Below, one piece after another: positions 1-58,844 of a DNA stretch of 58,844 nucleotides. The notes beneath the pieces were generated by a model, which saw nothing but the letters and a program-made list of their open reading frames with translations, had not been told where the DNA came from and ran no database searches. The translations under genes were made by a program, and so were the position numbers. Origin of the DNA: Spirochaetaceae bacterium (GTDB lineage Bacteria; Spirochaetota; Spirochaetia; DSM-27196; SLAA01); contig REEM01000124.1 in NCBI GenBank assembly GCA_007695055.1, positions 1 to 58,844 on the forward strand, in the 5' to 3' direction. Each line of letters starts with the position of its first letter. The first letter of the stretch is position 1.

Positions 1-1
1 A

Positions 2-730
2 CGTCACGGAAATGTGCGGTTCATCCTTCCTGCGCGGGCAATGAACATTGGGGCACAGATCAATATTGGAGTGCGCGAGTGCACAAGCGACTACGTATAC
101 GTGATCTGGAACGATATGCGCCTCATAGAGCTTTCGGAGCGTGCGCTGACCCGTGCAACTTCTGAAGACGTGCTGTGTAGCGCCCCGTACGTGCGAAATG
201 AACGTTCTCAGGTTATACCTACCGTCATGACTCCCGCCTTCGAAAAGAACCGTACTCTGCGCGTTTTGCCACAGGCGCCTCACAGTGAGACTGTCTTGAG
301 CCTGTATCCGTACGACTATGTCGGTCTCTACCAAACCAAGCGCTATCTGGATGTTTTTGGTTACGATGCACGTATTCACCGGCCCTACTGGCAAAAGCTT
401 GAGTTTGGGTTGCGGTGCTGGATGTGGAACGAGAAAATCCGCGTGAGTTCAGCGTTACGGGTCGCGTACACCGGCACTCCGCCATCCGACGACACCACCC
501 CAGATGCGGACTACTTGCGTTTCTACTGGAAGACCCTTGGTGTTAGATTATCCACAAACGGCGCGGACCTCAGCTCTCGACGGCTTATTGGGGGTATAGT
601 GAGAACGCCCAGCGCAGCACCCTCACTTATCAGATCTTTCCGCGAGTTGCGTCGTGAGTTCCGACGTTACGGGTCACGATACAAGAGGTCAGCACTGAGA
701 CTTATCTCAGAGTGGGAGGCAGATGCATGA
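2..730 (+). CDS. Glycosyltransferase family 2-like protein, C-terminal fragment (5' end outside window)
   Basis: The frame is open to the left edge, so the GTG at 14 is probably internal and the gene begins outside the window. The first residues (a NIGAQINIG stretch, then YVYVIWNDM) resemble the donor-site part of GT-A family 2 enzymes, where an N-x-G-x-N run precedes a hydrophobic strand ending in an acidic metal site. Here the metal site reads ND. The later part (YLDVFGYDARIHRPYWQKLEFGLR) looks like the acceptor-side D-x-x-Y-W-x-x-E-x-G-x-R region of such enzymes. It overlaps the next start as ATGA, so it belongs to the same operon as the sugar-activating genes downstream. A role in building a surface or flagellar glycan is inferred; the sugar is unknown. 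Confidence 0.55.
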   Translation, partial: RHGNVRFILPARAMNIGAQINIGVRECTSDYVYVIWNDMRLIELSERALTRATSEDVLCSAPYVRNERSQVIPTVMTPAFEKNRTLRVLPQAPHSETVLSLYPYDYVGLYQTKRYLDVFGYDARIHRPYWQKLEFGLRCWMWNEKIRVSSALRVAYTGTPPSDDTTPDADYLRFYWKTLGVRLSTNGADLSSRRLIGGIVRTPSAAPSLIRSFRELRREFRRYGSRYKRSALRLISEWEADA

Positions 731-1401
731 TTGCGGTATTTCTCCAAGCCCGATTGGGTTCTACCCGTTTACCACGGAAAGCACTCTTACCCTTGGGTGG
801 CGATACAGTTATCGGGCATGCAATGAACAACCTCCGGAAAATACATGCGGACGAGTTTTGGCTGCTGACTGACAAAGACAGCTATACAGAGCTTCAACCT
901 GTTGCAGCGGCACATTCCTTCGAGTGCCTAGCGGGTTCAAAGAACGACGTACTGCGCCGTTTTGTAGTGGCCGCTGAGAAGCTTGCTCCCGATCTCATCT
1001 TCCGTGCAACAGGAGATAACCCACTTGTTTCCGCTGAACTCGCCAACATGCTGCTTGAAGACCCCCGTGTACATGAATCTGCATACTCCGGCTATCTGGG
1101 TCCTCCCGTTGGGGTCGGTATAGAGCTCATCAATACCCATGCACTTTTGCAAGCTCACATTCGGGCCAAGTCGCACTACGACAGGGAGCACGTTACCCCA
1201 TATTTGTATAATCACCCGGATCTTTTTGAGGTACATCTTCCCCAAGCACCTGAGCAGTACTCCCTCCCGGAAGCGCGGGTCACACTCGACACGGTAAGTG
1301 ACTACCGACATCTCGAGCACATTTACGCCCAGCTCAGCAGTGATCAAGGAATGACCACCCTCCAGTTAATTAATTATCTACGCAACGGGCCGGGCGCGTG
1401 A
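727..1401 (+). CDS. SpsF-like cytidylyltransferase (CMP-sugar synthetase family)
   Basis: A 224-residue nucleotidyltransferase of the SpsF/NeuA/KdsB group, which joins CMP to an acidic sugar using CTP. The N-terminus carries the family signature QARLGSTRLPRK (residues 7-18), the CTP-binding loop. RATGDNPL near residue 96 fits the metal-binding GDxP region. The track begins at GTG 712, but ATG 727 is preferred: it overlaps the previous stop as ATGA and has GGGAGG just upstream. The product ends in a GTGA overlap with the next gene. Its neighbours (glycosyltransferase, SpsG-like protein, ATP-grasp ligase) point to activation of a nonulosonic-type sugar for a surface glycan. The exact substrate cannot be read from sequence. 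Confidence 0.8.
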   Translation: MIAVFLQARLGSTRLPRKALLPLGGDTVIGHAMNNLRKIHADEFWLLTDKDSYTELQPVAAAHSFECLAGSKNDVLRRFVVAAEKLAPDLIFRATGDNPLVSAELANMLLEDPRVHESAYSGYLGPPVGVGIELINTHALLQAHIRAKSHYDREHVTPYLYNHPDLFEVHLPQAPEQYSLPEARVTLDTVSDYRHLEHIYAQLSSDQGMTTLQLINYLRNGPGA

Positions 1402-3332
1402 GTCTTCATGATTCGCAGCACTCGATCATTCTTTTACTTCCCGAAACCTCGCCGGAACATGGATACGGCCATGTGACTCGGCTGCTCAGACTACGCCGAG
1501 AGTTGATACAGGAGCAGTCTGCCGAGCTACCATACGTAATGGTGGGGCTATGGGCACGTGATCTTGAACGCGAGGTACTGCGTGAACTGCTGCATTCGCA
1601 TCAGGTGCCGGAAGACTCAGTTGTGCTACTCGACGCCATGTCCGAAGGCAGACTCACTGAATTGCCATGCGACCTGCTGGTGCTCGACCGGCGAACCTTA
1701 CACCGTTCCTTTGTGGAAGAGCTTCGCAATGTTTGTGGTCATAGACCCTTTCTGCTGGGTTTGGACGCGGTGGGCTCCGGCGCCGAGCTGTGTAACTACG
1801 TCATAGACGGCTTCCCGCGGCTTAAGGGTTTGCGCGGTAACGAGCAGCATACAGCCTTCATTAGTTCCACTGCCGTCGGGCCTCCGAACCCGGCAAGGAA
1901 TAGTACCGCTCCTCACGACCGGCCGCTTCAGATCCTCGTCACCTTGGGAGCTTCGGGTGATGCATCTCGTGAAGCACGTCTCCTGCGTGCGCTCCATACA
2001 AGTAGGCAGCGACCGCTTCAGGTTCATATCTACGGCATAGAGGGGTCAGCCCAGCTATGCGACGAACGAGATGACATGCTGGTATATCGACATGGTTTTG
2101 ATCCAAGCCTGGCTATGCGCTTTTCAGAGTTCGACATCGTCTTCACTCATTTCGGAGTGACGGCTTATGAAGCCGCAGCGGCTGGGTGTGCGGTCGTGCT
2201 GTTGAACCCAGGTAGGTATCATGAGCAGCTCTCCCGATGTTCCGGTTTTGTCACCCTGCCATACGGCTGCTTTCCCAAGCTAAGGTGGCACCGTGTTCTC
2301 GCCAAACTATTTCGGAATCCAGGCTATGTCCAGGCTCGCAGCGCAGCGGTGCTTAATCCGAGGGGCCGAAGCACCACAGAGGTGGTACGAGATCTTGTGA
2401 GATATCGCACGGCACACATTGCAAACTCTCCCGAGAATGGAAACTTGGTTGGTTTCGCTCAATGCCCGGTTTGTTCCTCCAACTCACATTCGCTGCTGTA
2501 TCGCTTTCCCAGTAAGAACTATCTGCGGTGTCAAACCTGTGGTGTGCTTTTTATGCAGCGAGCTATAGCACATGACATTCAATACAACACTGAGTACTTC
2601 TTCCGTGAGTATGAAAAACAGTACGGTAAGAGCTATCTGCAAGACTTTCATCACATTAAAGGTATGGGCGCCTTACGAGTACAGCACATTAGGGATCTCC
2701 TGCATGGCTCCTTGCTGAGCGGTGCAGCCGCGCCTGTTGAGGCAACGTCTTTCTCCCTTTTGGACATTGGCTGTGCGTACGGGCCGTTTATGGCGGCAGC
2801 GCAGGAGGCGGGTGCTCAGAGTTTTGGGATCGATGTAGCCGAGGATGCGGTGCAGTATGTTGTCAATCAACTTGGCTTTCAAGCTGCATGCATTCCGGTA
2901 CAGGAACTGAACGCTTCTCGGCAATTTGGACAGGACTCATTTCATGTCGTCACGATGTGGTATGTTATCGAGCACTTCGAGCGGCTTGACCCGGTGCTGA
3001 AAGCAGTGGCGGGGCTCGTCGCCCCCCATGGTGTTTTTGCCTTTTCTACGCCAAACGGTACTGGAATTTCGGCTCGCTCCAACCACGAGCGTTTTCTGCG
3101 GAACTCACCGGAAGACCACTTCACGGTATGGGAAGCAAAGCGAACGGCCGGAATTCTCAGGCGATACGGATTCCGGGTAGAGCGTGTAGTGGTAACCGGA
3201 CATCACCCTGAGAGGTTCCCGTTTATGGGCCGTTGGGCAGGTTGCGCACCTGTGGGGTGGGTTCTCAATAAACTCAGTCGGCTCTTTGGCTTGGGGGACA
3301 CCTTCGAGGTCTACGCTCGCAGGGTCGAGTAG
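1398..3332 (+). CDS. Fusion: SpsG/PseG-like nucleotide-sugar protein + zinc-ribbon SAM methyltransferase
   Basis: A 644-residue two-part protein. Residues 1 to about 325 look like SpsG/PseG proteins (GT-B fold, nucleotide-sugar hydrolase or transferase): GYGHVTR at 22-28 matches the family G-x-G-H-x-x-R loop, and FTHFGVTAYEAAAAG fits the nucleotide-binding C-half. Residues from about 355 form a class I methyltransferase: a CPVC...CQTC zinc-ribbon comes first, then the SAM motif LLDIGCAYG near 455-463 and VVTMWYVIEHFE. Methyltransferases with such a ribbon occur in deoxysugar C-methylation, as with TylC3-type enzymes. The GTG start overlaps the previous stop (GTGA). In other bacteria I know these two activities only as separate proteins. 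Coupled processing and methylation of a sugar is inferred. Confidence 0.72.
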   Translation: MSLHDSQHSIILLLPETSPEHGYGHVTRLLRLRRELIQEQSAELPYVMVGLWARDLEREVLRELLHSHQVPEDSVVLLDAMSEGRLTELPCDLLVLDRRTLHRSFVEELRNVCGHRPFLLGLDAVGSGAELCNYVIDGFPRLKGLRGNEQHTAFISSTAVGPPNPARNSTAPHDRPLQILVTLGASGDASREARLLRALHTSRQRPLQVHIYGIEGSAQLCDERDDMLVYRHGFDPSLAMRFSEFDIVFTHFGVTAYEAAAAGCAVVLLNPGRYHEQLSRCSGFVTLPYGCFPKLRWHRVLAKLFRNPGYVQARSAAVLNPRGRSTTEVVRDLVRYRTAHIANSPENGNLVGFAQCPVCSSNSHSLLYRFPSKNYLRCQTCGVLFMQRAIAHDIQYNTEYFFREYEKQYGKSYLQDFHHIKGMGALRVQHIRDLLHGSLLSGAAAPVEATSFSLLDIGCAYGPFMAAAQEAGAQSFGIDVAEDAVQYVVNQLGFQAACIPVQELNASRQFGQDSFHVVTMWYVIEHFERLDPVLKAVAGLVAPHGVFAFSTPNGTGISARSNHERFLRNSPEDHFTVWEAKRTAGILRRYGFRVERVVVTGHHPERFPFMGRWAGCAPVGWVLNKLSRLFGLGDTFEVYARRVE

Positions 3333-3384
3333 TACGAGTCAAGTAGTAAAGGTCGTATAGGTAGCGTCGGGTGGGAGACAATCT

Positions 3385-5187
3385 ATGAGTTTGCACAATT
3401 CAGGAAACTTTGGCAGCATTGAGAACGGTCCAACCATACTCGTTCTTGGGGCATCGCTCATGCAAAGGCCAGCCTACGAAGCCGCACAACGCCGCGGTTG
3501 GCGAGCGGTCGCTGTTGACCGTGACCCGCATAGTATTTCCCGAGCACACGCAGCGGATTTCATACAGGCAGATATTTCTAATCACGAAGAGGTAACGCTG
3601 CTCGCCTCTGAGTATGCCACATCCCATCCGGTGCACGGAGTCTTTACCTGCGGTACAGACTTCTCATACACGGTAGCAGTTACTGCGGCGCGACTTGGAT
3701 TACCGGGAATGCCGCCGGAGGCGGCCTTGCGAGCAAGCAACAAGAAGCTCATGCGAGACTGCTTCCACCAGGCAGGAATCCCAAGTCCACGCCACCATGC
3801 GCTGTCAGATTTAACAGATGAATCGCTGGCCGCAGGCGCAACGGAGTTAGGCTTTCCTCTGGTTGTCAAACCGGTGGATAACATGGGCGCCCGCGGTATA
3901 CGACTGGTTCACGACAAGGATCAGCTTGAGACTGCGGTGCGGCTTGCCGTTGAGCAGTCCCGAACTGGGCGAGTAATACTGGAACAACTCATTGACGGCC
4001 TTGAGTACAGTATCGACGCCTTAGTCTTTGATGGACGAATCGTTATCGTCGGGGTTGCCGACCGCCACATTTTCTTCCCGCCATACTTTGTCGAGATGGG
4101 CCATACCATTCCAACCATGCTTTCCGGATCCAAGTACACCACCCTGATTGAAGGTTTTCGAAGCGCAGTGCGCGCACTAGGAATTGAGTATGGTGCTGCA
4201 AAAGGTGACGTCTTTTTGTCAAATGGTGAAGCGGTCGTGGGTGAGATTGCAGCCAGGCTCTCTGGCGGTTATATGTCCGGATGGACATTTCCGGCGGCCG
4301 CAAGGTTTGAACCGGTAGAAGCTGCAATGGAACTTGCGCTTGGTTTTCACCCGCGCAGTCTACCAGACTCTATTGATGACGTTCAGCCCCAAAAAACCTC
4401 GGCTGAACGCGCCTGGATCTCTATCCCTGGAACGGTTAAAGAAGTACTTGGGCTCCCTTCGGCCGACACCCTTTCCAACCGTTCCGTTGACGGAGCAGCT
4501 GAGCTCCCAATGAAAGATGGAGAAGTCGAGCTTATTGCTTGTTTCCCCCGTGCAACGCCCGGGGATTCGGTCTCGTTCCCCACCAATAATGTGGAAAAAT
4601 GTGGAAACATTATTACCTGTTCGCCGCAGCGGGAGAAAGCAGTTCAACAGGCGGAGACCATCACTCGCGCAATTGTGGTGCGACTTGAACCGGGGAATGC
4701 GCGCACCTTTGACTTCTTATTCGGGTCATCTGGCCATGAAGCTCCCTGGGCTTTCTGGCCGACACACCGGGAGAACGTGGACTGCCTTGCAGATATGCCG
4801 CGTTTCACAACATCGGCCGTCACTCCTTCCTCGGAAATCACGTCGTCACACACACAGCACCGTGGCAACTGCCGGACAACAATTTCAGTCGGATACCTAC
4901 CGTTGCCACATCCTGAGCGTGAGACCGCACCAGACTATAATGGACATACTCTTTGTGAGGTGCTCGACCTCTTGCGCTTGAGATACAAGGTTGCACCTCA
5001 GGTAGAGTTAACGGGGGGACAGTCGCTCCCAGGCCTTGTACTTGGGAGGGTTTTTTGGCGTGCACTGCTGAAAGGTGGACTACAGGGCGCGCTGTTTATC
5101 ATCGATACTATAAGCAGGGACGTACCCTCACATGAGGAACTTGCGCGGCTCACCGGTAGGTTATGGAACGACGACTTCGCACGATAG
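3385..5187 (+). CDS. ATP-grasp carboxylate-amine ligase-like protein with a long C-terminal extension
   Basis: A 600-residue protein. Residues 15-110 form the Rossmann-like pre-ATP-grasp domain (TILVLGASLMQRPAYEAA). Residues 115-320 contain ATP-grasp signatures: VVKPVDNMGARGIRL near 160-175 for the nucleotide loop and EIAARLSGGYMSG near 286 for metal binding, as in carbamoyl-phosphate-synthase-like ligases. These enzymes form amide bonds from a carboxylate and an amine through an acyl-phosphate. About 170 C-terminal residues have no domain I recognise. There is a good GGGAG site before ATG 3385. The end overlaps the amidase start by 25 bases. Given the neighbours, ligation of an amino acid to a sugar or peptide is a reasonable inference; the substrate is unknown. 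Confidence 0.68.
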   Translation: MSLHNSGNFGSIENGPTILVLGASLMQRPAYEAAQRRGWRAVAVDRDPHSISRAHAADFIQADISNHEEVTLLASEYATSHPVHGVFTCGTDFSYTVAVTAARLGLPGMPPEAALRASNKKLMRDCFHQAGIPSPRHHALSDLTDESLAAGATELGFPLVVKPVDNMGARGIRLVHDKDQLETAVRLAVEQSRTGRVILEQLIDGLEYSIDALVFDGRIVIVGVADRHIFFPPYFVEMGHTIPTMLSGSKYTTLIEGFRSAVRALGIEYGAAKGDVFLSNGEAVVGEIAARLSGGYMSGWTFPAAARFEPVEAAMELALGFHPRSLPDSIDDVQPQKTSAERAWISIPGTVKEVLGLPSADTLSNRSVDGAAELPMKDGEVELIACFPRATPGDSVSFPTNNVEKCGNIITCSPQREKAVQQAETITRAIVVRLEPGNARTFDFLFGSSGHEAPWAFWPTHRENVDCLADMPRFTTSAVTPSSEITSSHTQHRGNCRTTISVGYLPLPHPERETAPDYNGHTLCEVLDLLRLRYKVAPQVELTGGQSLPGLVLGRVFWRALLKGGLQGALFIIDTISRDVPSHEELARLTGRLWNDDFAR

Positions 5188-6218
5188 TATTTCTAGTCCT
5201 TATGGTTGCCCTCTTTGGCGGGCCGCTTTTTGGACAGCAGCTCAACACATTGACCGAGGAATACCTTACACTCGATCAACTTCTCAGTCGTACCGACGCT
5301 GTTCTGCAATGGAACGCGTCGGCAGGAGAAGGGGTGTTGCGCACACCACGTCTCACTCTTGGCTTCTTTGCAGACATGCCTTGGATCACCTTGGATTATG
5401 CGGAGTACCAACGAGCTACACCGGTCAGGTTTGAAAACGGCGAATTATTGTTCCCGGAAAGCTACCTAGGCATTCTTCAGAACGCCGGGCGTGGTATAGA
5501 TATGGGAACGATTGCCGATGGACGCAGGGTAGCGGCGATATTTGTCGATCCCGGTCATGGGGGACGGGATCCGGGAGCTATAGGAAGGCACACTATCAAT
5601 GGTTCCTTGTTCGAAATCTATGAGAAAGACATAGTTCTAGATGTCGGACTTAGGCTGTACACTCTCCTGAGGGAATCTTATCCTGATCGGCAGATAGCCT
5701 TATCTCGGGTAGAAGATACCTACCTCACGCTGGAAGAGCGTACAAATATGGCCAACGACATGGTTGTAGCAGATAACGAGGTTGTGCTTTTTGTCTCGCT
5801 GCACGCGAACGCTTCCTTAAACAATCGTGCAACCGGGTTTGAGGTTTGGTACCTTTCGCCTGAGGTTTCTCGTGGCGAACTCATATCGCGACGGCGCACG
5901 CAAGTAGATGATCCTGCCCTGATTTCTATTTTGAATACTCTTCGCGATGAGGAACTAACGATTGAAAGCATCTTGCTCGCACGCAGCGTCTTAGATGGCC
6001 TGGACGGCACCGTAGGTAGTATTGCGCCAAACAGGGGAATGAAGATGGAGTCATGGTATGTCGTGCGCAATGCCAAGATGCCGTCAATACTCGTAGAGCT
6101 AGGGTTTGTGACTAATCCTGAGGAAGCCATGCTATTGTCGCAGCCGGACTACTTGCACAAGCTGACGCGGGGCATTTATAATGGCATACATCAATTTATT
6201 ACTGATTTTGAAGAATAA
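5163..6218 (+). CDS. N-acetylmuramoyl-L-alanine amidase (Amidase_3, AmiC-like)
   Basis: A 351-residue exported zinc amidase that cuts the bond between N-acetylmuramic acid and the peptide stem of peptidoglycan. A signal peptide is visible (RRLRTIVFLVLMVALFGGPLFGQQ). The catalytic domain starts near 127 with FVDPGHGGRDPG (zinc His), continues with EKD near 156 (zinc Glu), SLHANAS near 212 (zinc His) and VELGFVTNPEEA near 310 (catalytic Glu). About 100 residues between signal and domain are unassigned and may be an AMIN-like targeting part. It starts inside the end of the ATP-grasp gene and is followed seven bases later by the GerMN gene. From memory, the amidase - small membrane protein - flaA order is also found in Treponema pallidum, hinting at a role in wall remodelling around periplasmic flagella or at division. 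Confidence 0.9.
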   Translation: MERRLRTIVFLVLMVALFGGPLFGQQLNTLTEEYLTLDQLLSRTDAVLQWNASAGEGVLRTPRLTLGFFADMPWITLDYAEYQRATPVRFENGELLFPESYLGILQNAGRGIDMGTIADGRRVAAIFVDPGHGGRDPGAIGRHTINGSLFEIYEKDIVLDVGLRLYTLLRESYPDRQIALSRVEDTYLTLEERTNMANDMVVADNEVVLFVSLHANASLNNRATGFEVWYLSPEVSRGELISRRRTQVDDPALISILNTLRDEELTIESILLARSVLDGLDGTVGSIAPNRGMKMESWYVVRNAKMPSILVELGFVTNPEEAMLLSQPDYLHKLTRGIYNGIHQFITDFEE

Positions 6219-6224
6219 AAGCCT

Positions 6225-6752
6225 ATGAAACATCGCCGACGCCTGGCACGATCTCAACAACAGCTTTGGACCATTTGTCTGGGTCTACTCGCAGGCACCT
6301 TTGTGGTTTCGCTTGTATTCTTTTTTCTTTTCCGCAGTCCAATGCACTATCAGATTCTGTTCTTCCCTGATATACGCACTGGAGAGCTTTCCGGCGAGCG
6401 CCGAATGCTTCCGCGTCTGAGTAACAGCAAGGATGCAGCACGCCAACTGGTGGAGGAAATTATTTTGGGCCCGGTAGACATTCAACATTCCAGGGTCGCT
6501 CCTCGTAGCACAATCATTCGTACCTTGGTGGTACGTGATAGAGTGCTCTACTTAGATCTTAGTACCGATATTCTTCATGAAATTGAGGATGAAGACGCCT
6601 TTTTTGCAATACAGAGGGCATTTGAACACACAATTCGCTTTAATTATCGTACAATACGGGAGATAGTGTTCACGGTAGACGGTCAGGAACCAGGCGCAAC
6701 GCGCTACATTAGCTGGCGCACCATGGACGGAACAAGTCCGGCTTCACTCTAA
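6225..6752 (+). CDS. Membrane-anchored GerMN domain protein
   Basis: A 175-residue protein with one N-terminal membrane anchor (about residues 15-40, WTICLGLLAGTFVVSLVFFFLF) and an extracytoplasmic GerMN-type domain. The domain is marked by LVEEIILGP, the strand VLYLDLSTDI, a helix FFAIQRAFEHTI, then IREIVFTVDGQEPG. GerMN domains occur in spore germination protein GerM and in many proteins of non-sporulating bacteria, often beside cell-wall amidases. It sits seven bases after the amidase stop and probably shares its mRNA. A periplasmic role in peptidoglycan binding or amidase control is inferred; no catalytic residues are evident. Confidence 0.75.
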   Translation: MKHRRRLARSQQQLWTICLGLLAGTFVVSLVFFFLFRSPMHYQILFFPDIRTGELSGERRMLPRLSNSKDAARQLVEEIILGPVDIQHSRVAPRSTIIRTLVVRDRVLYLDLSTDILHEIEDEDAFFAIQRAFEHTIRFNYRTIREIVFTVDGQEPGATRYISWRTMDGTSPASL

Positions 6753-6802
6753 GGAAACCGGCTTCACAATAGGGGCATTCGTCTAAAATGGGGTGAAACT
6801 CG

Positions 6803-6830
6803 TTGACAAATGAAATGTCATCCATATAAT
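6803..6830 (+). promoter_or_regulatory. Sigma70-type promoter of flaA
   Basis: TTGACA at 6803-6808 and TATAAT at 6825-6830 with a 16-base spacer are both perfect consensus boxes. The flaA start is about 54 bases downstream. This fits an abundant structural protein made from a housekeeping promoter. Confidence 0.85.
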
Positions 6831-6883
6831 TTAGCCTGTACGCACACAATGTATTGGGCTGGAATACTTACAAGGAGAAGGGG

Positions 6884-7891
6884 ATGAAACGGTTTTTCGT
6901 TCTATTGCTCGTGTTGCTGGCGGCGGTCGCTATGCCTGGCTTCACGCAAGAGTCTACACTTATCGACTTTTCTGAATTGCTGGCGGACTGGCCGCCTGAT
7001 AATCCTAGGGATAGTGAAGCGACTCTGCTTGACTATAGTCACATCGCTGGAGCAAGCGTGAGCGCGGACGACCGCGCACTCATGAAGACTTCCTTGGCGA
7101 TCAACAACTGGGATGTCGAACTCAACTCATCGGCACGCACCGTGCTACGACAAGGCAACACTCAGGTTCGGCAAGCTGTCGTTCGTGAAGGTGCCTCGCA
7201 GTTCGAGGGCGAGGGTGTCATGGGTATTCGGGTTTCATTCCCGACCGAGCCTTTTAACGCTTGGGCCCTGATTCGACCTCCGTTCGAGATCCCGGCATAC
7301 GCCGATATCGACGAGATTCAGCCGGATGGAACCATGGAGGTTCCGCAGGAGGAACAGGGGCGAGGTCGCAAGTATGACAACAAAGGCGTGGTTAAGAACG
7401 TCGGAACACTCCGAACCGTTACGGTCAACGTCTACGGGCTGAACTACCCGCACGGTTTAAGCGTGATTCTTCAGGATGAAAACAACAGAACTCAGGAAGT
7501 CTTCATGGGTTACCTGAACTTCGACGGTTGGCGTGAACTGACTTGGGAAAATCCCAACTACGTTACAGAGGTTCGTCATCGCGAACTGCGACAGTTTCCT
7601 CTGTATCCACAGCTTGCACCTATGAGGAAGCTGGTTGGTATGCGCGTCTACCGTGATGGTGCTCAGATTGGTGGTGATTTTGTCTCCTACATAAAGGACA
7701 TCAACATCACGTACGATTTAGCAACACTTGAGGTCGAGCGTGACATTGATGACGAAGCAGTTTGGGGTCTTCTCCAAGAACGTGAGACTGCACGACGTGA
7801 AGCTGAGCTTCGACGACTGGGTAATATTCAAGTTCTCCGATTCCTTGAAGAGCAAAGAATGTATCCGGGCCCGGACGCTAACGACAACTAA
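6884..7891 (+). CDS. flaA: FlaA-like periplasmic flagellar sheath protein
   Basis: A 335-residue exported protein of the spirochaete FlaA family, which coats the FlaB core of periplasmic flagella. A signal peptide is clear (MKRFFVLLLVLLAAVAMPGFTQE). The mature part has the family pattern: LIDFSEL near the start, GIRVSFPTEPFNAWALIRPPFEIP, then LRTVTVNVYGLNYPHGLSVILQD and a C-terminal YIKDINITYD strand. The track begins at ATG 6854, but ATG 6884 is chosen: it has AAGGAG at the right distance and begins the signal peptide. It has its own consensus promoter and a strong terminator, so it is probably monocistronic. FlaA paralogues are common, so this may be one of several. Confidence 0.85.
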   Translation: MKRFFVLLLVLLAAVAMPGFTQESTLIDFSELLADWPPDNPRDSEATLLDYSHIAGASVSADDRALMKTSLAINNWDVELNSSARTVLRQGNTQVRQAVVREGASQFEGEGVMGIRVSFPTEPFNAWALIRPPFEIPAYADIDEIQPDGTMEVPQEEQGRGRKYDNKGVVKNVGTLRTVTVNVYGLNYPHGLSVILQDENNRTQEVFMGYLNFDGWRELTWENPNYVTEVRHRELRQFPLYPQLAPMRKLVGMRVYRDGAQIGGDFVSYIKDINITYDLATLEVERDIDDEAVWGLLQERETARREAELRRLGNIQVLRFLEEQRMYPGPDANDN

Positions 7892-7917
7892 GACGTAGTA
7901 ATACAGCACGAAAAGAA

Positions 7918-7947
7918 GGCAGCCATTCATGTTGGCTGCCTTTTTTT
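7918..7947 (+). terminator. Rho-independent terminator of flaA
   Basis: GGCAGCCA (7918-7925) pairs with TGGCTGCC (7933-7940) around a 7-base loop and is followed by seven T. The left side is AAAAGAA, so it may also work weakly for the convergent minus-strand gene. Confidence 0.9.
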
Positions 7948-7993
7948 CGTGATTACGGCTTGAGACAGTGCGAGCAAATAATATTGAACTTTC

Positions 7994-8887
7994 TTATCGG
8001 GCCCTGCTTAGTCGCGCTAAATCTAGAACCAGGCCGACATTCATAGTGTACATAAACTCTTCGCCAATAGACTCGCCAGCAAGATCTTCGCGACCTAACG
8101 TGAAAATGGCCGCGCTCATACCTATGGTACTGCTCAGACCGGGCCGATGCTGGACGAGAATTGAAGGTCCAAATACAAGACTTCCGGTTCGTACTTCAGT
8201 GGCTGTATCCTCAAACTCCAGAATACGGTCCTGATAGCCAAGCCTCAGCGTTACCCTATAAGGCACGTTTTTCTGGAATATTTCGGTGTACACCGCATAT
8301 TCTTGCTTTCGTTGCAACCGCAAAAACAAGGACTCACGTTCGCGATATGTGCTCCGGCTCCATTCAGCGCCAATAAGATAGCCATCAAAAAAGATTGCAC
8401 CACGGACACCGTCGTATGATTGGTTATTGTCACCGGGGTCCGATAGTCCTGTGAGAAAGGGTCGCATGAGCGAGAATTCAAGCTCAGCACGATCGAGTAT
8501 AAAGAAGCCAATGGAAGATCTGACTCCTGGCGATACCGGGCGACCAGAACTGTTGAGTAGTCCCATGGTGGGGGTAACGGAGAAAAATACGCGGTCATCA
8601 CGGTAACCTAAGCCAGCGTAACCTAGCGTACGTAACTGTAAGTCACGCTCTATGCCATATGCTAAGCGAAGCCCGTAGGGAAGACTTGTTATTCCGGAAA
8701 GCTCGAAACCGGCGACATAGAGGTCACTCTCAAGTTCCAGGTCATTTGGACTCCGATCTACAGCAAACTCTTGGTTTCCCAGGGTGAACCCGAGAGTTAA
8801 CTCTGTTGCAAGCGCCTGAAAGGATACGCATACGCCTATCATGAGCGTTGCTATTGCCACCATGCGTTTTTTCGTTTGGTTCATCAT
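7994..8887 (-). CDS. Unrecognised exported protein, probably an outer-membrane beta-barrel
   Basis: A 297-residue protein I do not recognise. It has an N-terminal signal peptide (KKRMVAIATLMIGVCVSFQALA). The rest is rich in alternating strand-like segments (LTLGFTLGNQEFAV, LRLAYGIERDLQL, YRVTLRLGYQDRILEF, YTMNVGLVLDLARL) typical of small beta-barrels. No cysteine-based lipobox is present. Its start overlaps the stop of the upstream gene in ATGATGA, so the two are translationally coupled and probably work together in the envelope. A barrel fold is inferred from the pattern only. Confidence 0.6.
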   Translation of the reverse strand: MMNQTKKRMVAIATLMIGVCVSFQALATELTLGFTLGNQEFAVDRSPNDLELESDLYVAGFELSGITSLPYGLRLAYGIERDLQLRTLGYAGLGYRDDRVFFSVTPTMGLLNSSGRPVSPGVRSSIGFFILDRAELEFSLMRPFLTGLSDPGDNNQSYDGVRGAIFFDGYLIGAEWSRSTYRERESLFLRLQRKQEYAVYTEIFQKNVPYRVTLRLGYQDRILEFEDTATEVRTGSLVFGPSILVQHRPGLSSTIGMSAAIFTLGREDLAGESIGEEFMYTMNVGLVLDLARLSRAR

Positions 8888-10053
8888 AACTCCGTAGCGA
8901 AACTAAACACGCCGGTGAAGGATTGCAGATTCTCATAGGGGTAGATCTGTGTTTCAAGGGCGAGCTCCCAGGAATAGCCTGGTACACGTGACTTGATAAA
9001 AGGTGAGAGTCGTACCGACAACTGTTCGGCATCTGGATCGCGAGGTCTAAAGCGAAAGCCGTTACGAATACCTCCAGCAAGACCGGTGCGATCCAGCCGT
9101 GCGATCATGGCTTCCAACTGTATGTCGCTGTAGCCTTCGGCTTCTGTGAGCCTTTGTTCATACACGGTCGGGTGCCAGAAGAAGGTGAGCGCAAACCAAA
9201 TCGGCCGGAGGTATAGGCGTGGTTCAAACAACAAGAAAAGGTCTTCAGCTGATATGCTGTCCATGGGCTGCCATGCGGGGAGCGCTATTTGGGCAAAAAA
9301 CTGCGCAATGCTTCCGTTGTCAAAAAAAAGCATTGTACCAGCTCTGTAGCGCCCGGAATCTCCATAAGGATAGCTGGCTCCGACAAAGCTGTCGACGGAC
9401 AATCCTTGTGACCCAAAGAGGAGACGCAGGTCGCTGGAGTAGCGGTTTTCCCGCTTCAACCGAGGGTCAGCATAGGTGTATCCGCGAAGCTCCCAAGTTT
9501 CGCTCAAACGACCGGTGGTGAGTCTCAGGCCTTGGCCATATACGGAATGAAGACCGTCATATACAGGAATACTGGTCTCTCGAAAATAGCGCATCCCGCG
9601 CATGTCTGAAGCAAAGTAACGAAGGCCAAATCGAGACGGAAACTCCCGTCCTGTTCCAAAACGATCGGAATCGCCTATGAAGTATCGCAACTCCAGGGGA
9701 GTTCCAAATAGCGAACGCGAACCAAGGTAAACGCCCGACAAATAGATAGGGTGAAGACCCGGCAGCGGTTGTTGGTCAGGATCGACGGGAGCGTTCGGAA
9801 CGGGTCCATGGAGAAAGTCAGCGGTGTAGGCGCGTAATAGGATTCCTGTTTCAATTCCTGTGTGAAAATTCAGTTCAAGGTCAAGGTCTACCGCACCTTG
9901 AATCACGAGCTCGTCGTTTTCTACTGATGCAGAGCTCAGTACCTCGAGTCGGGGAGCTGGCTGACTGAATGTCTCTTCAACGCCATAAACAGGTGCGACC
10001 ATAATCAAAAGCACCGCCAACCAAGGCGCTGAGCGCAATATACCTAAACTCAT
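8884..10053 (-). CDS. Unrecognised exported protein, possible outer-membrane protein
   Basis: A 389-residue protein whose start I place at ATG 10053, not the track start 10326. The ATG has AAAGGAA upstream, begins a good signal peptide (RSAPWLAVLLIMVAPVYG), and the longer reading would run into cheA. The mature part has many amphipathic strand-like stretches ending in aromatic residues, such as LELNFHTGIETGILLRAY, LRYFIGDSDRF and PIWFALTFFWHP. It ends GVFSFATEL, with a hydrophobic C-terminus as in barrels. I do not recognise a family. It is the first gene of a two-gene operon that runs divergently from the chemotaxis operon. Confidence 0.6.
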   Translation of the reverse strand: MSLGILRSAPWLAVLLIMVAPVYGVEETFSQPAPRLEVLSSASVENDELVIQGAVDLDLELNFHTGIETGILLRAYTADFLHGPVPNAPVDPDQQPLPGLHPIYLSGVYLGSRSLFGTPLELRYFIGDSDRFGTGREFPSRFGLRYFASDMRGMRYFRETSIPVYDGLHSVYGQGLRLTTGRLSETWELRGYTYADPRLKRENRYSSDLRLLFGSQGLSVDSFVGASYPYGDSGRYRAGTMLFFDNGSIAQFFAQIALPAWQPMDSISAEDLFLLFEPRLYLRPIWFALTFFWHPTVYEQRLTEAEGYSDIQLEAMIARLDRTGLAGGIRNGFRFRPRDPDAEQLSVRLSPFIKSRVPGYSWELALETQIYPYENLQSFTGVFSFATEL

Positions 10054-10075
10054 TGGTTTTTCCTTTATCCGGTAT

Positions 10076-10103
10076 AGTTTAGCCCGAAATCTCCGCAGTG
10101 CAA
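10076..10103 (-). promoter_or_regulatory. Candidate promoter of the two-gene outer-membrane operon
   Basis: Read on the minus strand, TTGCAC (10098-10103), a 16-base spacer and TAAACT (10076-10081) lie about 25 bases before the start at 10053. The match is moderate. No equally convincing promoter was found for cheA in the same intergenic stretch. Confidence 0.4.
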
Positions 10104-10196
10104 AGAGTTGTGAGCAATGCGACCGGCGCACATTGACATTATCGTACCGAAAACTTCTTGACTTAAAGGGGTGTATGTATAAGTATGGGAGCAAGC

Positions 10197-12623
10197 ATGA
10201 GTGACTACCTGGACCCCCAAAACGAAGAGTTGCTAAATGATTTTTTCGTTGAAGCTGAAATGCAAATTGAGAGTCTCGAGAGCAACATCCTTGTTCTTGA
10301 GAATGACACCAACAATTCAGACGCAATCGACGAAATCTTTCGCGCTGCCCACACCCTAAAGGGAGCCTCGGCCACGGTGCAAATGAGCGAACTTGCCGAG
10401 TTCACTCATCTCGTGGAAGATGTGCTAGATGGAATCCGTGAAGGCAAAACAGCCGTTGATGGTGATGTTGTCGACGTTCTTCTTCAGGCCATTGATATCA
10501 TTAAGGAAATGATACAGACACGGCGTGAGGGCGACATTTATTCCGGTGACATTACTTTGCTCAAAGAAGCACTGAAGGCGATACAACAGAGCGTTGACGC
10601 GCCAAAAATCGCACCAAAACAATCGGAACACGCTTCTGCTCCGTCGTCTCCGGCGTCTCCTCCATCACCAACACCAAGCACAGGAACAGTACCGGCTTCT
10701 GGTACAGGCCTTTCGGAGTACGAGTACCTAGAGTTGAAAGAGGCAGCTGATGGTGGTGTTCCGGTACTGTGCGTTCGAGTAACCTTTAATGAAGACAATC
10801 CTATGAACACCGTCGGCGGAATTCAGGTTTTCGCCGCTTTGCGCTCAATTGGAACAGTTCTCAAGACCACGCCGGATTTCGAAGCTCTGTACGAAGACGC
10901 CTTTTATGAGCATGTGGACTATTATGTTACCTGCCGTCTTACTGTAGCCGAGATTCAAGAAGCAGTTCATATTTCCGACGTCACGCTTGCAGTTGATGTA
11001 GTTGAGGTTGTGCCAGGAGCTGAGCAGGCGGCCGATCCAGTGGCAGATACCGCGCCAACTGACGCGACTGCTGGTGAAACGCCAATAGAAGAAGTTGAAT
11101 CCAAGGTGCAGATAGCGGAGAGCCCGGTAGAACCAGCCCGTGATACCACTCAGTCCGCAGATGAAGATGAGCCTGACGAAGTGCAGGTTGCGGCAGCGGT
11201 ATCTGGCATTCGAGAAGAGGCACGTCGGACAACCCATGGATCTATACTGAGGGTCGACAGTCGCCGAATTGATAATCTTCTTAACTTGGTCAGTGAAACC
11301 GTCATCACAAAAGCCACTTTTAATCAGCTGAGCAATAGATTCACCGAAACACTTGTAGAATTTCAAGGATATCAGTCAACCTTACGGAATCAAGTCAAGG
11401 AACTATTTGACTCCATGCCGGACTATCTGGAGCGAGCCGCAAGCGGGGCCTCGATCAAAGACCTCCGGCGGGAAATCTCTACCCGGTATGAAGATATTTA
11501 CTCTACATTCGATCCCTTTCAGAGCAGTTTCAAGGGAACAATTGCCAAGTACCGCAATACGGCCCAGAATCTTGGTCGCATTACCGGAGAACTTCAAGAA
11601 GGGGTAATGCGGATTCGCATGGTTCCTATATCGCAGATTTTCTCACGTTTCCCGCGGCTCATTCGTGACCTATCGAAATCGCTCAAAAAGAGTATTGATT
11701 TGAAGATCGAAGGTGAAGATACCGAGCTTGATAAGTCGGTCATTGAAGATCTTTTGGATCCTTTGCTGCACTGCGTGCGTAACTCACTGGATCACGGTAT
11801 TGAGACTCCCGAACAACGCCGTGAGGCGGGTAAAAGCGATGCGGGTTCCTTGACACTCAAGGCTGGCAATGAAGGCAACATGATACTCATTGAGATCATT
11901 GACGACGGCAAGGGTATTGATGTTGACGCGGTCAAAGCCAAAGCGGTTGACCGCGGTCTCGTTCATCCCAGCAAGACACTCACTGACATTGAGGCCTTTA
12001 ATCTCATATTCCATCCTGGTTTCTCAACCGCCTCGAAAATCACCAACGTTTCGGGACGCGGTGTTGGGCTCGACGTCGTTAAGCGACAGATAGACAAACT
12101 CAACGGCGAGGTTACGGTTTGGAGCGAACGTGGAGTAGGTACCCGTTTCACCATTAAAATCCCATTGACGCTTGCTATTATTCAGGGGCTACTGGTGCGG
12201 GTTGGCAAAGAAATCTACGTGATTCCAATTACCTCAGTGATTGAGAGCCACCGAATCAAGCCTTCTGAGATCAAAATGCTTGATAATTACGAGGTATTTA
12301 ACGTCCGGGACGACGTTATCTCACTACTGCGGCTGAATCACCTGTTCAAAATCCCCAGTGAAGAACAGCGCGAACACTACTTTGTCGTAATCGTTGGGAG
12401 CGGTGATAAGAAAATGGGCTTAATTGTTGATTCTCTCATTGGCGAAGAGGACGTGGTAATAAAGCCTTTACGAGATCATTTTACCAACTCACCTGGAATC
12501 GCCGGAGCAAATATTACTGGAGATGGTACGGTATCGCTCATCATAGATGTAAGTCAGTTACTAGAGCTCGGCTTCAGGAATGAGTTGGAGCAACGTAAGC
12601 GTCGCGAAACCCAAATACGATGA
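10197..12623 (+). CDS. cheA: Chemotaxis histidine kinase CheA
   Basis: An 808-residue CheA that phosphorylates CheY to control flagellar motor behaviour. Domains in order: HPt with HTLKGASA (phospho-His near 52); a Ser/Pro-rich linker near 145-165; a middle domain (EYEYLELKEAADGG... to about 280) in the P2 position; an acidic linker; dimerisation helices near 345-480; the ATPase with N-box LLHCVRNSLDHGIE near 522, DDGKGID near 568 and GRGVGLDVVK near 619; and a C-terminal CheW-like domain from about 665. The start is ATG 10197 with GGGAG upstream, four codons inside the track ORF. Promoter signals are unclear: TTGACT at 10158 and TATAAG at 10178 are spaced only 14 apart. It is the first gene of cheA - cheW/R - cheX - cheY. 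Confidence 0.95.
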   Translation: MSDYLDPQNEELLNDFFVEAEMQIESLESNILVLENDTNNSDAIDEIFRAAHTLKGASATVQMSELAEFTHLVEDVLDGIREGKTAVDGDVVDVLLQAIDIIKEMIQTRREGDIYSGDITLLKEALKAIQQSVDAPKIAPKQSEHASAPSSPASPPSPTPSTGTVPASGTGLSEYEYLELKEAADGGVPVLCVRVTFNEDNPMNTVGGIQVFAALRSIGTVLKTTPDFEALYEDAFYEHVDYYVTCRLTVAEIQEAVHISDVTLAVDVVEVVPGAEQAADPVADTAPTDATAGETPIEEVESKVQIAESPVEPARDTTQSADEDEPDEVQVAAAVSGIREEARRTTHGSILRVDSRRIDNLLNLVSETVITKATFNQLSNRFTETLVEFQGYQSTLRNQVKELFDSMPDYLERAASGASIKDLRREISTRYEDIYSTFDPFQSSFKGTIAKYRNTAQNLGRITGELQEGVMRIRMVPISQIFSRFPRLIRDLSKSLKKSIDLKIEGEDTELDKSVIEDLLDPLLHCVRNSLDHGIETPEQRREAGKSDAGSLTLKAGNEGNMILIEIIDDGKGIDVDAVKAKAVDRGLVHPSKTLTDIEAFNLIFHPGFSTASKITNVSGRGVGLDVVKRQIDKLNGEVTVWSERGVGTRFTIKIPLTLAIIQGLLVRVGKEIYVIPITSVIESHRIKPSEIKMLDNYEVFNVRDDVISLLRLNHLFKIPSEEQREHYFVVIVGSGDKKMGLIVDSLIGEEDVVIKPLRDHFTNSPGIAGANITGDGTVSLIIDVSQLLELGFRNELEQRKRRETQIR

Positions 12624-12645
12624 TCCTGAATACGGAGCGAGGTCT

Positions 12646-14058
12646 ATGAGTAATACTTCCGAAGCAGTTGATCGAACGCAGGGTGGTGAACAGATACGCG
12701 AAGCCAAACAGCGCCTTGGCGGCCTGCATCAACATCAACTGCAGGAACAAGATGATATAGAAACCGTAGACTATAAGATGGTCACCTTCTCACTCGGTGG
12801 GAAGGACTACGGAATTGACATCCTAAAAATTAAGGAAATTGCCAAGTTTGCCGCATTTACCTATGTGCCAAACGCACCGCCCTTTGTCTCCGGCGTGTAC
12901 AACCTGCGGGGTGACATTATTTCCATCATTGATCTTCGCGTTATGTTTAATCTGCCAGCCCAACGCAAGGCTGAGGGAAGCCCGGAAGACGGACTGATCC
13001 TGCGCTTAGACGAGCTTATGATTGGCGTTGTGGTAGATTCCATAGACAAAGTAGTTGGTATCGTGTCCTCGCGTATACAGCCACCGCACCCAATTTTTGG
13101 TGACGTGAATATAAAGTATATAAGTGGCGTGGTAGAAAAGGACGGTCGGCTGTACATTATCCTGGACGTAGACCGGATATTTGCTAAGGATGAATCGGCT
13201 CCAGACGAGCCGGAGCCCTTGACTGCCGCGGTAGCATCCAAAGATAGCGGACTGAGCCCCTACCAGGAAAGCCCCGAGGTACCTACCTCACAAGGCGCCG
13301 CTGGTAAGAATGAGGAAGAGCTAGATCTCGACTTCATACGTGAGGGTCTGGTCACCTTTAAAGGCTTCTATCCAGACGAAGTTTCCAGTACGTGGTTGCA
13401 TAGGCGTTATCCAGAATGGCGAGCCGAGCGAAAACAGCTGGGGACCGAGGTTCAACTCACTGGAGAAGAAGATGCCGAAGAGTTTCTCCGAACGTTTTAC
13501 TCACCGTACTCCGGTCGCTTTTGGGGTGAAGACTACGTTGAAGGCGTAAAGGCACTGCTACCCGAGGAAATGCCAAAGAACATAAGCGTTTGGAATCCGG
13601 GATGTGGAAAGGGGTATGAAACCTATTCACTCGCGACGGTACTACGCATGCGTTATCCAGACCATATTCTCAAAATATGGGCTGGGGATAAGGATTTGCT
13701 GAACATTTCTACGGCACCTAATCTTGTTTTTGGTGCGGATATCATTCCAACACTCTATGAGCCGTATCTCGTGGAAGCCAAGAACGGCTTTGCCTTTTCA
13801 TCGCAGATAAAAGACGCAATCCTGTTTGAGTATCATGATGTAGCGAATACAAATGCGGTGCCAAATGTCGACATTATCATGGCTAGAGATCTCATTAGTT
13901 TTCTTCCACCGAAACAGCAAGCCTTGGTATTGAATGAGTTTTCTGATAAGACCTCAAGTGGAGCACTCCTCATTCTTGGACAGAATGAATATGTGTCGGA
14001 GACGCTCGGATGGCAACACGTCGGATCGGCTATTGTCAATGCGTATCGGAAATTGTAA
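12646..14058 (+). CDS. cheW: CheW coupling protein fused to a degenerate CheR-like domain
   Basis: A 470-residue fusion. Residues about 40-190 are a complete CheW domain (FSLGGKDYGIDILKIKEI, VYNLRGDIISIIDLR), which links receptors to CheA. Residues about 230-470 resemble CheR methyltransferases but key spots have changed: the SAM loop reads NPGCGKGYETYSLA where CheR has a C-S-x-G-E-E-P-Y-S pattern, and the later motif is DIIMARDLISFL where active enzymes have an R-N pair. Methyl transfer is therefore doubtful. From memory, CheW-CheR-like fusions are described in treponemes as array components. ATG 12646 is chosen (GGAGCGAGG upstream); the track start 12580 lies inside cheA. Confidence 0.88.
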   Translation: MSNTSEAVDRTQGGEQIREAKQRLGGLHQHQLQEQDDIETVDYKMVTFSLGGKDYGIDILKIKEIAKFAAFTYVPNAPPFVSGVYNLRGDIISIIDLRVMFNLPAQRKAEGSPEDGLILRLDELMIGVVVDSIDKVVGIVSSRIQPPHPIFGDVNIKYISGVVEKDGRLYIILDVDRIFAKDESAPDEPEPLTAAVASKDSGLSPYQESPEVPTSQGAAGKNEEELDLDFIREGLVTFKGFYPDEVSSTWLHRRYPEWRAERKQLGTEVQLTGEEDAEEFLRTFYSPYSGRFWGEDYVEGVKALLPEEMPKNISVWNPGCGKGYETYSLATVLRMRYPDHILKIWAGDKDLLNISTAPNLVFGADIIPTLYEPYLVEAKNGFAFSSQIKDAILFEYHDVANTNAVPNVDIIMARDLISFLPPKQQALVLNEFSDKTSSGALLILGQNEYVSETLGWQHVGSAIVNAYRKL

Positions 14059-14097
14059 ACACCTGGCGTAAACGCCGAAACCTCGGAGGAGATTAAC

Positions 14098-14574
14098 ATG
14101 CGAGTCGAGTATATCAACCCATTTGTAGAATCGGCATACAATGTTCTCAAGGAAGTTCTATCGGTCGAAATTGTACGAGGCGAACTTTATCTCAAGTCAA
14201 CTTCCATGCCGGTACTCGGCGTTGCTGCAATTATTGGACTTGCAGGTGATGTAGAGGGACGCGTTCTGTTTGACATGTCCAAGGTAACAGCAATTCAGAT
14301 TGCTTCAGCTATGCTGCAAAGCATGGAAATGGAACCCATAGAGGAATTGAACGACATGGGTAAGGCAACCATTACGGAACTCGCGAACATGATTACCGGC
14401 CAGGCCGTCACTAAACTTCACAACCTCGGGTTCAAGTTTGACCTGACACCACCTGCGATTTTTACCGGTGACAACATGGAGATTGCCGATACCGGTGTCG
14501 AGGCTCTCATTGTTCCAATGGACCTTCCTTTTGGGAAGATAGAGATCAACGTTGCAATTCGTGAGCGAAACTAA
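14098..14574 (+). CDS. cheX: CheY-P phosphatase CheX
   Basis: A 158-residue CheC/CheX-family phosphatase that removes phosphate from CheY-P, ending the motor signal. The single active-site motif ExxN is seen as E94-L-A-N97 within TELANMITGQA, as in the spirochaete CheX class with one site rather than the two of CheC. The start follows TCGGAGGAG at good spacing. It lies 39 bases after the CheW-CheR gene and 22 before cheY, so kinase, coupler, response regulator and phosphatase are made together. No methyltransferase or methylesterase gene for receptor adaptation is in the window. Confidence 0.93.
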   Translation: MRVEYINPFVESAYNVLKEVLSVEIVRGELYLKSTSMPVLGVAAIIGLAGDVEGRVLFDMSKVTAIQIASAMLQSMEMEPIEELNDMGKATITELANMITGQAVTKLHNLGFKFDLTPPAIFTGDNMEIADTGVEALIVPMDLPFGKIEINVAIRERN

Positions 14575-14596
14575 CGAATTCTGAGGTAGTAGCTAC

Positions 14597-15034
14597 GTGA
14601 AAACTAAGCAAGATTTTCCCAGCATTAATCAACGCAAGGCAGACGGTTTAGCAAGCGACGGCAATGCGTACCGCGTACTTATTGTCGACGACTCGTTATT
14701 TGTAACCAAACAAATTGGCCAGATACTGACCTCCGAGGGTTTTGAGGTTGTTGGTACCGCGTCGAACGGGCAAGAAGGTTTAGACAGCTACAAAGAGCTC
14801 TATCCAAACGTAGATCTGGTGACTATGGACATTACCATGCCCAAAATGGATGGGGTTACCGCTCTAGAAAAGATCATGGAGTTTGACAAAAATGCCCGCG
14901 TGATCATGATCAGTGCACTGGGGAAGCAGGATTTGGTGAAAAAGTCCCTCATGCTCGGAGCCCGCAACTACATTGTGAAGCCACTGGACCGCAAGAAGGT
15001 TCTGGAGCGCATCATGATGTCCCTAACAAAGTAG
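14597..15034 (+). CDS. cheY: Chemotaxis response regulator CheY
   Basis: A 145-residue single receiver domain. The acidic pair is in VLIVDDS, the phospho-acceptor is D78 in VTMDITMPKMDG, the switch Ser is in MISALGK and the conserved Lys in IVKPLDRK. CheA phosphorylates it, CheX dephosphorylates it, and the phosphorylated form acts on the flagellar switch. About 20 extra residues precede the usual CheY start. The start codon is GTG with a GAGG 12 bases upstream, so weak initiation is possible. It is the last gene before a strong shared terminator. Confidence 0.94.
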   Translation: MKTKQDFPSINQRKADGLASDGNAYRVLIVDDSLFVTKQIGQILTSEGFEVVGTASNGQEGLDSYKELYPNVDLVTMDITMPKMDGVTALEKIMEFDKNARVIMISALGKQDLVKKSLMLGARNYIVKPLDRKKVLERIMMSLTK

Positions 15035-15080
15035 CAGCAAAAGAATACTCGTGACACCGATATGAAAAGGTGCCGAGACA

Positions 15081-15112
15081 AAAAAAAGCCGCTCACTTGA
15101 GCGGCTTTTTTC
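15081..15112. terminator. Bidirectional terminator between cheY and tRNA-Val
   Basis: GCCGCTCA (15088-15095) and TGAGCGGC (15098-15105) form a GC-rich hairpin with seven A on the left and six T on the right. It can end both the plus-strand che operon and the minus-strand tRNA transcript. Confidence 0.9.
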
Positions 15113-15114
15113 TA

Positions 15115-15188
15115 TGGGCGGTAATGGATTTGAACCATCGACCCCATGCATGTCAAGCATGTACTCTAACCAACTGAGCTAACCGCCC
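15115..15188 (-). tRNA. tRNA-Val (anticodon GAC)
   Basis: Read on the minus strand, the 5' arm GGGCGGT pairs with ACCGCCC near the 3' end. The D-arm is TAGCTCAGTTGGTTAGAG. The anticodon stem CATGC/GCATG encloses the loop TTGACAT, giving GAC (codon GUC, Val). The T-arm is GATGG-TTCAAAT-CCATT. The CCA end is not encoded, so it must be added by a CCA-adding enzyme. Confidence 0.93.
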
Positions 15189-15236
15189 GTGAAACCTTCT
15201 GTACAGAACACCGAGAACCGGCGTTGAACTCCGCAG

Positions 15237-15265
15237 ATACTACGTTATCGTACCGGAAAAGTCAA
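15237..15265 (-). promoter_or_regulatory. Promoter of tRNA-Val
   Basis: On the minus strand, TTGACT (15260-15265), a 17-base spacer and TAGTAT (15237-15242) lie about 49 bases before the tRNA 5' end. The tRNA therefore has its own promoter although it follows the ilv-leu operon on the same strand. Confidence 0.75.
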
Positions 15266-15294
15266 CACCGGTGCCTGTTTGTATAGGGTTGCGT

Positions 15295-16971
15295 CTAGCT
15301 CGTGAAGGCGCCCAGACCCGCCGAACTCACCAGCTTGGCGTACTTGTACAATGCGCCGGTATGATAGCCGGTATCGCGTGGTTGCCACGACTGGCGCCGC
15401 TTTTCAAGTTCCGCCTCTGGTACATCAACCTCCAGTATCTTTTTGTTGCTATCAATGGTAATAATCTCACCCTCACGAATGAGGGCAATAGGTCCGCCAA
15501 CCTGGGCTTCCGGAGCTACGTGCCCGACAACCATGCCATGACTGCCGCCGGAGAAACGCCCGTCGGTAATGAGTGCTACGTCATGCAATAGGCCAACACC
15601 CGCAATTGCGGAGGTGGGTGAGAGCATTTCGCGCATGCCAGGCCCGCCCTTTGGCCCCTCGTAGCGGATAACCACTACATCACCGGCCTTTACACCGTCG
15701 TTAAGGATGGCGTCTAGAGCGCTCTCTTCATTCTCAAAGATACGCGCAGGGCCGCTATGAACAACCTCGGACAGGCCGCAGGTCTTGAGAACCGCACCCT
15801 CCTGGGCCAAGTTGCCTTTCAGAATGACAATGGGTCCTGTCGGCTTCACTGGATCGCTCAAAGGATGAATAACCTCTTGCCCTTCAAGCCTAGTCTCTAC
15901 GTCTTCCAGGTTTTGAGCTATGGTCTTGCCGTTGACGGTAGGGCAGTCGCCATGCAGCATGCCTGCGTCCAGGAGGATCTTCATTACAGCACTGAGCCCA
16001 CCAACTTGATGCAGATCTTCCATGACATAACGCCCAGCGGGCTTCATGTCGCAAATAATGGGTGTTGTATCGCTAAAGGCATTGAAGTCGTTGATACTCA
16101 GCTCTATACCTGCCTCGTGAGCAATTCCTAAGAGGTGCAACACAGCATTGGTAGAACCACCAAGCGCCATGACTACGCGAATAGCGTTTTCAAAGGATTC
16201 GCGGCTGAGAAAAGACTTGAAACTGCGGTCTTCGCGTACTAGTCGCTCAAGCGCTTCAGCGCTATCGACCAAGAGTTGATCACGATCCGGATGGATTGCA
16301 GGTACGGAAGCACTACCTGGTACGCTCAGCCCTAATGCTTCGACGGCAGAAGCCATGGTATTCGCGGTGTACATTCCGCCGCAGGCACCGGCGCCCGGAC
16401 AGGCTGCACACTCAACCGCGTGGCGCTCCTGCTCGGTGATTTTCCCGGCGCTGAAAGCCCCTACAGCCTCAAAGGCAGAAACAATGTCGACCGGACTCCC
16501 ATCATGATTTCCGGCGGCGATAGTTCCCCCGTAGACGAATACCCCAGGAACATCCATGCGAATCATGCCCATGACGGTACCAGGAATAGTTTTATCGCAC
16601 CCACCAATACCGAGCAAGGCATCCATGGCGTGACCTCGGGCATCCAGCTCAATAACATCAGCAATGGTTTCTCGACTAACGAGAGACGCTTTCATACCTT
16701 CGTGCCCCATGGCCATGCCATCCGTTACGACAAAGGTGTGAAAGGTGAGTGGCATAATGTCCAGCTCGCGTAAACGTTTTCGTGCTACCGCGGCAAGTTC
16801 ATCTAAATGAATATTACAGGGCGACACATCACTACCTGCCGAGGCTATTCCAACAATTGGTTTGGTGAAGTCTTTGTCCTGAAAACCGACGCCACGTAAC
16901 ATGGCTCTATTAGCGGTTCTGGAAAGACCTTCCGTCATTTCACGACTTTTGCGATTATATGTTTGGCTCAT
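15295..16971 (-). CDS. ilvD: Dihydroxy-acid dehydratase
   Basis: A 558-residue enzyme of normal length that dehydrates dihydroxy-isovalerate and dihydroxy-methylvalerate, the third common step of valine and isoleucine synthesis. It carries an iron-sulphur cluster; visible cluster and active-site motifs include [24 protein letters not shown] and [19 protein letters not shown]. It starts two bases after leuD and is the last gene of the operon ilvB-ilvH-leuC-leuD-ilvD. No terminator is obvious between its stop and the tRNA promoter. The partner gene ilvC is not in the window. Confidence 0.96.
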
Positions 16972-16973
16972 AA

Positions 16974-17597
16974 TTAACCGGCCCTCTGAAAGCCGTTAAG
17001 GTAAGGGAGTGACGCGACGGTCTCTTTCACAGCGTCGAGGTTTTCAAGCAAGACTGCGGTTGAGTCCCAGCTACCATCAACGAGTGACTGCTTATAAGCC
17101 TCAGGTATCTCAAAGTGATACCGTTGCGACCCGGCAACCACAACTCCGCCTGCTAAGTCAATTTTCACGGTCATACCAGGGTCTTTCTCAACCGACGCGA
17201 CAAGTTGTTTGATCTCGTCTTGCGACAAGGTGACCGCAGGAATTCCCATTGATGTACAGTTACCAGCAAAGATTTCAGCGTATGACTCGCCGATGATTCC
17301 ACGAATACCACAACGTGCAAGCGCTTGGGGCGCGTGTTCACGTGATGAACCACAACCAAAGTTACTGTTTACAATCATAATTGAGGCGTTGGCGTATCGT
17401 TCCTCATCAAAAGGATGCCCTTTAAGGTTACCTTGCTCGTCGTGGCGTACGTCGTAGAAGGCATACTCGCCTAGACCGTCAAAGGTGACACATTTCATGA
17501 AGCGTGCTGGAATTATTTGGTCGGTATCAATATCGTTGCCATGAATGGGCACTGCTTTGCCCTCAACTGAGCTGACCTTGATGTGAATTTCAGGCAT
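16974..17597 (-). CDS. leuD: 3-isopropylmalate dehydratase small subunit
   Basis: A 207-residue swivel-domain subunit of isopropylmalate isomerase (leucine synthesis), partner of LeuC next door. Family motifs are seen: [16 protein letters not shown] near residues 20-35 and [15 protein letters not shown] near 79-93, the loop that reaches the substrate. Its length suits the bacterial LeuD type. It lies between leuC (29 bases upstream) and ilvD (two bases downstream). leuA and leuB are not in the window. Confidence 0.95.
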
Positions 17598-17626
17598 ATT
17601 CGTACTACTCCTGCTTTGCTGTATTT

Positions 17627-19027
17627 CTAAATCTGATCCCGAACATCAACGACCTCTCCCGCAACTGCGGCGGCCGCAACCATTACCGGGCTCATGAGCA
17701 GGGTTCGTCCGGTGGGTGACCCTTGACGACCTACAAAGTTACGGTTAGATGAACTGGCACAGATTTGGCGTCCCTGAAGCTTGTCGGGATTCATTGCAAG
17801 GCACATGGAGCACCCGGCTCCTCTCCAACCAAAACCCGCCTCGGTGAAGATCTGAGGAAGCCCTTCGGCCTCTGCCTGTCGTGCCACCTGCTTTGAACCC
17901 GGTACTACAAAGGCCTTAACACTATCACTGACCTTCTTGCCTTTGAGGAACTCGGCGGCTTCACGGAGGTCGCTGATCCGCCCATTCGTGCAGGAGCCAA
18001 GAAAGGCTATATCTATAGTCTGACCCTGCATTGACTGTCCCTCGCTGAAGCCCATATGCGCATAGGCCTTGTCGGCAATTTCCTTGTGTTCGTCCGGCAG
18101 TTCCGCTACGCGTGGAAGGCGGCCGCTGACTCCAACTGCCTGCCCAGGCGTAATCCCCCAGGTGACCATTGGCTCGAGCGTGTTGGCGTCCAGTTCGAAA
18201 ATGTCGTCGTACTCCGCGTCTGGGCCACTTGCAATGCTGCGCCAGAACGCAGCGGCTCTCTCGAATTCCTCGCCATCAGGTGCGTAGGCTCTACCTTTGA
18301 TATACTCAATAGTAGTCTCATCCGGACTGACATAGCCAACCCGAGCGCCACCCTCAATACTCATATTGCAGATGGTCATGCGTTCTTCCATGCTTAATCC
18401 ACGGATGGTTTCGCCAGCGTACTCGTACGCGTACCCAATTCCGCCGTTAACACCGAGCTCCGCAATAATCTTAAGGATAATATCCTTGGCATACACGCCT
18501 TTTTTGAGCGTGCCAGTAACATTAATTTTCCGAACACGTGGCCGACTAATTGCTAGACATTGTGTGGCCAAAACGTCACGGATTTGCGAGGTTCCAATTC
18601 CAAAGCCTATAGCGCCGAAAGCCCCGTGTGTGGAGGTATGCGAGTCACCGCAGGCGATGGTCAAACCAGGCTGAGTGAGGCCGAGTTCAGGCCCTATAAT
18701 GTGAACAATTCCCTGTCTGTCGGTGTTGAGCCCAAAGAACTCAATGCCGTGTTTCTTGGTGTTGTTCTCTATGGCCTGCATCATTTCCTCGGCAAGCCTA
18801 TCCTGGAAAGGGCGCTCCTGATTAGCAGTGGGTACTATATGATCTACGGTCGCAAAAGTTCTTTCAGGATGAAGTACCTTCAACCCACGTTCCTCAATCA
18901 TTTGAAAAGCTTGAGGAGAGGTGACCTCATGAATCATGTGAAGCCCTATGAAGAGCTGGTCCTGACCAGACTCAAGTGTGCGGACCTTGTGTAAATCCCA
19001 AACGGTGTCGAATAAATTGCGTCCCAT
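17627..19027 (-). CDS. leuC: 3-isopropylmalate dehydratase large subunit
   Basis: A 466-residue aconitase-family protein that with LeuD interconverts 2- and 3-isopropylmalate. The three 4Fe-4S ligands are visible: Cys in FLGSCTNGR near 350 and the pair in [11 protein letters not shown] near 410. The start region [11 protein letters not shown] is typical of LeuC, as is [14 protein letters not shown] near 143. GGAGGAAA lies before the start. It follows ilvH by 27 bases in a minus-strand operon that combines both branches of branched-chain amino acid synthesis. Confidence 0.96.
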
Positions 19028-19054
19028 AGTATACTGTTTTCCTCCGAAAAGACT

Positions 19055-19627
19055 TTATGCGGTGGCCTCGTCACCCCGCGCCATGAGCACTTTGCCGGTG
19101 CGGATCATTTCCTGTACACCGTAGCGCTCAAATACACGGTTCGCGCTGTCCAAGCGTTCCGAGTCCCCTGTGATCTGAAGTATTAACGAATTTTCGCTAA
19201 CATCCAAGGGCTCACACTCCAAAGCGTGTGCAATTTGCAGCACATCTTTGCGTACTTCGGGATCACATTGAATCTTAATGAGCGCAAGCTCGCGCTGTAA
19301 GACGTTGTCATCAGTACGGTCGGTCGCATGCACTACGTCCACCAGCTTATTGAGTTGTTTCAATATCTGGTCAAGGACCTTTTTATCGCCGGTAGCCACA
19401 ATGTTCATCATTGAGTAGTTGTGATCTGTTGATTCAGAAACCACCAAACTATCGATGTTGTAGCCGCGGCGAGCAAATACAAGGGCGATACGTATAAGTA
19501 CACCTGGCTTGTTTGAAACAAAGAGACTGATTGTGTGTTTTTTCTCAATGTGTTTACGTGCTGGCTCATTTGCAAAGGCCACCACTGCGTGATTACCGTT
19601 CGTTCCGTTACTTCCGTTCGATTTCAT
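19055..19627 (-). CDS. ilvH: Acetolactate synthase regulatory (small) subunit
   Basis: A 190-residue ACT-domain protein that binds and stimulates IlvB and usually confers valine feedback inhibition. The ACT domain begins near residue 28 (HTISLFVSNKPGVLIRIALVFARRGYNIDSL), followed by a C-terminal ACT-like domain from about 105. The first 25 residues (SNGSNGTNGNH) are low complexity and not part of the fold. It starts one base after ilvB ends, giving tight coupling. The gene could equally be called ilvN. Confidence 0.94.
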   Translation of the reverse strand: MKSNGSNGTNGNHAVVAFANEPARKHIEKKHTISLFVSNKPGVLIRIALVFARRGYNIDSLVVSESTDHNYSMMNIVATGDKKVLDQILKQLNKLVDVVHATDRTDDNVLQRELALIKIQCDPEVRKDVLQIAHALECEPLDVSENSLILQITGDSERLDSANRVFERYGVQEMIRTGKVLMARGDEATA

Positions 19628-19628
19628 C

Positions 19629-21344
19629 TTAGGTGCTCCCTACCGGTTTTTCGAGTTTTTTGTCTGAGGGCTCAAGAATCATGTCCGACAGGGCTGCACC
19701 AGCCGGAATCATGGGAAACACGTTATCTGTTTTTTCCACTTCGACATCAATAATACAAGGCCCGTCATTGTAGGCGAGGGCAGCGGCAGTTATGCGCCGG
19801 ACATCGGCACTGCGGCGCACCCGAAACCCTTTACATCCATAGGCCTCGGCAAGCTTAACGAAGTCCGGATTGCCTTCCAGGTCAACGCCGGAGAGTCGGT
19901 TATCATAGAATAGACTCTGCCACTGCCGCACCATGCCAAGATACCGGTTGTTGATGATCACAATTTTAATCGGTAATTTGTGTATGAAGGCGGTCGAGAG
20001 TTCAGCTTGTGTCATTTGAAAGCCACCATCACCCACAATTGCAATAACGGTTGCATCTCTATGGGCAAATTGAACTCCTATAGCGTGCGGTAGTCCTACA
20101 CCCATAGTTCCAGCACCACCCGAAGACAACCAACGAAATCGTTCATCGGTAAGGTAGTACTGTGCTGCCCACATCTGGTGTTGTCCGACATCGGTTGTTA
20201 CATAGGCTTTGCCTTCACTCTGCTTGAAGAACTCATCAATAACATGTTGTGCTTTGAGCTTGCCAGACTTAGGGTACTTAAGGGGATACTGCTTCTTCCA
20301 GCGTTGCACTTGATCAAGCCACTCCCTTGTATCACCCTTTTTAGCAATGGCCGCAAGCTCTTCTACTACGTGTCGAGCATCACCTTGTATAACACAGTCC
20401 ATGGTGAGTACTTTGTTGAACTCGGCGGCGTCAATATCGATATGTATTTTTTTGGCATCCACGCAAAACTTATCTGGATTCCCGATAATACGGTCGTCCC
20501 AGCGTGAGCCAATTGACATAATACAGTCACAATCCGCGACGGTCTTGTTGGCATATGCAGTGCCATGCATGCCGAGCATTCCCACACTCAAAGGATGTGT
20601 TTCAGGAAATCCCCCTTTACCGAGGAGGGTACTGGTCACTGGAATCTGCATCTTCTCAGCAAGATACATGACTGCTTTTTCAGCTCCAGATATCATGGAA
20701 CCATGGCCAACAAGTAAGACTGGTTTTTTTGCCTTGTTAAGCAGATCTGCTGCATGCTCAATTGCAGTCCTATCCCCCTCTACCGGCACGTGGTAACCAG
20801 GAAGATGGAACTCCTCGTTGTAGTTCGGTTCGACTAAGGCGCTCGTTACATCTTTCGGAAGGTCAATCAGCACCGGGCCGGGGCGCCCAGATTCCGCAAG
20901 ATAGAAAGCTTCGCGAACTATACGTGCGAGATCATTCGGATCCTTCACAAGATACGAATGCTTCACGACCGGAAATGAGATTCCCGATACATCAGCTTCT
21001 TGGAATGCATCAAGCCCAAGGTTCCAGGTGGTTTGCTGACCACACAGTACCACAAGTGGGACCGAGTCCATCTGCGCGGTAAGTAGTCCAGTAATGGTAT
21101 TTGTGGCGCCAGGACCGGAGGTTACAAGTACAACCCCCGCCTTCCCGGTGGCGCGGGCAAATCCGTCGGCCATATGAATGGCTCCTTGTTCATGTCGAGT
21201 CAAAATAAACTCAATCGGTGAGTCGACAAGAGCATCAAAAATCGGAATGGCCGCGCCACCAGGTAGGCCAAAGATATACTCAACCCCCTGCTGCTGAACC
21301 AGATCAACAACCACTTCAGCGCCGGTTTTCTTGGTAGCGTTCAT
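19629..21344 (-). CDS. ilvB: Acetolactate synthase catalytic (large) subunit
   Basis: A 571-residue thiamine diphosphate enzyme that condenses two pyruvates, or pyruvate with 2-oxobutyrate, as the first common step to valine, leucine and isoleucine. Visible features: the TPP-activating Glu in [15 protein letters not shown] near 20-35, [11 protein letters not shown], and the TPP-binding stretch from [12 protein letters not shown] to [18 protein letters not shown] precedes the start. It is the first gene of ilvB-ilvH-leuC-leuD-ilvD, with its promoter and two palindromes directly upstream. Confidence 0.96.
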
Positions 21345-21391
21345 AGTATCTCCTTTTCTGGAACCTTAGTTCCACGTTGCGACATTGCCAA

Positions 21392-21420
21392 AGATTAGTG
21401 AATAATATTTCTATGGTCAA
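21392..21420 (-). promoter_or_regulatory. Candidate ilvB operon promoter
   Basis: On the minus strand TTGACC (21415-21420), 17 bases, then TAATCT (21392-21397). Transcription would begin about 40 bases before ilvB, leaving a short untranslated leader. Confidence 0.55.
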
Positions 21421-21433
21421 GCCTATATGACCA
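21414..21433. promoter_or_regulatory. Inverted repeat over the ilvB -35 box (candidate operator)
   Basis: TGGTCA (21414-21419) and TGACCA (21428-21433) form an inverted repeat with an 8-base spacer that covers the candidate -35 box. A dimeric regulator bound here would affect polymerase access. The regulator is unknown. Confidence 0.4.
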
Positions 21434-21447
21434 ATATTTGCTCTTTA

Positions 21448-21468
21448 TTTACGAGAAGTTTTCGTAAA
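21448..21468. promoter_or_regulatory. Second inverted repeat upstream of ilvB promoter
   Basis: TTTACGA (21448-21454) and TCGTAAA (21462-21468) are perfect 7-base arms, centres 14 bases apart. They lie about 30 bases upstream of the -35 box, a usual place for an activator or second repressor site. Confidence 0.4.
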
Positions 21469-21639
21469 ATTCATAGAACGCGTGTTAACTTAGAGCAAAA
21501 ATCATTCTAATACGTTTTTCTTTGGCTGGGTCTTCCTGAATCGTGGCTGAATCTAAGAAAATTGTGAGACAGCGAGACAGATTTATAGCGGGACGCAGAA
21601 ACTTTTACGTATATCAAGGTAACTTGTGCCGAATACTGC

Positions 21640-21669
21640 AAAAAAAGGCCAGCAATATGCTGACCTTTT
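21640..21669 (-). terminator. Terminator of the FKBP gene
   Basis: On the minus strand GGTCAGC and GCTGGCC pair (one G-U wobble) around a short loop and are followed by seven T. It ends the monocistronic FKBP transcript. Confidence 0.85.
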
Positions 21670-21690
21670 ATCGGAATTACCAGGATCGCA

Positions 21691-22320
21691 TTATTGGGGT
21701 TGAGAAAATCCACCGCCAAAGATCATTTCCAGTTCTTCCTCTGTCGCCTCGCGTATCGAAATAATATCTACTTCAAAAAACAGGTCTTGTCCTGCGAACG
21801 GATGATTGAAATCGAGCAGCACGGTCTCCTCGTGAACCTCAAGAACGGTAACAGGAATAGGGCCTTGTGGGCCTTGACCTTGCAACATCATACCTTCTTC
21901 AAGAGGAATAGACGGATCAATTTGATCACGCGGATACTCAACTCGCCCCTCATCCCGATACGGACCATACGCGTCAGCGTATGCTACCTCAATGTTCGCA
22001 CGCTCACCTACAGACATACCCCGCAACCCATCTTCAAGACCGGGGATAACCATGCCGACGCCATATATGAACTCAAGTGGTTCGCGCCCCTCAGAGCTGT
22101 CGAATACGCTGCCATCCGCGAGGGTACCCTCGTAGTGGATTTGGACGATCTTGTTCTCTTCGATAACGAGATCATCTGCAAGAAGGTCGGTAGAAGCGGT
22201 CGGAGCGCTTTCTCCATTCTGTTCCGAGGGATCCGGCGCATCTTCCCGTGACCCACCAGCAAAAAGCGGCGCACTGAGAACTACACCCAGTATCAAAAAC
22301 AATACAATAAACTTCTTCAT
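21691..22320 (-). CDS. Exported FKBP-type peptidyl-prolyl isomerase, SlyD-like
   Basis: A 209-residue protein with a signal peptide (MKKFIVLFLILGVVLSAPLFAGG), an acidic Ser/Pro linker to about 55, and an FKBP domain of the SlyD arrangement: VQIHYEGTLADGSVFDSS, then EFIYGVGMVIPGLEDGLRGM, an inserted flap near 105-165, and a closing strand DLFFEVDIISI. It should catalyse proline isomerisation and act as a folding helper in the periplasm. There is no cysteine at the signal cleavage site, so it is not a lipoprotein. It lacks the His-rich metal tail of E. coli SlyD. The gene is monocistronic with its own promoter and terminator. Confidence 0.87.
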   Translation of the reverse strand: MKKFIVLFLILGVVLSAPLFAGGSREDAPDPSEQNGESAPTASTDLLADDLVIEENKIVQIHYEGTLADGSVFDSSEGREPLEFIYGVGMVIPGLEDGLRGMSVGERANIEVAYADAYGPYRDEGRVEYPRDQIDPSIPLEEGMMLQGQGPQGPIPVTVLEVHEETVLLDFNHPFAGQDLFFEVDIISIREATEEELEMIFGGGFSQPQ

Positions 22321-22411
22321 TACTCACCTCATGTGTGCCGCAGACCGGTCGCCGGTTATCTTGCCGTTTGGCTAGCTTCCGACTGTTCACTTCATTATTT
22401 ATTTGGCTTTT

Positions 22412-22441
22412 AAACTACCGCTCCGCTGGTCCTCTTGTCAA
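22412..22441 (-). promoter_or_regulatory. Candidate promoter of the FKBP gene
   Basis: On the minus strand TTGACA (22436-22441), an 18-base spacer and TAGTTT (22412-22417) stand about 90 bases before the start. The -35 box is perfect, the -10 box weak. Confidence 0.5.
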
Positions 22442-22565
22442 CCATTGCACCCGTGGCAGCTCAAAGAGAGAGCTCGCGCGGTGAAACGAGGTGTTACCTT
22501 GGAGGTGTATTGACAGCACACCCGAAATTCAAGGCAGCTTTTCAGTACCCTTTTCCTTCCGCCTT

Positions 22566-22574
22566 TGCTATACT
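22566..22574 (+). promoter_or_regulatory. Extended -10 promoter directly before the phytoene synthase-like gene
   Basis: TGCTATACT (22566-22574) is an extended -10 element. The start ATG at 22583 is only eight bases after it, so transcription should begin at or within a base or two of the start codon. No ribosome-binding site is present. This suggests a leaderless mRNA. Confidence 0.5.
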
Positions 22575-22582
22575 TTCCGGTA

Positions 22583-23422
22583 ATGAAAGTACAGCCTGTT
22601 CAATACAATGCTTTTCGCAATGGAAGCAAAACGTACTTCAACTCGAGCCGGTTTTTCCCTGCCTCGGTAAGGGACGATGTCTTTGCGTTGTACGCTTTTG
22701 TTCGTGTTGCGGATAACTATGTTGACTCTATCCCTCAGCAGGCGGACGAGCTTAACAAAATGCAGGTTGACTATCGTGCGTCTCTTGCTGGCACACCCTC
22801 AAACGATATAGTTGTGGACTCTTTCGCCGAGTTATGTCGTCGTGTTGAGATACGGCCGGAATGGGTTGACGCCTTCTTTCACTCCATGCGCTTAGATCTC
22901 ACGAAGTTTGCTTACGACACGCTTGAAGAAACCCTCGAGTACATCTACGGCTCGGCCGAGGTAATTGGACTGTGTATGGCGCGCATACTTCATCTGCACC
23001 AAGACGCAGATCAGGCGGCCTGTATGCTTGGGCGTGCTATGCAGTACATCAATTTCATTCGGGATATAGATGAGGATAATCGACTGGGGCGACGCTATCT
23101 TCCGTTGCACGATTCCGGGCTAAATTCACTGCAAGCGGAAGAAGCACGGTCTAAACCGGACGTTTTTGTTTCTTTTGTTCGGGGGGAGCTCGCGCGTTAC
23201 CGAGGGTGGATGGACGAGGCCGAAAAAGGGTATGCAATGATTCCCTTTCGCGCGCGTACCGCAGTGAAAACCGCAGGTGACATGTACGACTGGACAGCCC
23301 TTACCATAGAAAGAAACCCGTTTGTCGTATACGAACGCAAAGTTAAGCCAAAGCGGTCTCGAGTAGTGTTGCGTGGCATGGGAAACCTCTTGGTTGGAGC
23401 TGGTTTCCGACGCAGCCGTTAA
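22583..23422 (+). CDS. Phytoene/squalene synthase family protein
   Basis: A 279-residue head-to-head prenyl synthase. It joins two prenyl diphosphates to phytoene, diapophytoene or squalene. Both aspartate-rich metal sites are intact: D44-N-Y-V-D48 in RVADNYVDS and DIDED in NFIRDIDEDNRLGRRYLP. Conserved GSAEVIGLCMARIL is also seen. The start is taken as ATG 22583 (six codons inside the track ORF) because the conserved part begins just after it. It is followed 82 bases later by a prenyl diphosphate synthase that could supply its substrate. No desaturase or cyclase is in the window, so whether the end product is a carotenoid or a hopanoid/squalene cannot be decided. Confidence 0.85.
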   Translation: MKVQPVQYNAFRNGSKTYFNSSRFFPASVRDDVFALYAFVRVADNYVDSIPQQADELNKMQVDYRASLAGTPSNDIVVDSFAELCRRVEIRPEWVDAFFHSMRLDLTKFAYDTLEETLEYIYGSAEVIGLCMARILHLHQDADQAACMLGRAMQYINFIRDIDEDNRLGRRYLPLHDSGLNSLQAEEARSKPDVFVSFVRGELARYRGWMDEAEKGYAMIPFRARTAVKTAGDMYDWTALTIERNPFVVYERKVKPKRSRVVLRGMGNLLVGAGFRRSR

Positions 23423-23504
23423 AAGCACTTCGGGGTCATGTTGCAGGTGTAAATATATTAGGTGCAGCTGCATTAAACCCCACGGAAAATGAGGAACCTA
23501 CACC

Positions 23505-24569
23505 ATGTTGAACACCTATCTGAGCGACGCCAAGCTCGCCATTGAACAACGACTACCGCACCTGTTGCATGAACGGCATGAGTACCTACAGTCGGTCAAT
23601 CACTGGGGGCTGGACTTGGCGGATTCCCTGGTTGAGTTTACCGGTCGCGGGAAAATGATCCGTGGGGCGCTTGTGCTCCTCGGGGCATCGCTGTATGGGC
23701 GCCCCCATGACGAGGTAACTTTAGATGCAGCTGCCGCCATGGAGCTTCTTCAGAGTTTCCTTCTGATCCATGACGATATCATGGACGAAGATCTTCAGCG
23801 TCGGGGAGCACCTTCGGTGCATGCGCGTTATATGGAGCAGGGAAGCAGTGAGGGCTATGAGCATACCGAGCACCTAGGGTTATCACTCGGAATTTGTGCA
23901 GGTGATGTCTCTGCATTTCTCGCCCTCGATATTCTCAGTAGTCTGGACTTTGAACCCGCGGCCTTGCGCACCTTGGTGTCGTTGGTGACACGAGAGATAA
24001 TCTCGGTTGGTGTGGCTCAGATGAACGATGTATCATTTGGTTTTCATCCTTCGGAAGTTGTACCACACGACATCCGTGAGGTGTACCGCTACAAGACTGG
24101 TCGTTACACCTTCTCGTTACCGCTCTCAATGGGCGCAATTCTTGCTGGAGCAGATGAAACTGCCTGCTTGCGGCTCAACGAAATAGGCGAGTATATGGGT
24201 ATTGTGTTTCAGATCAAGGATGATGAAATTGGCCTGTACGAGAGTGGTGAGGATATTGGCAAGTCTCCGGGTTCCGATGTCCGAGAGAACAAAAAAACCC
24301 TGTATCGGGCATACCTTGTTGAGGCCGCAAACGACAACGAACGAACTCGGTTGTCGACGATATTTGGGAATCGCCAGTTAGATGAGGAGGACCTCCACTA
24401 CATTCGTTCGCTTATGGAGTCGCACGGGGTACGCGAGCGGCTCGATGCTGAAATGGACGATCTCACGGACAAGGCGCGCCGTCTCATTGAGTCCTTAGAT
24501 GGCGTCAATACCGAGACCAGAGCAGTTCTGCTGGAACTTCTGAGCTATAACCGAGCTCGTCGTCGCTAA
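23505..24569 (+). CDS. Prenyl diphosphate synthase (geranylgeranyl/farnesyl type)
   Basis: A 354-residue trans-prenyltransferase that adds isopentenyl diphosphate to an allylic primer. The first Asp-rich motif is D90-D91-I-M-D94 in LIHDDIMDEDLQRRG. The second is KDDEIGLYESGEDIGKSPGSD, of the DDxxG type known from archaeal and actinobacterial geranylgeranyl synthases rather than DDxxD. An aromatic-poor stretch before the first motif (AAMELLQSFLL) gives little guidance on chain length. GAGGA lies before ATG. It probably shares a transcript with the synthase upstream. Its last four bases overlap tail-to-tail with pdxT. Confidence 0.88.
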   Translation: MLNTYLSDAKLAIEQRLPHLLHERHEYLQSVNHWGLDLADSLVEFTGRGKMIRGALVLLGASLYGRPHDEVTLDAAAAMELLQSFLLIHDDIMDEDLQRRGAPSVHARYMEQGSSEGYEHTEHLGLSLGICAGDVSAFLALDILSSLDFEPAALRTLVSLVTREIISVGVAQMNDVSFGFHPSEVVPHDIREVYRYKTGRYTFSLPLSMGAILAGADETACLRLNEIGEYMGIVFQIKDDEIGLYESGEDIGKSPGSDVRENKKTLYRAYLVEAANDNERTRLSTIFGNRQLDEEDLHYIRSLMESHGVRERLDAEMDDLTDKARRLIESLDGVNTETRAVLLELLSYNRARRR

Positions 24570-25198
24570 CTGAGCTGCTTTGCTCGTATGGTCTGCACCA
24601 TATCTACGAAGTAGCGGTGGATGCGGGTATCCTGTGTAAGCTCGGGGTGAAATGTTGCACCAAGGATAGCTCCGTGGCGAACGAGAATTGGCTCCTGGTC
24701 CAAGGCAGCGAGGAGTTCTACCTCGGGCGAGCAGGTGCGAATGCGTGGCGCTCTAATAAATACCCCTTCCAACGCGGTCTCACCGAATACCGGAGAGCTA
24801 AACCGGGTCTCAAAGCTCTCAACCTGTCTACCATAGGCATTTCGCTCCACAGACACCGGCAGCAAGCCAAGCCGCGGCTGAGTGCTGTTAAGAATATCCT
24901 CCGCTAGCAGGATTAGCCCTGCGCAGGTCCCAAAAATTGGCAAACCTTCGGCTGCGCGTGCTTTGAGAGCTTCGGTAACACCGTAGCGCTCCATTAACAT
25001 GCCTATAGTGGTGCTTTCGCCGCCAGGGAGTACAACACCATGAAGACCAACAAGATCCGTAGGATTGCGAACTTCGCGCGTTTCAACGCCAAGCCCGTGT
25101 AACATACTGATATGTCGCTGAAAGTCCCCTTGAAAGGACACAACCCCAATGAGGTGTGTCCTAAGCGAGGTCGGGACATCTGTACCCTGTTGCATCAT
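24566..25198 (-). CDS. pdxT: Pyridoxal 5'-phosphate synthase glutaminase subunit
   Basis: A 210-residue class I glutaminase that frees ammonia from glutamine for PdxS. The nucleophile is C92 in FGTCAGLILL, the oxyanion region is LPGGESTTIGML, and the catalytic His-Glu pair is in GATFHPELT. It begins 14 bases after pdxS. There are two adjacent ATG codons; either may be used, and about ten residues precede the usual start, so the true start is somewhat uncertain. Its end meets the prenyl synthase gene in a 4-base convergent overlap. Confidence 0.94.
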   Translation of the reverse strand: MMQQGTDVPTSLRTHLIGVVSFQGDFQRHISMLHGLGVETREVRNPTDLVGLHGVVLPGGESTTIGMLMERYGVTEALKARAAEGLPIFGTCAGLILLAEDILNSTQPRLGLLPVSVERNAYGRQVESFETRFSSPVFGETALEGVFIRAPRIRTCSPEVELLAALDQEPILVRHGAILGATFHPELTQDTRIHRYFVDMVQTIRAKQLS

Positions 25199-25212
25199 AG
25201 TCTGAGGAAAAC

Positions 25213-26118
25213 CTACCAGCCTCGAACTGCAAGGCGGTCTTCGCCGACCAGCCCAGCTGTACTAATTCCAACCATGGGCTCGCCAAGGTCGTAGGAAATC
25301 TCAGCAAGCTTTGCTGGATCTCTGTAATGAGCTACCGCGTCGACAACCGCCCGTGCTCGGCGCGCCGGATTATCCGACTTGAAAACACCGGAGCCTACAA
25401 ATACCGCCTCGGCGCCAAGCTGCATCATGAGAGCCGCGTCCGCAGGCGTAGCAACACCACCAGCCGAAAAGTTAGGCACCGGTAGCTTGCCGGTTGCCGC
25501 GACCTCAAGCACCAGTTCATATGGCGCGCCGAGCTCCTTTGCTGCGGTCATGAGTTCCTCACGGCGTAGTCCCTGAAGCCTTCGAATACCGCCGCTGAGT
25601 TCCCGCAAATGGCGCACTGCCTCAACGACATCACCTGTGCCAGCCTCGCCCTTGGTGCGGATCATGGCCGCGCCTTCACCAATACGCCGCAGGGCTTCGC
25701 CCAGATCTCTACAGCCACACACAAAAGGAACCCTGAAGCTCTCTTTCTCAACATGGTAACGGTCGTCGGCAGGGGTTAGCACCTCGCTTTCATCAATGAA
25801 GTCAACGTTGAGGGCTTCAAGGATCTGCGCTTCCACGAAATGCCCAATACGGCACTTGGCCATGACAGGAATGCTCACAGCCTCCTGAATCTCTTTTATG
25901 AGTTTCGGATCCGACATCCTCGCAACGCCGCCCTGCGCCCGTATATCGGCCGGGACACGCTCAAGTGCCATGACGGCTTGTGCTCCAGCCTCGGCTGCAA
26001 TGACCGCTTGTTCGGCGTTAACTACGTCCATAATGACGCCGCCTTTGAGCATCTCTGCTAAGCCGACCTTTGTGCGCCATGTTGATTTCTGACGTTCGGA
26101 CCAGGATATATCTGTCAT
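25213..26118 (-). CDS. pdxS: Pyridoxal 5'-phosphate synthase lyase subunit
   Basis: A 301-residue TIM-barrel enzyme that builds PLP from ribose 5-phosphate, glyceraldehyde 3-phosphate and ammonia. Typical stretches are [21 protein letters not shown] (catalytic Asp), [16 protein letters not shown] (first Lys) and [15 protein letters not shown] (second Lys region), then [21 protein letters not shown]. The start is ATG 26118, 25 codons inside the track ORF, with AAGGTGG upstream and family-like length. It is divergent from yggS, which controls PLP balance: a tidy vitamin B6 neighbourhood. Confidence 0.96.
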
Positions 26119-26302
26119 CTGTGTGTCCACCTTTTTAGGAATGAAGTAGGGTTCTCGGGGTGAGTAGCACCACGATATAAGAGTACCGCACAAAGATCAA
26201 GCAATCTGAACAAAGCAGTCGAGTTCAAGCCGCCCGAACGTGCGCGACATTATTCATTGCGCTTGCTCAATCCGCTATGATCTTCCGTGAACCTTCTTCA
26301 CG

Positions 26303-26311
26303 TGGTACACT
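26303..26311 (+). promoter_or_regulatory. Extended -10 promoter directly before yggS
   Basis: TGGTACACT (26303-26311) stands seven bases before the preferred GTG start at 26319. No ribosome-binding site is seen. The layout is nearly the same as before the phytoene synthase-like gene and again suggests a leaderless mRNA. Confidence 0.45.
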
Positions 26312-26318
26312 ACATCCC

Positions 26319-27026
26319 GTGGAGCCAAAACTTACAGAACGACTGTCAGAAATACAAGAAAAACTTGCGGCAGCTGCAGGCCGATCGGGACGCACCAAGG
26401 AAGATGTGCGGCTCATTGCCGTCTCCAAGACTCACGACGTTTCCGCCGTCAGAGAGGCATATGAGGCTGGAGTCCGCGACTTTGGTGAGAGTAGGGTACA
26501 GGAGGCTGAAGAGAAATTTCACGGCCTGACAGATCTCCAGGATATCAGGCTGCACCTCATAGGAAGACTACAGTCCAACAAAGCCAAAAAAGTACCCGGG
26601 CTCTTCGCTTGTGTACACTCAGTTGACCGCGACTCACTTCTGTACGAACTGGACAAGCGAGTTCAGGAGTTGGGGTCGATATCGGAAAATCAGCTCGAGA
26701 TACTCATTCAACTAAATACCTCAGGTGAGGAACAGAAGCAAGGAGTGGCGAGTTACGAGGCGGCGTGTGAGCTTCTCTCTGTGGCGCACCGCTGCATGGC
26801 TCTCCGCGTAACAGGTTTCATGACCATGGCACCGTACACCAATGATACCGCCCTCATACGCCGCTGCTTTGCCGCCACCCGTGAAATCGCGGAAAGGTGT
26901 CGTTTGCAGTTCCCTGATATGCCCTTGAAGGTGCTTTCAATGGGAATGAGCAATGACTACGAGATTGCAATAGAGGAGGGGGCTACCATGGTGCGAGTGG
27001 GCAGTGCCCTATTTGGAGAAAGATGA
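26319..27026 (+). CDS. yggS: PLP homeostasis protein (YggS/PROSC family)
   Basis: A 235-residue alanine-racemase-fold protein that binds pyridoxal phosphate and keeps free PLP in balance; it has no known catalytic turnover. The PLP lysine is in VRLIAVSKTHD and the C-terminal phosphate-binding part in LSMGMSNDYEIAIEEGATMVRVGSALFG. I prefer GTG 26319 over the track ATG 26277: family proteins begin at this point and the extra residues would lie over the promoter. It is divergent from pdxS-pdxT and overlaps the next gene by four bases (ATGA). Confidence 0.9.
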   Translation: MEPKLTERLSEIQEKLAAAAGRSGRTKEDVRLIAVSKTHDVSAVREAYEAGVRDFGESRVQEAEEKFHGLTDLQDIRLHLIGRLQSNKAKKVPGLFACVHSVDRDSLLYELDKRVQELGSISENQLEILIQLNTSGEEQKQGVASYEAACELLSVAHRCMALRVTGFMTMAPYTNDTALIRRCFAATREIAERCRLQFPDMPLKVLSMGMSNDYEIAIEEGATMVRVGSALFGER

Positions 27027-27487
27027 AGCGGACCCACCTCCGTCTCATTGCTAGTATTCTCCTCATGTTCAGCACGACTATGACGACTCCGTTTCGATCA
27101 GCTGCAGGTCTTTTTGCCCAACAGGCAGGATTTGAAGACGACGAGGTAGCAGCCGAGCCATACCGTCCCGATGAGTTTCCCAAACCCTTGCTTGGCGTCC
27201 GACGGTTTACCATCATTGCTACCGGCGCGTTTCCGGTAACGATGTTCTTTGGCGGCCTATTCTACGAGTTTGCTCGGTTCGGCTATTATAGTGCACAGTC
27301 CGGTGAGGTGCGTGGAGATTATGCACCTCTCTTTTTTGGCCCTACAACTGGCCCCCGCTTTAACGAAGACGAACAACGTAATGTATTAATGGTTGGAGTC
27401 AGCCTGTCTTTGTTCGTGGCTCTCCTTGACTTCACACTTGGCCGTATCGAGACTCGGCGTGCCGATAATCAGTCCTCAGCGCAATGA
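27023..27487 (+). CDS. Unrecognised membrane protein
   Basis: A 154-residue protein I do not recognise. It has a basic N-terminus and a hydrophobic leader (LRLIASILLMFSTTMT), a polar stretch EDDEVAAEPYRPDEFPKP, then two likely membrane helices at about 66-86 (FTIIATGAFPVTMFFGGLFY) and 118-136 (VLMVGVSLSLFVALLDF). It starts in an ATGA overlap with yggS and is 54 bases before the pseudouridine synthase, so it belongs to that operon. No function can be given. Confidence 0.6.
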   Translation: MKRTHLRLIASILLMFSTTMTTPFRSAAGLFAQQAGFEDDEVAAEPYRPDEFPKPLLGVRRFTIIATGAFPVTMFFGGLFYEFARFGYYSAQSGEVRGDYAPLFFGPTTGPRFNEDEQRNVLMVGVSLSLFVALLDFTLGRIETRRADNQSSAQ

Positions 27488-27541
27488 ACCGGATAAAGGA
27501 AATCACGCTATGATTCACGGAGATTCAGTTGGGAGCTCTCA

Positions 27542-28612
27542 TTGGAAAAGGTAGAAGCTCATCTCACCGTTGAGCATCCTAGCCAGGTGGGCCGTCGGGT
27601 TGATCAGGTTATCGCCGACAGCGAGCTACCGCTCAATCGCAGCCAACTAAAGGCACAGAGTGCCGAGATCTACTGCAACGACCGTCAGGTCAAGGCGTCT
27701 CACCTAACGAAACTGGGCGACAGGCTGCGCATACTCTATGTCCCCGAACCCGATGCCACCCTCACGCCCCAGAAGGTTGAGTTTGGAATTATTTATGAAG
27801 ACGATGATGTATTGGTGGTTAATAAACCGCGTGGATTGGTGGTACACCCTGGCGCTGGAAACTTTGACAACACCCTTGCGCATGGACTGCTGTTCCACCA
27901 TCAGAACGAAATCAGTGATCCTTGGGATGACGAGGTTCCGCCCCTTGCCCCCAACCAGCGCGCCGGTATTGTACATCGCCTTGACAAGGATACCAGTGGC
28001 GTTCTTATAACCGCCAAGAACGCACCGACTCTCGAACGCTTACAACGCGAGTTCTCGGAACGCCGTACCGAAAAGGTCTATCTTGCGCTGAGTTACGGAG
28101 TTCCCCCCAAGAGGAAAGGGCAGATTGACGCCCGCATCGTACGCCATCCGCAGCGGCGAACAGTTTTCACTACCGATCCGCGAAAAGGGCGTGAGGCTCT
28201 CACCGCGTATCGAGTGGTACGTGAGTTCCATGTGCCGGTTGGGCCCGACAGGAGCTCCGAAGTAGTTGGCCTGGTCCAAAAAGGTGGCAAACAAGCTGGC
28301 CCGGTCCCCGAAAGAGAAAGACGCAGCTACGCCTTGCTTGTGCTGCGACCAATTACCGGACGCACCCATCAACTGCGCGTTCACTTAGCCTCACAGGCGT
28401 GCCCTATTTTGGGGGATCCGCTTTATGCTTCGCGTGAGTCCGCACGTGATCCGAACTTTCTCGAAATACCACTCATGTTACACGCCTACAGCCTTGGCGT
28501 CAGACTCCCTCGTGACGGTAATCTGCGCGTTTTCCGCGCCCCTATTCCGGACGACATGGTGGCAACAATCAGACAGTTGCGTTCGTGGCACTTAGGGCCT
28601 CGTCAGGCCTGA
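27542..28612 (+). CDS. RluA-family 23S rRNA pseudouridine synthase
   Basis: A 356-residue enzyme that converts uridine to pseudouridine in large-subunit rRNA. It has an N-terminal S4 RNA-binding domain (to about 70; GRRVDQVIADSELPLNRSQL) and a catalytic domain with D148 in VHRLDKDTSGV. Further on come GRTHQLRVHLA and the LDPLY-like GDPLYAS. The layout is RluD-like. An insertion of about 30 residues near 235-265 (PDRSSEVVGLVQKGGKQAGP) is unusual. Start is TTG with GGGAG ten bases upstream. It may be read from the yggS transcript. Confidence 0.9.
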   Translation: MEKVEAHLTVEHPSQVGRRVDQVIADSELPLNRSQLKAQSAEIYCNDRQVKASHLTKLGDRLRILYVPEPDATLTPQKVEFGIIYEDDDVLVVNKPRGLVVHPGAGNFDNTLAHGLLFHHQNEISDPWDDEVPPLAPNQRAGIVHRLDKDTSGVLITAKNAPTLERLQREFSERRTEKVYLALSYGVPPKRKGQIDARIVRHPQRRTVFTTDPRKGREALTAYRVVREFHVPVGPDRSSEVVGLVQKGGKQAGPVPERERRSYALLVLRPITGRTHQLRVHLASQACPILGDPLYASRESARDPNFLEIPLMLHAYSLGVRLPRDGNLRVFRAPIPDDMVATIRQLRSWHLGPRQA

Positions 28613-28643
28613 GAGCCTCCGAGAGCCGCCGAGAGGGATTGCC

Positions 28644-29231
28644 TTAGAGGACATCGCCATCTGAAGGGTCGCTAAGATCTCTGTTTAGGGTCAGCTCCGC
28701 CTCAACCGTGCTTGGCGGACCGTGCAGAGGAAACAGAAGTGTTGTGGGTGACAGTTGTTTAAACTGTTTGCGTAGTGCCTCGGCGAGCAACATGCGTTCT
28801 ATCTGAGTTCCATTCTCCGCAACGATACCGGCACTGATAGCGGGCCCACAGAAAAGAAAAGACGATACCGAAAACATTACAGCATGGCGAGAGTACTCCT
28901 CAAGCGGAACTACTTTGACCTGAAAACCGCTCAGATCTAAGGTGTCGTTGCCTTGTACTCGAGAGGTGGGATACCCATGGATGTTGGGATAGGTTGCGTA
29001 AAGGGTCGCATCATACACCTTCAATATAGTGCCAATACCGGACATACGCAGTTCCCGCGGATGCGTCAAGAGAATTGATCTAATATAAAGGCGATTGTCC
29101 TCAACCGTACGGAGCATTGAGACGGTGAATGATGTGGGATCAACGAGAATTGCGTCACCAGCATCATCCGGCGCTATGAGATAACTGTTTTCCGCCTCAT
29201 GCTGCTCAACGTTAAGTGTGAATAGGCGCAT
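28644..29231 (-). CDS. Metallo-beta-lactamase-fold protein with degenerate active site
   Basis: A 195-residue protein with the layout of small MBL-fold hydrolases: NSYLIAPDDAGDAILVDP, ILLTHPRELRMSG, and LFPLHGPPS at the C-terminus. The usual zinc motif HxHxDH after the second strand is replaced by THPRELRMSG, so most metal ligands are missing and hydrolase activity is unlikely. ATG 29231 is chosen over the track GTG because GGAGAG stands eight bases upstream. It overlaps the end of the pentapeptide gene by 20 bases, which points to a shared role. Function unknown. Confidence 0.6.
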   Translation of the reverse strand: MRLFTLNVEQHEAENSYLIAPDDAGDAILVDPTSFTVSMLRTVEDNRLYIRSILLTHPRELRMSGIGTILKVYDATLYATYPNIHGYPTSRVQGNDTLDLSGFQVKVVPLEEYSRHAVMFSVSSFLFCGPAISAGIVAENGTQIERMLLAEALRKQFKQLSPTTLLFPLHGPPSTVEAELTLNRDLSDPSDGDVL

Positions 29232-29844
29232 AACCAAGCTCTCCACCGGAGTTCGCCGACGGCCGTGCCATAAAGGCGTCTTCTGGATTGGACATACGGA
29301 AACTTAATCGGTTCTGGACGATATCTATAAAGTAGGCCTCGCGTACGTTACAGTTCCTCAGTTCGGTATCAAAGAAATGTGCACCAATAAAACGTGAACG
29401 AGACAGATCGCAGTCGTCAAAAATAGCGTCGCTCAAATGGCATCCATTGAAGTTGTTCTCAACGAGCTCACATCGTCTGACCTGGAAATTTTGTAGCCGC
29501 GCTCCAGACAGCACACACTGAACAAAGCTGCAGTCAAGAAACTGAACCTCTTCATGTACCGCAAAATCAAAGGTGCAGTTAATAAATTCGCAGTCGCGGA
29601 AAATCATTTGATGGAATGCTGACCGGGAGAACCGACAGCAACGAAACTCGGATTTGGGTATATCGAGATCATGAAATGGCATTTGTGATACGTTAAGGCC
29701 GGAATAGTTACCGCCTGCCTGGAGGCTTTGGTAAATCTCGTTGCGATAATCCTCGGTATCCGGCAAATGCCGAAAGCAACGGGATCTCGCAAAGGCGGCG
29801 AAGTCGTCACATCCGCTCAGCTCGCATAGTCGATTGTCGAACAT
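29212..29844 (-). CDS. Pentapeptide-repeat protein
   Basis: A 210-residue protein, mostly of pentapeptide repeats that fold into a right-handed beta-helix. Runs such as FRCCRFSRSAF, FRDCEFINCTF, FLDCSFVQCVLSGARL and FDDCDLSRSRFIGAHF show the A(D/N)LxX periodicity, with many Cys and Phe on the inner faces. There is no signal peptide. Some family members mimic DNA and shield gyrase, but nothing here proves that. ATG 29844 is preferred; GTG 29847 is directly upstream. It is first in a two-gene minus-strand unit with the MBL-like protein. Confidence 0.75.
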   Translation of the reverse strand: MFDNRLCELSGCDDFAAFARSRCFRHLPDTEDYRNEIYQSLQAGGNYSGLNVSQMPFHDLDIPKSEFRCCRFSRSAFHQMIFRDCEFINCTFDFAVHEEVQFLDCSFVQCVLSGARLQNFQVRRCELVENNFNGCHLSDAIFDDCDLSRSRFIGAHFFDTELRNCNVREAYFIDIVQNRLSFRMSNPEDAFMARPSANSGGELGYAPIHT

Positions 29845-29891
29845 CACCTGTAGGATACCGTATGCCCGCAGCGCTGTACAGGCATAAGCAC

Positions 29892-29920
29892 TTGTCCTGG
29901 CACTGTATTCGGACTACAAT
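29892..29920 (+). promoter_or_regulatory. Promoter with -10 box six bases before the zinc-ribbon start
   Basis: TTGTCC (29892-29897), a 17-base spacer and TACAAT (29915-29920) are followed after six bases by the ATG at 29927. No ribosome-binding site fits in the gap. Since the protein's first zinc ligand is its fourth residue, the start cannot lie much further in. This is the strongest leaderless candidate here. Confidence 0.6.
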
Positions 29921-29926
29921 TCGACT

Positions 29927-30247
29927 ATGATACCATGTTATCGTTGCGGGACACCCATTCCTGCGGACAAAGGAATCTACCGCAATACCGAGTGTGACAA
30001 CTGCGGAGCGGACCTCAAGGTCTGTCTGCACTGTGAGTTCTATGATCCTGCATCGCATTGGGAGTGTCGAGAAAGCATTCCTGAACGAGTGAAGGACAAA
30101 GACCGCGCCAACTTTTGTGACTATTTCCGTCTGCGGCGCGTCGGTTCGTCAAGCAGCGGGGCTAGCGCGGCTTCCGGGCCGGGTGCCTCACAGGCGCAGA
30201 ACACCGACTCGGCGTCGCAACTGCGACGCCTATTTGGCGAGGAGTAA
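29927..30247 (+). CDS. Small zinc-ribbon protein
   Basis: A 106-residue protein with cysteine pairs CYRC, CDNC and CLHC plus CRES and later single Cys residues in the first 65 positions, enough for one or two zinc sites. A conserved-looking core (VCLHCEFYDPASHWECRESIPERVKDKDRANFCDYF) is found in many uncharacterised bacterial proteins. The last 35 residues are a flexible Ser/Ala/Gly tail. It is 45 bases before rsgA. Function unknown; binding of nucleic acid or protein is possible but not shown. Confidence 0.7.
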   Translation: MIPCYRCGTPIPADKGIYRNTECDNCGADLKVCLHCEFYDPASHWECRESIPERVKDKDRANFCDYFRLRRVGSSSSGASAASGPGASQAQNTDSASQLRRLFGEE

Positions 30248-30292
30248 GAGAAGTAATGATCATGTGTCCTACCACCTCCCGCATCCCTCTGT

Positions 30293-31213
30293 ATGTCTGA
30301 GAAACACGCACCGCAGCTTGGAAGAGTTCTGCATGGAATCAACAACATATTCACTGTCAGAGTCGAGGATACGAGTTATCTCTGTCGCCTCAAAGGCAAA
30401 CGACTCAGCTCGGATGATAGACGCTACAACGCACTGGCACCGGGTGACGAGGTCTATTGTGAGTTAGATGTAGCTCAGTTGACGGGAATGATCACCGAAG
30501 CAGCACCACGGCGAAATGCCTTTGTGCGGTGGAACCCTAAGCGCAACGCGCCACAAACCATTGCCGCCAACCTGGATCTAGTATTGGTGCTCGCTTCGGT
30601 AGACACTCCTCCCTTCAGGCCTAGGTTCTTGGATGCGGTGCTCGTAGCCGCCGAACATGCAGGTATTGCTGCCGGTGTGGTGCTGAACAAGTTTGACCTT
30701 GGGCCCGACGAAGAGGTGCTCGAACGAATGGCGGTTTACGCCTCACTTGGGTACACGGTTTTTGGCTGCTCTGCGGTCGCTGGTAAAGGAGTCTCTGAGA
30801 TTCTCAAGGCAACCCGTGACCTTGCGGTGCTTCTGGTAGGACAGTCGGGGGTCGGGAAGTCGACCTTACTCAATGCGCTCGTTCCGGGTGCCGAGGCCAA
30901 GATCGGAGACCTTTCTGCAAAGTATAACAGAGGTCGTCATACCACTCGCTTTGCCGCCGCATTCGACCATCCCGAGGCTGGCCTTATTATTGATTCACCT
31001 GGTGTCCGGGAGTTTAATCTGCAGTTGTTTGAGGCGGGCGAACTTTCCTATACATTCCCCGAGATGCGTGAGCCCGCAACCCGTTGTCGCTTCTCTACCT
31101 GCACCCATTCACATGAGCCAGGATGCGAAGTGAGAGCTGCTTTGGAGGATGGCCTCATCCATCCTGACCGCTACGAAAGCTATTTGCGTTTACTTGACCG
31201 GAGTTGCATATGA
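30293..31213 (+). CDS. rsgA: Ribosome small-subunit-dependent GTPase A
   Basis: A 306-residue circularly permuted GTPase that helps late maturation of the 30S subunit. Order: OB-like N-terminal domain to about 75, G4-type NKFD near 125, G1 loop GQSGVGKST near 183-191, G3 DSPGV near 237, then the zinc region CRFSTCTHSHEPGCEV. The permuted order G4-G1-G3 is diagnostic. No ribosome-binding site is seen before ATG 30293, yet the next in-frame starts would cut into the OB domain. It overlaps mutS2 by ATGA. Confidence 0.93.
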   Translation: MSEKHAPQLGRVLHGINNIFTVRVEDTSYLCRLKGKRLSSDDRRYNALAPGDEVYCELDVAQLTGMITEAAPRRNAFVRWNPKRNAPQTIAANLDLVLVLASVDTPPFRPRFLDAVLVAAEHAGIAAGVVLNKFDLGPDEEVLERMAVYASLGYTVFGCSAVAGKGVSEILKATRDLAVLLVGQSGVGKSTLLNALVPGAEAKIGDLSAKYNRGRHTTRFAAAFDHPEAGLIIDSPGVREFNLQLFEAGELSYTFPEMREPATRCRFSTCTHSHEPGCEVRAALEDGLIHPDRYESYLRLLDRSCI

Positions 31214-33651
31214 CACCACACACCGAACAGGTTCTGGAATTCGGTGTTGTACGAGACGAACTTGTGGCATCCTGCCGCAGCACAGAGGCAGCCGCAGCGC
31301 TGCGGAACGCAGTGTTTTTCACCGAAACCACCAAGTTGGCCCACCATCTTGAGATTGTGGGCGAAGCCGAGAGGCGATTGCGCACACACTCGGATCCCCG
31401 TGGGCACTTCCCTGATATTGAGGAAGCACTTCAGCTGCTGGCGGTTGAGGGTTCGGTGCTGGATGAGCCCGATATCGCCGAGGTGACATCGTACATCCTT
31501 GCTGCGGGCAGTCTGGTGCATGAACTGCGAACTGAAGATGCCGACTGTCCCAGATTTCGCCTGCTCATTCATGAGCTGTTGGGCGAGGTCGAGGTACCGG
31601 TGCGCGCGGCATCCGGCATACGGCGACACTTTGACCCAACCGGGCGTTTTGACCCTGACACCGTACCAGAACTCAAGGAGCTTGCAACAACCCTACGGCG
31701 TTTGCAGTCCGACATTAGTCGCAGTGCTGGTGTGCTGATGCGAGACAGCTCCACCCAGGAAATGTGGACCTCGGACCAACCAACCCAACGTGATGGACGC
31801 ACCGTGCTGCCACTAAATGCCGACCATCGGGGACGGCTGCAAGGTATAGTCCACGAGCTTTCGGCAACCGGCCGAACGGTGTTCATTGAGCCACCTGAAC
31901 TCCTTACCCTGAATAACGAACGCATGGAGGCCGAAAGTCGGCTCCGGCATGCAATGAGCGCCAAACTACGCGAGTTTTGCGGCATACTCCGCGGTTTGCT
32001 GCCCGAACTTGCTCCAGTACGAGAGGCTGTAGCCGAGCTTGATCTTCTTCTAGCAAAGGGAGAGTACGCGGTTCGGCACAACTGCATTATCCCGGAAATC
32101 TCCCCTGATGGAGGAGGGCTACGTCTCATAGGCGCACGACACCCTATGCTCGGTTCCGGCGCAGTTCCTATTCGCGTCGAAATTGATTCCGATACTCGAG
32201 CCTTGATTGTCAGTGGCCCCAATACCGGCGGGAAAACCGTTACTCTGAAAACCATTGGGCTTTTCGTACTCATGCATCAATTCGGACTACCTGTGCCCGC
32301 CGACCCTGGTACTTCCTTGCCGGTATTTCAGAGTGTTGGGGCCGATATCGGTGACGAACAGTCAATTTCTGCCTCGCTTTCTACATTTTCAGGTCACATT
32401 CGAGCAATCTCCGATATCCTCGCTCATGTTGGCTCTCAAAGTCTAGTACTGCTCGATGAGCTTGGCGCTGGCACCGATCCAGAGGACGGCGCATCACTCG
32501 CCACCGCACTCCTTGAGCACTTTATAGAGGTTGGTGCCTTGTGCATATTGACTACCCATTTAGGCGCACTCAAGAGCCTTGCGTTCACACATAACGCGAT
32601 TCGAAACGCCTCAATGGAGTATGACCAGGCCGCCCTCGCACCAACATTTCGTGTTGTTTCCGGTGTTCCAGGTAGCAGTCATGCGTTGGAGATTGCTGCC
32701 CGGAACGGCCTACCTGGCGAAATTGTCCAGCGTGCTGAAAGCATCCGACGCGAAGGCCGTACAGAACTCGACCAGGTCATAGCCGACGTTCTGTCTCTCA
32801 GAGAAAAGACTCAAAAAGAGGCCGATCTAGCTGAGCAGGAGCGAAACAAGTATCTGGCATTGTCTGAAGCCCTCAATGAACGCGAACGTGAACTTGAGCG
32901 GCGCGAACTTGAGCTTCGTAAAGGACGAGTAACCGAACTTGAAGAGTTTGCAGCGGAGTCGCGTCGGCGTCTTGAGCAGCTTGTGCGCGAACTGCGCGAG
33001 GCCGAAATAACCAAGGAAAAGACCCAGGAGGCGCGTCGTTTTGCTACCGAGACCCAAGACCGAATAGACGAAGAAAAGCACGCATACCACCAAAAGCATG
33101 ATGAGTTACTGAAGCACGAAAGAGCAAACAGGCTTCCGGTCAATTATGAACAACAGCTCACAGCGCCTTTAACACCTGGGGTTCATGTTCGTTTATTACC
33201 AGAGGGTAAGCAGGGAGTTTTGGTGCGTAAAAACCGAGACGGGAGCTGGATCGTTTCGGTTGGGGCTCTCAGGTTGAGCTGTCGCGCAGAGCACCTGCAA
33301 CCGATGCAAGCGCCTACGAAAGGGGGCCAGAAAAGCGCAGCAGAGCGGGGAGGACGAGTACCAGCATACGAGTATGACACTGGCGCCCCCACGAGCTTAC
33401 GCGCGTCCACCGAGATCGACCTACGTGGTCAGTCATTGAACGAGGCCATCAGTGAACTCGAACGACAACTCGACGCCTGCCTTGTTGCAGGTCTATGCTC
33501 TTTTTCCGTTATTCACGGAGTCGGTGAAGGAGTCCTCCAGAAAGGTGTCCGAGCTTACCTGCGTGACCGACCCGAGGTGGAAGACGTTGCCTATGCACGC
33601 CCAGAACACGGTGGTTTTGGAAAAAGCATCGTCAGCCTGCGGAATAATTAA
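31210..33651 (+). CDS. mutS2: MutS2 family protein (ribosome rescue / recombination control)
   Basis: An 813-residue MutS2. The MutS core lacks the mismatch-recognition domain. The ATPase has Walker A GPNTGGKTVTLK near 336 and Walker B LVLLDELGAGTDPEDGA near 415. A long coiled coil (about 505-630, rich in Glu, Arg and Leu) precedes a KOW-like part and the C-terminal Smr nuclease domain from about 735 (IDLRGQSLNEAI, VIHGVGEGVLQKGV). The family is known to limit recombination and in Bacillus to act on collided ribosomes. ATG 31210 overlaps the rsgA stop and has GGAG upstream; the track start TTG 31204 is less likely. The pairing with rsgA fits a ribosome link. Confidence 0.94.
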   Translation: MTPHTEQVLEFGVVRDELVASCRSTEAAAALRNAVFFTETTKLAHHLEIVGEAERRLRTHSDPRGHFPDIEEALQLLAVEGSVLDEPDIAEVTSYILAAGSLVHELRTEDADCPRFRLLIHELLGEVEVPVRAASGIRRHFDPTGRFDPDTVPELKELATTLRRLQSDISRSAGVLMRDSSTQEMWTSDQPTQRDGRTVLPLNADHRGRLQGIVHELSATGRTVFIEPPELLTLNNERMEAESRLRHAMSAKLREFCGILRGLLPELAPVREAVAELDLLLAKGEYAVRHNCIIPEISPDGGGLRLIGARHPMLGSGAVPIRVEIDSDTRALIVSGPNTGGKTVTLKTIGLFVLMHQFGLPVPADPGTSLPVFQSVGADIGDEQSISASLSTFSGHIRAISDILAHVGSQSLVLLDELGAGTDPEDGASLATALLEHFIEVGALCILTTHLGALKSLAFTHNAIRNASMEYDQAALAPTFRVVSGVPGSSHALEIAARNGLPGEIVQRAESIRREGRTELDQVIADVLSLREKTQKEADLAEQERNKYLALSEALNERERELERRELELRKGRVTELEEFAAESRRRLEQLVRELREAEITKEKTQEARRFATETQDRIDEEKHAYHQKHDELLKHERANRLPVNYEQQLTAPLTPGVHVRLLPEGKQGVLVRKNRDGSWIVSVGALRLSCRAEHLQPMQAPTKGGQKSAAERGGRVPAYEYDTGAPTSLRASTEIDLRGQSLNEAISELERQLDACLVAGLCSFSVIHGVGEGVLQKGVRAYLRDRPEVEDVAYARPEHGGFGKSIVSLRNN

Positions 33652-33669
33652 ACACTAAGGAAGGAAACG

Positions 33670-34389
33670 ATGAAAAATGGACGATTAAGGGTTGCGCCGG
33701 CCGCGCTTATGCCTTACCATCCCGCTAAGGTGTTGAAAAGGTTCCGTGAATTCGGCCCAGCCGCGTTTGGAGTAGTGCTACTGACGCTGCTCACAGTGAT
33801 ACTGTTCACCGGCTGTATAGATATTGAAAGCAATCTCACTTTCTCTGACCCGGATACCGGTACTATTGAGTTTCGTTACCGCATGTACACAGAGTTGTAC
33901 CGTGCCACGGCACTTGACAGAGATCCTTCAGAACCCATGTTTCCAGTTTTGGAGTCTGATTTTGCAAGACTCGCGCGCATGCACCCGGACCTGGAGCTGC
34001 TAAGATATCGTCAGACTGAAGATGAGGGGCACGTCACCGTCACCGTAAGTTTGGCTTTCCTGAGCATAGACGGACTTAATTTCGCTTTTGGGGGTGGCAA
34101 TATCGTAACAGTTGAGGAACTTGACGACCACGTCGTTGTGAGTCAACAGTTTGGAACTCAGAACGATGCAGGAGCAACGAACATGACTGCACCCTATGGG
34201 TCTGCCGAGGAAGTTTTTGGCGATCTTATAGAAGGATATCGATTCGTCACACGTATCAATTCTCCGGCAAACCTTCAAGAAGTAGACCCGGAAAGTGCGC
34301 GCAGGAACGCGCGTAGGGCAGAACTGGAAATTCCGCTTTCTCGTCTCCTCGATCTAAAGGATACTGTACGACTTGAGGTTTCATGGTAA
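33670..34389 (+). CDS. Probable lipoprotein of unknown function
   Basis: A 239-residue protein with a long N-terminal region and a hydrophobic stretch ending in a lipobox-like VILFTGC (Cys 49), so it is probably lipidated in the envelope. After the Cys comes IDIESNLTFSDPDTGTIEFRYRM, which resembles the start of LppM-type lipoproteins. Translation from ATG 33670 has AAGGAAGGAA at good distance; ATG 33709 would give a more normal signal length. It lies 18 bases after mutS2 and before the V-ATPase promoter. No function can be assigned. Confidence 0.6.
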   Translation: MKNGRLRVAPAALMPYHPAKVLKRFREFGPAAFGVVLLTLLTVILFTGCIDIESNLTFSDPDTGTIEFRYRMYTELYRATALDRDPSEPMFPVLESDFARLARMHPDLELLRYRQTEDEGHVTVTVSLAFLSIDGLNFAFGGGNIVTVEELDDHVVVSQQFGTQNDAGATNMTAPYGSAEEVFGDLIEGYRFVTRINSPANLQEVDPESARRNARRAELEIPLSRLLDLKDTVRLEVSW

Positions 34390-34441
34390 GATTTTCCTGC
34401 GTAGATTACGCTCCAGTGCCCAGGATGAGGCAAACACAAGC

Positions 34442-34470
34442 TTGATTAATGGAAATGCGTCGGCTATTAT
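34442..34470 (+). promoter_or_regulatory. Promoter of the V-type ATPase operon
   Basis: TTGATT (34442-34447), 17 bases, then TATTAT (34465-34470), about 50 bases before the first gene. Each box has one or two deviations from consensus and the spacing is ideal. Confidence 0.7.
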
Positions 34471-34521
34471 GTCGCAACGTTTCTAGCAATACATACCAAA
34501 TCAGAAGAAGGAAGACGCCAC

Positions 34522-35136
34522 ATGGATGTCCAACTGAAAGAGATTATCGAGAAGATTAAGTCCGAGGGTGTTCAAAACGCCGAGGCCCGGGCTTCTGAGA
34601 TTATTGCCGAGGCCGAATCTAAGGCCCAAGAGATTACCGCAGCCGCGGAAAAAAATGCGGCAGCAATGAAACAAAAAGCCGAACAAGAAGCAGCAAAGCG
34701 TGAAGAGTCTGGCAAGAGTGCGCTATCACAGGCCGGGCGTGACTTACTGATTAAGGTCGAGGCTCAATTACAGGCGCAGTTTGAGTCAATTATCAATTCC
34801 TCGGTTGATGCTGCCTTTACTTCATCAACCCTCGAGACCGCAGTTGTTGAAGTTGTTAAATCCTGGTCGGCTGGCAAAAGCGCGGATCTGAACGTATTAC
34901 TCCCCGAGAAAGAGTACACCAAAATTGAGCAGGGCCTACGTTCCAAATTAGCCGCGGAACTCAAGTCCGGACTTGAGATTAAACCTTTCCGGGACCTCGA
35001 GTCCGGCTTCCGCGTGTCTGAAAAAGACGGGGCTGCCTATTACGACTTCTCAGCGGCTGGTATAGCCGAGGTGCTGGTGAGGTTCTTGAATCCACGCTTA
35101 GCTGAACTATTGAAGAACGCGGCTGAGTCACATTAA
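34522..35136 (+). CDS. V-type ATPase subunit E
   Basis: A 204-residue peripheral-stalk subunit. Residues 1-75 form a charged, Ala/Glu/Lys-rich coiled coil (AEARASEIIAEAESKAQEI), and the rest a small globular foot (YYDFSAAGIAEVLVRFLNPRLAELL) that contacts the A/B head. It opens the operon E - DUF2764 - A - B - D - I - K behind a good promoter, with GAAGGAAG before the ATG. No gene for the usual partner stalk subunit (G/H) is present in the operon. Confidence 0.85.
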   Translation: MDVQLKEIIEKIKSEGVQNAEARASEIIAEAESKAQEITAAAEKNAAAMKQKAEQEAAKREESGKSALSQAGRDLLIKVEAQLQAQFESIINSSVDAAFTSSTLETAVVEVVKSWSAGKSADLNVLLPEKEYTKIEQGLRSKLAAELKSGLEIKPFRDLESGFRVSEKDGAAYYDFSAAGIAEVLVRFLNPRLAELLKNAAESH

Positions 35137-35180
35137 CTCCCCCGGATTCGTAACCTAACGCACCACCGGAGGAGGAACCC

Positions 35181-35774
35181 GTGAGTCAGTACATTTATAC
35201 CGTTGCGAGCCTTCCGACACCGCATCTTGACAGCGATGTCTTCCTCAGTATTGAGGAATTTCTTGAGATCTGTCGTCGCTTCATGGGTGACCGTGACTAT
35301 GCCGAGTTGGAATCGGCCGTCGTACCGCTCAACACGGAGCAGGAACCTAGCAACCCGGTACTTGCTGAGTGGCACCGGAGAAAGAGAGGCCTTCAGAATC
35401 AGTTGGCGGTGCTCCGTGCAGCAAAAAAAGAACAGAGCGCGGACAAGTATGTGCGTCCCGACGCAGACGGACGTTCACACCTCGAAATGCCTGGCGTCCT
35501 GGAAGCTGCGAGAGCAGCGTCCCAAGAACAATCCCCCCTACGCGCTGAGGAAGTCCTGCTGCGCTGGGAATGGAATCTACTTGACGAGCTCGAAGTAGGA
35601 CACTTCTTCGATCTTGAAAGACTCATTATTTACTATTTACGACTACAGGTTCTGAGTCGCAAAGCACGCTTCAACAGGCCCGACGGCGAGGAGCGGTTTA
35701 AGGAAGTTTACCAAGGCGTCAGCCGCAACTTCTATGGCTCGGAGGACACTACGAAACCGGAGAACAACACATGA
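35181..35774 (+). CDS. DUF2764 protein of V-type ATPase operons (position of subunit C)
   Basis: A 197-residue protein of the DUF2764 type found, to my knowledge, between subunits E and A in spirochaete, chlamydial and Bacteroidetes V-ATPase operons. It has SQYIYTVASLPTPHLDSD at the start, which suits this family, then mostly helices (FFDLERLIIYYLRLQVLSRKARF). Its place suggests it stands in for subunit C, the rotor-membrane adaptor, but sequence likeness to C is not obvious. CCGGAGGAGG precedes GTG. It overlaps subunit A by four bases (ATGA). Confidence 0.75.
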   Translation: MSQYIYTVASLPTPHLDSDVFLSIEEFLEICRRFMGDRDYAELESAVVPLNTEQEPSNPVLAEWHRRKRGLQNQLAVLRAAKKEQSADKYVRPDADGRSHLEMPGVLEAARAASQEQSPLRAEEVLLRWEWNLLDELEVGHFFDLERLIIYYLRLQVLSRKARFNRPDGEERFKEVYQGVSRNFYGSEDTTKPENNT

Positions 35775-37543
35775 CGGAAACACGCGGAAAGGTTGTCGGC
35801 GTTAACGGCAACATGGTAAGCGTCGAGGTTGACGGCAACATCTCACTCAACGAGGTTGGGTATGTCGTAATCGGCGATAAAAAACTCAAGGCAGAGGTCA
35901 TTCGTATTCGGGGAAACCGTGCCGAACTACAGGTTTTTGAGATGACTCGCGGCATTGGTGTAGACGACCCAGTAGAGTTTACCGGCGAGCTCCTTGCTGT
36001 TGAACTGGGCCCTGGGTTGCTGAGCATGATCTACGACGGTCTGCAGAACCCATTACCTGAGCTCGCAGAACAATGCGGATTCTTCCTGGAAAGGGGTATC
36101 TATCTGCCTGCGCTCAATCGAACAACCAAATGGACATTTACCCCAAAAGTAAAGGCCGGAGACACCGTCACCGCCGCTGATACGCTTGGTACCGTTCCTG
36201 AGGGTATTTTTGACCACCGAATCATGGTTCCTTTCGACATGACCGAGACCTACACGGTCAAGTCTATTGTGTCGCAGGGTGACTACACGGTTGAAGATCA
36301 AGTCGCGGAACTTGAAGACAGTAAAGGCAATGTCTCTCAGCTCACCATGAAGTTTGAGTGGCCGGTAAAACGAGCTATCAGCAACTACGAGGAACGCCTC
36401 AAGACCGGCGAACAAATGGTTACCAAGCTCCGCATTGTAGACACCTTCATTCCGGTCTCACTGGGGGGCACCTACTGCATACCTGGTCCTTTTGGCGCCG
36501 GTAAGACGGTTATGCAACAGATTACCAGTCGTAATGCAGAGGTCGATATCGTCATTATTGCCGCCTGTGGTGAACGTGCTGGTGAGGTTGTTGAGACCTT
36601 GCGTGAGTTTCCGGAGTTGACCGACCCACGAACCGGCCGCACGCTCATGGAGCGAACCGTTATTATTTGTAACACCAGCTCAATGCCGGTTGCTGCCCGT
36701 GAGGCCTCAGTATACACCGCGGTGACCCTTGCCGAGTACTATCGTCAGATGGGACTGCATGTTCTGGTTCTCGCAGACTCCACCTCACGCTGGGCTCAGG
36801 CTATGCGTGAAATGTCCGGCCGCCTGGAAGAAATCCCAGGTGAGGAAGCCTTTCCAGCCTATCTTGAATCGGTTATCGCGGGGTTCTATGAGCGATCCGG
36901 TCTGGTGCGACTCAAGGACGGAACCAAGGGTTCAGTGACTATCGGCGGCAGTGTAAGTCCCGCTGGCGGTAACTTTGAAGAGCCGGTAACTCAGGCCACA
37001 CTCAAGGTTGTGGGAGCGTTTCACGGTCTTTCACGCGAGCGTTCAGACGCCCGTAAGTATCCAGCTATTGATCCCCTTGACAGTTGGAGCAAGTACCCGG
37101 GTTCGGTTGACAAGGACGCGACCGAGTACGCACGCAACATATTGTTTCGTGGTAACGAAGTAGATCAAATGATGAAGGTTGTCGGTGAAGAAGGCACCAG
37201 CCTCGACGACTACGTCATTTACCAAAAAGGCGAGTTTATGGATGCCGTTTACTTGCAGCAAAACGCTTTTGACCCGGTAGATGCAGCGGTTTCGGTTGAG
37301 AGGCAGCAGCACATCTTCCGAGTCATGATGCAAATTCTTGCATCCAACTTCAATTTCGAAGGAAAAGACGAAGCGCGTATGTTCTTCAACGAGCTGCGCC
37401 AGAAGTTTATCGACTACAACGGTTCCGAGTGGGACGGTGACGACTTTAAGAAGCTCGAGAAAGCAATTCTTGATCAGGTTGAGTCAAAAAAGAGCGGTGT
37501 CGACCGCCTTGCCGTAGACATTCTCGAGACCACGAAAGCGTAA
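35771..37543 (+). CDS. V-type ATPase catalytic subunit A
   Basis: A 590-residue catalytic subunit. The P-loop is GPFGAGKT at 239-246, followed by the catalytic Glu in ACGERAGEVVE and the ADSTSRWAQAMREMSGR stretch. The non-homologous region that marks A subunits lies near 110-200. The start overlaps DUF2764 by four bases. Together with B it forms the hexameric head. Whether the complex makes ATP or pumps ions depends on conditions; spirochaete versions are usually taken as pumps or reversible enzymes. Confidence 0.96.
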   Translation: MTETRGKVVGVNGNMVSVEVDGNISLNEVGYVVIGDKKLKAEVIRIRGNRAELQVFEMTRGIGVDDPVEFTGELLAVELGPGLLSMIYDGLQNPLPELAEQCGFFLERGIYLPALNRTTKWTFTPKVKAGDTVTAADTLGTVPEGIFDHRIMVPFDMTETYTVKSIVSQGDYTVEDQVAELEDSKGNVSQLTMKFEWPVKRAISNYEERLKTGEQMVTKLRIVDTFIPVSLGGTYCIPGPFGAGKTVMQQITSRNAEVDIVIIAACGERAGEVVETLREFPELTDPRTGRTLMERTVIICNTSSMPVAAREASVYTAVTLAEYYRQMGLHVLVLADSTSRWAQAMREMSGRLEEIPGEEAFPAYLESVIAGFYERSGLVRLKDGTKGSVTIGGSVSPAGGNFEEPVTQATLKVVGAFHGLSRERSDARKYPAIDPLDSWSKYPGSVDKDATEYARNILFRGNEVDQMMKVVGEEGTSLDDYVIYQKGEFMDAVYLQQNAFDPVDAAVSVERQQHIFRVMMQILASNFNFEGKDEARMFFNELRQKFIDYNGSEWDGDDFKKLEKAILDQVESKKSGVDRLAVDILETTKA

Positions 37544-37558
37544 GGCGGAGGAAGCAGC

Positions 37559-38878
37559 ATGCAGAAGGTATACAGCAAAATTGATGCTATTCAAGGCAAC
37601 GTTATAACCGTTACCGCCTCCGGAGTTCGCTACGGCGATCTGGCAACGGTAAACTCCGCCCACGGCACATCACTTGCCGAGGTTATTCGCCTAAACGGAA
37701 CGAATGTCTCGATGCAGGTTTTTACCGGCGGTCGCGGAATCTCAACCGGCGACGAGGTGCGATTCCTCGGTCACTCCATGAAGATATCCTTCTCGGACAA
37801 CTTGCTCGGTCGTATTTTCGACGGGAGCGGGCGTCCGCGTGACAACGGCCCAACACTCGAGGAAAACCTCATTGAAATTGGTGGCCCCTCGGTCAATCCG
37901 GCCCGTCGTGTTATACCGCGCAACATGATTCGCACCGGTATTCCTATGATAGATGTTTTCAACACCCTGGTTGAAAGCCAGAAGCTACCTATCTTCTCGG
38001 TTTCCGGAGAGCCCTACAACGACCTGCTTTCACGTATCGCGATGCAGGCCGAGGTCGACATGATCATTCTCGCCGGTATCGGACTCAAGTACGACGACTA
38101 CCTGACGTTTCGAGAGCAACTTGAGGAAGGCGGCGCCATGGCCCGAACCATCTTCTTTGTTCACACCGCCTCGGACCCCATTGTTGAGAGTCTCTTGGTT
38201 CCTGACGTGTCGCTGGCAGTTGCCGAGAAGTTTGCACTTAAGGGTAAACGTGTATTGGTGCTCCTCACCGACATGACAAACTTTGCCGACTCTATGAAAG
38301 AAATTGCCATTACCATGGAACAGGTTCCATCAAATCGTGGTTACCCAGGAGACTTGTACAGTCAGCTTGCTGCTCGCTACGAAAAGGCTGTTGACTTTGA
38401 GGGTGCAGGTTCCATAACCATTTTGGGGGCAACAACCATGCCCGGTGACGATGTCACCCACCCGGTTCCCGACAACACCGGTTACATAACCGAGGGTCAG
38501 TACTACCTTCGCAACGGCCGAATTGAGCCCTTCGGCTCACTTTCACGGCTAAAGCAGTTAGTTAACGACAAGACTCGGGAGGATCACCGCGCCATTATGG
38601 ATGGTATGATCCGCTTGTACGCGGCCTACAAGGAATCACTAGAGAAGAAATCTATGGGATTTCGCATGGGTGAGTGGGACAACAAACTGCTCAAGTACGG
38701 TGAGGCTTTCGAACGCACCATGATGGACCTCTCGGTAAACATTCCCTTGGAAGAAGCGCTGGACAAGGGGTGGGAAATACTCGCCGAATGTTTTGACGCT
38801 AACGAAACGGGACTGAAATCGGATCTTCTTAGGAAGTTCTGGCCGAAGCAAGAGGGGCAGCGACAGGAGAGCGCATAG
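37559..38878 (+). CDS. V-type ATPase subunit B
   Basis: A 439-residue non-catalytic head subunit. It has the B-type barrel, [15 protein letters not shown] near 84, the degenerate nucleotide loop around [11 protein letters not shown] near 142 (no GKT), and [22 protein letters not shown]. The C-terminal helices begin near 350. GGCGGAGGAAG lies before the ATG. It is 15 bases after subunit A and three bases before subunit D, so expression is tightly linked. Confidence 0.95.
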
Positions 38879-38881
38879 TTT

Positions 38882-39478
38882 ATGGGTGCAGTAAAACTGA
38901 CCAAGAACGAACTCAAGCGCCAAAAGGACTCTTTAAAACGCTTCAAGCGATACTTGCCGACGCTGCAGCTCAAGAAGCAGCAGTTGCAGATGATGATCCG
39001 GCAGGTCGAGCATGAAGAAGCACAAAAACGTGCCGAGCGTGAGGAAGTTCGTAAGATTCTGGACGGCTGGATTGAAGTATTTGGCGAACCAGTCGATTTC
39101 GAAAACCTACTTGAGGTTGAAAGTCTGGTTACCGAGGACGGCAATATTGCTGGAATTGACATACCAATATTCAAGGAAATTCGCTTCAAGGATATCGCTT
39201 ACGACCTCTTTGCTTATCCGCTCTGGGTTGACGCAGCGCTTGACAAGCTCAAAGAAATGCTGACCATTGATGCCGAGCTCGTGGTGCTTGAGGAACAGAG
39301 AAAACGACTGGAACAGGAACTACGCATTACGACACAACGTGTTAATCTCTTTGAGAAGGTAAAGATTCCCGAGGCACAAGAGAACATTCGTATGATTCGT
39401 ATCTACCTCGGTGATCAACAAACCGCGGCGGTTGTCCGAGGAAAGATCTCCAAGAACAAAATCGAGGCGGTGGATTAG
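38882..39478 (+). CDS. V-type ATPase subunit D (central stalk)
   Basis: A 198-residue rotor shaft protein. The N-terminal helix KLTKNELKRQKDSLKRFKRYLPTLQLKKQQLQ and the C-terminal helix EQRKRLEQELRITTQRVNLFEKVKIPEAQENIRMIRIYLGDQQ form the antiparallel coiled coil typical of subunit D. The middle part contains the short globular tip. Subunit F, which normally binds D, is not encoded here. The gene sits between B (three bases) and I (two bases). Confidence 0.92.
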   Translation: MGAVKLTKNELKRQKDSLKRFKRYLPTLQLKKQQLQMMIRQVEHEEAQKRAEREEVRKILDGWIEVFGEPVDFENLLEVESLVTEDGNIAGIDIPIFKEIRFKDIAYDLFAYPLWVDAALDKLKEMLTIDAELVVLEEQRKRLEQELRITTQRVNLFEKVKIPEAQENIRMIRIYLGDQQTAAVVRGKISKNKIEAVD

Positions 39479-39480
39479 CA

Positions 39481-41346
39481 ATGATAGTACCAATGAAACG
39501 CGTCGCGGTACTGGTGCTTGATAATGAGCGCGCAGAGGCTACCGCTCGACTCCAGCAGGCCGGTCTGCTCCATGTCGAAATCGAATCGGCTGAGTCTGAA
39601 GATCTAGACGGAGTGAGGCGAAAACTCGCTCGACTTCAACGGGCCAAAGCAGTGCTCCCTGAGCTGGAAATGCAGCCACCTCGATCTACCGACGACCATA
39701 CTGAAGCAAATGCACGTACACAGGAGTTGCTACAGGAAATTGAGTCACGGGTCGAGCGTAAGCGCGAGCTTGATGAACGTCGCGAACACTTGGCTCGTGA
39801 AATATCACGCACCAAGGCCTGGGGTGACTTCAGCGTTGAAGATATTCGTCGACTCGCGGCGAAAGGAGTAGAGATTCGCCTCTACCACGCTGATTCTGAG
39901 ACATATGAAAGTCTTACTCAGCAGAATATTTTCGTGCTTTCACGCACAAAGAGTGATGTGTTTTTTGTACAAGTCGACCTGGGGCAAACTCCTGCTCCGG
40001 AACTTGAGCCAGTCACCCTTCCTGAGCAAGGTCCGGCGGAAATGGCGAAAGAGCTATCCGAACTTGCCAAAGAGCGTTCGGCCATAGATGGGCGACTTGC
40101 CGACATTGCAAAAGAACTTCCAGTCATAGAAATGACCGAACAAGCTTTGCTAGATGATCTTGAGTATGAGACCACCAAGGCCGGAATGGAAGACCACGGT
40201 GCAGTTGCCGCTATAATGGGGTACGTTCCTGCCGAGGCATTGGAGAGCTTTCAGCGTCTAGCCCAGGAACAGTCATGGGGACTCTATGCTAGAGACCCAA
40301 ATCCAGACGAACATCCGCCAACCTTGGTTCGGAACCACCCCATTGTTCGTATGATTCAACCGGTCTTTAAACTGCTTGGAACCGTCCCTGGCTACCGCGA
40401 GTTTGATATCAGTGCCCTGTTTCTCGGTTTTTTCACAGTTTTCTTTGGAATGATTATTGGGGATGCAGGTTACGGATCCCTTATTCTGCTCGCATCCTTT
40501 TTTTTCGCTCTCAAGATGAAAGGGAAAGGGCGCGCTGTTCCAGACGGACTGCGTCTCCTAATACTCCTGTCCAGTGCGGCCGTCGCTTGGGGCGGTATAA
40601 CTGGCAACTGGTTTGGTGTAGAGGCTATAGCGAATCTGCCGGTGTTTTCGGCAATAATCATTCATCCGGTTGCTGCATGGAATCCGGCCAGTGCACATAA
40701 TGTGCAGTTGTTGTGTTTCATTATGGGTACCATACATCTGGTTCTGGCACACGGGTGGCGGCTCATTTCCGGACTCAAACAGGTACCGCGGGTTGCTGCT
40801 TTGGCCGATGCGGGTTGGTTGGTTGTAGTACTTGGTTTGTACTATGTGGTTCTGAACATTGTTCTTGATCCTATGCAGTTTCCTATTCCTGACTACGCAA
40901 TGTACATGATTTTTGGTGGTTTGGTGACGGTAATTGTTTTTGGTCAACAACAAGAAGGGCTCAGCTTTGGAAAGGGAATTCTCAAAGGGGTCTCCAACCT
41001 TATGCCGACCGCGCTAGACGGAATCAGTGCCTTCTCGGACATAGTTTCCTACATTCGACTCTACGCAGTAGGACTTGCCACACTGGCTATTGCCACCAGT
41101 TTTAATGACATGGCAATGGCCGTAAGCACTGCAATTCCGGTTGCGGGACTCGGTGTGGCTGTTGCGGTATTGATATTGGTTTTTGGCCATACCCTTAACT
41201 TGATCATGGCGGCGCTTGCGGTCGTTGTGCATGGGGTGCGGTTAAATATGCTTGAGTTTTCTGGGCATCTTGGAATGGAATGGATCGGCGCGGAATACAG
41301 CCCGTTTCGAAAAAAATACTCGATACAACAAGAGGAGACAAATTAA
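39481..41346 (+). CDS. V-type ATPase subunit I (membrane a-type subunit)
   Basis: A 621-residue stator subunit. The cytoplasmic half (1 to about 310) is largely coiled coil with acidic stretches. The membrane half has about seven helices, starting near FLGFFTVFFGMIIGDAGYGSLILL. The helix FSDIVSYIRLYAVGLATLAIATSFN carries the essential Arg (in SYIRLYAVG) that faces the c-ring carboxylate. LNMLEFSGHLGMEWIGAEYSPFRKKY is the typical C-terminus. It is followed without a gap by subunit K, whose ribosome site lies in its end. Confidence 0.93.
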   Translation: MIVPMKRVAVLVLDNERAEATARLQQAGLLHVEIESAESEDLDGVRRKLARLQRAKAVLPELEMQPPRSTDDHTEANARTQELLQEIESRVERKRELDERREHLAREISRTKAWGDFSVEDIRRLAAKGVEIRLYHADSETYESLTQQNIFVLSRTKSDVFFVQVDLGQTPAPELEPVTLPEQGPAEMAKELSELAKERSAIDGRLADIAKELPVIEMTEQALLDDLEYETTKAGMEDHGAVAAIMGYVPAEALESFQRLAQEQSWGLYARDPNPDEHPPTLVRNHPIVRMIQPVFKLLGTVPGYREFDISALFLGFFTVFFGMIIGDAGYGSLILLASFFFALKMKGKGRAVPDGLRLLILLSSAAVAWGGITGNWFGVEAIANLPVFSAIIIHPVAAWNPASAHNVQLLCFIMGTIHLVLAHGWRLISGLKQVPRVAALADAGWLVVVLGLYYVVLNIVLDPMQFPIPDYAMYMIFGGLVTVIVFGQQQEGLSFGKGILKGVSNLMPTALDGISAFSDIVSYIRLYAVGLATLAIATSFNDMAMAVSTAIPVAGLGVAVAVLILVFGHTLNLIMAALAVVVHGVRLNMLEFSGHLGMEWIGAEYSPFRKKYSIQQEETN

Positions 41347-41778
41347 ATGGATATCGGAATGATCGGTATTGGCGGTGCTTTGGCATTCGCCGCTATGGGA
41401 TCGGCCATTGGCGCCGGAAGCGCTGGCATGGCCGCCGTTGGGGCATGGAAGCGCTGTTTTGCACAGAACAAACCGGCTCCCTTTATGTTGGTAGCGTTTG
41501 TAGGCGCGCCGCTCACCCAGACAATCTACGGACTTATCCTCATGGGTGCATTGGCAACCGCAATTGAGGGTGGCGCCGACGGTGGGCTCATTTTTGGGGC
41601 TGGCGTTTTTGGTGGTATGGCTATGGGTATGTCGGCCTGGTTTCAGGGTAAGGCGGCCGCGGTAGCTTCTGACGCACTTGCAGAGACTGGTAAAGGCTTT
41701 GGTAACTATATCATGGTGTTGGGTCTGGTAGAGACCGTCGCACTGTTTGTCATGGTATTCCTCCTCGGCGTTGTATAA
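41347..41778 (+). CDS. V-type ATPase proteolipid subunit K (c-ring) with sodium-site residues
   Basis: A 143-residue four-helix proteolipid. The ion-binding Glu is E129 in VLGLVETVALF; the first hairpin has no carboxylate. Residues T57 and Q58 (PLTQTIYG), Q100 (WFQGKAAA) and E129 match the set that binds sodium in Enterococcus hirae NtpK (T64, Q65, Q110, E139). This suggests a sodium-coupled enzyme. GAGGAG lies just before the ATG. It closes the operon and is followed by a strong terminator. Confidence 0.92.
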   Translation: MDIGMIGIGGALAFAAMGSAIGAGSAGMAAVGAWKRCFAQNKPAPFMLVAFVGAPLTQTIYGLILMGALATAIEGGADGGLIFGAGVFGGMAMGMSAWFQGKAAAVASDALAETGKGFGNYIMVLGLVETVALFVMVFLLGVV

Positions 41779-41863
41779 CAGAGGGCCGGGAACGCAGGGA
41801 CATGCTAAGAACTGTAGCAACGGTTCAGACCGCCTTGCACATGCTTAACGCAGATCAAATACA

Positions 41864-41896
41864 GCCGACTCCTTGGCCAAGGGGTCGGTTTTTCTT
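41864..41896 (+). terminator. Terminator of the V-type ATPase operon
   Basis: CCGACTCCTTGG and CCAAGGGGTCGG pair with one wobble and are followed by TTTTTCTTTCTCTC. It lies about 85 bases after subunit K. Confidence 0.85.
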
Positions 41897-41953
41897 TCTC
41901 TCGACCTTCCTTCATAAGAGGCCGATACAGTATATAGGGAGGATTAATTCATA

Positions 41954-42853
41954 ATGTCGCGCAGCTGCCAGCGAGTTCTCATCATCCTTTCGCTATTCAT
42001 TCTTGCAGCCACGGTTGCTCATGCCGCCGATCCCGCATGGTTGCGGTATCAACGAGGGCTTGCGGCGTATGAGGAAGGGGAGCTGGGTCTTGCGCTTCGG
42101 CACTTTCGCGGAGCCCTTGAACAACAGGCGCGCTTTCCAGAGGCAGAGGCAGGTATTGGGATGATTCTTGCCCAAGAAGGCGCCTTTGGCCCAGCCATCC
42201 GCCATCTAAGCTCGGCTCTTGAACAAGCCAACGAACTCCAGATCCCTGAGGAGCATTTTCGCATTCGCTACACCATGGCCGAGATCCATGAGCTACAGGG
42301 AGACCGTCGCGAGTATGAGCGAACGCTCGAGCGTATCGTAGACGAGGACCGCAACTTCCGTTCACCACAGCAGGCAACGCTGCGTAATGCGCGTCGGCGG
42401 GTTTTCCTGGATAATGGTTTTGACCGAATGTTGGAGCTGTATCGCCTTGAGCCCCATCCGTCCTTAGATGCACACAGACTCTTGGGTGTCCATTACCTTC
42501 GTTCAGGAGAATACAGTGCAGCCTTTGAGCATCTGCTCACTGCATCACTCCAGGCCAGCACTCGCATGATTGCAGAGTTACGACATACCCGTCCTGTGTA
42601 CGAGTATGATAATCTCCACGAGTTCTTGGACAAGATCGAGAGCGATCGCACATTAGCATATTTGGTCTCGGAAATGCGTTACTACGAACTTCTCTATCTC
42701 CTGGCCGCTGCGAGTTACGGCGTTGCTCCCGATCTTCAGCACTCTACCGACCTGTGGCAGATACTCGTCGAAAGACCCTCCGCAGGCATTTGGTCTCGGC
42801 GCGCACACGGCCAACTTCGTGACCCGCGCGCCAATGCGCTCATTGATTATTAG
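41954..42853 (+). CDS. Exported TPR-like protein
   Basis: A 299-residue protein with a signal peptide (RVLIILSLFILAATVAHAAD) and TPR-type helix pairs: WLRYQRGLAAYEEGELGLALRHFRGALEQQ, AEAGIGMILAQEGAFGPAIRHLSSALEQ, and a later pair DAHRLLGVHYLRSGEYSAAFEHLLTA. It should act as a periplasmic scaffold. The C-terminal third has no motif I know. GGGAGG stands 11 bases before the ATG, slightly far. It follows the V-ATPase terminator and precedes uvrA by 69 bases. Function unknown. Confidence 0.7.
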   Translation: MSRSCQRVLIILSLFILAATVAHAADPAWLRYQRGLAAYEEGELGLALRHFRGALEQQARFPEAEAGIGMILAQEGAFGPAIRHLSSALEQANELQIPEEHFRIRYTMAEIHELQGDRREYERTLERIVDEDRNFRSPQQATLRNARRRVFLDNGFDRMLELYRLEPHPSLDAHRLLGVHYLRSGEYSAAFEHLLTASLQASTRMIAELRHTRPVYEYDNLHEFLDKIESDRTLAYLVSEMRYYELLYLLAAASYGVAPDLQHSTDLWQILVERPSAGIWSRRAHGQLRDPRANALIDY

Positions 42854-42922
42854 CGTATGATCGCGTAGTCTGCACGCATATAACGGTGCTTCCTTGGTGA
42901 CGCCAAAACAATCCGGACGGCT

Positions 42923-45799
42923 ATGAAAAATATCATTGTTAAAGGTGCTCGGGAGCACAATCTCAAGAATATAGATCTCGTACTACCACGGGACAGCCTC
43001 ATAGTGATCTCGGGTTTAAGCGGGTCAGGGAAGTCCTCGCTGGCATTCGACACCATTTTTGCAGAAGGGCAACGCCGCTATGTTGAATCGCTTTCTGCCT
43101 ATGCCCGTCAGTTCCTTGGGCGCATGGAGAAACCGGCTGTTGACTACATTGAAGGTTTGTCTCCGGCAATTTCCATAGAACAGAAAACCACTCACCGCAA
43201 TCCAAGATCTACTGTCGGCACAGTCACCGAGATCCACGACTACCTACGACTCGTTTTTGCACGCATTGGAAAGGCTCACTGCCCGAGCTGTGGCAAGCCT
43301 ATAAGTAGTTACTCTGTTGATCAGATTATTGAGCAGCTGCGTCTCCTTCCTACCGGAGGGAAGCTCCAAGTCCTTGCCCCGGTTGTTCGTGAACAAAAAG
43401 GACGGCATGAGCAGGTGTTTCGTGATGCTCTCCGAGCTGGCTTTGTTCGCGTGCGCGTTAACGGTGAGCTCCGGGAACTGGACGAAGAGATTCAGTTGGA
43501 GAAGAACAAGAAACACAGTATCGATATACTTGTCGACCGCATTCGACTCAGCGGCGGCGCTGAAAAACGTCTTACAGAGTCAATAGAAACCGCCCTCGAT
43601 ATCGCCAATGGAACGGTGCTGGTTGAGCACACACCGGCTGAACCCGAATCCGCAGCTTCCGAAAGCCTGTTCTTTTCACAGCACTCGGCCTGTCCTGACT
43701 GTGGAATTGGTCTGCCTGAGCTTGAGCCACGCTTGTTCTCGTTTAATAATCCGGCTGGTGCTTGCGCAAGTTGTTCAGGACTGGGTAAGACTCTTGAGTT
43801 CGATGCTGACAAAATTATACCAGACTGGGAGCTTTCATTTAACCAAGGTGGTATTGTTCCGTACAAACCAAGCTCAAATTGGTACCGGAGCAAGATTGAG
43901 TCGCTTGCCAAGCACTTCAATTTCGAGCTTCATACACCACTCAAAGAGATTAACGAAACCGCGCGCAAGGCGCTACTCTACGGGTCACATGAGAAAATTG
44001 AGGTCACCTACGTAAATAAAAAACAAACTGGACGCTTTGAGTACCAAAGCGAATTCCCCGGTGTGTTGGCCGACCTGAAGCGCCGGTATCTGGAGAGCAG
44101 TTCGGAAGGTGTCAAGGAATGGCTGGAAGGCTTCATGGCACAGCAGGTCTGCCCCGAATGCGGAGGAAAACGACTCAGACCAGAAGCCCTTGCGGTCCAG
44201 ATTGCGGGCAAGAACATTTACGAAATATCACAGCTATCGGTAGCCGACGCTCTTAGTTTTTTTGAAACTTTGACGCTGAGCGAAACCGACCGCAGCATCT
44301 CGGAGCAGGCACTCAAAGAAATCACTGCGAGACTCGGATTCATGAACGCGGTAGGGTTGGAGTATCTGAGTCTTGAACGCTCGGCCTCTACGCTTTCGGG
44401 CGGTGAGGCCCAACGCATACGCTTGGCTACGCAGATTGGGTCATCACTGGTGGGTGTCCTCTATATACTGGACGAACCAACTATTGGCCTGCATCAACGC
44501 GATAATGCGCGCCTCATAGAAACCCTGCTCCGCCTGCGAGATCTAGGTAATACCGTCATAGTGGTCGAACATGACGAGCAGGTGCTTCGCACAGCGGACT
44601 ACATAGTTGATCTTGGTCCGGCCGCAGGCGTGCATGGCGGTGAAGTGGTTGCACAAGGGAGCTACGACGAGGTCGTGGCGGTGCCTGAAAGCCTAACCGG
44701 TCGCTACCTTTCAGGCGCGTCTCTCATTCCAATCCCCCAAACACGCCGCTCAGATAACGGTCAACGTTTGAGTATACAAGGCGCCTCGTTACATAATCTT
44801 AAAGACATCGATATATCTCTTCCGCTCGGCTGCCTCTGTGTCTTGACCGGCGTCTCAGGTTCCGGCAAGAGCACATTGTTGAATGAGACCCTCTTGCCAA
44901 TGGCGACTGCCGCGGTGCGTGGTCAGCTGCCCCCCAAAGGTCTCTGTCGGGCTCTGGAAGGTGCTGAACTCTTTGACGCCGTGATCTCCATTGATCAAAG
45001 CCCAATAGGGCGGACACCCCGTTCAAATCCGGCGACTTATGTTGGCATGTTCACACCCATACGCGAACTTTTTGCCGCAATGCCGGAGTCTCGTGCTCGC
45101 GGCTATGAAGCCGGTCGTTTTTCCTTTAACGTCAAAGGCGGCAGGTGCGAACACTGCCGTGGGGACGGAGTAATCAAAATTGAAATGCACTTCCTACCGG
45201 ACGTCTTCATAACCTGCGATGTATGCAAGGGCAGGCGCTACACTAACGAGACTCGTGAGATTCGTTACAAGGGCAAAAGCATTGATGAGGTGCTGGATAT
45301 GACGGTAGAAGAGGCACGCGAATTCTTTGCCGCGGTGCCTCAGATTAAGCGCCGACTCGATACAATGTATGATGTCGGACTCGACTATATTCGCCTTGGA
45401 CAGTCAGCGCTCACCCTATCCGGTGGCGAAGCACAACGGGTAAAGCTATCCTTGGAACTGTCCAAACGAAATACGGGTAGAACCTTGTATGTTTTAGATG
45501 AGCCAACTACGGGTCTTCATTTTGAGGATGTTCGCAAGCTTATCGATGTACTAAACCTGCTCATAGAAAACGGAAACACTGTCATAGTAATTGAGCATAA
45601 TCCCGATGTAATTCTCCAAGCCGACTTCGTCGTTGATTTAGGTCCCGAGGGCGGTGAGAAGGGAGGCCGAGTTGTAGCAGCTGGAACCCCCGAGCAAGTC
45701 GCGCAGGTACAGGATTCCTATACCGGACAATACCTAAACGAGCTCCTTCAGGAGCGGACGCCGCGCAGTTCCATGATTGTTCCAAGCGAGACAGGGTAG
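42923..45799 (+). CDS. uvrA: Excinuclease ABC subunit A
   Basis: A 958-residue damage-recognition ATPase of nucleotide excision repair. Two ABC modules are complete: Walker A GLSGSGKSSLAFDT near 32 and GVSGSGKSTLLNET near 645, signatures LSGGEAQRIRLA and LSGGEAQRVKLS, Walker B ILDEPTIGLHQRD and VLDEPTTGLHFED. Zinc fingers are seen at CPSCGKPIS with CPDCGIG...CASCSGLG, at CPECGGKRL, and at CEHCRGDG...CDVCKGRRY. The interaction domain for UvrB lies near 130-250. I find no clear LexA-type palindrome upstream. Ribosome site is weak (CCGGACGG). Confidence 0.97.
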   Translation: MKNIIVKGAREHNLKNIDLVLPRDSLIVISGLSGSGKSSLAFDTIFAEGQRRYVESLSAYARQFLGRMEKPAVDYIEGLSPAISIEQKTTHRNPRSTVGTVTEIHDYLRLVFARIGKAHCPSCGKPISSYSVDQIIEQLRLLPTGGKLQVLAPVVREQKGRHEQVFRDALRAGFVRVRVNGELRELDEEIQLEKNKKHSIDILVDRIRLSGGAEKRLTESIETALDIANGTVLVEHTPAEPESAASESLFFSQHSACPDCGIGLPELEPRLFSFNNPAGACASCSGLGKTLEFDADKIIPDWELSFNQGGIVPYKPSSNWYRSKIESLAKHFNFELHTPLKEINETARKALLYGSHEKIEVTYVNKKQTGRFEYQSEFPGVLADLKRRYLESSSEGVKEWLEGFMAQQVCPECGGKRLRPEALAVQIAGKNIYEISQLSVADALSFFETLTLSETDRSISEQALKEITARLGFMNAVGLEYLSLERSASTLSGGEAQRIRLATQIGSSLVGVLYILDEPTIGLHQRDNARLIETLLRLRDLGNTVIVVEHDEQVLRTADYIVDLGPAAGVHGGEVVAQGSYDEVVAVPESLTGRYLSGASLIPIPQTRRSDNGQRLSIQGASLHNLKDIDISLPLGCLCVLTGVSGSGKSTLLNETLLPMATAAVRGQLPPKGLCRALEGAELFDAVISIDQSPIGRTPRSNPATYVGMFTPIRELFAAMPESRARGYEAGRFSFNVKGGRCEHCRGDGVIKIEMHFLPDVFITCDVCKGRRYTNETREIRYKGKSIDEVLDMTVEEAREFFAAVPQIKRRLDTMYDVGLDYIRLGQSALTLSGGEAQRVKLSLELSKRNTGRTLYVLDEPTTGLHFEDVRKLIDVLNLLIENGNTVIVIEHNPDVILQADFVVDLGPEGGEKGGRVVAAGTPEQVAQVQDSYTGQYLNELLQERTPRSSMIVPSETG

Positions 45800-45838
45800 G
45801 CGCGTGAGAGGTGGTTGGTGTAGCAACAGGCCCGACAC

Positions 45839-48800
45839 ATGAAACGACCTGTAATGGAGCATAGTTTGAGTTCAGGCCTGCGTGTGCTTTTTCGACTTCT
45901 CATTCTTGTGGCTTTGATTAATCCCATTTCCGCACTCTCTCAGGAACCTGACAGTGAAGTCCCAGAGGAACCAGCATCTGAGTCACTTTTTCAACGAACG
46001 CTCGCTCAGGATATCCGCAGTGCTGATTTTCGGGAATTAGTCGACTGGCTTGAGAGCTTGGACTTGTCTACGCGTGGATCAAGGCGAGAGCTGGAGAATA
46101 GATTATTTGCCTATCATGAGCTTAGCCCGCCGCCTCTGCCCCCGGAGAGAAGCGGACGAACCATTACCATAGAGTCTACGCGACTTGGTGAGTACTTCGA
46201 TATCGAGGAAGTCGATGAAAATTATGTGATTCTACGGGGTGGTGTATCCATTCGACTTGAGGATGACGACGTCGTCCACTACATCGAAGCAGAAGAGGTT
46301 TTATTTAACCAAGCTCGGAACCGAATGACCGCGCGTGGTGGTGTGGTATACCGCATTGAGCGTGAACGAGGAGATGAGACCTTTCGTGGCCGGGCTCTGA
46401 GCTTTGACATCTCCAACTGGGAAGGCGTATTTCTGGACGGCGCATCAACACGACCACGGGTGCTGGAAGGCGAGGAGCTAGAGTTCACTTTTGAAGGTGA
46501 TACCATTATTCGCTCAGCCGAGGATATCATTCTTCTGGAACATGGAACCATAACCAGTTCTCCGGTCGATCCTCCGAACTGGCGGCTGCGGGCGCGACGC
46601 ATCTGGGTATTCGGCCCGGGTGAGTGGGCTTTACAAAACGCAGTTTTGTACGTCGGTCGTGTCCCAGTGCTGTATTTTCCATTCTTCTTTGTACCTGGCG
46701 ATGACCTTTTTTTTCACCCATCAATAGGCTACCGTACTCGGGCAGGAGCCTTTCTGCAAACGACTACCTACTTAGTGGGTAGGCGCACTGAAGAAGCCGC
46801 GCCGTTTTCCTTCCTACAGCTTTCAGAGGAACAACAATCACGACGCGAACGCGAACGTTGGTTTATATTTCTTCGTGACACCGACAGACCCGACACAACG
46901 TCCGCCGACCGAACAGTGAAAGCGTTGGCTGATATTTACACCCGCTTAGGTGTGCTCATTGGTTTGCACGCCCAGCTACCAAGTTTTGGGCCCTTGAACT
47001 CGGTAAACTGGCGCAGTTCCTTAGGGGTCAGTCGCCATCTCTACCCTATTGAGAACATTGAGGAGTTTGTAACTCCTTACCGAGTTGTGGATGGACGGGC
47101 GGAAACCGACTGGAACCGCAGTAATTTTGCAGGGTGGGGTGAACTTCCATTCCGATACGAACTTCAGAGCAACGCTTCAACTGCGCTTCTAGGACTGTCC
47201 ATGCAACTCGAGCTCTTGCTAATGTCTGATCCATTCTTTCGACGTGATTTCGACAACCGGGCTGAGTCTATTGATTTCGCAGGGCTCTTGGGGTTCAGTG
47301 AACTCATTGAGAGCGAACCAGACACTATCAACACCCTACGATGGAGTCTCCGGGGAGCGTATAGACCGGAGCTACCTTCGGCGATCAAACCTTATCTGAG
47401 CAATCTTTCCATCAGTTCATATAGCTGGATCCTGTATTGGGAAAGCCGTGATACGCCGACCGAGCTCCTCCGCCCAGAAGCCCAGACCGCTCTAGATAGC
47501 CCTGAGCGACGGTTTTTCTATCCGAACCGTTACACTACGCCGGATCTGACAGGAAGGGTAGAGGGTACGCTGCTTGACTCGGCTCGTAAGCGTCCTGGAA
47601 TAGACTCGCCCGAGGAACTACCCGAGGACTTTGAACCCGCTCCGCTACGACCTCCGTGGAATGAAGAACGGGTCAACCGTGATGAACAGTACGACGATCC
47701 CGATGAGAGCCTCCTACGCCTCCCTGCCTTACGTCCAAGTTTCACCGTCCCGGAAATTCAGGCCCCTTTTGGCTATAGGGTGAGCTACAGTGTGGTTCCG
47801 CGTCTCACGGTGGATAACTTCACTCAGAACATAGAATGGAGGGTTCCCGAGGATATAGACTGGCAAACCCGTTACGCTCAGCTCAACTCCGACAATACTG
47901 GTAGGCTTTCATACCGCGCTAACCTGTATCGTCGTCTTTTTGTTCTGGAAAACTCACTCATTCTCCGTCAAAGGTATCGTTCTGTATACAACCTCAACGA
48001 AAATCTAAGCGACACAACTCGTCGCTCCTTAGAGAACCAGGCCTTTCGATTCACCGGTGTGACCGGAGAACATCAGGCTAGACTCAGCAGCTTCCCTTTG
48101 CAGGATCACGAGATCCTTGACCAAAGTAGTGTGGTGTATCGACTCAATACCCTATTATACCGGCGAGTGTTTGACTCTCGGCGCAACGACGATCCCGACG
48201 GCCCGCCTGTCTACGTAGACGAGTATTTTGAATGGGATCCGGAGTTTGTCTCCAATCACGATGTTTCAGCAAATCTACGGGCACGGCTGTGGCGGGCGAC
48301 CCAGTCCCTCAGCTTAACCGCCACCTTGCCCCCAGTTGAGGAGGAGTTCACCGGGCGAGCAGAGGCTATTACCGGCCCCTTGCGAACCACTGTTTCAACA
48401 GGCGTACGTCGGCCTGAAGGCGAGGACTGGATATGGAATCCACTCGTCATAGACCAGCGCTTTCAACCGAACCCCAACATCACCTTGACTGAACGTCTTG
48501 TGTACAGTATCGAAGATGATGAGATTACTTCGAGCATTACCAACCTCAGACTCTGGTTCCTTACACTTGGATTGACAGCACGAACTACCAATAGTTTCCG
48601 TTTTGTTGGCGCCCCGAACGGTTGGGAAGAGCGTGACGACCGCGATTTTCGTCCTACCAACGCCAAGGTTTCTGTCGAGTACGACACCGAGACTCCGCCG
48701 TTGTGGAAAAACCGGGTCAGGAGTGCTGCCTTGATACGATCAACTCTTGATATGGATCTACTACGATATACCGAAAGTGTTTTTGATATACGGTTCGAAT

Positions 48801-49198
48801 ACCTCGCACGCGTATATCAATTCATGGACCTGCGTTTTGCATCAGTTACGCGTAACGATCAACCCTACCGGTATGTGCCCCAGCTTTCAGACGAGCTGGG
48901 ACTGGAACGCCGTAATGTCTTTCGGGATTTGGCAGACTCATTTAATTTTTTCGACACGCGCGCGCGAGAGACCTCATTCTTCAACGTTCAACAACTCGAG
49001 ATTGGAGTTGTACACTATCTGGACGACTGGACCCTCAGTATTGACTACGCCGGGCGGCCGGAGCTCGAGACCACGCCGGAGGGCACGCAGCAATTCAAGT
49101 GGAGCTCCCGGCTGGAGTTGGCCTTGGTGTGGAGACCCATTCCGGAACTTCGGCGGGAGATTCTGTTTGAGGATGGTGAACTTGTTTTTGAGGAGTAG
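45839..49198 (+). CDS. LptD/OstA-like outer-membrane protein
   Basis: A 1119-residue exported protein. After a signal peptide (RVLFRLLILVALINPISALSQ), residues about 60-95 form a SAP-like helix pair. Residues about 105-290 are an OstA/LptA-type beta-jellyroll with repeated strands (VILRGGVSIRLEDDDVVHYIEAEEVLF, MTARGGVVYRIE) and VLYVGRVPVLYFPFFFVPGDD, the usual LptD transition into the barrel. The rest is a large barrel of aromatic-rich strands. LptD inserts lipopolysaccharide or a similar lipid in the outer membrane; many spirochaetes lack classical LPS, so the cargo is uncertain. From memory, TP0515 of Treponema pallidum is a related protein. Confidence 0.83.
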   Translation: MKRPVMEHSLSSGLRVLFRLLILVALINPISALSQEPDSEVPEEPASESLFQRTLAQDIRSADFRELVDWLESLDLSTRGSRRELENRLFAYHELSPPPLPPERSGRTITIESTRLGEYFDIEEVDENYVILRGGVSIRLEDDDVVHYIEAEEVLFNQARNRMTARGGVVYRIERERGDETFRGRALSFDISNWEGVFLDGASTRPRVLEGEELEFTFEGDTIIRSAEDIILLEHGTITSSPVDPPNWRLRARRIWVFGPGEWALQNAVLYVGRVPVLYFPFFFVPGDDLFFHPSIGYRTRAGAFLQTTTYLVGRRTEEAAPFSFLQLSEEQQSRRERERWFIFLRDTDRPDTTSADRTVKALADIYTRLGVLIGLHAQLPSFGPLNSVNWRSSLGVSRHLYPIENIEEFVTPYRVVDGRAETDWNRSNFAGWGELPFRYELQSNASTALLGLSMQLELLLMSDPFFRRDFDNRAESIDFAGLLGFSELIESEPDTINTLRWSLRGAYRPELPSAIKPYLSNLSISSYSWILYWESRDTPTELLRPEAQTALDSPERRFFYPNRYTTPDLTGRVEGTLLDSARKRPGIDSPEELPEDFEPAPLRPPWNEERVNRDEQYDDPDESLLRLPALRPSFTVPEIQAPFGYRVSYSVVPRLTVDNFTQNIEWRVPEDIDWQTRYAQLNSDNTGRLSYRANLYRRLFVLENSLILRQRYRSVYNLNENLSDTTRRSLENQAFRFTGVTGEHQARLSSFPLQDHEILDQSSVVYRLNTLLYRRVFDSRRNDDPDGPPVYVDEYFEWDPEFVSNHDVSANLRARLWRATQSLSLTATLPPVEEEFTGRAEAITGPLRTTVSTGVRRPEGEDWIWNPLVIDQRFQPNPNITLTERLVYSIEDDEITSSITNLRLWFLTLGLTARTTNSFRFVGAPNGWEERDDRDFRPTNAKVSVEYDTETPPLWKNRVRSAALIRSTLDMDLLRYTESVFDIRFEYLARVYQFMDLRFASVTRNDQPYRYVPQLSDELGLERRNVFRDLADSFNFFDTRARETSFFNVQQLEIGVVHYLDDWTLSIDYAGRPELETTPEGTQQFKWSSRLELALVWRPIPELRREILFEDGELVFEE

Positions 49199-49235
49199 AA
49201 CGGTAGGTGTCCTAAAACGAACCCTTACGAGCTAG

Positions 49236-49265
49236 TTGACCAGTCGTCGGCGGCAGCACTATACT
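49236..49265 (+). promoter_or_regulatory. Promoter of the phoH-ybeY operon
   Basis: TTGACC (49236-49241), an 18-base spacer and TATACT (49260-49265) end 16 bases before the GTG start. The untranslated leader would be only about 10 bases. Confidence 0.65.
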
Positions 49266-49281
49266 TTTACCAGAATGAGGA

Positions 49282-50250
49282 GTGGCATTGGGCCAGAATA
49301 CCACAGTTGTTCTTGCGGATCATAACGTAGTTGGCGAACTATGCGGAGCAAACGACCGAAATATCGCCTACTTGGAAAGTCTCCTTCAGTCGCGTGTAAC
49401 TACTCGCGGGAATGAGATTTACCTGAGCGACTCCGACCCCGAAAAACAAAGAATCTTCTCCGAGGTACTCCGGCGGCTCGAGCAGCACCTGTATGCGGGC
49501 ATCACAGTAAGCATTGACTTAATACAGTCCGTATATCGCACCGTGACGGACAACGATACTCTTGGAGCCGACATGCTTCTTGAGCAACGAATAGAGTTAC
49601 CTGGTGTTGGCCGTTCAATATCGCCCCGCAGTCATGCCCAAGCCTGTTATATTCGCAGCCTACAAACGAAAGAAATGGTCTTCTGCATTGGCCCTGCCGG
49701 TACCGGCAAGACCTACCTTGCGGTGGCTGCCGCGCTGCACGACATCCTCACACGCAAGAAAAGAAAACTCGTCTTAACACGACCGGTAGTAGAGGCGGGT
49801 GAAAACCTGGGCTTTCTACCCGGGGATCTTGCGCAAAAAATAAACCCTTACTTGCGGCCGCTGTATGACGCAATTGAAGATCTGAGTTCCGGCGAAATGC
49901 TTCACAAGCTTGAAAGCAATAACATGATTGAGATTGCGCCTTTGGCATATATGCGGGGGCGTAGTCTGAAAGACTGCGTGATATTGCTTGACGAGGCTCA
50001 AAATACAACCAAAGAACAAATGAAAATGTTTCTTACGCGCATAGGAGAAGGGTCACGCGCCTTCATAACAGGCGACGTCACCCAGATTGATCTTCCTCGG
50101 AAATCCAGTTCCGGGCTGTTACATGCAGTGCGCTTGCTTAACGCAATAGAAGAGCTCGATATCAATTTTCTCTCGGGCAAGGACGTTGTGAGAAGTGCTA
50201 TTGTGCAAAAAATTGTTGCAGCCTACGAGGCCGACACGGAACAACCATGA
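49282..50250 (+). CDS. PhoH-like ATPase (PhoL/YbeZ type)
   Basis: A 322-residue P-loop ATPase of the PhoH family. Walker A is GPAGTGKT near 137 and Walker B ILLDEAQNTT near 233, with TRPVVEAGENLGFLPGD and FITGDVTQIDLP as family marks. An N-terminal KH-like part covers 1-110. It works with YbeY, encoded next in a 4-base overlap, in rRNA or RNA metabolism. Start: GTG 49282 is directly after GAGGA, too close; TTG 49288 would give a 6-base spacing and may be the real start. Confidence 0.9.
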   Translation: MALGQNTTVVLADHNVVGELCGANDRNIAYLESLLQSRVTTRGNEIYLSDSDPEKQRIFSEVLRRLEQHLYAGITVSIDLIQSVYRTVTDNDTLGADMLLEQRIELPGVGRSISPRSHAQACYIRSLQTKEMVFCIGPAGTGKTYLAVAAALHDILTRKKRKLVLTRPVVEAGENLGFLPGDLAQKINPYLRPLYDAIEDLSSGEMLHKLESNNMIEIAPLAYMRGRSLKDCVILLDEAQNTTKEQMKMFLTRIGEGSRAFITGDVTQIDLPRKSSSGLLHAVRLLNAIEELDINFLSGKDVVRSAIVQKIVAAYEADTEQP

Positions 50251-50738
50251 ACACCATTGAAGTCAGCGCCGAGGACGTACCTTTACCGACCCAAGCAGAC
50301 CGCATTATTGCCTTTGTAGACGCTGCCCTGAGGCTTCTGAACAAAACACATCATGAAGTATCAATCCTGCTCTGCAGCGATGAAAGAATCCGCGAGATGA
50401 ACTCCACCTACCGTAACAAAGATGAAGCAACCGACGTTCTTTCTTTCTCTCAGGACGACAGTTCCGACGAAGCCAATACAGCCGTGGGAGTTACGCAAGA
50501 GTTGACCAAGCAGGGGCAAATACCGCAACTTCTTGGAGATATTGTGCTTGCACTCCCATATCTCCGTCGCCAGGCCGAGGAGTACAATGTGAGTTTTGAG
50601 TCGGAGTTCAAGCGTATGTTAATACACGGTATGCTGCATTTGACCGGCAGTCACCACGATACTGAAGAACAGCACCGCACCATGCTGGAACGCCAAGAGG
50701 CAATTTTACGAGAGCTTGAGCAGGAGTATAGGTTTTGA
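50247..50738 (+). CDS. ybeY: Endoribonuclease YbeY
   Basis: A 163-residue metal-dependent RNase for 16S rRNA 3'-end maturation and ribosome quality control. The zinc motif is HGMLHLTGSHHD near 128-139, matching HxxxHxxxxxH, and MNSTYRNKDEATDVLSFS near 51 is the conserved substrate-facing stretch. The start overlaps the phoH-like stop (ATGA) and its own stop overlaps the next gene (TTGA). This order, phoH-like - ybeY - CorC-type, is widespread in bacteria. Confidence 0.95.
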   Translation: MNTIEVSAEDVPLPTQADRIIAFVDAALRLLNKTHHEVSILLCSDERIREMNSTYRNKDEATDVLSFSQDDSSDEANTAVGVTQELTKQGQIPQLLGDIVLALPYLRRQAEEYNVSFESEFKRMLIHGMLHLTGSHHDTEEQHRTMLERQEAILRELEQEYRF

Positions 50739-51529
50739 AGGATATCGGCTTTTTGAAAAAGCTGTTCAGTCGAGATGAGTGGCGAGAAGCAGGGCTTGAC
50801 CCTAGTTTAAGTCTTGAGAAGCGAGACATGATTCGCGGTATCGTGGAGCTTTCGGACACCACGGTCAAAGAGGTAATGGTACCTCGCATTGATGTGGAGT
50901 TTATCTCAACTACCATGGATATGGCCGACATCAAGAAGAGAGTTGCCGAGTTTGGCTACTCGCGCTATCCAATTTATGAAGACACTATCGACAACGTTGT
51001 CGGTGTGCTGTATGCGAAGGATCTTTTGCAGTACCTAGGCGACGGAGCTGGAGCCCCGGACGTGTCAACAATAGCAAGACGTCCGTTTTTTGTTCCAGAG
51101 AGTAAGCGACTTGACTCCATGCTGCGAGAAATGAAGAAGCGACGCGTCCACATTGCTGTTGCGGTGGATGAGTACGGTGGGGTATCCGGAATAGTATGTC
51201 TTGAGGACATCCTGGAAGAGATCGTCGGTGAAATACAAGACGAGTTTGACAACGAGCGTGAGGACATTCTCACTATTGGAGACCAGGTGTATCTGTGCGA
51301 CGCGCGGGTTTCTATCGAAGATCTCAACGAACAGCTTCATCTCAGAATTCCAGAAGAAGATTTCGACACCTTAGGCGGCTTTGTTTTCGAACTGTTCGGA
51401 AAGATCCCGGTGAAGTACGAAAAGGCTTCCTTTCGTGATATGAGTTTCATAGTGCAGGAAATGGACGGACACAAAATTAATACGGTCAAAATCGTTGCGG
51501 GCAAGGAAGTGAAGGGAAATGGCGAGTAA
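50735..51529 (+). CDS. CBS-pair / CorC-type protein (TlyC-like)
   Basis: A 264-residue protein without membrane helices. It has a short N-terminal helix, two CBS domains (about 45-170; TVKEVMVPRIDVEFIS and SRYPIYEDTIDNVVGVLYAKDLL, then KRRVHIAVAVDEYGGVSGIVCLEDILEEIVGEI), and a C-terminal CorC_HlyC transporter-associated domain (from about 185, VYLCDARVSIEDLNEQL). Such proteins help magnesium or cobalt export in enterobacteria. The older label haemolysin (TlyC) is not supported by sequence. TTG start overlaps ybeY by four bases; it overlaps the TPR gene by 11. Confidence 0.9.
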   Translation: MKDIGFLKKLFSRDEWREAGLDPSLSLEKRDMIRGIVELSDTTVKEVMVPRIDVEFISTTMDMADIKKRVAEFGYSRYPIYEDTIDNVVGVLYAKDLLQYLGDGAGAPDVSTIARRPFFVPESKRLDSMLREMKKRRVHIAVAVDEYGGVSGIVCLEDILEEIVGEIQDEFDNEREDILTIGDQVYLCDARVSIEDLNEQLHLRIPEEDFDTLGGFVFELFGKIPVKYEKASFRDMSFIVQEMDGHKINTVKIVAGKEVKGNGE

Positions 51530-53507
51530 GCGCACTCCACACCTCGTAACATGTCTTGGTGTGGTTATGATGTTGTTCATAACCACCAGTGTTGTAGCAT
51601 CACCTCGTGAGTCCGAGCAGGCAGGAAGGCGTGCTCTTGTTGAGGGTAACTATTACGAAGCCATTGAGTTTTTTTCCAGAGCTTTGGAAACGAATCCTAG
51701 ATATCTTGAAGCGCTTCTCGGCACCGCCGAGGCCTATCTCGAGCTTAATGAACCAGAGGTAGCCGAGGAGTATCTCAATAGGTCTCAACAGCTTGCAGGG
51801 AACCGCCCCGCCTACCTTCTGTTATTGGCAAGGGTGGAGGTCGCGCGTGGTCGACCGGCTGCGGCGGAAACACACTACCGAAGCGTTCTTAACCGGGAAC
51901 CAAATAATATAAATGCACAGCTTGGCCTTGCCGAGCTTCGCCTTGCCGACGGTAAGTCTGCAGAGGCACGACGGCTGTATGAGGATATTCTGCGGGTGTC
52001 ACCGCAGAGTCGGCGTGGACTTTTGTCTTTGGCCTTGCTTTATGATGCACAGGGTGACCGTGAGGCCGCAGAGCGTTACCTTTTGACGGCTTTGCAGTAT
52101 CACCGTGAGAATCCTCAGGTGCATCTGCTGGCTGGTGAGTACTATCGTGCACGGGGGCTTCTTTCTCGTGCAGAGCGCCATGCGAGCACTGCGGTAGCCC
52201 TTGCGCCCGAATACACCGAAGCGCTGACTCTGCTTGCACGAATTTTCTATGAACAAGGACGATACGCCGAGGCGGTTGGAACAACTCAACAAGTCATTGG
52301 CATTGAACGTAACAGTCCGGATGCCTGGTACATTGCCGCACTCTCCGACTATAAGCGGGGCCAACTTGAAGACGCTATCGATGCCTTGGAAATTGCGGTT
52401 GAACTGAACCCTGACCGGGAGGTCATTCGACTGGCTCTTGAAGACATTCTTTTACGTGAGTTGACTCTGGAGGACGAGCGTCGGGCGCAGTTCGCGGCCT
52501 ATCATTTCCGTAGGGCTGCTGAGTTTGCCGAGCGAAACTATCACCACCGTGCGTCGGTGAGTTACCGGAATGGTTTACAGCTAGACCCCTACAACTACGA
52601 CGGGCGCATGGCCTACGCGAATCTATTTAGGCTGGCCGGTAGTAGTGCGCGTTATCTCCAGGAGCTTGAAGTCCTACGTGAGTTAGGACATGACCAAAAT
52701 GAGTTACTGGATCGCATTGAAACTTTCACCCATCTCGGAATGGACGATGTAGCACAGACCTGGGGAGTGTCTCAGTTTGACACCCCACGTGACCGCATAC
52801 GTATCTCACTCTTTACCTTGGCTGGCGCGAACCAACTCTATCTCCCTGGCAGCGACGACCTGCTTGTGGGTGCGCTTCGTCGACATCTGTTACGCTATGA
52901 ACAGCTATCTGTAGCTACAAACCCTTTCAGTACCACGGGGTTTGCCGACGCCTTTGCACGTGCCCGTAACGCGGGAGACGACTATTTTGCAATTGTGCGC
53001 TACGACGAGATTGACCGCAACTTTGGAACCTATCTTGTGCTGTACCGTGCTTCCACCGGTACCGAAGTAGCCCGTCTGTCGGCTTTGCGGGCCGGAAACG
53101 ACCGGGTACTCGAGTCCCACCGGTCAATTGCTCTGCAACTTGCCGAACTTGTGCCGTTAAAAGGCCGCATACTGCATCGGCGTTTCGAACGAGCCCTGGT
53201 TAACATAGGGCGACTTGACGGAGTTGAAGAAGGCATGGAGTTGGTTGTGGTACGGGCTGGTAGTTTTGACCTTGCGCCAAACCGCGCAGAGTACCGGTAT
53301 GCAGATGATGCTGTTCTCGGGCGCTTTGTAGTAAGCGGCGTAGACGATCTAGTCAGCGAGGGTACCGTTACCCGAGATGGCTTCTTTGATCTTATTAATC
53401 AGGGAGACGCGGTGCTGTCGCCAAAAACGGAACTGCCTGCATCTACCGGCGCAGATCCTGACGCCACCCAGAACCTTCTTCAACGCATCCGTGCCTTACT
53501 TCCATAG
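51519..53507 (+). CDS. Exported TPR protein with a FlgT-like C-terminal region
   Basis: A 662-residue exported protein. A signal peptide (VTCLGVVMMLFITTSVVAS) is followed by about eight TPR units from residue 30 to 305 (AGRRALVEGNYYEAIEFFSRALETNP; AQLGLAELRLADGKSAEARRLYEDIL; IAALSDYKRGQLEDAIDALEIAVELNP). Residues about 420-545 look like a small alpha/beta domain, and about 545-640 (GRILHRRFERALVNIGRLDGVEEGMELVVVRAG) resembles the C-terminal barrel of flagellar protein FlgT. A periplasmic scaffold, perhaps for flagella or envelope assembly, is inferred. It is the last gene of the phoH-ybeY-corC operon. Confidence 0.72.
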   Translation: MASKRTPHLVTCLGVVMMLFITTSVVASPRESEQAGRRALVEGNYYEAIEFFSRALETNPRYLEALLGTAEAYLELNEPEVAEEYLNRSQQLAGNRPAYLLLLARVEVARGRPAAAETHYRSVLNREPNNINAQLGLAELRLADGKSAEARRLYEDILRVSPQSRRGLLSLALLYDAQGDREAAERYLLTALQYHRENPQVHLLAGEYYRARGLLSRAERHASTAVALAPEYTEALTLLARIFYEQGRYAEAVGTTQQVIGIERNSPDAWYIAALSDYKRGQLEDAIDALEIAVELNPDREVIRLALEDILLRELTLEDERRAQFAAYHFRRAAEFAERNYHHRASVSYRNGLQLDPYNYDGRMAYANLFRLAGSSARYLQELEVLRELGHDQNELLDRIETFTHLGMDDVAQTWGVSQFDTPRDRIRISLFTLAGANQLYLPGSDDLLVGALRRHLLRYEQLSVATNPFSTTGFADAFARARNAGDDYFAIVRYDEIDRNFGTYLVLYRASTGTEVARLSALRAGNDRVLESHRSIALQLAELVPLKGRILHRRFERALVNIGRLDGVEEGMELVVVRAGSFDLAPNRAEYRYADDAVLGRFVVSGVDDLVSEGTVTRDGFFDLINQGDAVLSPKTELPASTGADPDATQNLLQRIRALLP

Positions 53508-53521
53508 GTCCGCCCGTGCGA

Positions 53522-53554
53522 GGCATTCATATCGGCATTCATATCGGCATTCAC
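53522..53554 (+). repeat. Short tandem repeat (12-base unit, 2.75 copies)
   Basis: GGCATTCATATC is repeated twice exactly and then in part (GGCATTCAC), directly after the TPR gene. The last copy can pair with GTGAAGCC 8 bases further on. No T-run follows. Confidence 0.75.
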
Positions 53555-53630
53555 CGTCGAATGTGAAGCCGCAGCAAGAGTAACGTTTGTTCATACGTGC
53601 AAAACTTAACGATTTATTCACCCAACAACG

Positions 53631-53659
53631 TTGACATCCGTGATTTTTTTCTTTATAGT
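53631..53659 (+). promoter_or_regulatory. Promoter of the gap operon
   Basis: TTGACA (53631-53636), 17 bases (including a T-run), then TATAGT (53654-53659). Near-consensus and ideally spaced, as expected for glycolytic genes. Confidence 0.85.
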
Positions 53660-53716
53660 CGAGTCAGAATCAAGATGTATGAGAAGACTCTATGATAATT
53701 GATCGAGGAGGATCAC

Positions 53717-54718
53717 ATGAAGATTGCCATTAACGGATTCGGTCGAATTGGTCGCAACGTATTCAAGTTAGCTCTTGAGCAAGGCGTTGACGTCGTCGGT
53801 GTAAATGATCTCACCGATACGAAGACATTGGCCCACCTTTTGAAGTACGACTCAACTCAGGGAAAGTTCCCAGGTAAGGTCGAGTTTGATGAGGAGAACC
53901 TCATTGTCGACGGTAAGAAATACCGCGTTTCTTCTGAAAAGAATCCTGCCAACATTCCTTGGGGAGCCTCTCCGGATGTGGTTGTTGAGGGAACCGGTGT
54001 TTTCCGCTCGAAAGAGAGCCCAAAAGGCGGTTACGGAGATCACCTCAAGAATGAGAAGTACCCGGCAAAGAAGGTGATCCTCTGCGTGCCTGCCAAGGAC
54101 TCGATTGACCGCATGGTTGTACTTGGTGTAAACGATGCTGACCTCAAACCTGAAGACCAGTGTGTTTCGAACGCATCCTGTACTACGAACTGTCTCGCGC
54201 CTGTTGCAAAGGTTCTCCATGACAACTGGGGTATTGAGACTGGCTTCATGACTACTATTCACTCGTACACCAACGACCAGGTTATCCTTGACGGTCCGCA
54301 CAGCGACCTACGTCGAGCACGTTCCTGCGCAGTTTCTCAGATTCCGACCACCACCGGTGCCGCGAAAGCGGTTGGCAAGGTAATGCCGGAACTTAAGGGT
54401 AAACTTGACGGTTTGGCTGTTCGTGTGCCGACCCCGACCGGCTCGCTTGTTGACCTTGTTGTAACCCTGTCCAAGGAAGTTACCAAGGAAGAGGTCAATG
54501 CCGCTATGAAGGCCGCTGCAGAGGGCCCCATGAAGGGCATTCTTGAGTACACCGAAGACCCAATTGTATCGGTAGACATTATTCACAACTCACATTCATC
54601 TATCTTTGATGCCGACAGCACCATGGTCATTGGCAAGATGGTGAAGGTGCTGGCATGGTACGACAACGAGTGGGGCTATTCCTGCCGTGTAATTGATCTC
54701 GCCAAGAAACTCGCGTAA
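53717..54718 (+). CDS. gap: Glyceraldehyde-3-phosphate dehydrogenase
   Basis: A 333-residue glycolytic enzyme (phosphorylating, NAD type by class). The nucleotide fold is MKIAINGFGRIGRNVFKLAL, the catalytic Cys is in SNASCTTNCLAPV near 153, and the catalytic His region is IHSYTNDQVILD. NDLTDTKTLAHLLKYDS near 32 suits NAD-dependent enzymes (Asp after the second strand). Start is ATG 53717 with GAGGAGG upstream, six codons inside the track ORF. Codon use is more regular than that of neighbouring genes, as expected for high expression. Confidence 0.97.
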   Translation: MKIAINGFGRIGRNVFKLALEQGVDVVGVNDLTDTKTLAHLLKYDSTQGKFPGKVEFDEENLIVDGKKYRVSSEKNPANIPWGASPDVVVEGTGVFRSKESPKGGYGDHLKNEKYPAKKVILCVPAKDSIDRMVVLGVNDADLKPEDQCVSNASCTTNCLAPVAKVLHDNWGIETGFMTTIHSYTNDQVILDGPHSDLRRARSCAVSQIPTTTGAAKAVGKVMPELKGKLDGLAVRVPTPTGSLVDLVVTLSKEVTKEEVNAAMKAAAEGPMKGILEYTEDPIVSVDIIHNSHSSIFDADSTMVIGKMVKVLAWYDNEWGYSCRVIDLAKKLA

Positions 54719-54733
54719 GTAGGAAGGACTATT

Positions 54734-55915
54734 ATGGCACTAAGGACAATCCAAAGCGCCGATCTCTCCGGGAAAACCATACTTGTGCGGGTAGACTTTA
54801 ATGTACCTATTAAAGAGGGTGTCGTCGGAGACGACACCCGCATCCGCGCCGCACTTCCTACGCTTGAGCATCTTCTTAAGCAGAAAGGAAGTCGTTTGGT
54901 ACTGATGAGCCACCTCGGACGCCCTAAGGGCGGTGCCGATCCGGCCTTCAGCCTGGCACCGGTGGCGGCACGGCTAGCCGAACTCATTGGTCGGCCGGTT
55001 CAGCAGGCCTCGGATGTTATCGGTGATGCAGTAGAGAAAGAGCTTGCTGGCTTAGAAGCTGGCGCAATCCTCATGCTGGAGAACGTTCGGTTTTATAAGG
55101 AAGAAACGGCCAACGATCCTGGTTTCGCTGAGAAACTGGCAAAGTTGGGTGACGTATACGTCAACGATGCTTTTGGCTCAGCCCACCGGGCGCACGCCTC
55201 AACAGAAGGCATTGCCAAGTTTCTCCCTTCATATGCTGGCTTCTTGCTGGAAAAGGAAGTTCGCTTCTTTCAGCCTGTTGTGAGCAATCCGGACAAACCT
55301 TTTGTTGCGGTTATTGGTGGCGCTAAGGTTTCGAGCAAAATTGGCGTACTTGAAACGCTGCTACCTAACTGCAGCGCCCTGATCATTGGTGGTGGTATGG
55401 CATACACCTTTCTTAAGGTAATGGGCCATACCGTGGGTTCTTCGCTACTTGAGGAAGATTACCTTGACACCGCCAAGTCACTTATTGCCCAAGCGAAAGA
55501 AAAAGGGGTGGAGTTGCTGCTCCCGCTTGACCACATTGTGGCATCGGAGTTCTCTGAGAATGCCAAGCCGGAAGCGGTAGATAGCCTTGACATTCCGGAC
55601 GGCAAAATGGGTATGGATATTGGGCCAAAAACGGTAGCCAAGTTCAAAGAAGTCATAGGCGGAGCCAAGACCGTTCTCTGGAACGGCCCTATGGGAGTAT
55701 TTGAGTTTGATAACTTCGCTGGCGGTACCCTCGAGGTAGCAAAAGCAATAGCCGAGTGCCAGGGCACCAGCATTGTAGGTGGCGGGGACTCGGTCGCAGC
55801 TGCCAACAAGTTTCAATTGTCCGAGCGAATGAGTCACGTCTCAACCGGAGGCGGCGCATCGCTTGAGTTCCTTGAGGGCAAGGTGCTTCCCGGTATTGCC
55901 GCGCTTGAGGAGTAG
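54734..55915 (+). CDS. pgk: Phosphoglycerate kinase
   Basis: A 393-residue monomeric kinase of normal length that makes ATP from 1,3-bisphosphoglycerate. Signatures: [14 protein letters not shown] near 16-29, SHLGRPKGG near 60, ENVRFYKEE near 118, and the C-terminal [11 protein letters not shown] and [14 protein letters not shown]. It starts 15 bases after gap with AGGAAGG before ATG. A GC-rich hairpin stands between it and tpiA. Confidence 0.97.
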
Positions 55916-55979
55916 GCGGTCAGACCGCTGCGCTCCACGCACAAGTAAATGTAATGCCGTCATAGTGTACGGTAAATGC

Positions 55980-56004
55980 ACCGGGCCGCAGCATGCGGCC
56001 CGGT
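55980..56004 (+). other. GC-rich hairpin between pgk and tpiA without T-run
   Basis: ACCGGGCCGCA (55980-55990) pairs perfectly with TGCGGCCCGGT (55994-56004) around a 3-base loop. CTTGT follows, not a T-run, so strong termination is unlikely. It could block 3' exonucleases and separate gap-pgk from tpiA levels. Confidence 0.65.
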
Positions 56005-56035
56005 CTTGTATTCAATTGAATTGAAGGAAGAAATT

Positions 56036-56788
56036 ATGCGAAAACCATTTATTGCGGGAAACTGGAAAATGCACAAAACGGTAGCGGAAGCCCGTGCCCT
56101 CGCTGCTGAGTTGCGTGACGGAATTGGGAACGCGCCACATCGTGTTGCTGTAGCACCTCCTTTCACAGCTCTCGCCGGGGTAGTTGAAGCCCTTGAGGGA
56201 AGTGGAATTGAGGTAGCCGCACAGAACATGGCAGCCGAGCTTGAGGGTGCACATACCGGAGAAATCTCGGCAACCATGTTGCTGGATCTTGGTGTGAAAC
56301 TCGTAATTCTGGGGCATTCCGAAAGACGACATGTATACGGTGAGAGTGATGAACTCATTAACACCAAGGTTCTGTTGGCACTTGAGCAGGGTCTGGAAGT
56401 GATTCTCTGCATTGGAGAAACCTTGGAAGAGCGCGAAGGCGGAAAACTCAAGGACGTTGTGGTACATCAGATCGACTCTGGCCTGCGTGGGCTTGACGAG
56501 AAGGCCCTTGGTCGGGTTACTATTGCGTACGAACCGGTTTGGGCAATTGGTACCGGCAAGACGGCAACACCTGACGATGCGGAAGAAGCACATCGCATTG
56601 TTCGCACCCGAATTGGAGAACTGTACTCTGCACAGGCTGCGGAGAGCATGATTATTCAGTACGGTGGTTCGGTGAAGCCGAACAACGTCAAGGGTTTAAT
56701 GGCAGAGGCCGACATTGACGGTGCTCTGGTCGGTGGAGCGTCGTTGAAAGCAGCGGACTTCATCCCAATTGCCAGATTCGATCAATAA
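56036..56788 (+). CDS. tpiA: Triosephosphate isomerase
   Basis: A 250-residue TIM-barrel enzyme that interconverts dihydroxyacetone phosphate and glyceraldehyde 3-phosphate. Residues: Lys in FIAGNWKMHKT, catalytic His in LGHSERRHVYGES, catalytic Glu in AYEPVWAIGTGKTA, and phosphate loop YGGSVKPNN. ATG 56036 is preferred over the track start, with GAAGGAAG upstream; the longer form would include the hairpin sequence. It is third in gap-pgk-tpiA-secG, and stands between two hairpins. Confidence 0.97.
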   Translation: MRKPFIAGNWKMHKTVAEARALAAELRDGIGNAPHRVAVAPPFTALAGVVEALEGSGIEVAAQNMAAELEGAHTGEISATMLLDLGVKLVILGHSERRHVYGESDELINTKVLLALEQGLEVILCIGETLEEREGGKLKDVVVHQIDSGLRGLDEKALGRVTIAYEPVWAIGTGKTATPDDAEEAHRIVRTRIGELYSAQAAESMIIQYGGSVKPNNVKGLMAEADIDGALVGGASLKAADFIPIARFDQ

Positions 56789-56789
56789 A

Positions 56790-56809
56790 AGACACGGTTG
56801 ACCGTGTCT
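56790..56809 (+). other. Hairpin between tpiA and secG without T-run
   Basis: AGACACGG (56790-56797) and CCGTGTCT (56802-56809) form an 8-base stem with the loop TTGA. ACAAACG follows. It is similar in position to the hairpin before tpiA and may protect the tpiA 3' end or lower read-through to secG. Confidence 0.6.
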
Positions 56810-56843
56810 ACAAACGCACCAAGTACGTGAGGTTAACGAGTTT

Positions 56844-57227
56844 ATGGGTTTCTTGTCTATTCTGCTGCTGATTTTCTTCGTGTTGAGCGCACTCTTACTC
56901 ATAGCTCTGGTTATGGTTCAAGAAGAGGGTGGTGACGGTCTTGGCGGTATCTTTGGCGGCGGCGGAGCATCGCAGGTCGGGAATCGTTCTGGAAATATTC
57001 TTACAAAAACCACATCGATACTTGGTGCGGTGTTCTTCCTGTCGTCATTTGGTGTTGCATGGTTGAACCGCACCCCGGATGCAGGAGACGTAGCCGCTGC
57101 GGCTCGGCGTATGGAGCAGGGTGACGCCGTTCCTTGGTGGGAGATTGAGGAGGGCGATATCGACAGTGAGCTCGATCTAAACGACTTAATGTCTCCCGAA
57201 GTGTTTGAGGAAACTCCCTCGAATTAG
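56844..57227 (+). CDS. secG: Preprotein translocase subunit SecG
   Basis: A 127-residue membrane protein of the SecYEG channel. Two helices are clear: about 3-25 (FLSILLLIFFVLSALLLIALVMVQ) and 54-74 (TTSILGAVFFLSSFGVAWL). Between them lies the Gly-rich loop GGDGLGGIFGGGGASQVGNRSGN typical of SecG. An acidic C-terminal tail of about 45 residues is longer than usual. secG after tpiA is a common gene order in bacteria. Confidence 0.93.
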   Translation: MGFLSILLLIFFVLSALLLIALVMVQEEGGDGLGGIFGGGGASQVGNRSGNILTKTTSILGAVFFLSSFGVAWLNRTPDAGDVAAAARRMEQGDAVPWWEIEEGDIDSELDLNDLMSPEVFEETPSN

Positions 57228-57284
57228 TACAGTGCTGCATTACATTTCGTGCAGCCTCAGAGTCGCAGCAACAAGAGGTTCGTA

Positions 57285-57701
57285 GTGAGAACCGCGGTAG
57301 TGTTCTTCCCACCACATAACGGCTCAGACTCATTGTCGCGTATTGCCGCTGGCTTGGCTGGCGGTTTAGAACGTGCAGGGCATCAAGTAACTGTCATTCG
57401 AGCGGACAAGGGTAATCCTCAGTCACTTACAAGTTATGCGTACATAGCGGTAGGCGCCGAAAGTAGCTCCTTCTTTTCTCGGGAACCTGACGGCGACATT
57501 AAGGCATATCTCTCAAACGCAGGAATGCTAACCGGGAAGCGCTCTTTTGCGTTCGTACGTCCGCGTGGGTTGTTTGCACTCAAAACCTTAGGAAGTCTCA
57601 TGCGCAGCATGGAAGCCGAGGGTATGTTTATCCGATACTCCGAGATACTCCCGAATGAGGCGGCGGCAGTAGCTATTGCGTCTCGCCTCAAGGTTGAGTA
57701 G
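57285..57701 (+). CDS. Unrecognised small protein, flavodoxin-like outline
   Basis: A 138-residue protein (start at GTG 57285 with GAGG upstream; the track start 57249 adds 12 residues). The pattern strand-helix (VRTAVVFFPPHNGSDSLSRIAAGLAGGLERAGHQVTVIRA), then YAYIAVGAESSSFF, and KRSFAFVRPRGLFALKTLGSLMRSMEAEG is like a flavodoxin fold, though the phosphate loop (T/S-x-T-G-x-T) is not conserved. FMN binding is therefore doubtful. It lies between secG and the J-domain gene. Function unknown. Confidence 0.55.
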   Translation: MRTAVVFFPPHNGSDSLSRIAAGLAGGLERAGHQVTVIRADKGNPQSLTSYAYIAVGAESSSFFSREPDGDIKAYLSNAGMLTGKRSFAFVRPRGLFALKTLGSLMRSMEAEGMFIRYSEILPNEAAAVAIASRLKVE

Positions 57702-57715
57702 TAGGACGAATCAGG

Positions 57716-58513
57716 GTGGCAAACTACTACGAGATGCTGGGACTCAAGACCTCCTGTTCTCAGGTTGAAATTAAGCAAGCATTCAGACGCAAAGCAAAGA
57801 AACTTCACCCGGACGTAACTTCCGATCGACAGGGAACGCTTGCCTTAATGCAGCAACTGGTTGCAGCCTACAAAACTCTCTATGACCCGGAGACTCGCGA
57901 GGAGTACGATCGTCGGCATCGTATTCTTCACCACGAGGATCAGTTCGACTATCGTGAATTTCTCCGTAAGCGTCGCAATGATCCACAGAGCCAGTCGGAG
58001 CTCATTTTTTTTGATTTACTACACGATCGTGCTCACGACGCACTCCACCTGTATGATGATCTAATGGGCACGGATGGGTTCACGTTAGCGGCTCATTTGG
58101 ATCGTGAAGACTTCATGGATTGTGCCTTCTTGTTGGCCGAGGAGTACGAGTCACGAGGAAGCTTGCTGCAGGCCTTTCGCCTGCTGCTTAAAATTGCAGA
58201 TTTTGAACGTGAAGAGCCATACTTCCGACACTTTTTTGACGAGGTCAAAGACCGCCTGCGAATTATTGTCGGCACCCGAATGCCGGGCAAGGTGTCGGAC
58301 GTGGTGTTGCTCGACTGCCTGGAGCGCATGATAGAGTACGATTTTTCACGCAGAGACACTGCCTTTTACCTCAAGCGAGCCGCAGAGTTACACGCGGCAG
58401 CCGCGCGGCTGGAAAAGGCATCTGTGTATCTTAGGCGGGGTTTACGACTCGATCAGCGGCTTGGTGGTACCAAAAAACTCATGGAACTCCTCATGGAAGG
58501 CAACTCACATTAA
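57716..58513 (+). CDS. J-domain protein with helical C-terminal region
   Basis: A 265-residue protein. Residues 1-70 are a J-domain with intact HPD (KKLHPDVTS) that should stimulate an Hsp70 ATPase. It has no Gly/Phe region, zinc fingers or DnaJ substrate domains, so it is not the main DnaJ. Residues 95-265 are helical with TPR-like pairs (EYESRGSLLQAFRLLLKIADF; ASVYLRRGLRLDQRLGGTKKLMELL). GTG start; only AGG is seen upstream. The client is unknown. Confidence 0.8.
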   Translation: MANYYEMLGLKTSCSQVEIKQAFRRKAKKLHPDVTSDRQGTLALMQQLVAAYKTLYDPETREEYDRRHRILHHEDQFDYREFLRKRRNDPQSQSELIFFDLLHDRAHDALHLYDDLMGTDGFTLAAHLDREDFMDCAFLLAEEYESRGSLLQAFRLLLKIADFEREEPYFRHFFDEVKDRLRIIVGTRMPGKVSDVVLLDCLERMIEYDFSRRDTAFYLKRAAELHAAAARLEKASVYLRRGLRLDQRLGGTKKLMELLMEGNSH

Positions 58514-58589
58514 GGCCGGTAAAGTGCCACGCCAGCCTAATATCTGCATGTTACTTGGGTAACGGACATAGTGAAACTCAGGTGATTCG

Positions 58590-58598
58590 TGGTATGAT
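58590..58598 (+). promoter_or_regulatory. Extended -10 promoter for the last gene
   Basis: TGGTATGAT (58590-58598) is an extended -10 element about 75 bases before the next start. No good -35 box is seen. Confidence 0.4.
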
Positions 58599-58673
58599 GT
58601 TCTTGAGAGACAAGAGCTTTGGATGAACCAAACATAAATATTAATGAAACCAGTGATCAAGGATAATACAACT

Positions 58674-58844
58674 ATGAAAATGAAGTTTGGTCTTTTTGCC
58701 GTGCTTATAGCACTCACCGGAACCTTACACGCCCAAGTCTTGGACAAGCCGGTGGCTATTGTGCGGCTTGAGTCGACCGAGAATATTGGTAAAGAGCTGT
58801 ATCTGCCGATGCCCGAGGAAAAGAAGCGGGAGCAGGCCGGGCGC
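58674..58844 (+). CDS. Secreted protein, N-terminal part (3' end outside window)
   Basis: Fifty-seven codons are in the window, missing from the ORF track because the frame runs off the edge. The start MKMKFGLFAVLIALTGTLHAQ is a signal peptide with a clear A-Q cleavage site. VLDKPVAIVRLESTENIGKELY follows. This start resembles SurA/PrsA-like chaperones, whose mature parts begin with a strand and then helices, but the fragment is too short to decide. The ribosome site GGATAA is weak. Confidence 0.5.
   Translation, partial: MKMKFGLFAVLIALTGTLHAQVLDKPVAIVRLESTENIGKELYLPMPEEKKREQAGR

Follow-up and report, generated by a model that had tools for sequence, protein, structure and literature searches.

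The window, i.e. the whole stretch of DNA analysed (58,844 nt; contig REEM01000124.1 of the Spirochaetaceae bacterium assembly GCA_007695055.1, host genome label G000), carries at its left end the following genes and domains:

2..730, plus strand: GT-A-fold glycosyltransferase-like protein, predicted from the ORF and from a structural model compared using Foldseek; open at its 5' end (gene 1)
712..1401, plus strand: SpsF-like CMP-sugar synthetase, family match to CTP_transf_3; sole PF02348 member (gene 2)
1398..2432 (boundary approximate), plus strand: SpsG/PseG-like UDP-sugar hydrolase domain, profile match and GxGHxxR motif (gene 3, N-terminal part)
2433..3332, plus strand: zinc-ribbon-like CPVC...CQTC segment and SAM methyltransferase, family match to Methyltransf_23 (gene 3, C-terminal part)
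3385..5187, plus strand: ATP-grasp carboxylate-amine (amide) ligase, ATP-grasp_4 and LAL_C2 with structure matches (gene 4)
5163..6218, plus strand: Amidase_3 (N-acetylmuramoyl-L-alanine amidase), ORF and family match
6225..6752, plus strand: Germane-domain protein, family match and conserved neighbour
6854..7891, plus strand: FlaA flagellar sheath protein homologue, named in a preliminary description of this DNA and a conserved neighbour

The ORF listing and the family matches confirmed the four genes of the preliminary description, with one correction: gene 1 is truncated. The SpsG-like and methyltransferase parts were encoded as one polypeptide (gene 3, 1398-3332), and the start of gene 2 was either at 712 or at an ATG at 727, within an ATGA overlap with gene 1. 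The FlaA homologue, which forms the downstream end of the conserved block described below, may start at an internal ATG near 6884.

Gene 1 was cut by the contig end, the window holding the C-terminal 242 of about 343 residues. Its N-terminus and the preceding spiro-SPASM gene were found on a second contig of this genome (C60), the end of which overlapped the first 9 bases of the window (9 bp common to both contig ends). No family match to gene 1 was obtained in the family profile search; the AlphaFold model of a full-length relative (pLDDT 81) gave polypeptide GalNAc-transferases as best Foldseek matches (E 6e-12). From the GT-A fold of this modelled relative, gene 1 is predicted to be a glycosyltransferase by fold, the name already given to it in the preliminary description; its catalytic activity is uncertain, since the DXD position was not strictly conserved (WNDM, WSTM, WNTI). 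In the spiro-SPASM protein, the SPASM cysteines were invariant in the conservation list, and the radical-SAM motif CX3CX2C was carried by 45 of 79 relatives and absent from the protein of the host genome, where the sequence reads AAVEVSTARAQSVTYLPK; the motif has been lost repeatedly, and is retained in the cultivated, non-pathogenic Gracilinema caldarium. The literature search gave no paper on spiro-SPASM.

Gene 2 matched CTP_transf_3 (2.4e-29), with the SpsF motif Q-A-R-x-x-S-x-R-L-x-x-K conserved in the alignment of its relatives, and the C-terminus of gene 3 matched Methyltransf_23 (2.3e-17), bearing out the SpsF-like CMP transferase and the methyltransferase part of the fusion noted earlier. 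The SpsG/PseG-like half showed weak similarities (single-sequence PseG match, 0.0089; profile against the PseG structure 3hbm, 7.5e-4) and a GxGHxxR motif present in 81 of 84 relatives. Among the ORFs of the relatives, fusions of the SpsG::methyltransferase type (67) and of the SpsF::SpsG::methyltransferase type (16) were counted, the latter being a single polypeptide in Treponema denticola and other Treponema.

Gene 4 encoded an ATP-grasp_4 domain followed by LAL_C2 and by a C-terminal extension of low conservation (about residues 460-600). The L-amino-acid ligases BL00235 (3vot) and BacD (3vmm) were among its best sequence and structure matches and have the ATP-grasp fold and LAL_C2 in common with it, whereas the window ligase is only about 20% identical to them, has the extra C-terminal segment and reads EIAAR at the E-x-x-x-R signature. 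The window ligase shares the ATP-grasp catalytic core and LAL_C2 of the L-amino-acid ligase family, which does not imply amino-acid substrates. The closest structures were carboxylate-amine ligases of the L-amino-acid-ligase type, and not members of a known unrelated pathway. The ligase of a more distant lineage carried a fused FMN 2-hydroxyacid dehydrogenase whose motif looked intact, and the dehydrogenase fused to it in Brachyspira-like relatives was degenerate. Such fusions would be compatible with a 2-hydroxy or 2-oxo acid substrate. The C-terminal extension of the window ligase may be what is left of such an FMN dehydrogenase domain, as its GG-L/I-Q-G motif would suggest.

The NeuB/PseI-like synthase and the aminotransferase that the preliminary description had proposed looking for were both present in the host genome: a NeuB/SpsE synthase with a SAF domain (contig C245:60581; PF03102, 3.8e-56), whose closest structure was Bacillus subtilis SpsE (1vli, 6e-44), and a PseC-like gene adjacent to a PseB-like gene on contig C115. 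The PseB-like protein (168.7 bits, cut-off 407.75) and the PseC-like protein (330.9 bits, cut-off 423.5) were family members below the equivalog cut-offs, which leaves the exact sugar and its stereochemistry open. A second PF03102 match (C176) was rejected as a nonulosonic synthase, being a DAHP synthase/prephenate dehydratase fusion. Four homologues of Maf-type flagellin glycosyltransferases (PF01973, about 580-620 aa) were also found, one of them with additional weak matches to FlagModPseD and Maf_flag10_N. Beside the genes inspected there was no GNAT gene for an N-acetyltransferase of the PseH/LegH kind.

The order spiroSPASM-GT-SpsF-SpsG::methyltransferase-ATP-grasp-amidase-Germane-FlaA recurred across Spirochaetales and Treponema. 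Of the order-level loci inspected, 20 of 20 had the block, the amidase being undetected in some, and it also appeared in most of 80 named loci, where the contig reaches; this recurrence means that the arrangement is not due to chance, and the proposed connection with the amidase-flaA block holds from the genus of the window to Treponema. The T. denticola genome (ATCC 35405, G194), in which 15 of 15 tested published primers had a match, carried the whole module and NeuB, with the ligase at C1:2247684-2249003 unlinked to the remaining module genes, as in a T. pallidum-like genome, and located away from the amidase and FlaA. In several termite-gut Treponema the ligase was kept with amidase-Germane-FlaA and the other four genes were elsewhere; three of these MAGs had the ligase and no spiro-SPASM over the cut-off, perhaps through incompleteness.

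Of the flagellated spirochaetes sampled outside the Borrelia-like family, 20/20 had an orthologue of the ATP-grasp ligase, against 0/19 of the Borrelia-like genomes and 0/15 of those lacking flagellin (0/34 together). Maf homologues occurred in 15/15 of the genomes that have the module and in 0/5 of those that lack it. These counts overstate independence, since the absences amount to at most about three loss events. The SpsE-like NeuB and spiro-SPASM had the same distribution as the ligase, barring weak generic NeuB or partial matches. Apart from the Borrelia-like group, almost all swimming spirochaetes have retained this gene set. The 25 bp overlap between the ORFs of the ligase and the amidase, and the arrangement in the termite-gut Treponema, would agree with a ligase working with the amidase, the Germane protein and FlaA in the cell wall or in the passage of flagella through it, the adjoining sugar genes being separate; this is improbable, considering that the ligase is separated from the amidase and FlaA in T. 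denticola and that the Borrelia-like genomes, which are flagellated, lack the ligase, NeuB, spiro-SPASM and Maf alike.

The motifs VEVSQL and DRIAS are glycosylated in Treponema flagellin (PMC7431986). Both motif serines were kept in most flagellins of the module-bearing genomes (the Brachyspira-like flagellin had lost one of them), and both were replaced in four Borrelia-like flagellins (IEIEQL/NRIAD). According to PMC9481697, which cites Kurniyati et al. 2017, filament assembly and motility of T. denticola depend on the 450.2 Da glycan of its FlaBs, and the glycosylated Treponema protein is the flagellin core FlaB, as also given in PMC13144727 (citing Wyss 1998). As far as this evidence goes, neither a surface glycan nor the FlaA sheath, which the preliminary description had considered, is the target. 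In B. subtilis, homologues of SpsE, SpsF and SpsG make the legionaminic acid of the spore crust, SpsC homologues are likewise common to both systems, and the part of PMC7439481 available describes no ATP-grasp ligase or SpsG/methyltransferase fusion. This pathway lends some plausibility to a surface or outer-membrane product (capsule or LPS-like) instead of a flagellin glycan, an explanation which is very improbable given that SpsF was the only PF02348 cytidylyltransferase in a genome-wide profile search of the host, that Maf homologues co-occurred exactly with the module in the genomes tested, that sampled spirochaetes without flagellin lacked the module and that the acceptor serines covaried with it.

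Gene content, co-occurrence with flagellin and covariation of the acceptor serines, all observed directly, as was gene order, make the locus very probably part of a flagellin nonulosonic-acid pathway. The preliminary description had suggested an amino-acid-modified nonulosonic sugar of flagella; its nonulosonic-acid pathway and flagellar target stood (NeuB/SpsE, the PseB/PseC-like pair, Maf homologues, flagellin co-occurrence and acceptor serines), while an amide of a methylated polyhydroxy acid became more likely than an amino-acid modification. The T. denticola glycan is reportedly built on a nonulosonic acid, to which a methoxylated hexanoyl (methoxy-trihydroxyhexanoyl) group is joined as an amide; it would need one O-methyltransferase and one amide ligase. 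The computed mass is 450.185 Da for a nonulosonic acid bearing one acetyl group and one methoxy-trihydroxyhexanoyl amide; the mass of the FlaB O-glycan fits a nonulosonic acid with an amide of a methylated acid, the kind of product that a methyltransferase and a ligase would give. None of the papers found in the literature search gave the acyl structure. T. denticola has the same module and NeuB, and a close relative (G049) has Maf homologues; it differs from the window in the unlinked ligase and in SpsF, SpsG and methyltransferase being one protein.

The reported methoxy polyhydroxy acid, the fit of the computed mass and the ligase fusions to a 2-hydroxyacid dehydrogenase-type domain in distant relatives argue against the ligase adding an amino acid (e.g. 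glutamate) to be N-methylated by the methyltransferase, as in the N-methyl-glutamyl group of Clostridium botulinum Leg5GluNMe7Ac proposed as a model in the preliminary description. That sugar does exist (PMC13317340), and the nearest solved structures of the ligase (3vot, BacD), together with its LAL_C2 domain, speak for an amino acid; however, the gene reported for C. botulinum is orthologous to PtmH (PMC13317340), whereas the methyltransferase here forms one protein with SpsG, joined in Treponema by SpsF too, so that this alternative is unlikely.

In Shewanella oneidensis, sfmABCDE (PMC3765264), needed for normal flagellin modification and motility, encodes a PseI-like SfmA N-terminus, the methyltransferase SfmD and the ATP-grasp_4 ligase SfmE; likened here by gene type and not by orthology, it differs from the window in having a TPP enzyme and a reductase, no SpsF/SpsG or spiro-SPASM, and a methyltransferase unfused to SpsG. 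In Clostridium difficile, the PF13535 ATP-grasp protein CDR20291_0245 is needed for an amide-bearing type B flagellin glycan (PMC5207246), but extends a rhamnose-containing glycan not shown as a nonulosonic acid. SfmD, SfmE and CDR20291_0245 can be regarded as precedents for the proposed pathway.

Overall, the locus is proposed to be the core of a spirochaete-wide pathway making and tailoring CMP-nonulosonic acid (pseudaminic/legionaminic type) for flagellin O-glycosylation (probability about 0.72). We infer the substrates and the order of action of the ligase and the methyltransferase as follows. The PseB-like dehydratase and the PseC-like aminotransferase would produce a UDP-2,4-diamino sugar, from which UDP would be removed by SpsG before condensation to a nonulosonic acid by NeuB/SpsE. 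The ATP-grasp ligase, which probably acylates this sugar, would then replace the usual acetyl group with an organic acid, attached at a free amino group that would be N7 if T. denticola is a guide; the methyltransferase would O-methylate that acid (or the sugar), SpsF would form the CMP-sugar and a Maf transferase would attach it to the flagellin core serines. The odds that the acyl group is a methoxy-polyhydroxy acid are about even; by the T. denticola analogy it would be 2-methoxy-4,5,6-trihydroxyhexanoic acid, i.e. reduced and O-methylated 2-keto-3-deoxygluconate. More tentatively, the pan-spirochaete ligase might link such a hexonic acid, O-methylated and derived from 2-keto-3-deoxygluconate, through an amide to the amino group that a nonulosonic acid of the pseudaminic type carries. 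The acid would be supplied and activated by an assembly line of SpsF, SpsG and methyltransferase together with a ligase::2-hydroxyacid-dehydrogenase fusion of ancestral origin, and Borrelia would have lost pathway, transferase and acceptor serines together. We know of no such modification of one sugar acid by another elsewhere.

The gene set is not pathogen-specific, since it is present in this uncultivated spirochaete, which has a sediment-derived nearest relative. If the proposed pathway is right, the essential flagellin glycan of spirochaetes, Treponema included, would have in this locus a candidate for its genetic basis, and the ligase and methyltransferase would be the two enzymes behind its unusual acyl group. 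The retention of these genes, often beside flaA, by flagellated spirochaetes other than the Borrelia-like ones could then also be put to the test, as could the loss of both acceptor serines from the Borrelia-like flagellins.

Four same-direction genes were called in the first 5.2 kb of the window, the left end of one of the 245 contigs of a 3.43 Mb genome:

2-730, forward strand: 5'-truncated gene, an ORF with no family match
712-1401, forward strand: SpsF-like CTP_transf_3 protein (2.4e-29, domain search)
1398-3332, forward strand: 644-residue protein with an SpsG/PseG-like N-terminal half and a Methyltransf_23 C-terminal half
3385-5187, forward strand: ATP-grasp protein of 600 residues

An alternative ATG at 727 would give the SpsF-like gene a tight ATGA overlap; at the other end, an amidase gene overlaps the ATP-grasp gene by 25 bp, and a Germane-domain gene and flaA come next. 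The SpsG half matched the PseG model weakly in a single-sequence search (0.0089), its family profile matched the PseG structure 3hbm (7.5e-4), and the GxGHxxR motif was present in 81 of 84 relatives. The sole Rfam match within the window was a single tRNA gene (15115-15188, reverse strand).

In relatives, a “spiro-SPASM” gene (TIGR04321, 8.6e-129), often preceded by a divergent xseA, lies directly 5' of the gene truncated here. This side of the locus sits on another contig of the same genome (C60): the reverse complement of its end reads ...ACGTCACGG, the window starts ACGTCACGG, and both align consecutively to one and the same relative, so that the locus reads xseA (divergent), spiro-SPASM, glycosyltransferase-like gene, SpsF, SpsG-methyltransferase, ATP-grasp, amidase, Germane, FlaA. 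The AlphaFold model of a full-length relative of the truncated gene (pLDDT 81) matched GT-A glycosyltransferases in Foldseek. The metal-binding DXD was not strictly kept in the alignment of relatives (variants WNDM, WSTM and WNTI), so the protein is possibly degenerate, and this glycosyltransferase-like product may either work without metal or have no catalytic role. Where GT2 enzymes have their DXD region, the 2-730 product and its relatives had an invariant Trp; the Asp was not conserved. The SPASM cysteines of spiro-SPASM (229-1560 of L155, a piece of C60) and its relatives were invariant. Its radical-SAM CX3CX2C motif (CPQxCxYC) was found in 45 of 79 relatives, and was absent from the aligned proteins of the window's genome, T. 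denticola and G086, a 1.14 Mb genome called T. pallidum-like on account of its size; the catalytic cluster has been lost recurrently while the protein was kept.

The ATP-grasp protein had a match in all 31 genomes of the order-level sample (weak or fragmentary only in G019). Gene order was identical in 20 of 20 fetched loci, with the amidase undetected in some; together with the ORFs and domain matches, this establishes the four-gene locus of the preliminary description as real. A species-genome scan gave 80 named loci, from Spirochaetales MAGs to Treponema ruminis, T. brennaborense and Gracilinema, most of which kept the whole order where the contig extended far enough; the closest named relative was Spirochaetales bacterium CSSed162cmB_373. 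Several termite-gut Treponema had the ligase with amidase-Germane-FlaA and the other four genes grouped elsewhere. In T. denticola and G086 the ligase was unlinked, and SpsF, SpsG and methyltransferase formed one polypeptide (862-881 residues). This triple fusion occurred in 16 of the examined ORFs and the SpsG-methyltransferase fusion in 67; because they are fused, the hydrolase, methyltransferase and cytidylyltransferase are suggested to work toward one product.

The same genome held further pathway genes: on C245 a NeuB/SpsE synthase, whose closest match of known structure was B. subtilis SpsE, adjoining PseB-like dehydratase and PseC-like aminotransferase genes on C115, and four PF01973 Maf-type proteins. 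The PseB-like and PseC-like proteins scored under equivalog cut-offs, so the sugar may have either pseudaminic or legionaminic configuration. The window's SpsF was the only PF02348 protein in the genome and is therefore the likely pathway partner of NeuB; judged from gene content, the flagellin nonulosonic-acid pathway appears nearly complete.

Fifty-four genomes were checked for flagellin, and ATP-grasp orthologues (at least 272 bits) were found in all 20 flagellated genomes outside the Borrelia-like family, 0 of 19 Borrelia-like genomes (about 1 Mb, flagellated) and 0 of 15 genomes of two families without flagellin, one Sphaerochaeta-like (family labels inferred from pattern and genome size), counts that overstate independence, as the absences represent at most about three loss events. 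Genomes lacking the module scored no higher than 74 bits for ATP-grasp. SpsE-like NeuB and spiro-SPASM were distributed likewise, except for weak generic NeuB matches in two Sphaerochaeta-like genomes and weak partial spiro-SPASM matches in two genomes, and Maf homologues occurred in 15 of 15 module-bearing genomes vs. 0 of 5 others. The T. denticola flagellin motifs VEVSQL and (D/N)R(I/V)AS are reported to be glycosylated (PMC7431986). Their serines were kept in flagellins of most module-bearing genomes (only that of the second motif in the Brachyspira-like flagellin), and four Borrelia-like flagellins had IEIEQL and NRIAD at these motifs. Flagellar nonulosonic-acid glycosylation, a guess when the locus was first described, is well supported by these acceptor serines, the co-occurrence with flagellin, and NeuB, PseB/PseC-like and Maf proteins.

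The ligase was modelled confidently as an ATP-grasp fold (pLDDT 85); its closest structures were 4dim, a putative phosphoribosylglycinamide synthetase, and the L-amino-acid ligases 3vot and BacD. In some other spirochaete lineages, the ligase formed one polypeptide with a lactate dehydrogenase/MftD-like domain of the FMN-dependent 2-hydroxyacid dehydrogenase kind:

L163 (more distant lineage, G034), 8416-10659: HGGR motif present, apparently intact (SNHGGR)
L161 (Brachyspira-like, G108), 8173-10341: HGGR absent, degenerate

These fusions are compatible with, though no proof of, a ligase substrate that is a 2-hydroxy or 2-oxo acid. Molybdenum hydroxylase/xanthine-dehydrogenase-type genes lay directly 3' of the PseB-like/PseC-like pair in two genomes and are conceivable candidates for an oxidase making the ligated acid:

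L183 (piece of C115), 3067-7044: large-subunit gene followed by those of the 2Fe-2S and FAD subunits
L187 (G086), 9051-12589: set following the pair

Shewanella sfmD/sfmE (PMC3765264) offer a precedent for a methyltransferase and an ATP-grasp protein in a flagellin glycan cluster, and C. difficile has a known ATP-grasp protein for its flagellin glycan (PMC5207246). The 450.2 Da glycan on the T. denticola FlaB proteins is essential to motility and to assembly of the filament (PMC9481697); all 15 tested primers of that paper matched T. denticola ATCC 35405. This genome contained the spiro-SPASM, glycosyltransferase-like and SpsF-SpsG-methyltransferase block, the ligase and NeuB. Kurniyati et al. 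reportedly described the glycan in 2017 as a nonulosonic acid of pseudaminic configuration bearing one acetyl group and, at N7, a 2-methoxy-4,5,6-trihydroxyhexanoyl amide. This composition computes to 450.185 Da, and by formula the acyl acid is 2-keto-3-deoxygluconate reduced at C2 and O-methylated. The ATP-grasp ligase would form the amide bond to the organic acid and the methyltransferase the O-methyl, the glycan's two unusual bonds. On this reported structure and computed mass, the amino-acid (N-methyl-glutamyl-type) modification initially proposed is not preferred to a methylated polyhydroxy-acid amide, and we infer that ligase and methyltransferase serve the acyl group. As far as checked, this putative assignment, the spirochaete-wide module, its flaA link and its shared distribution with Maf and the acceptor serines are new.
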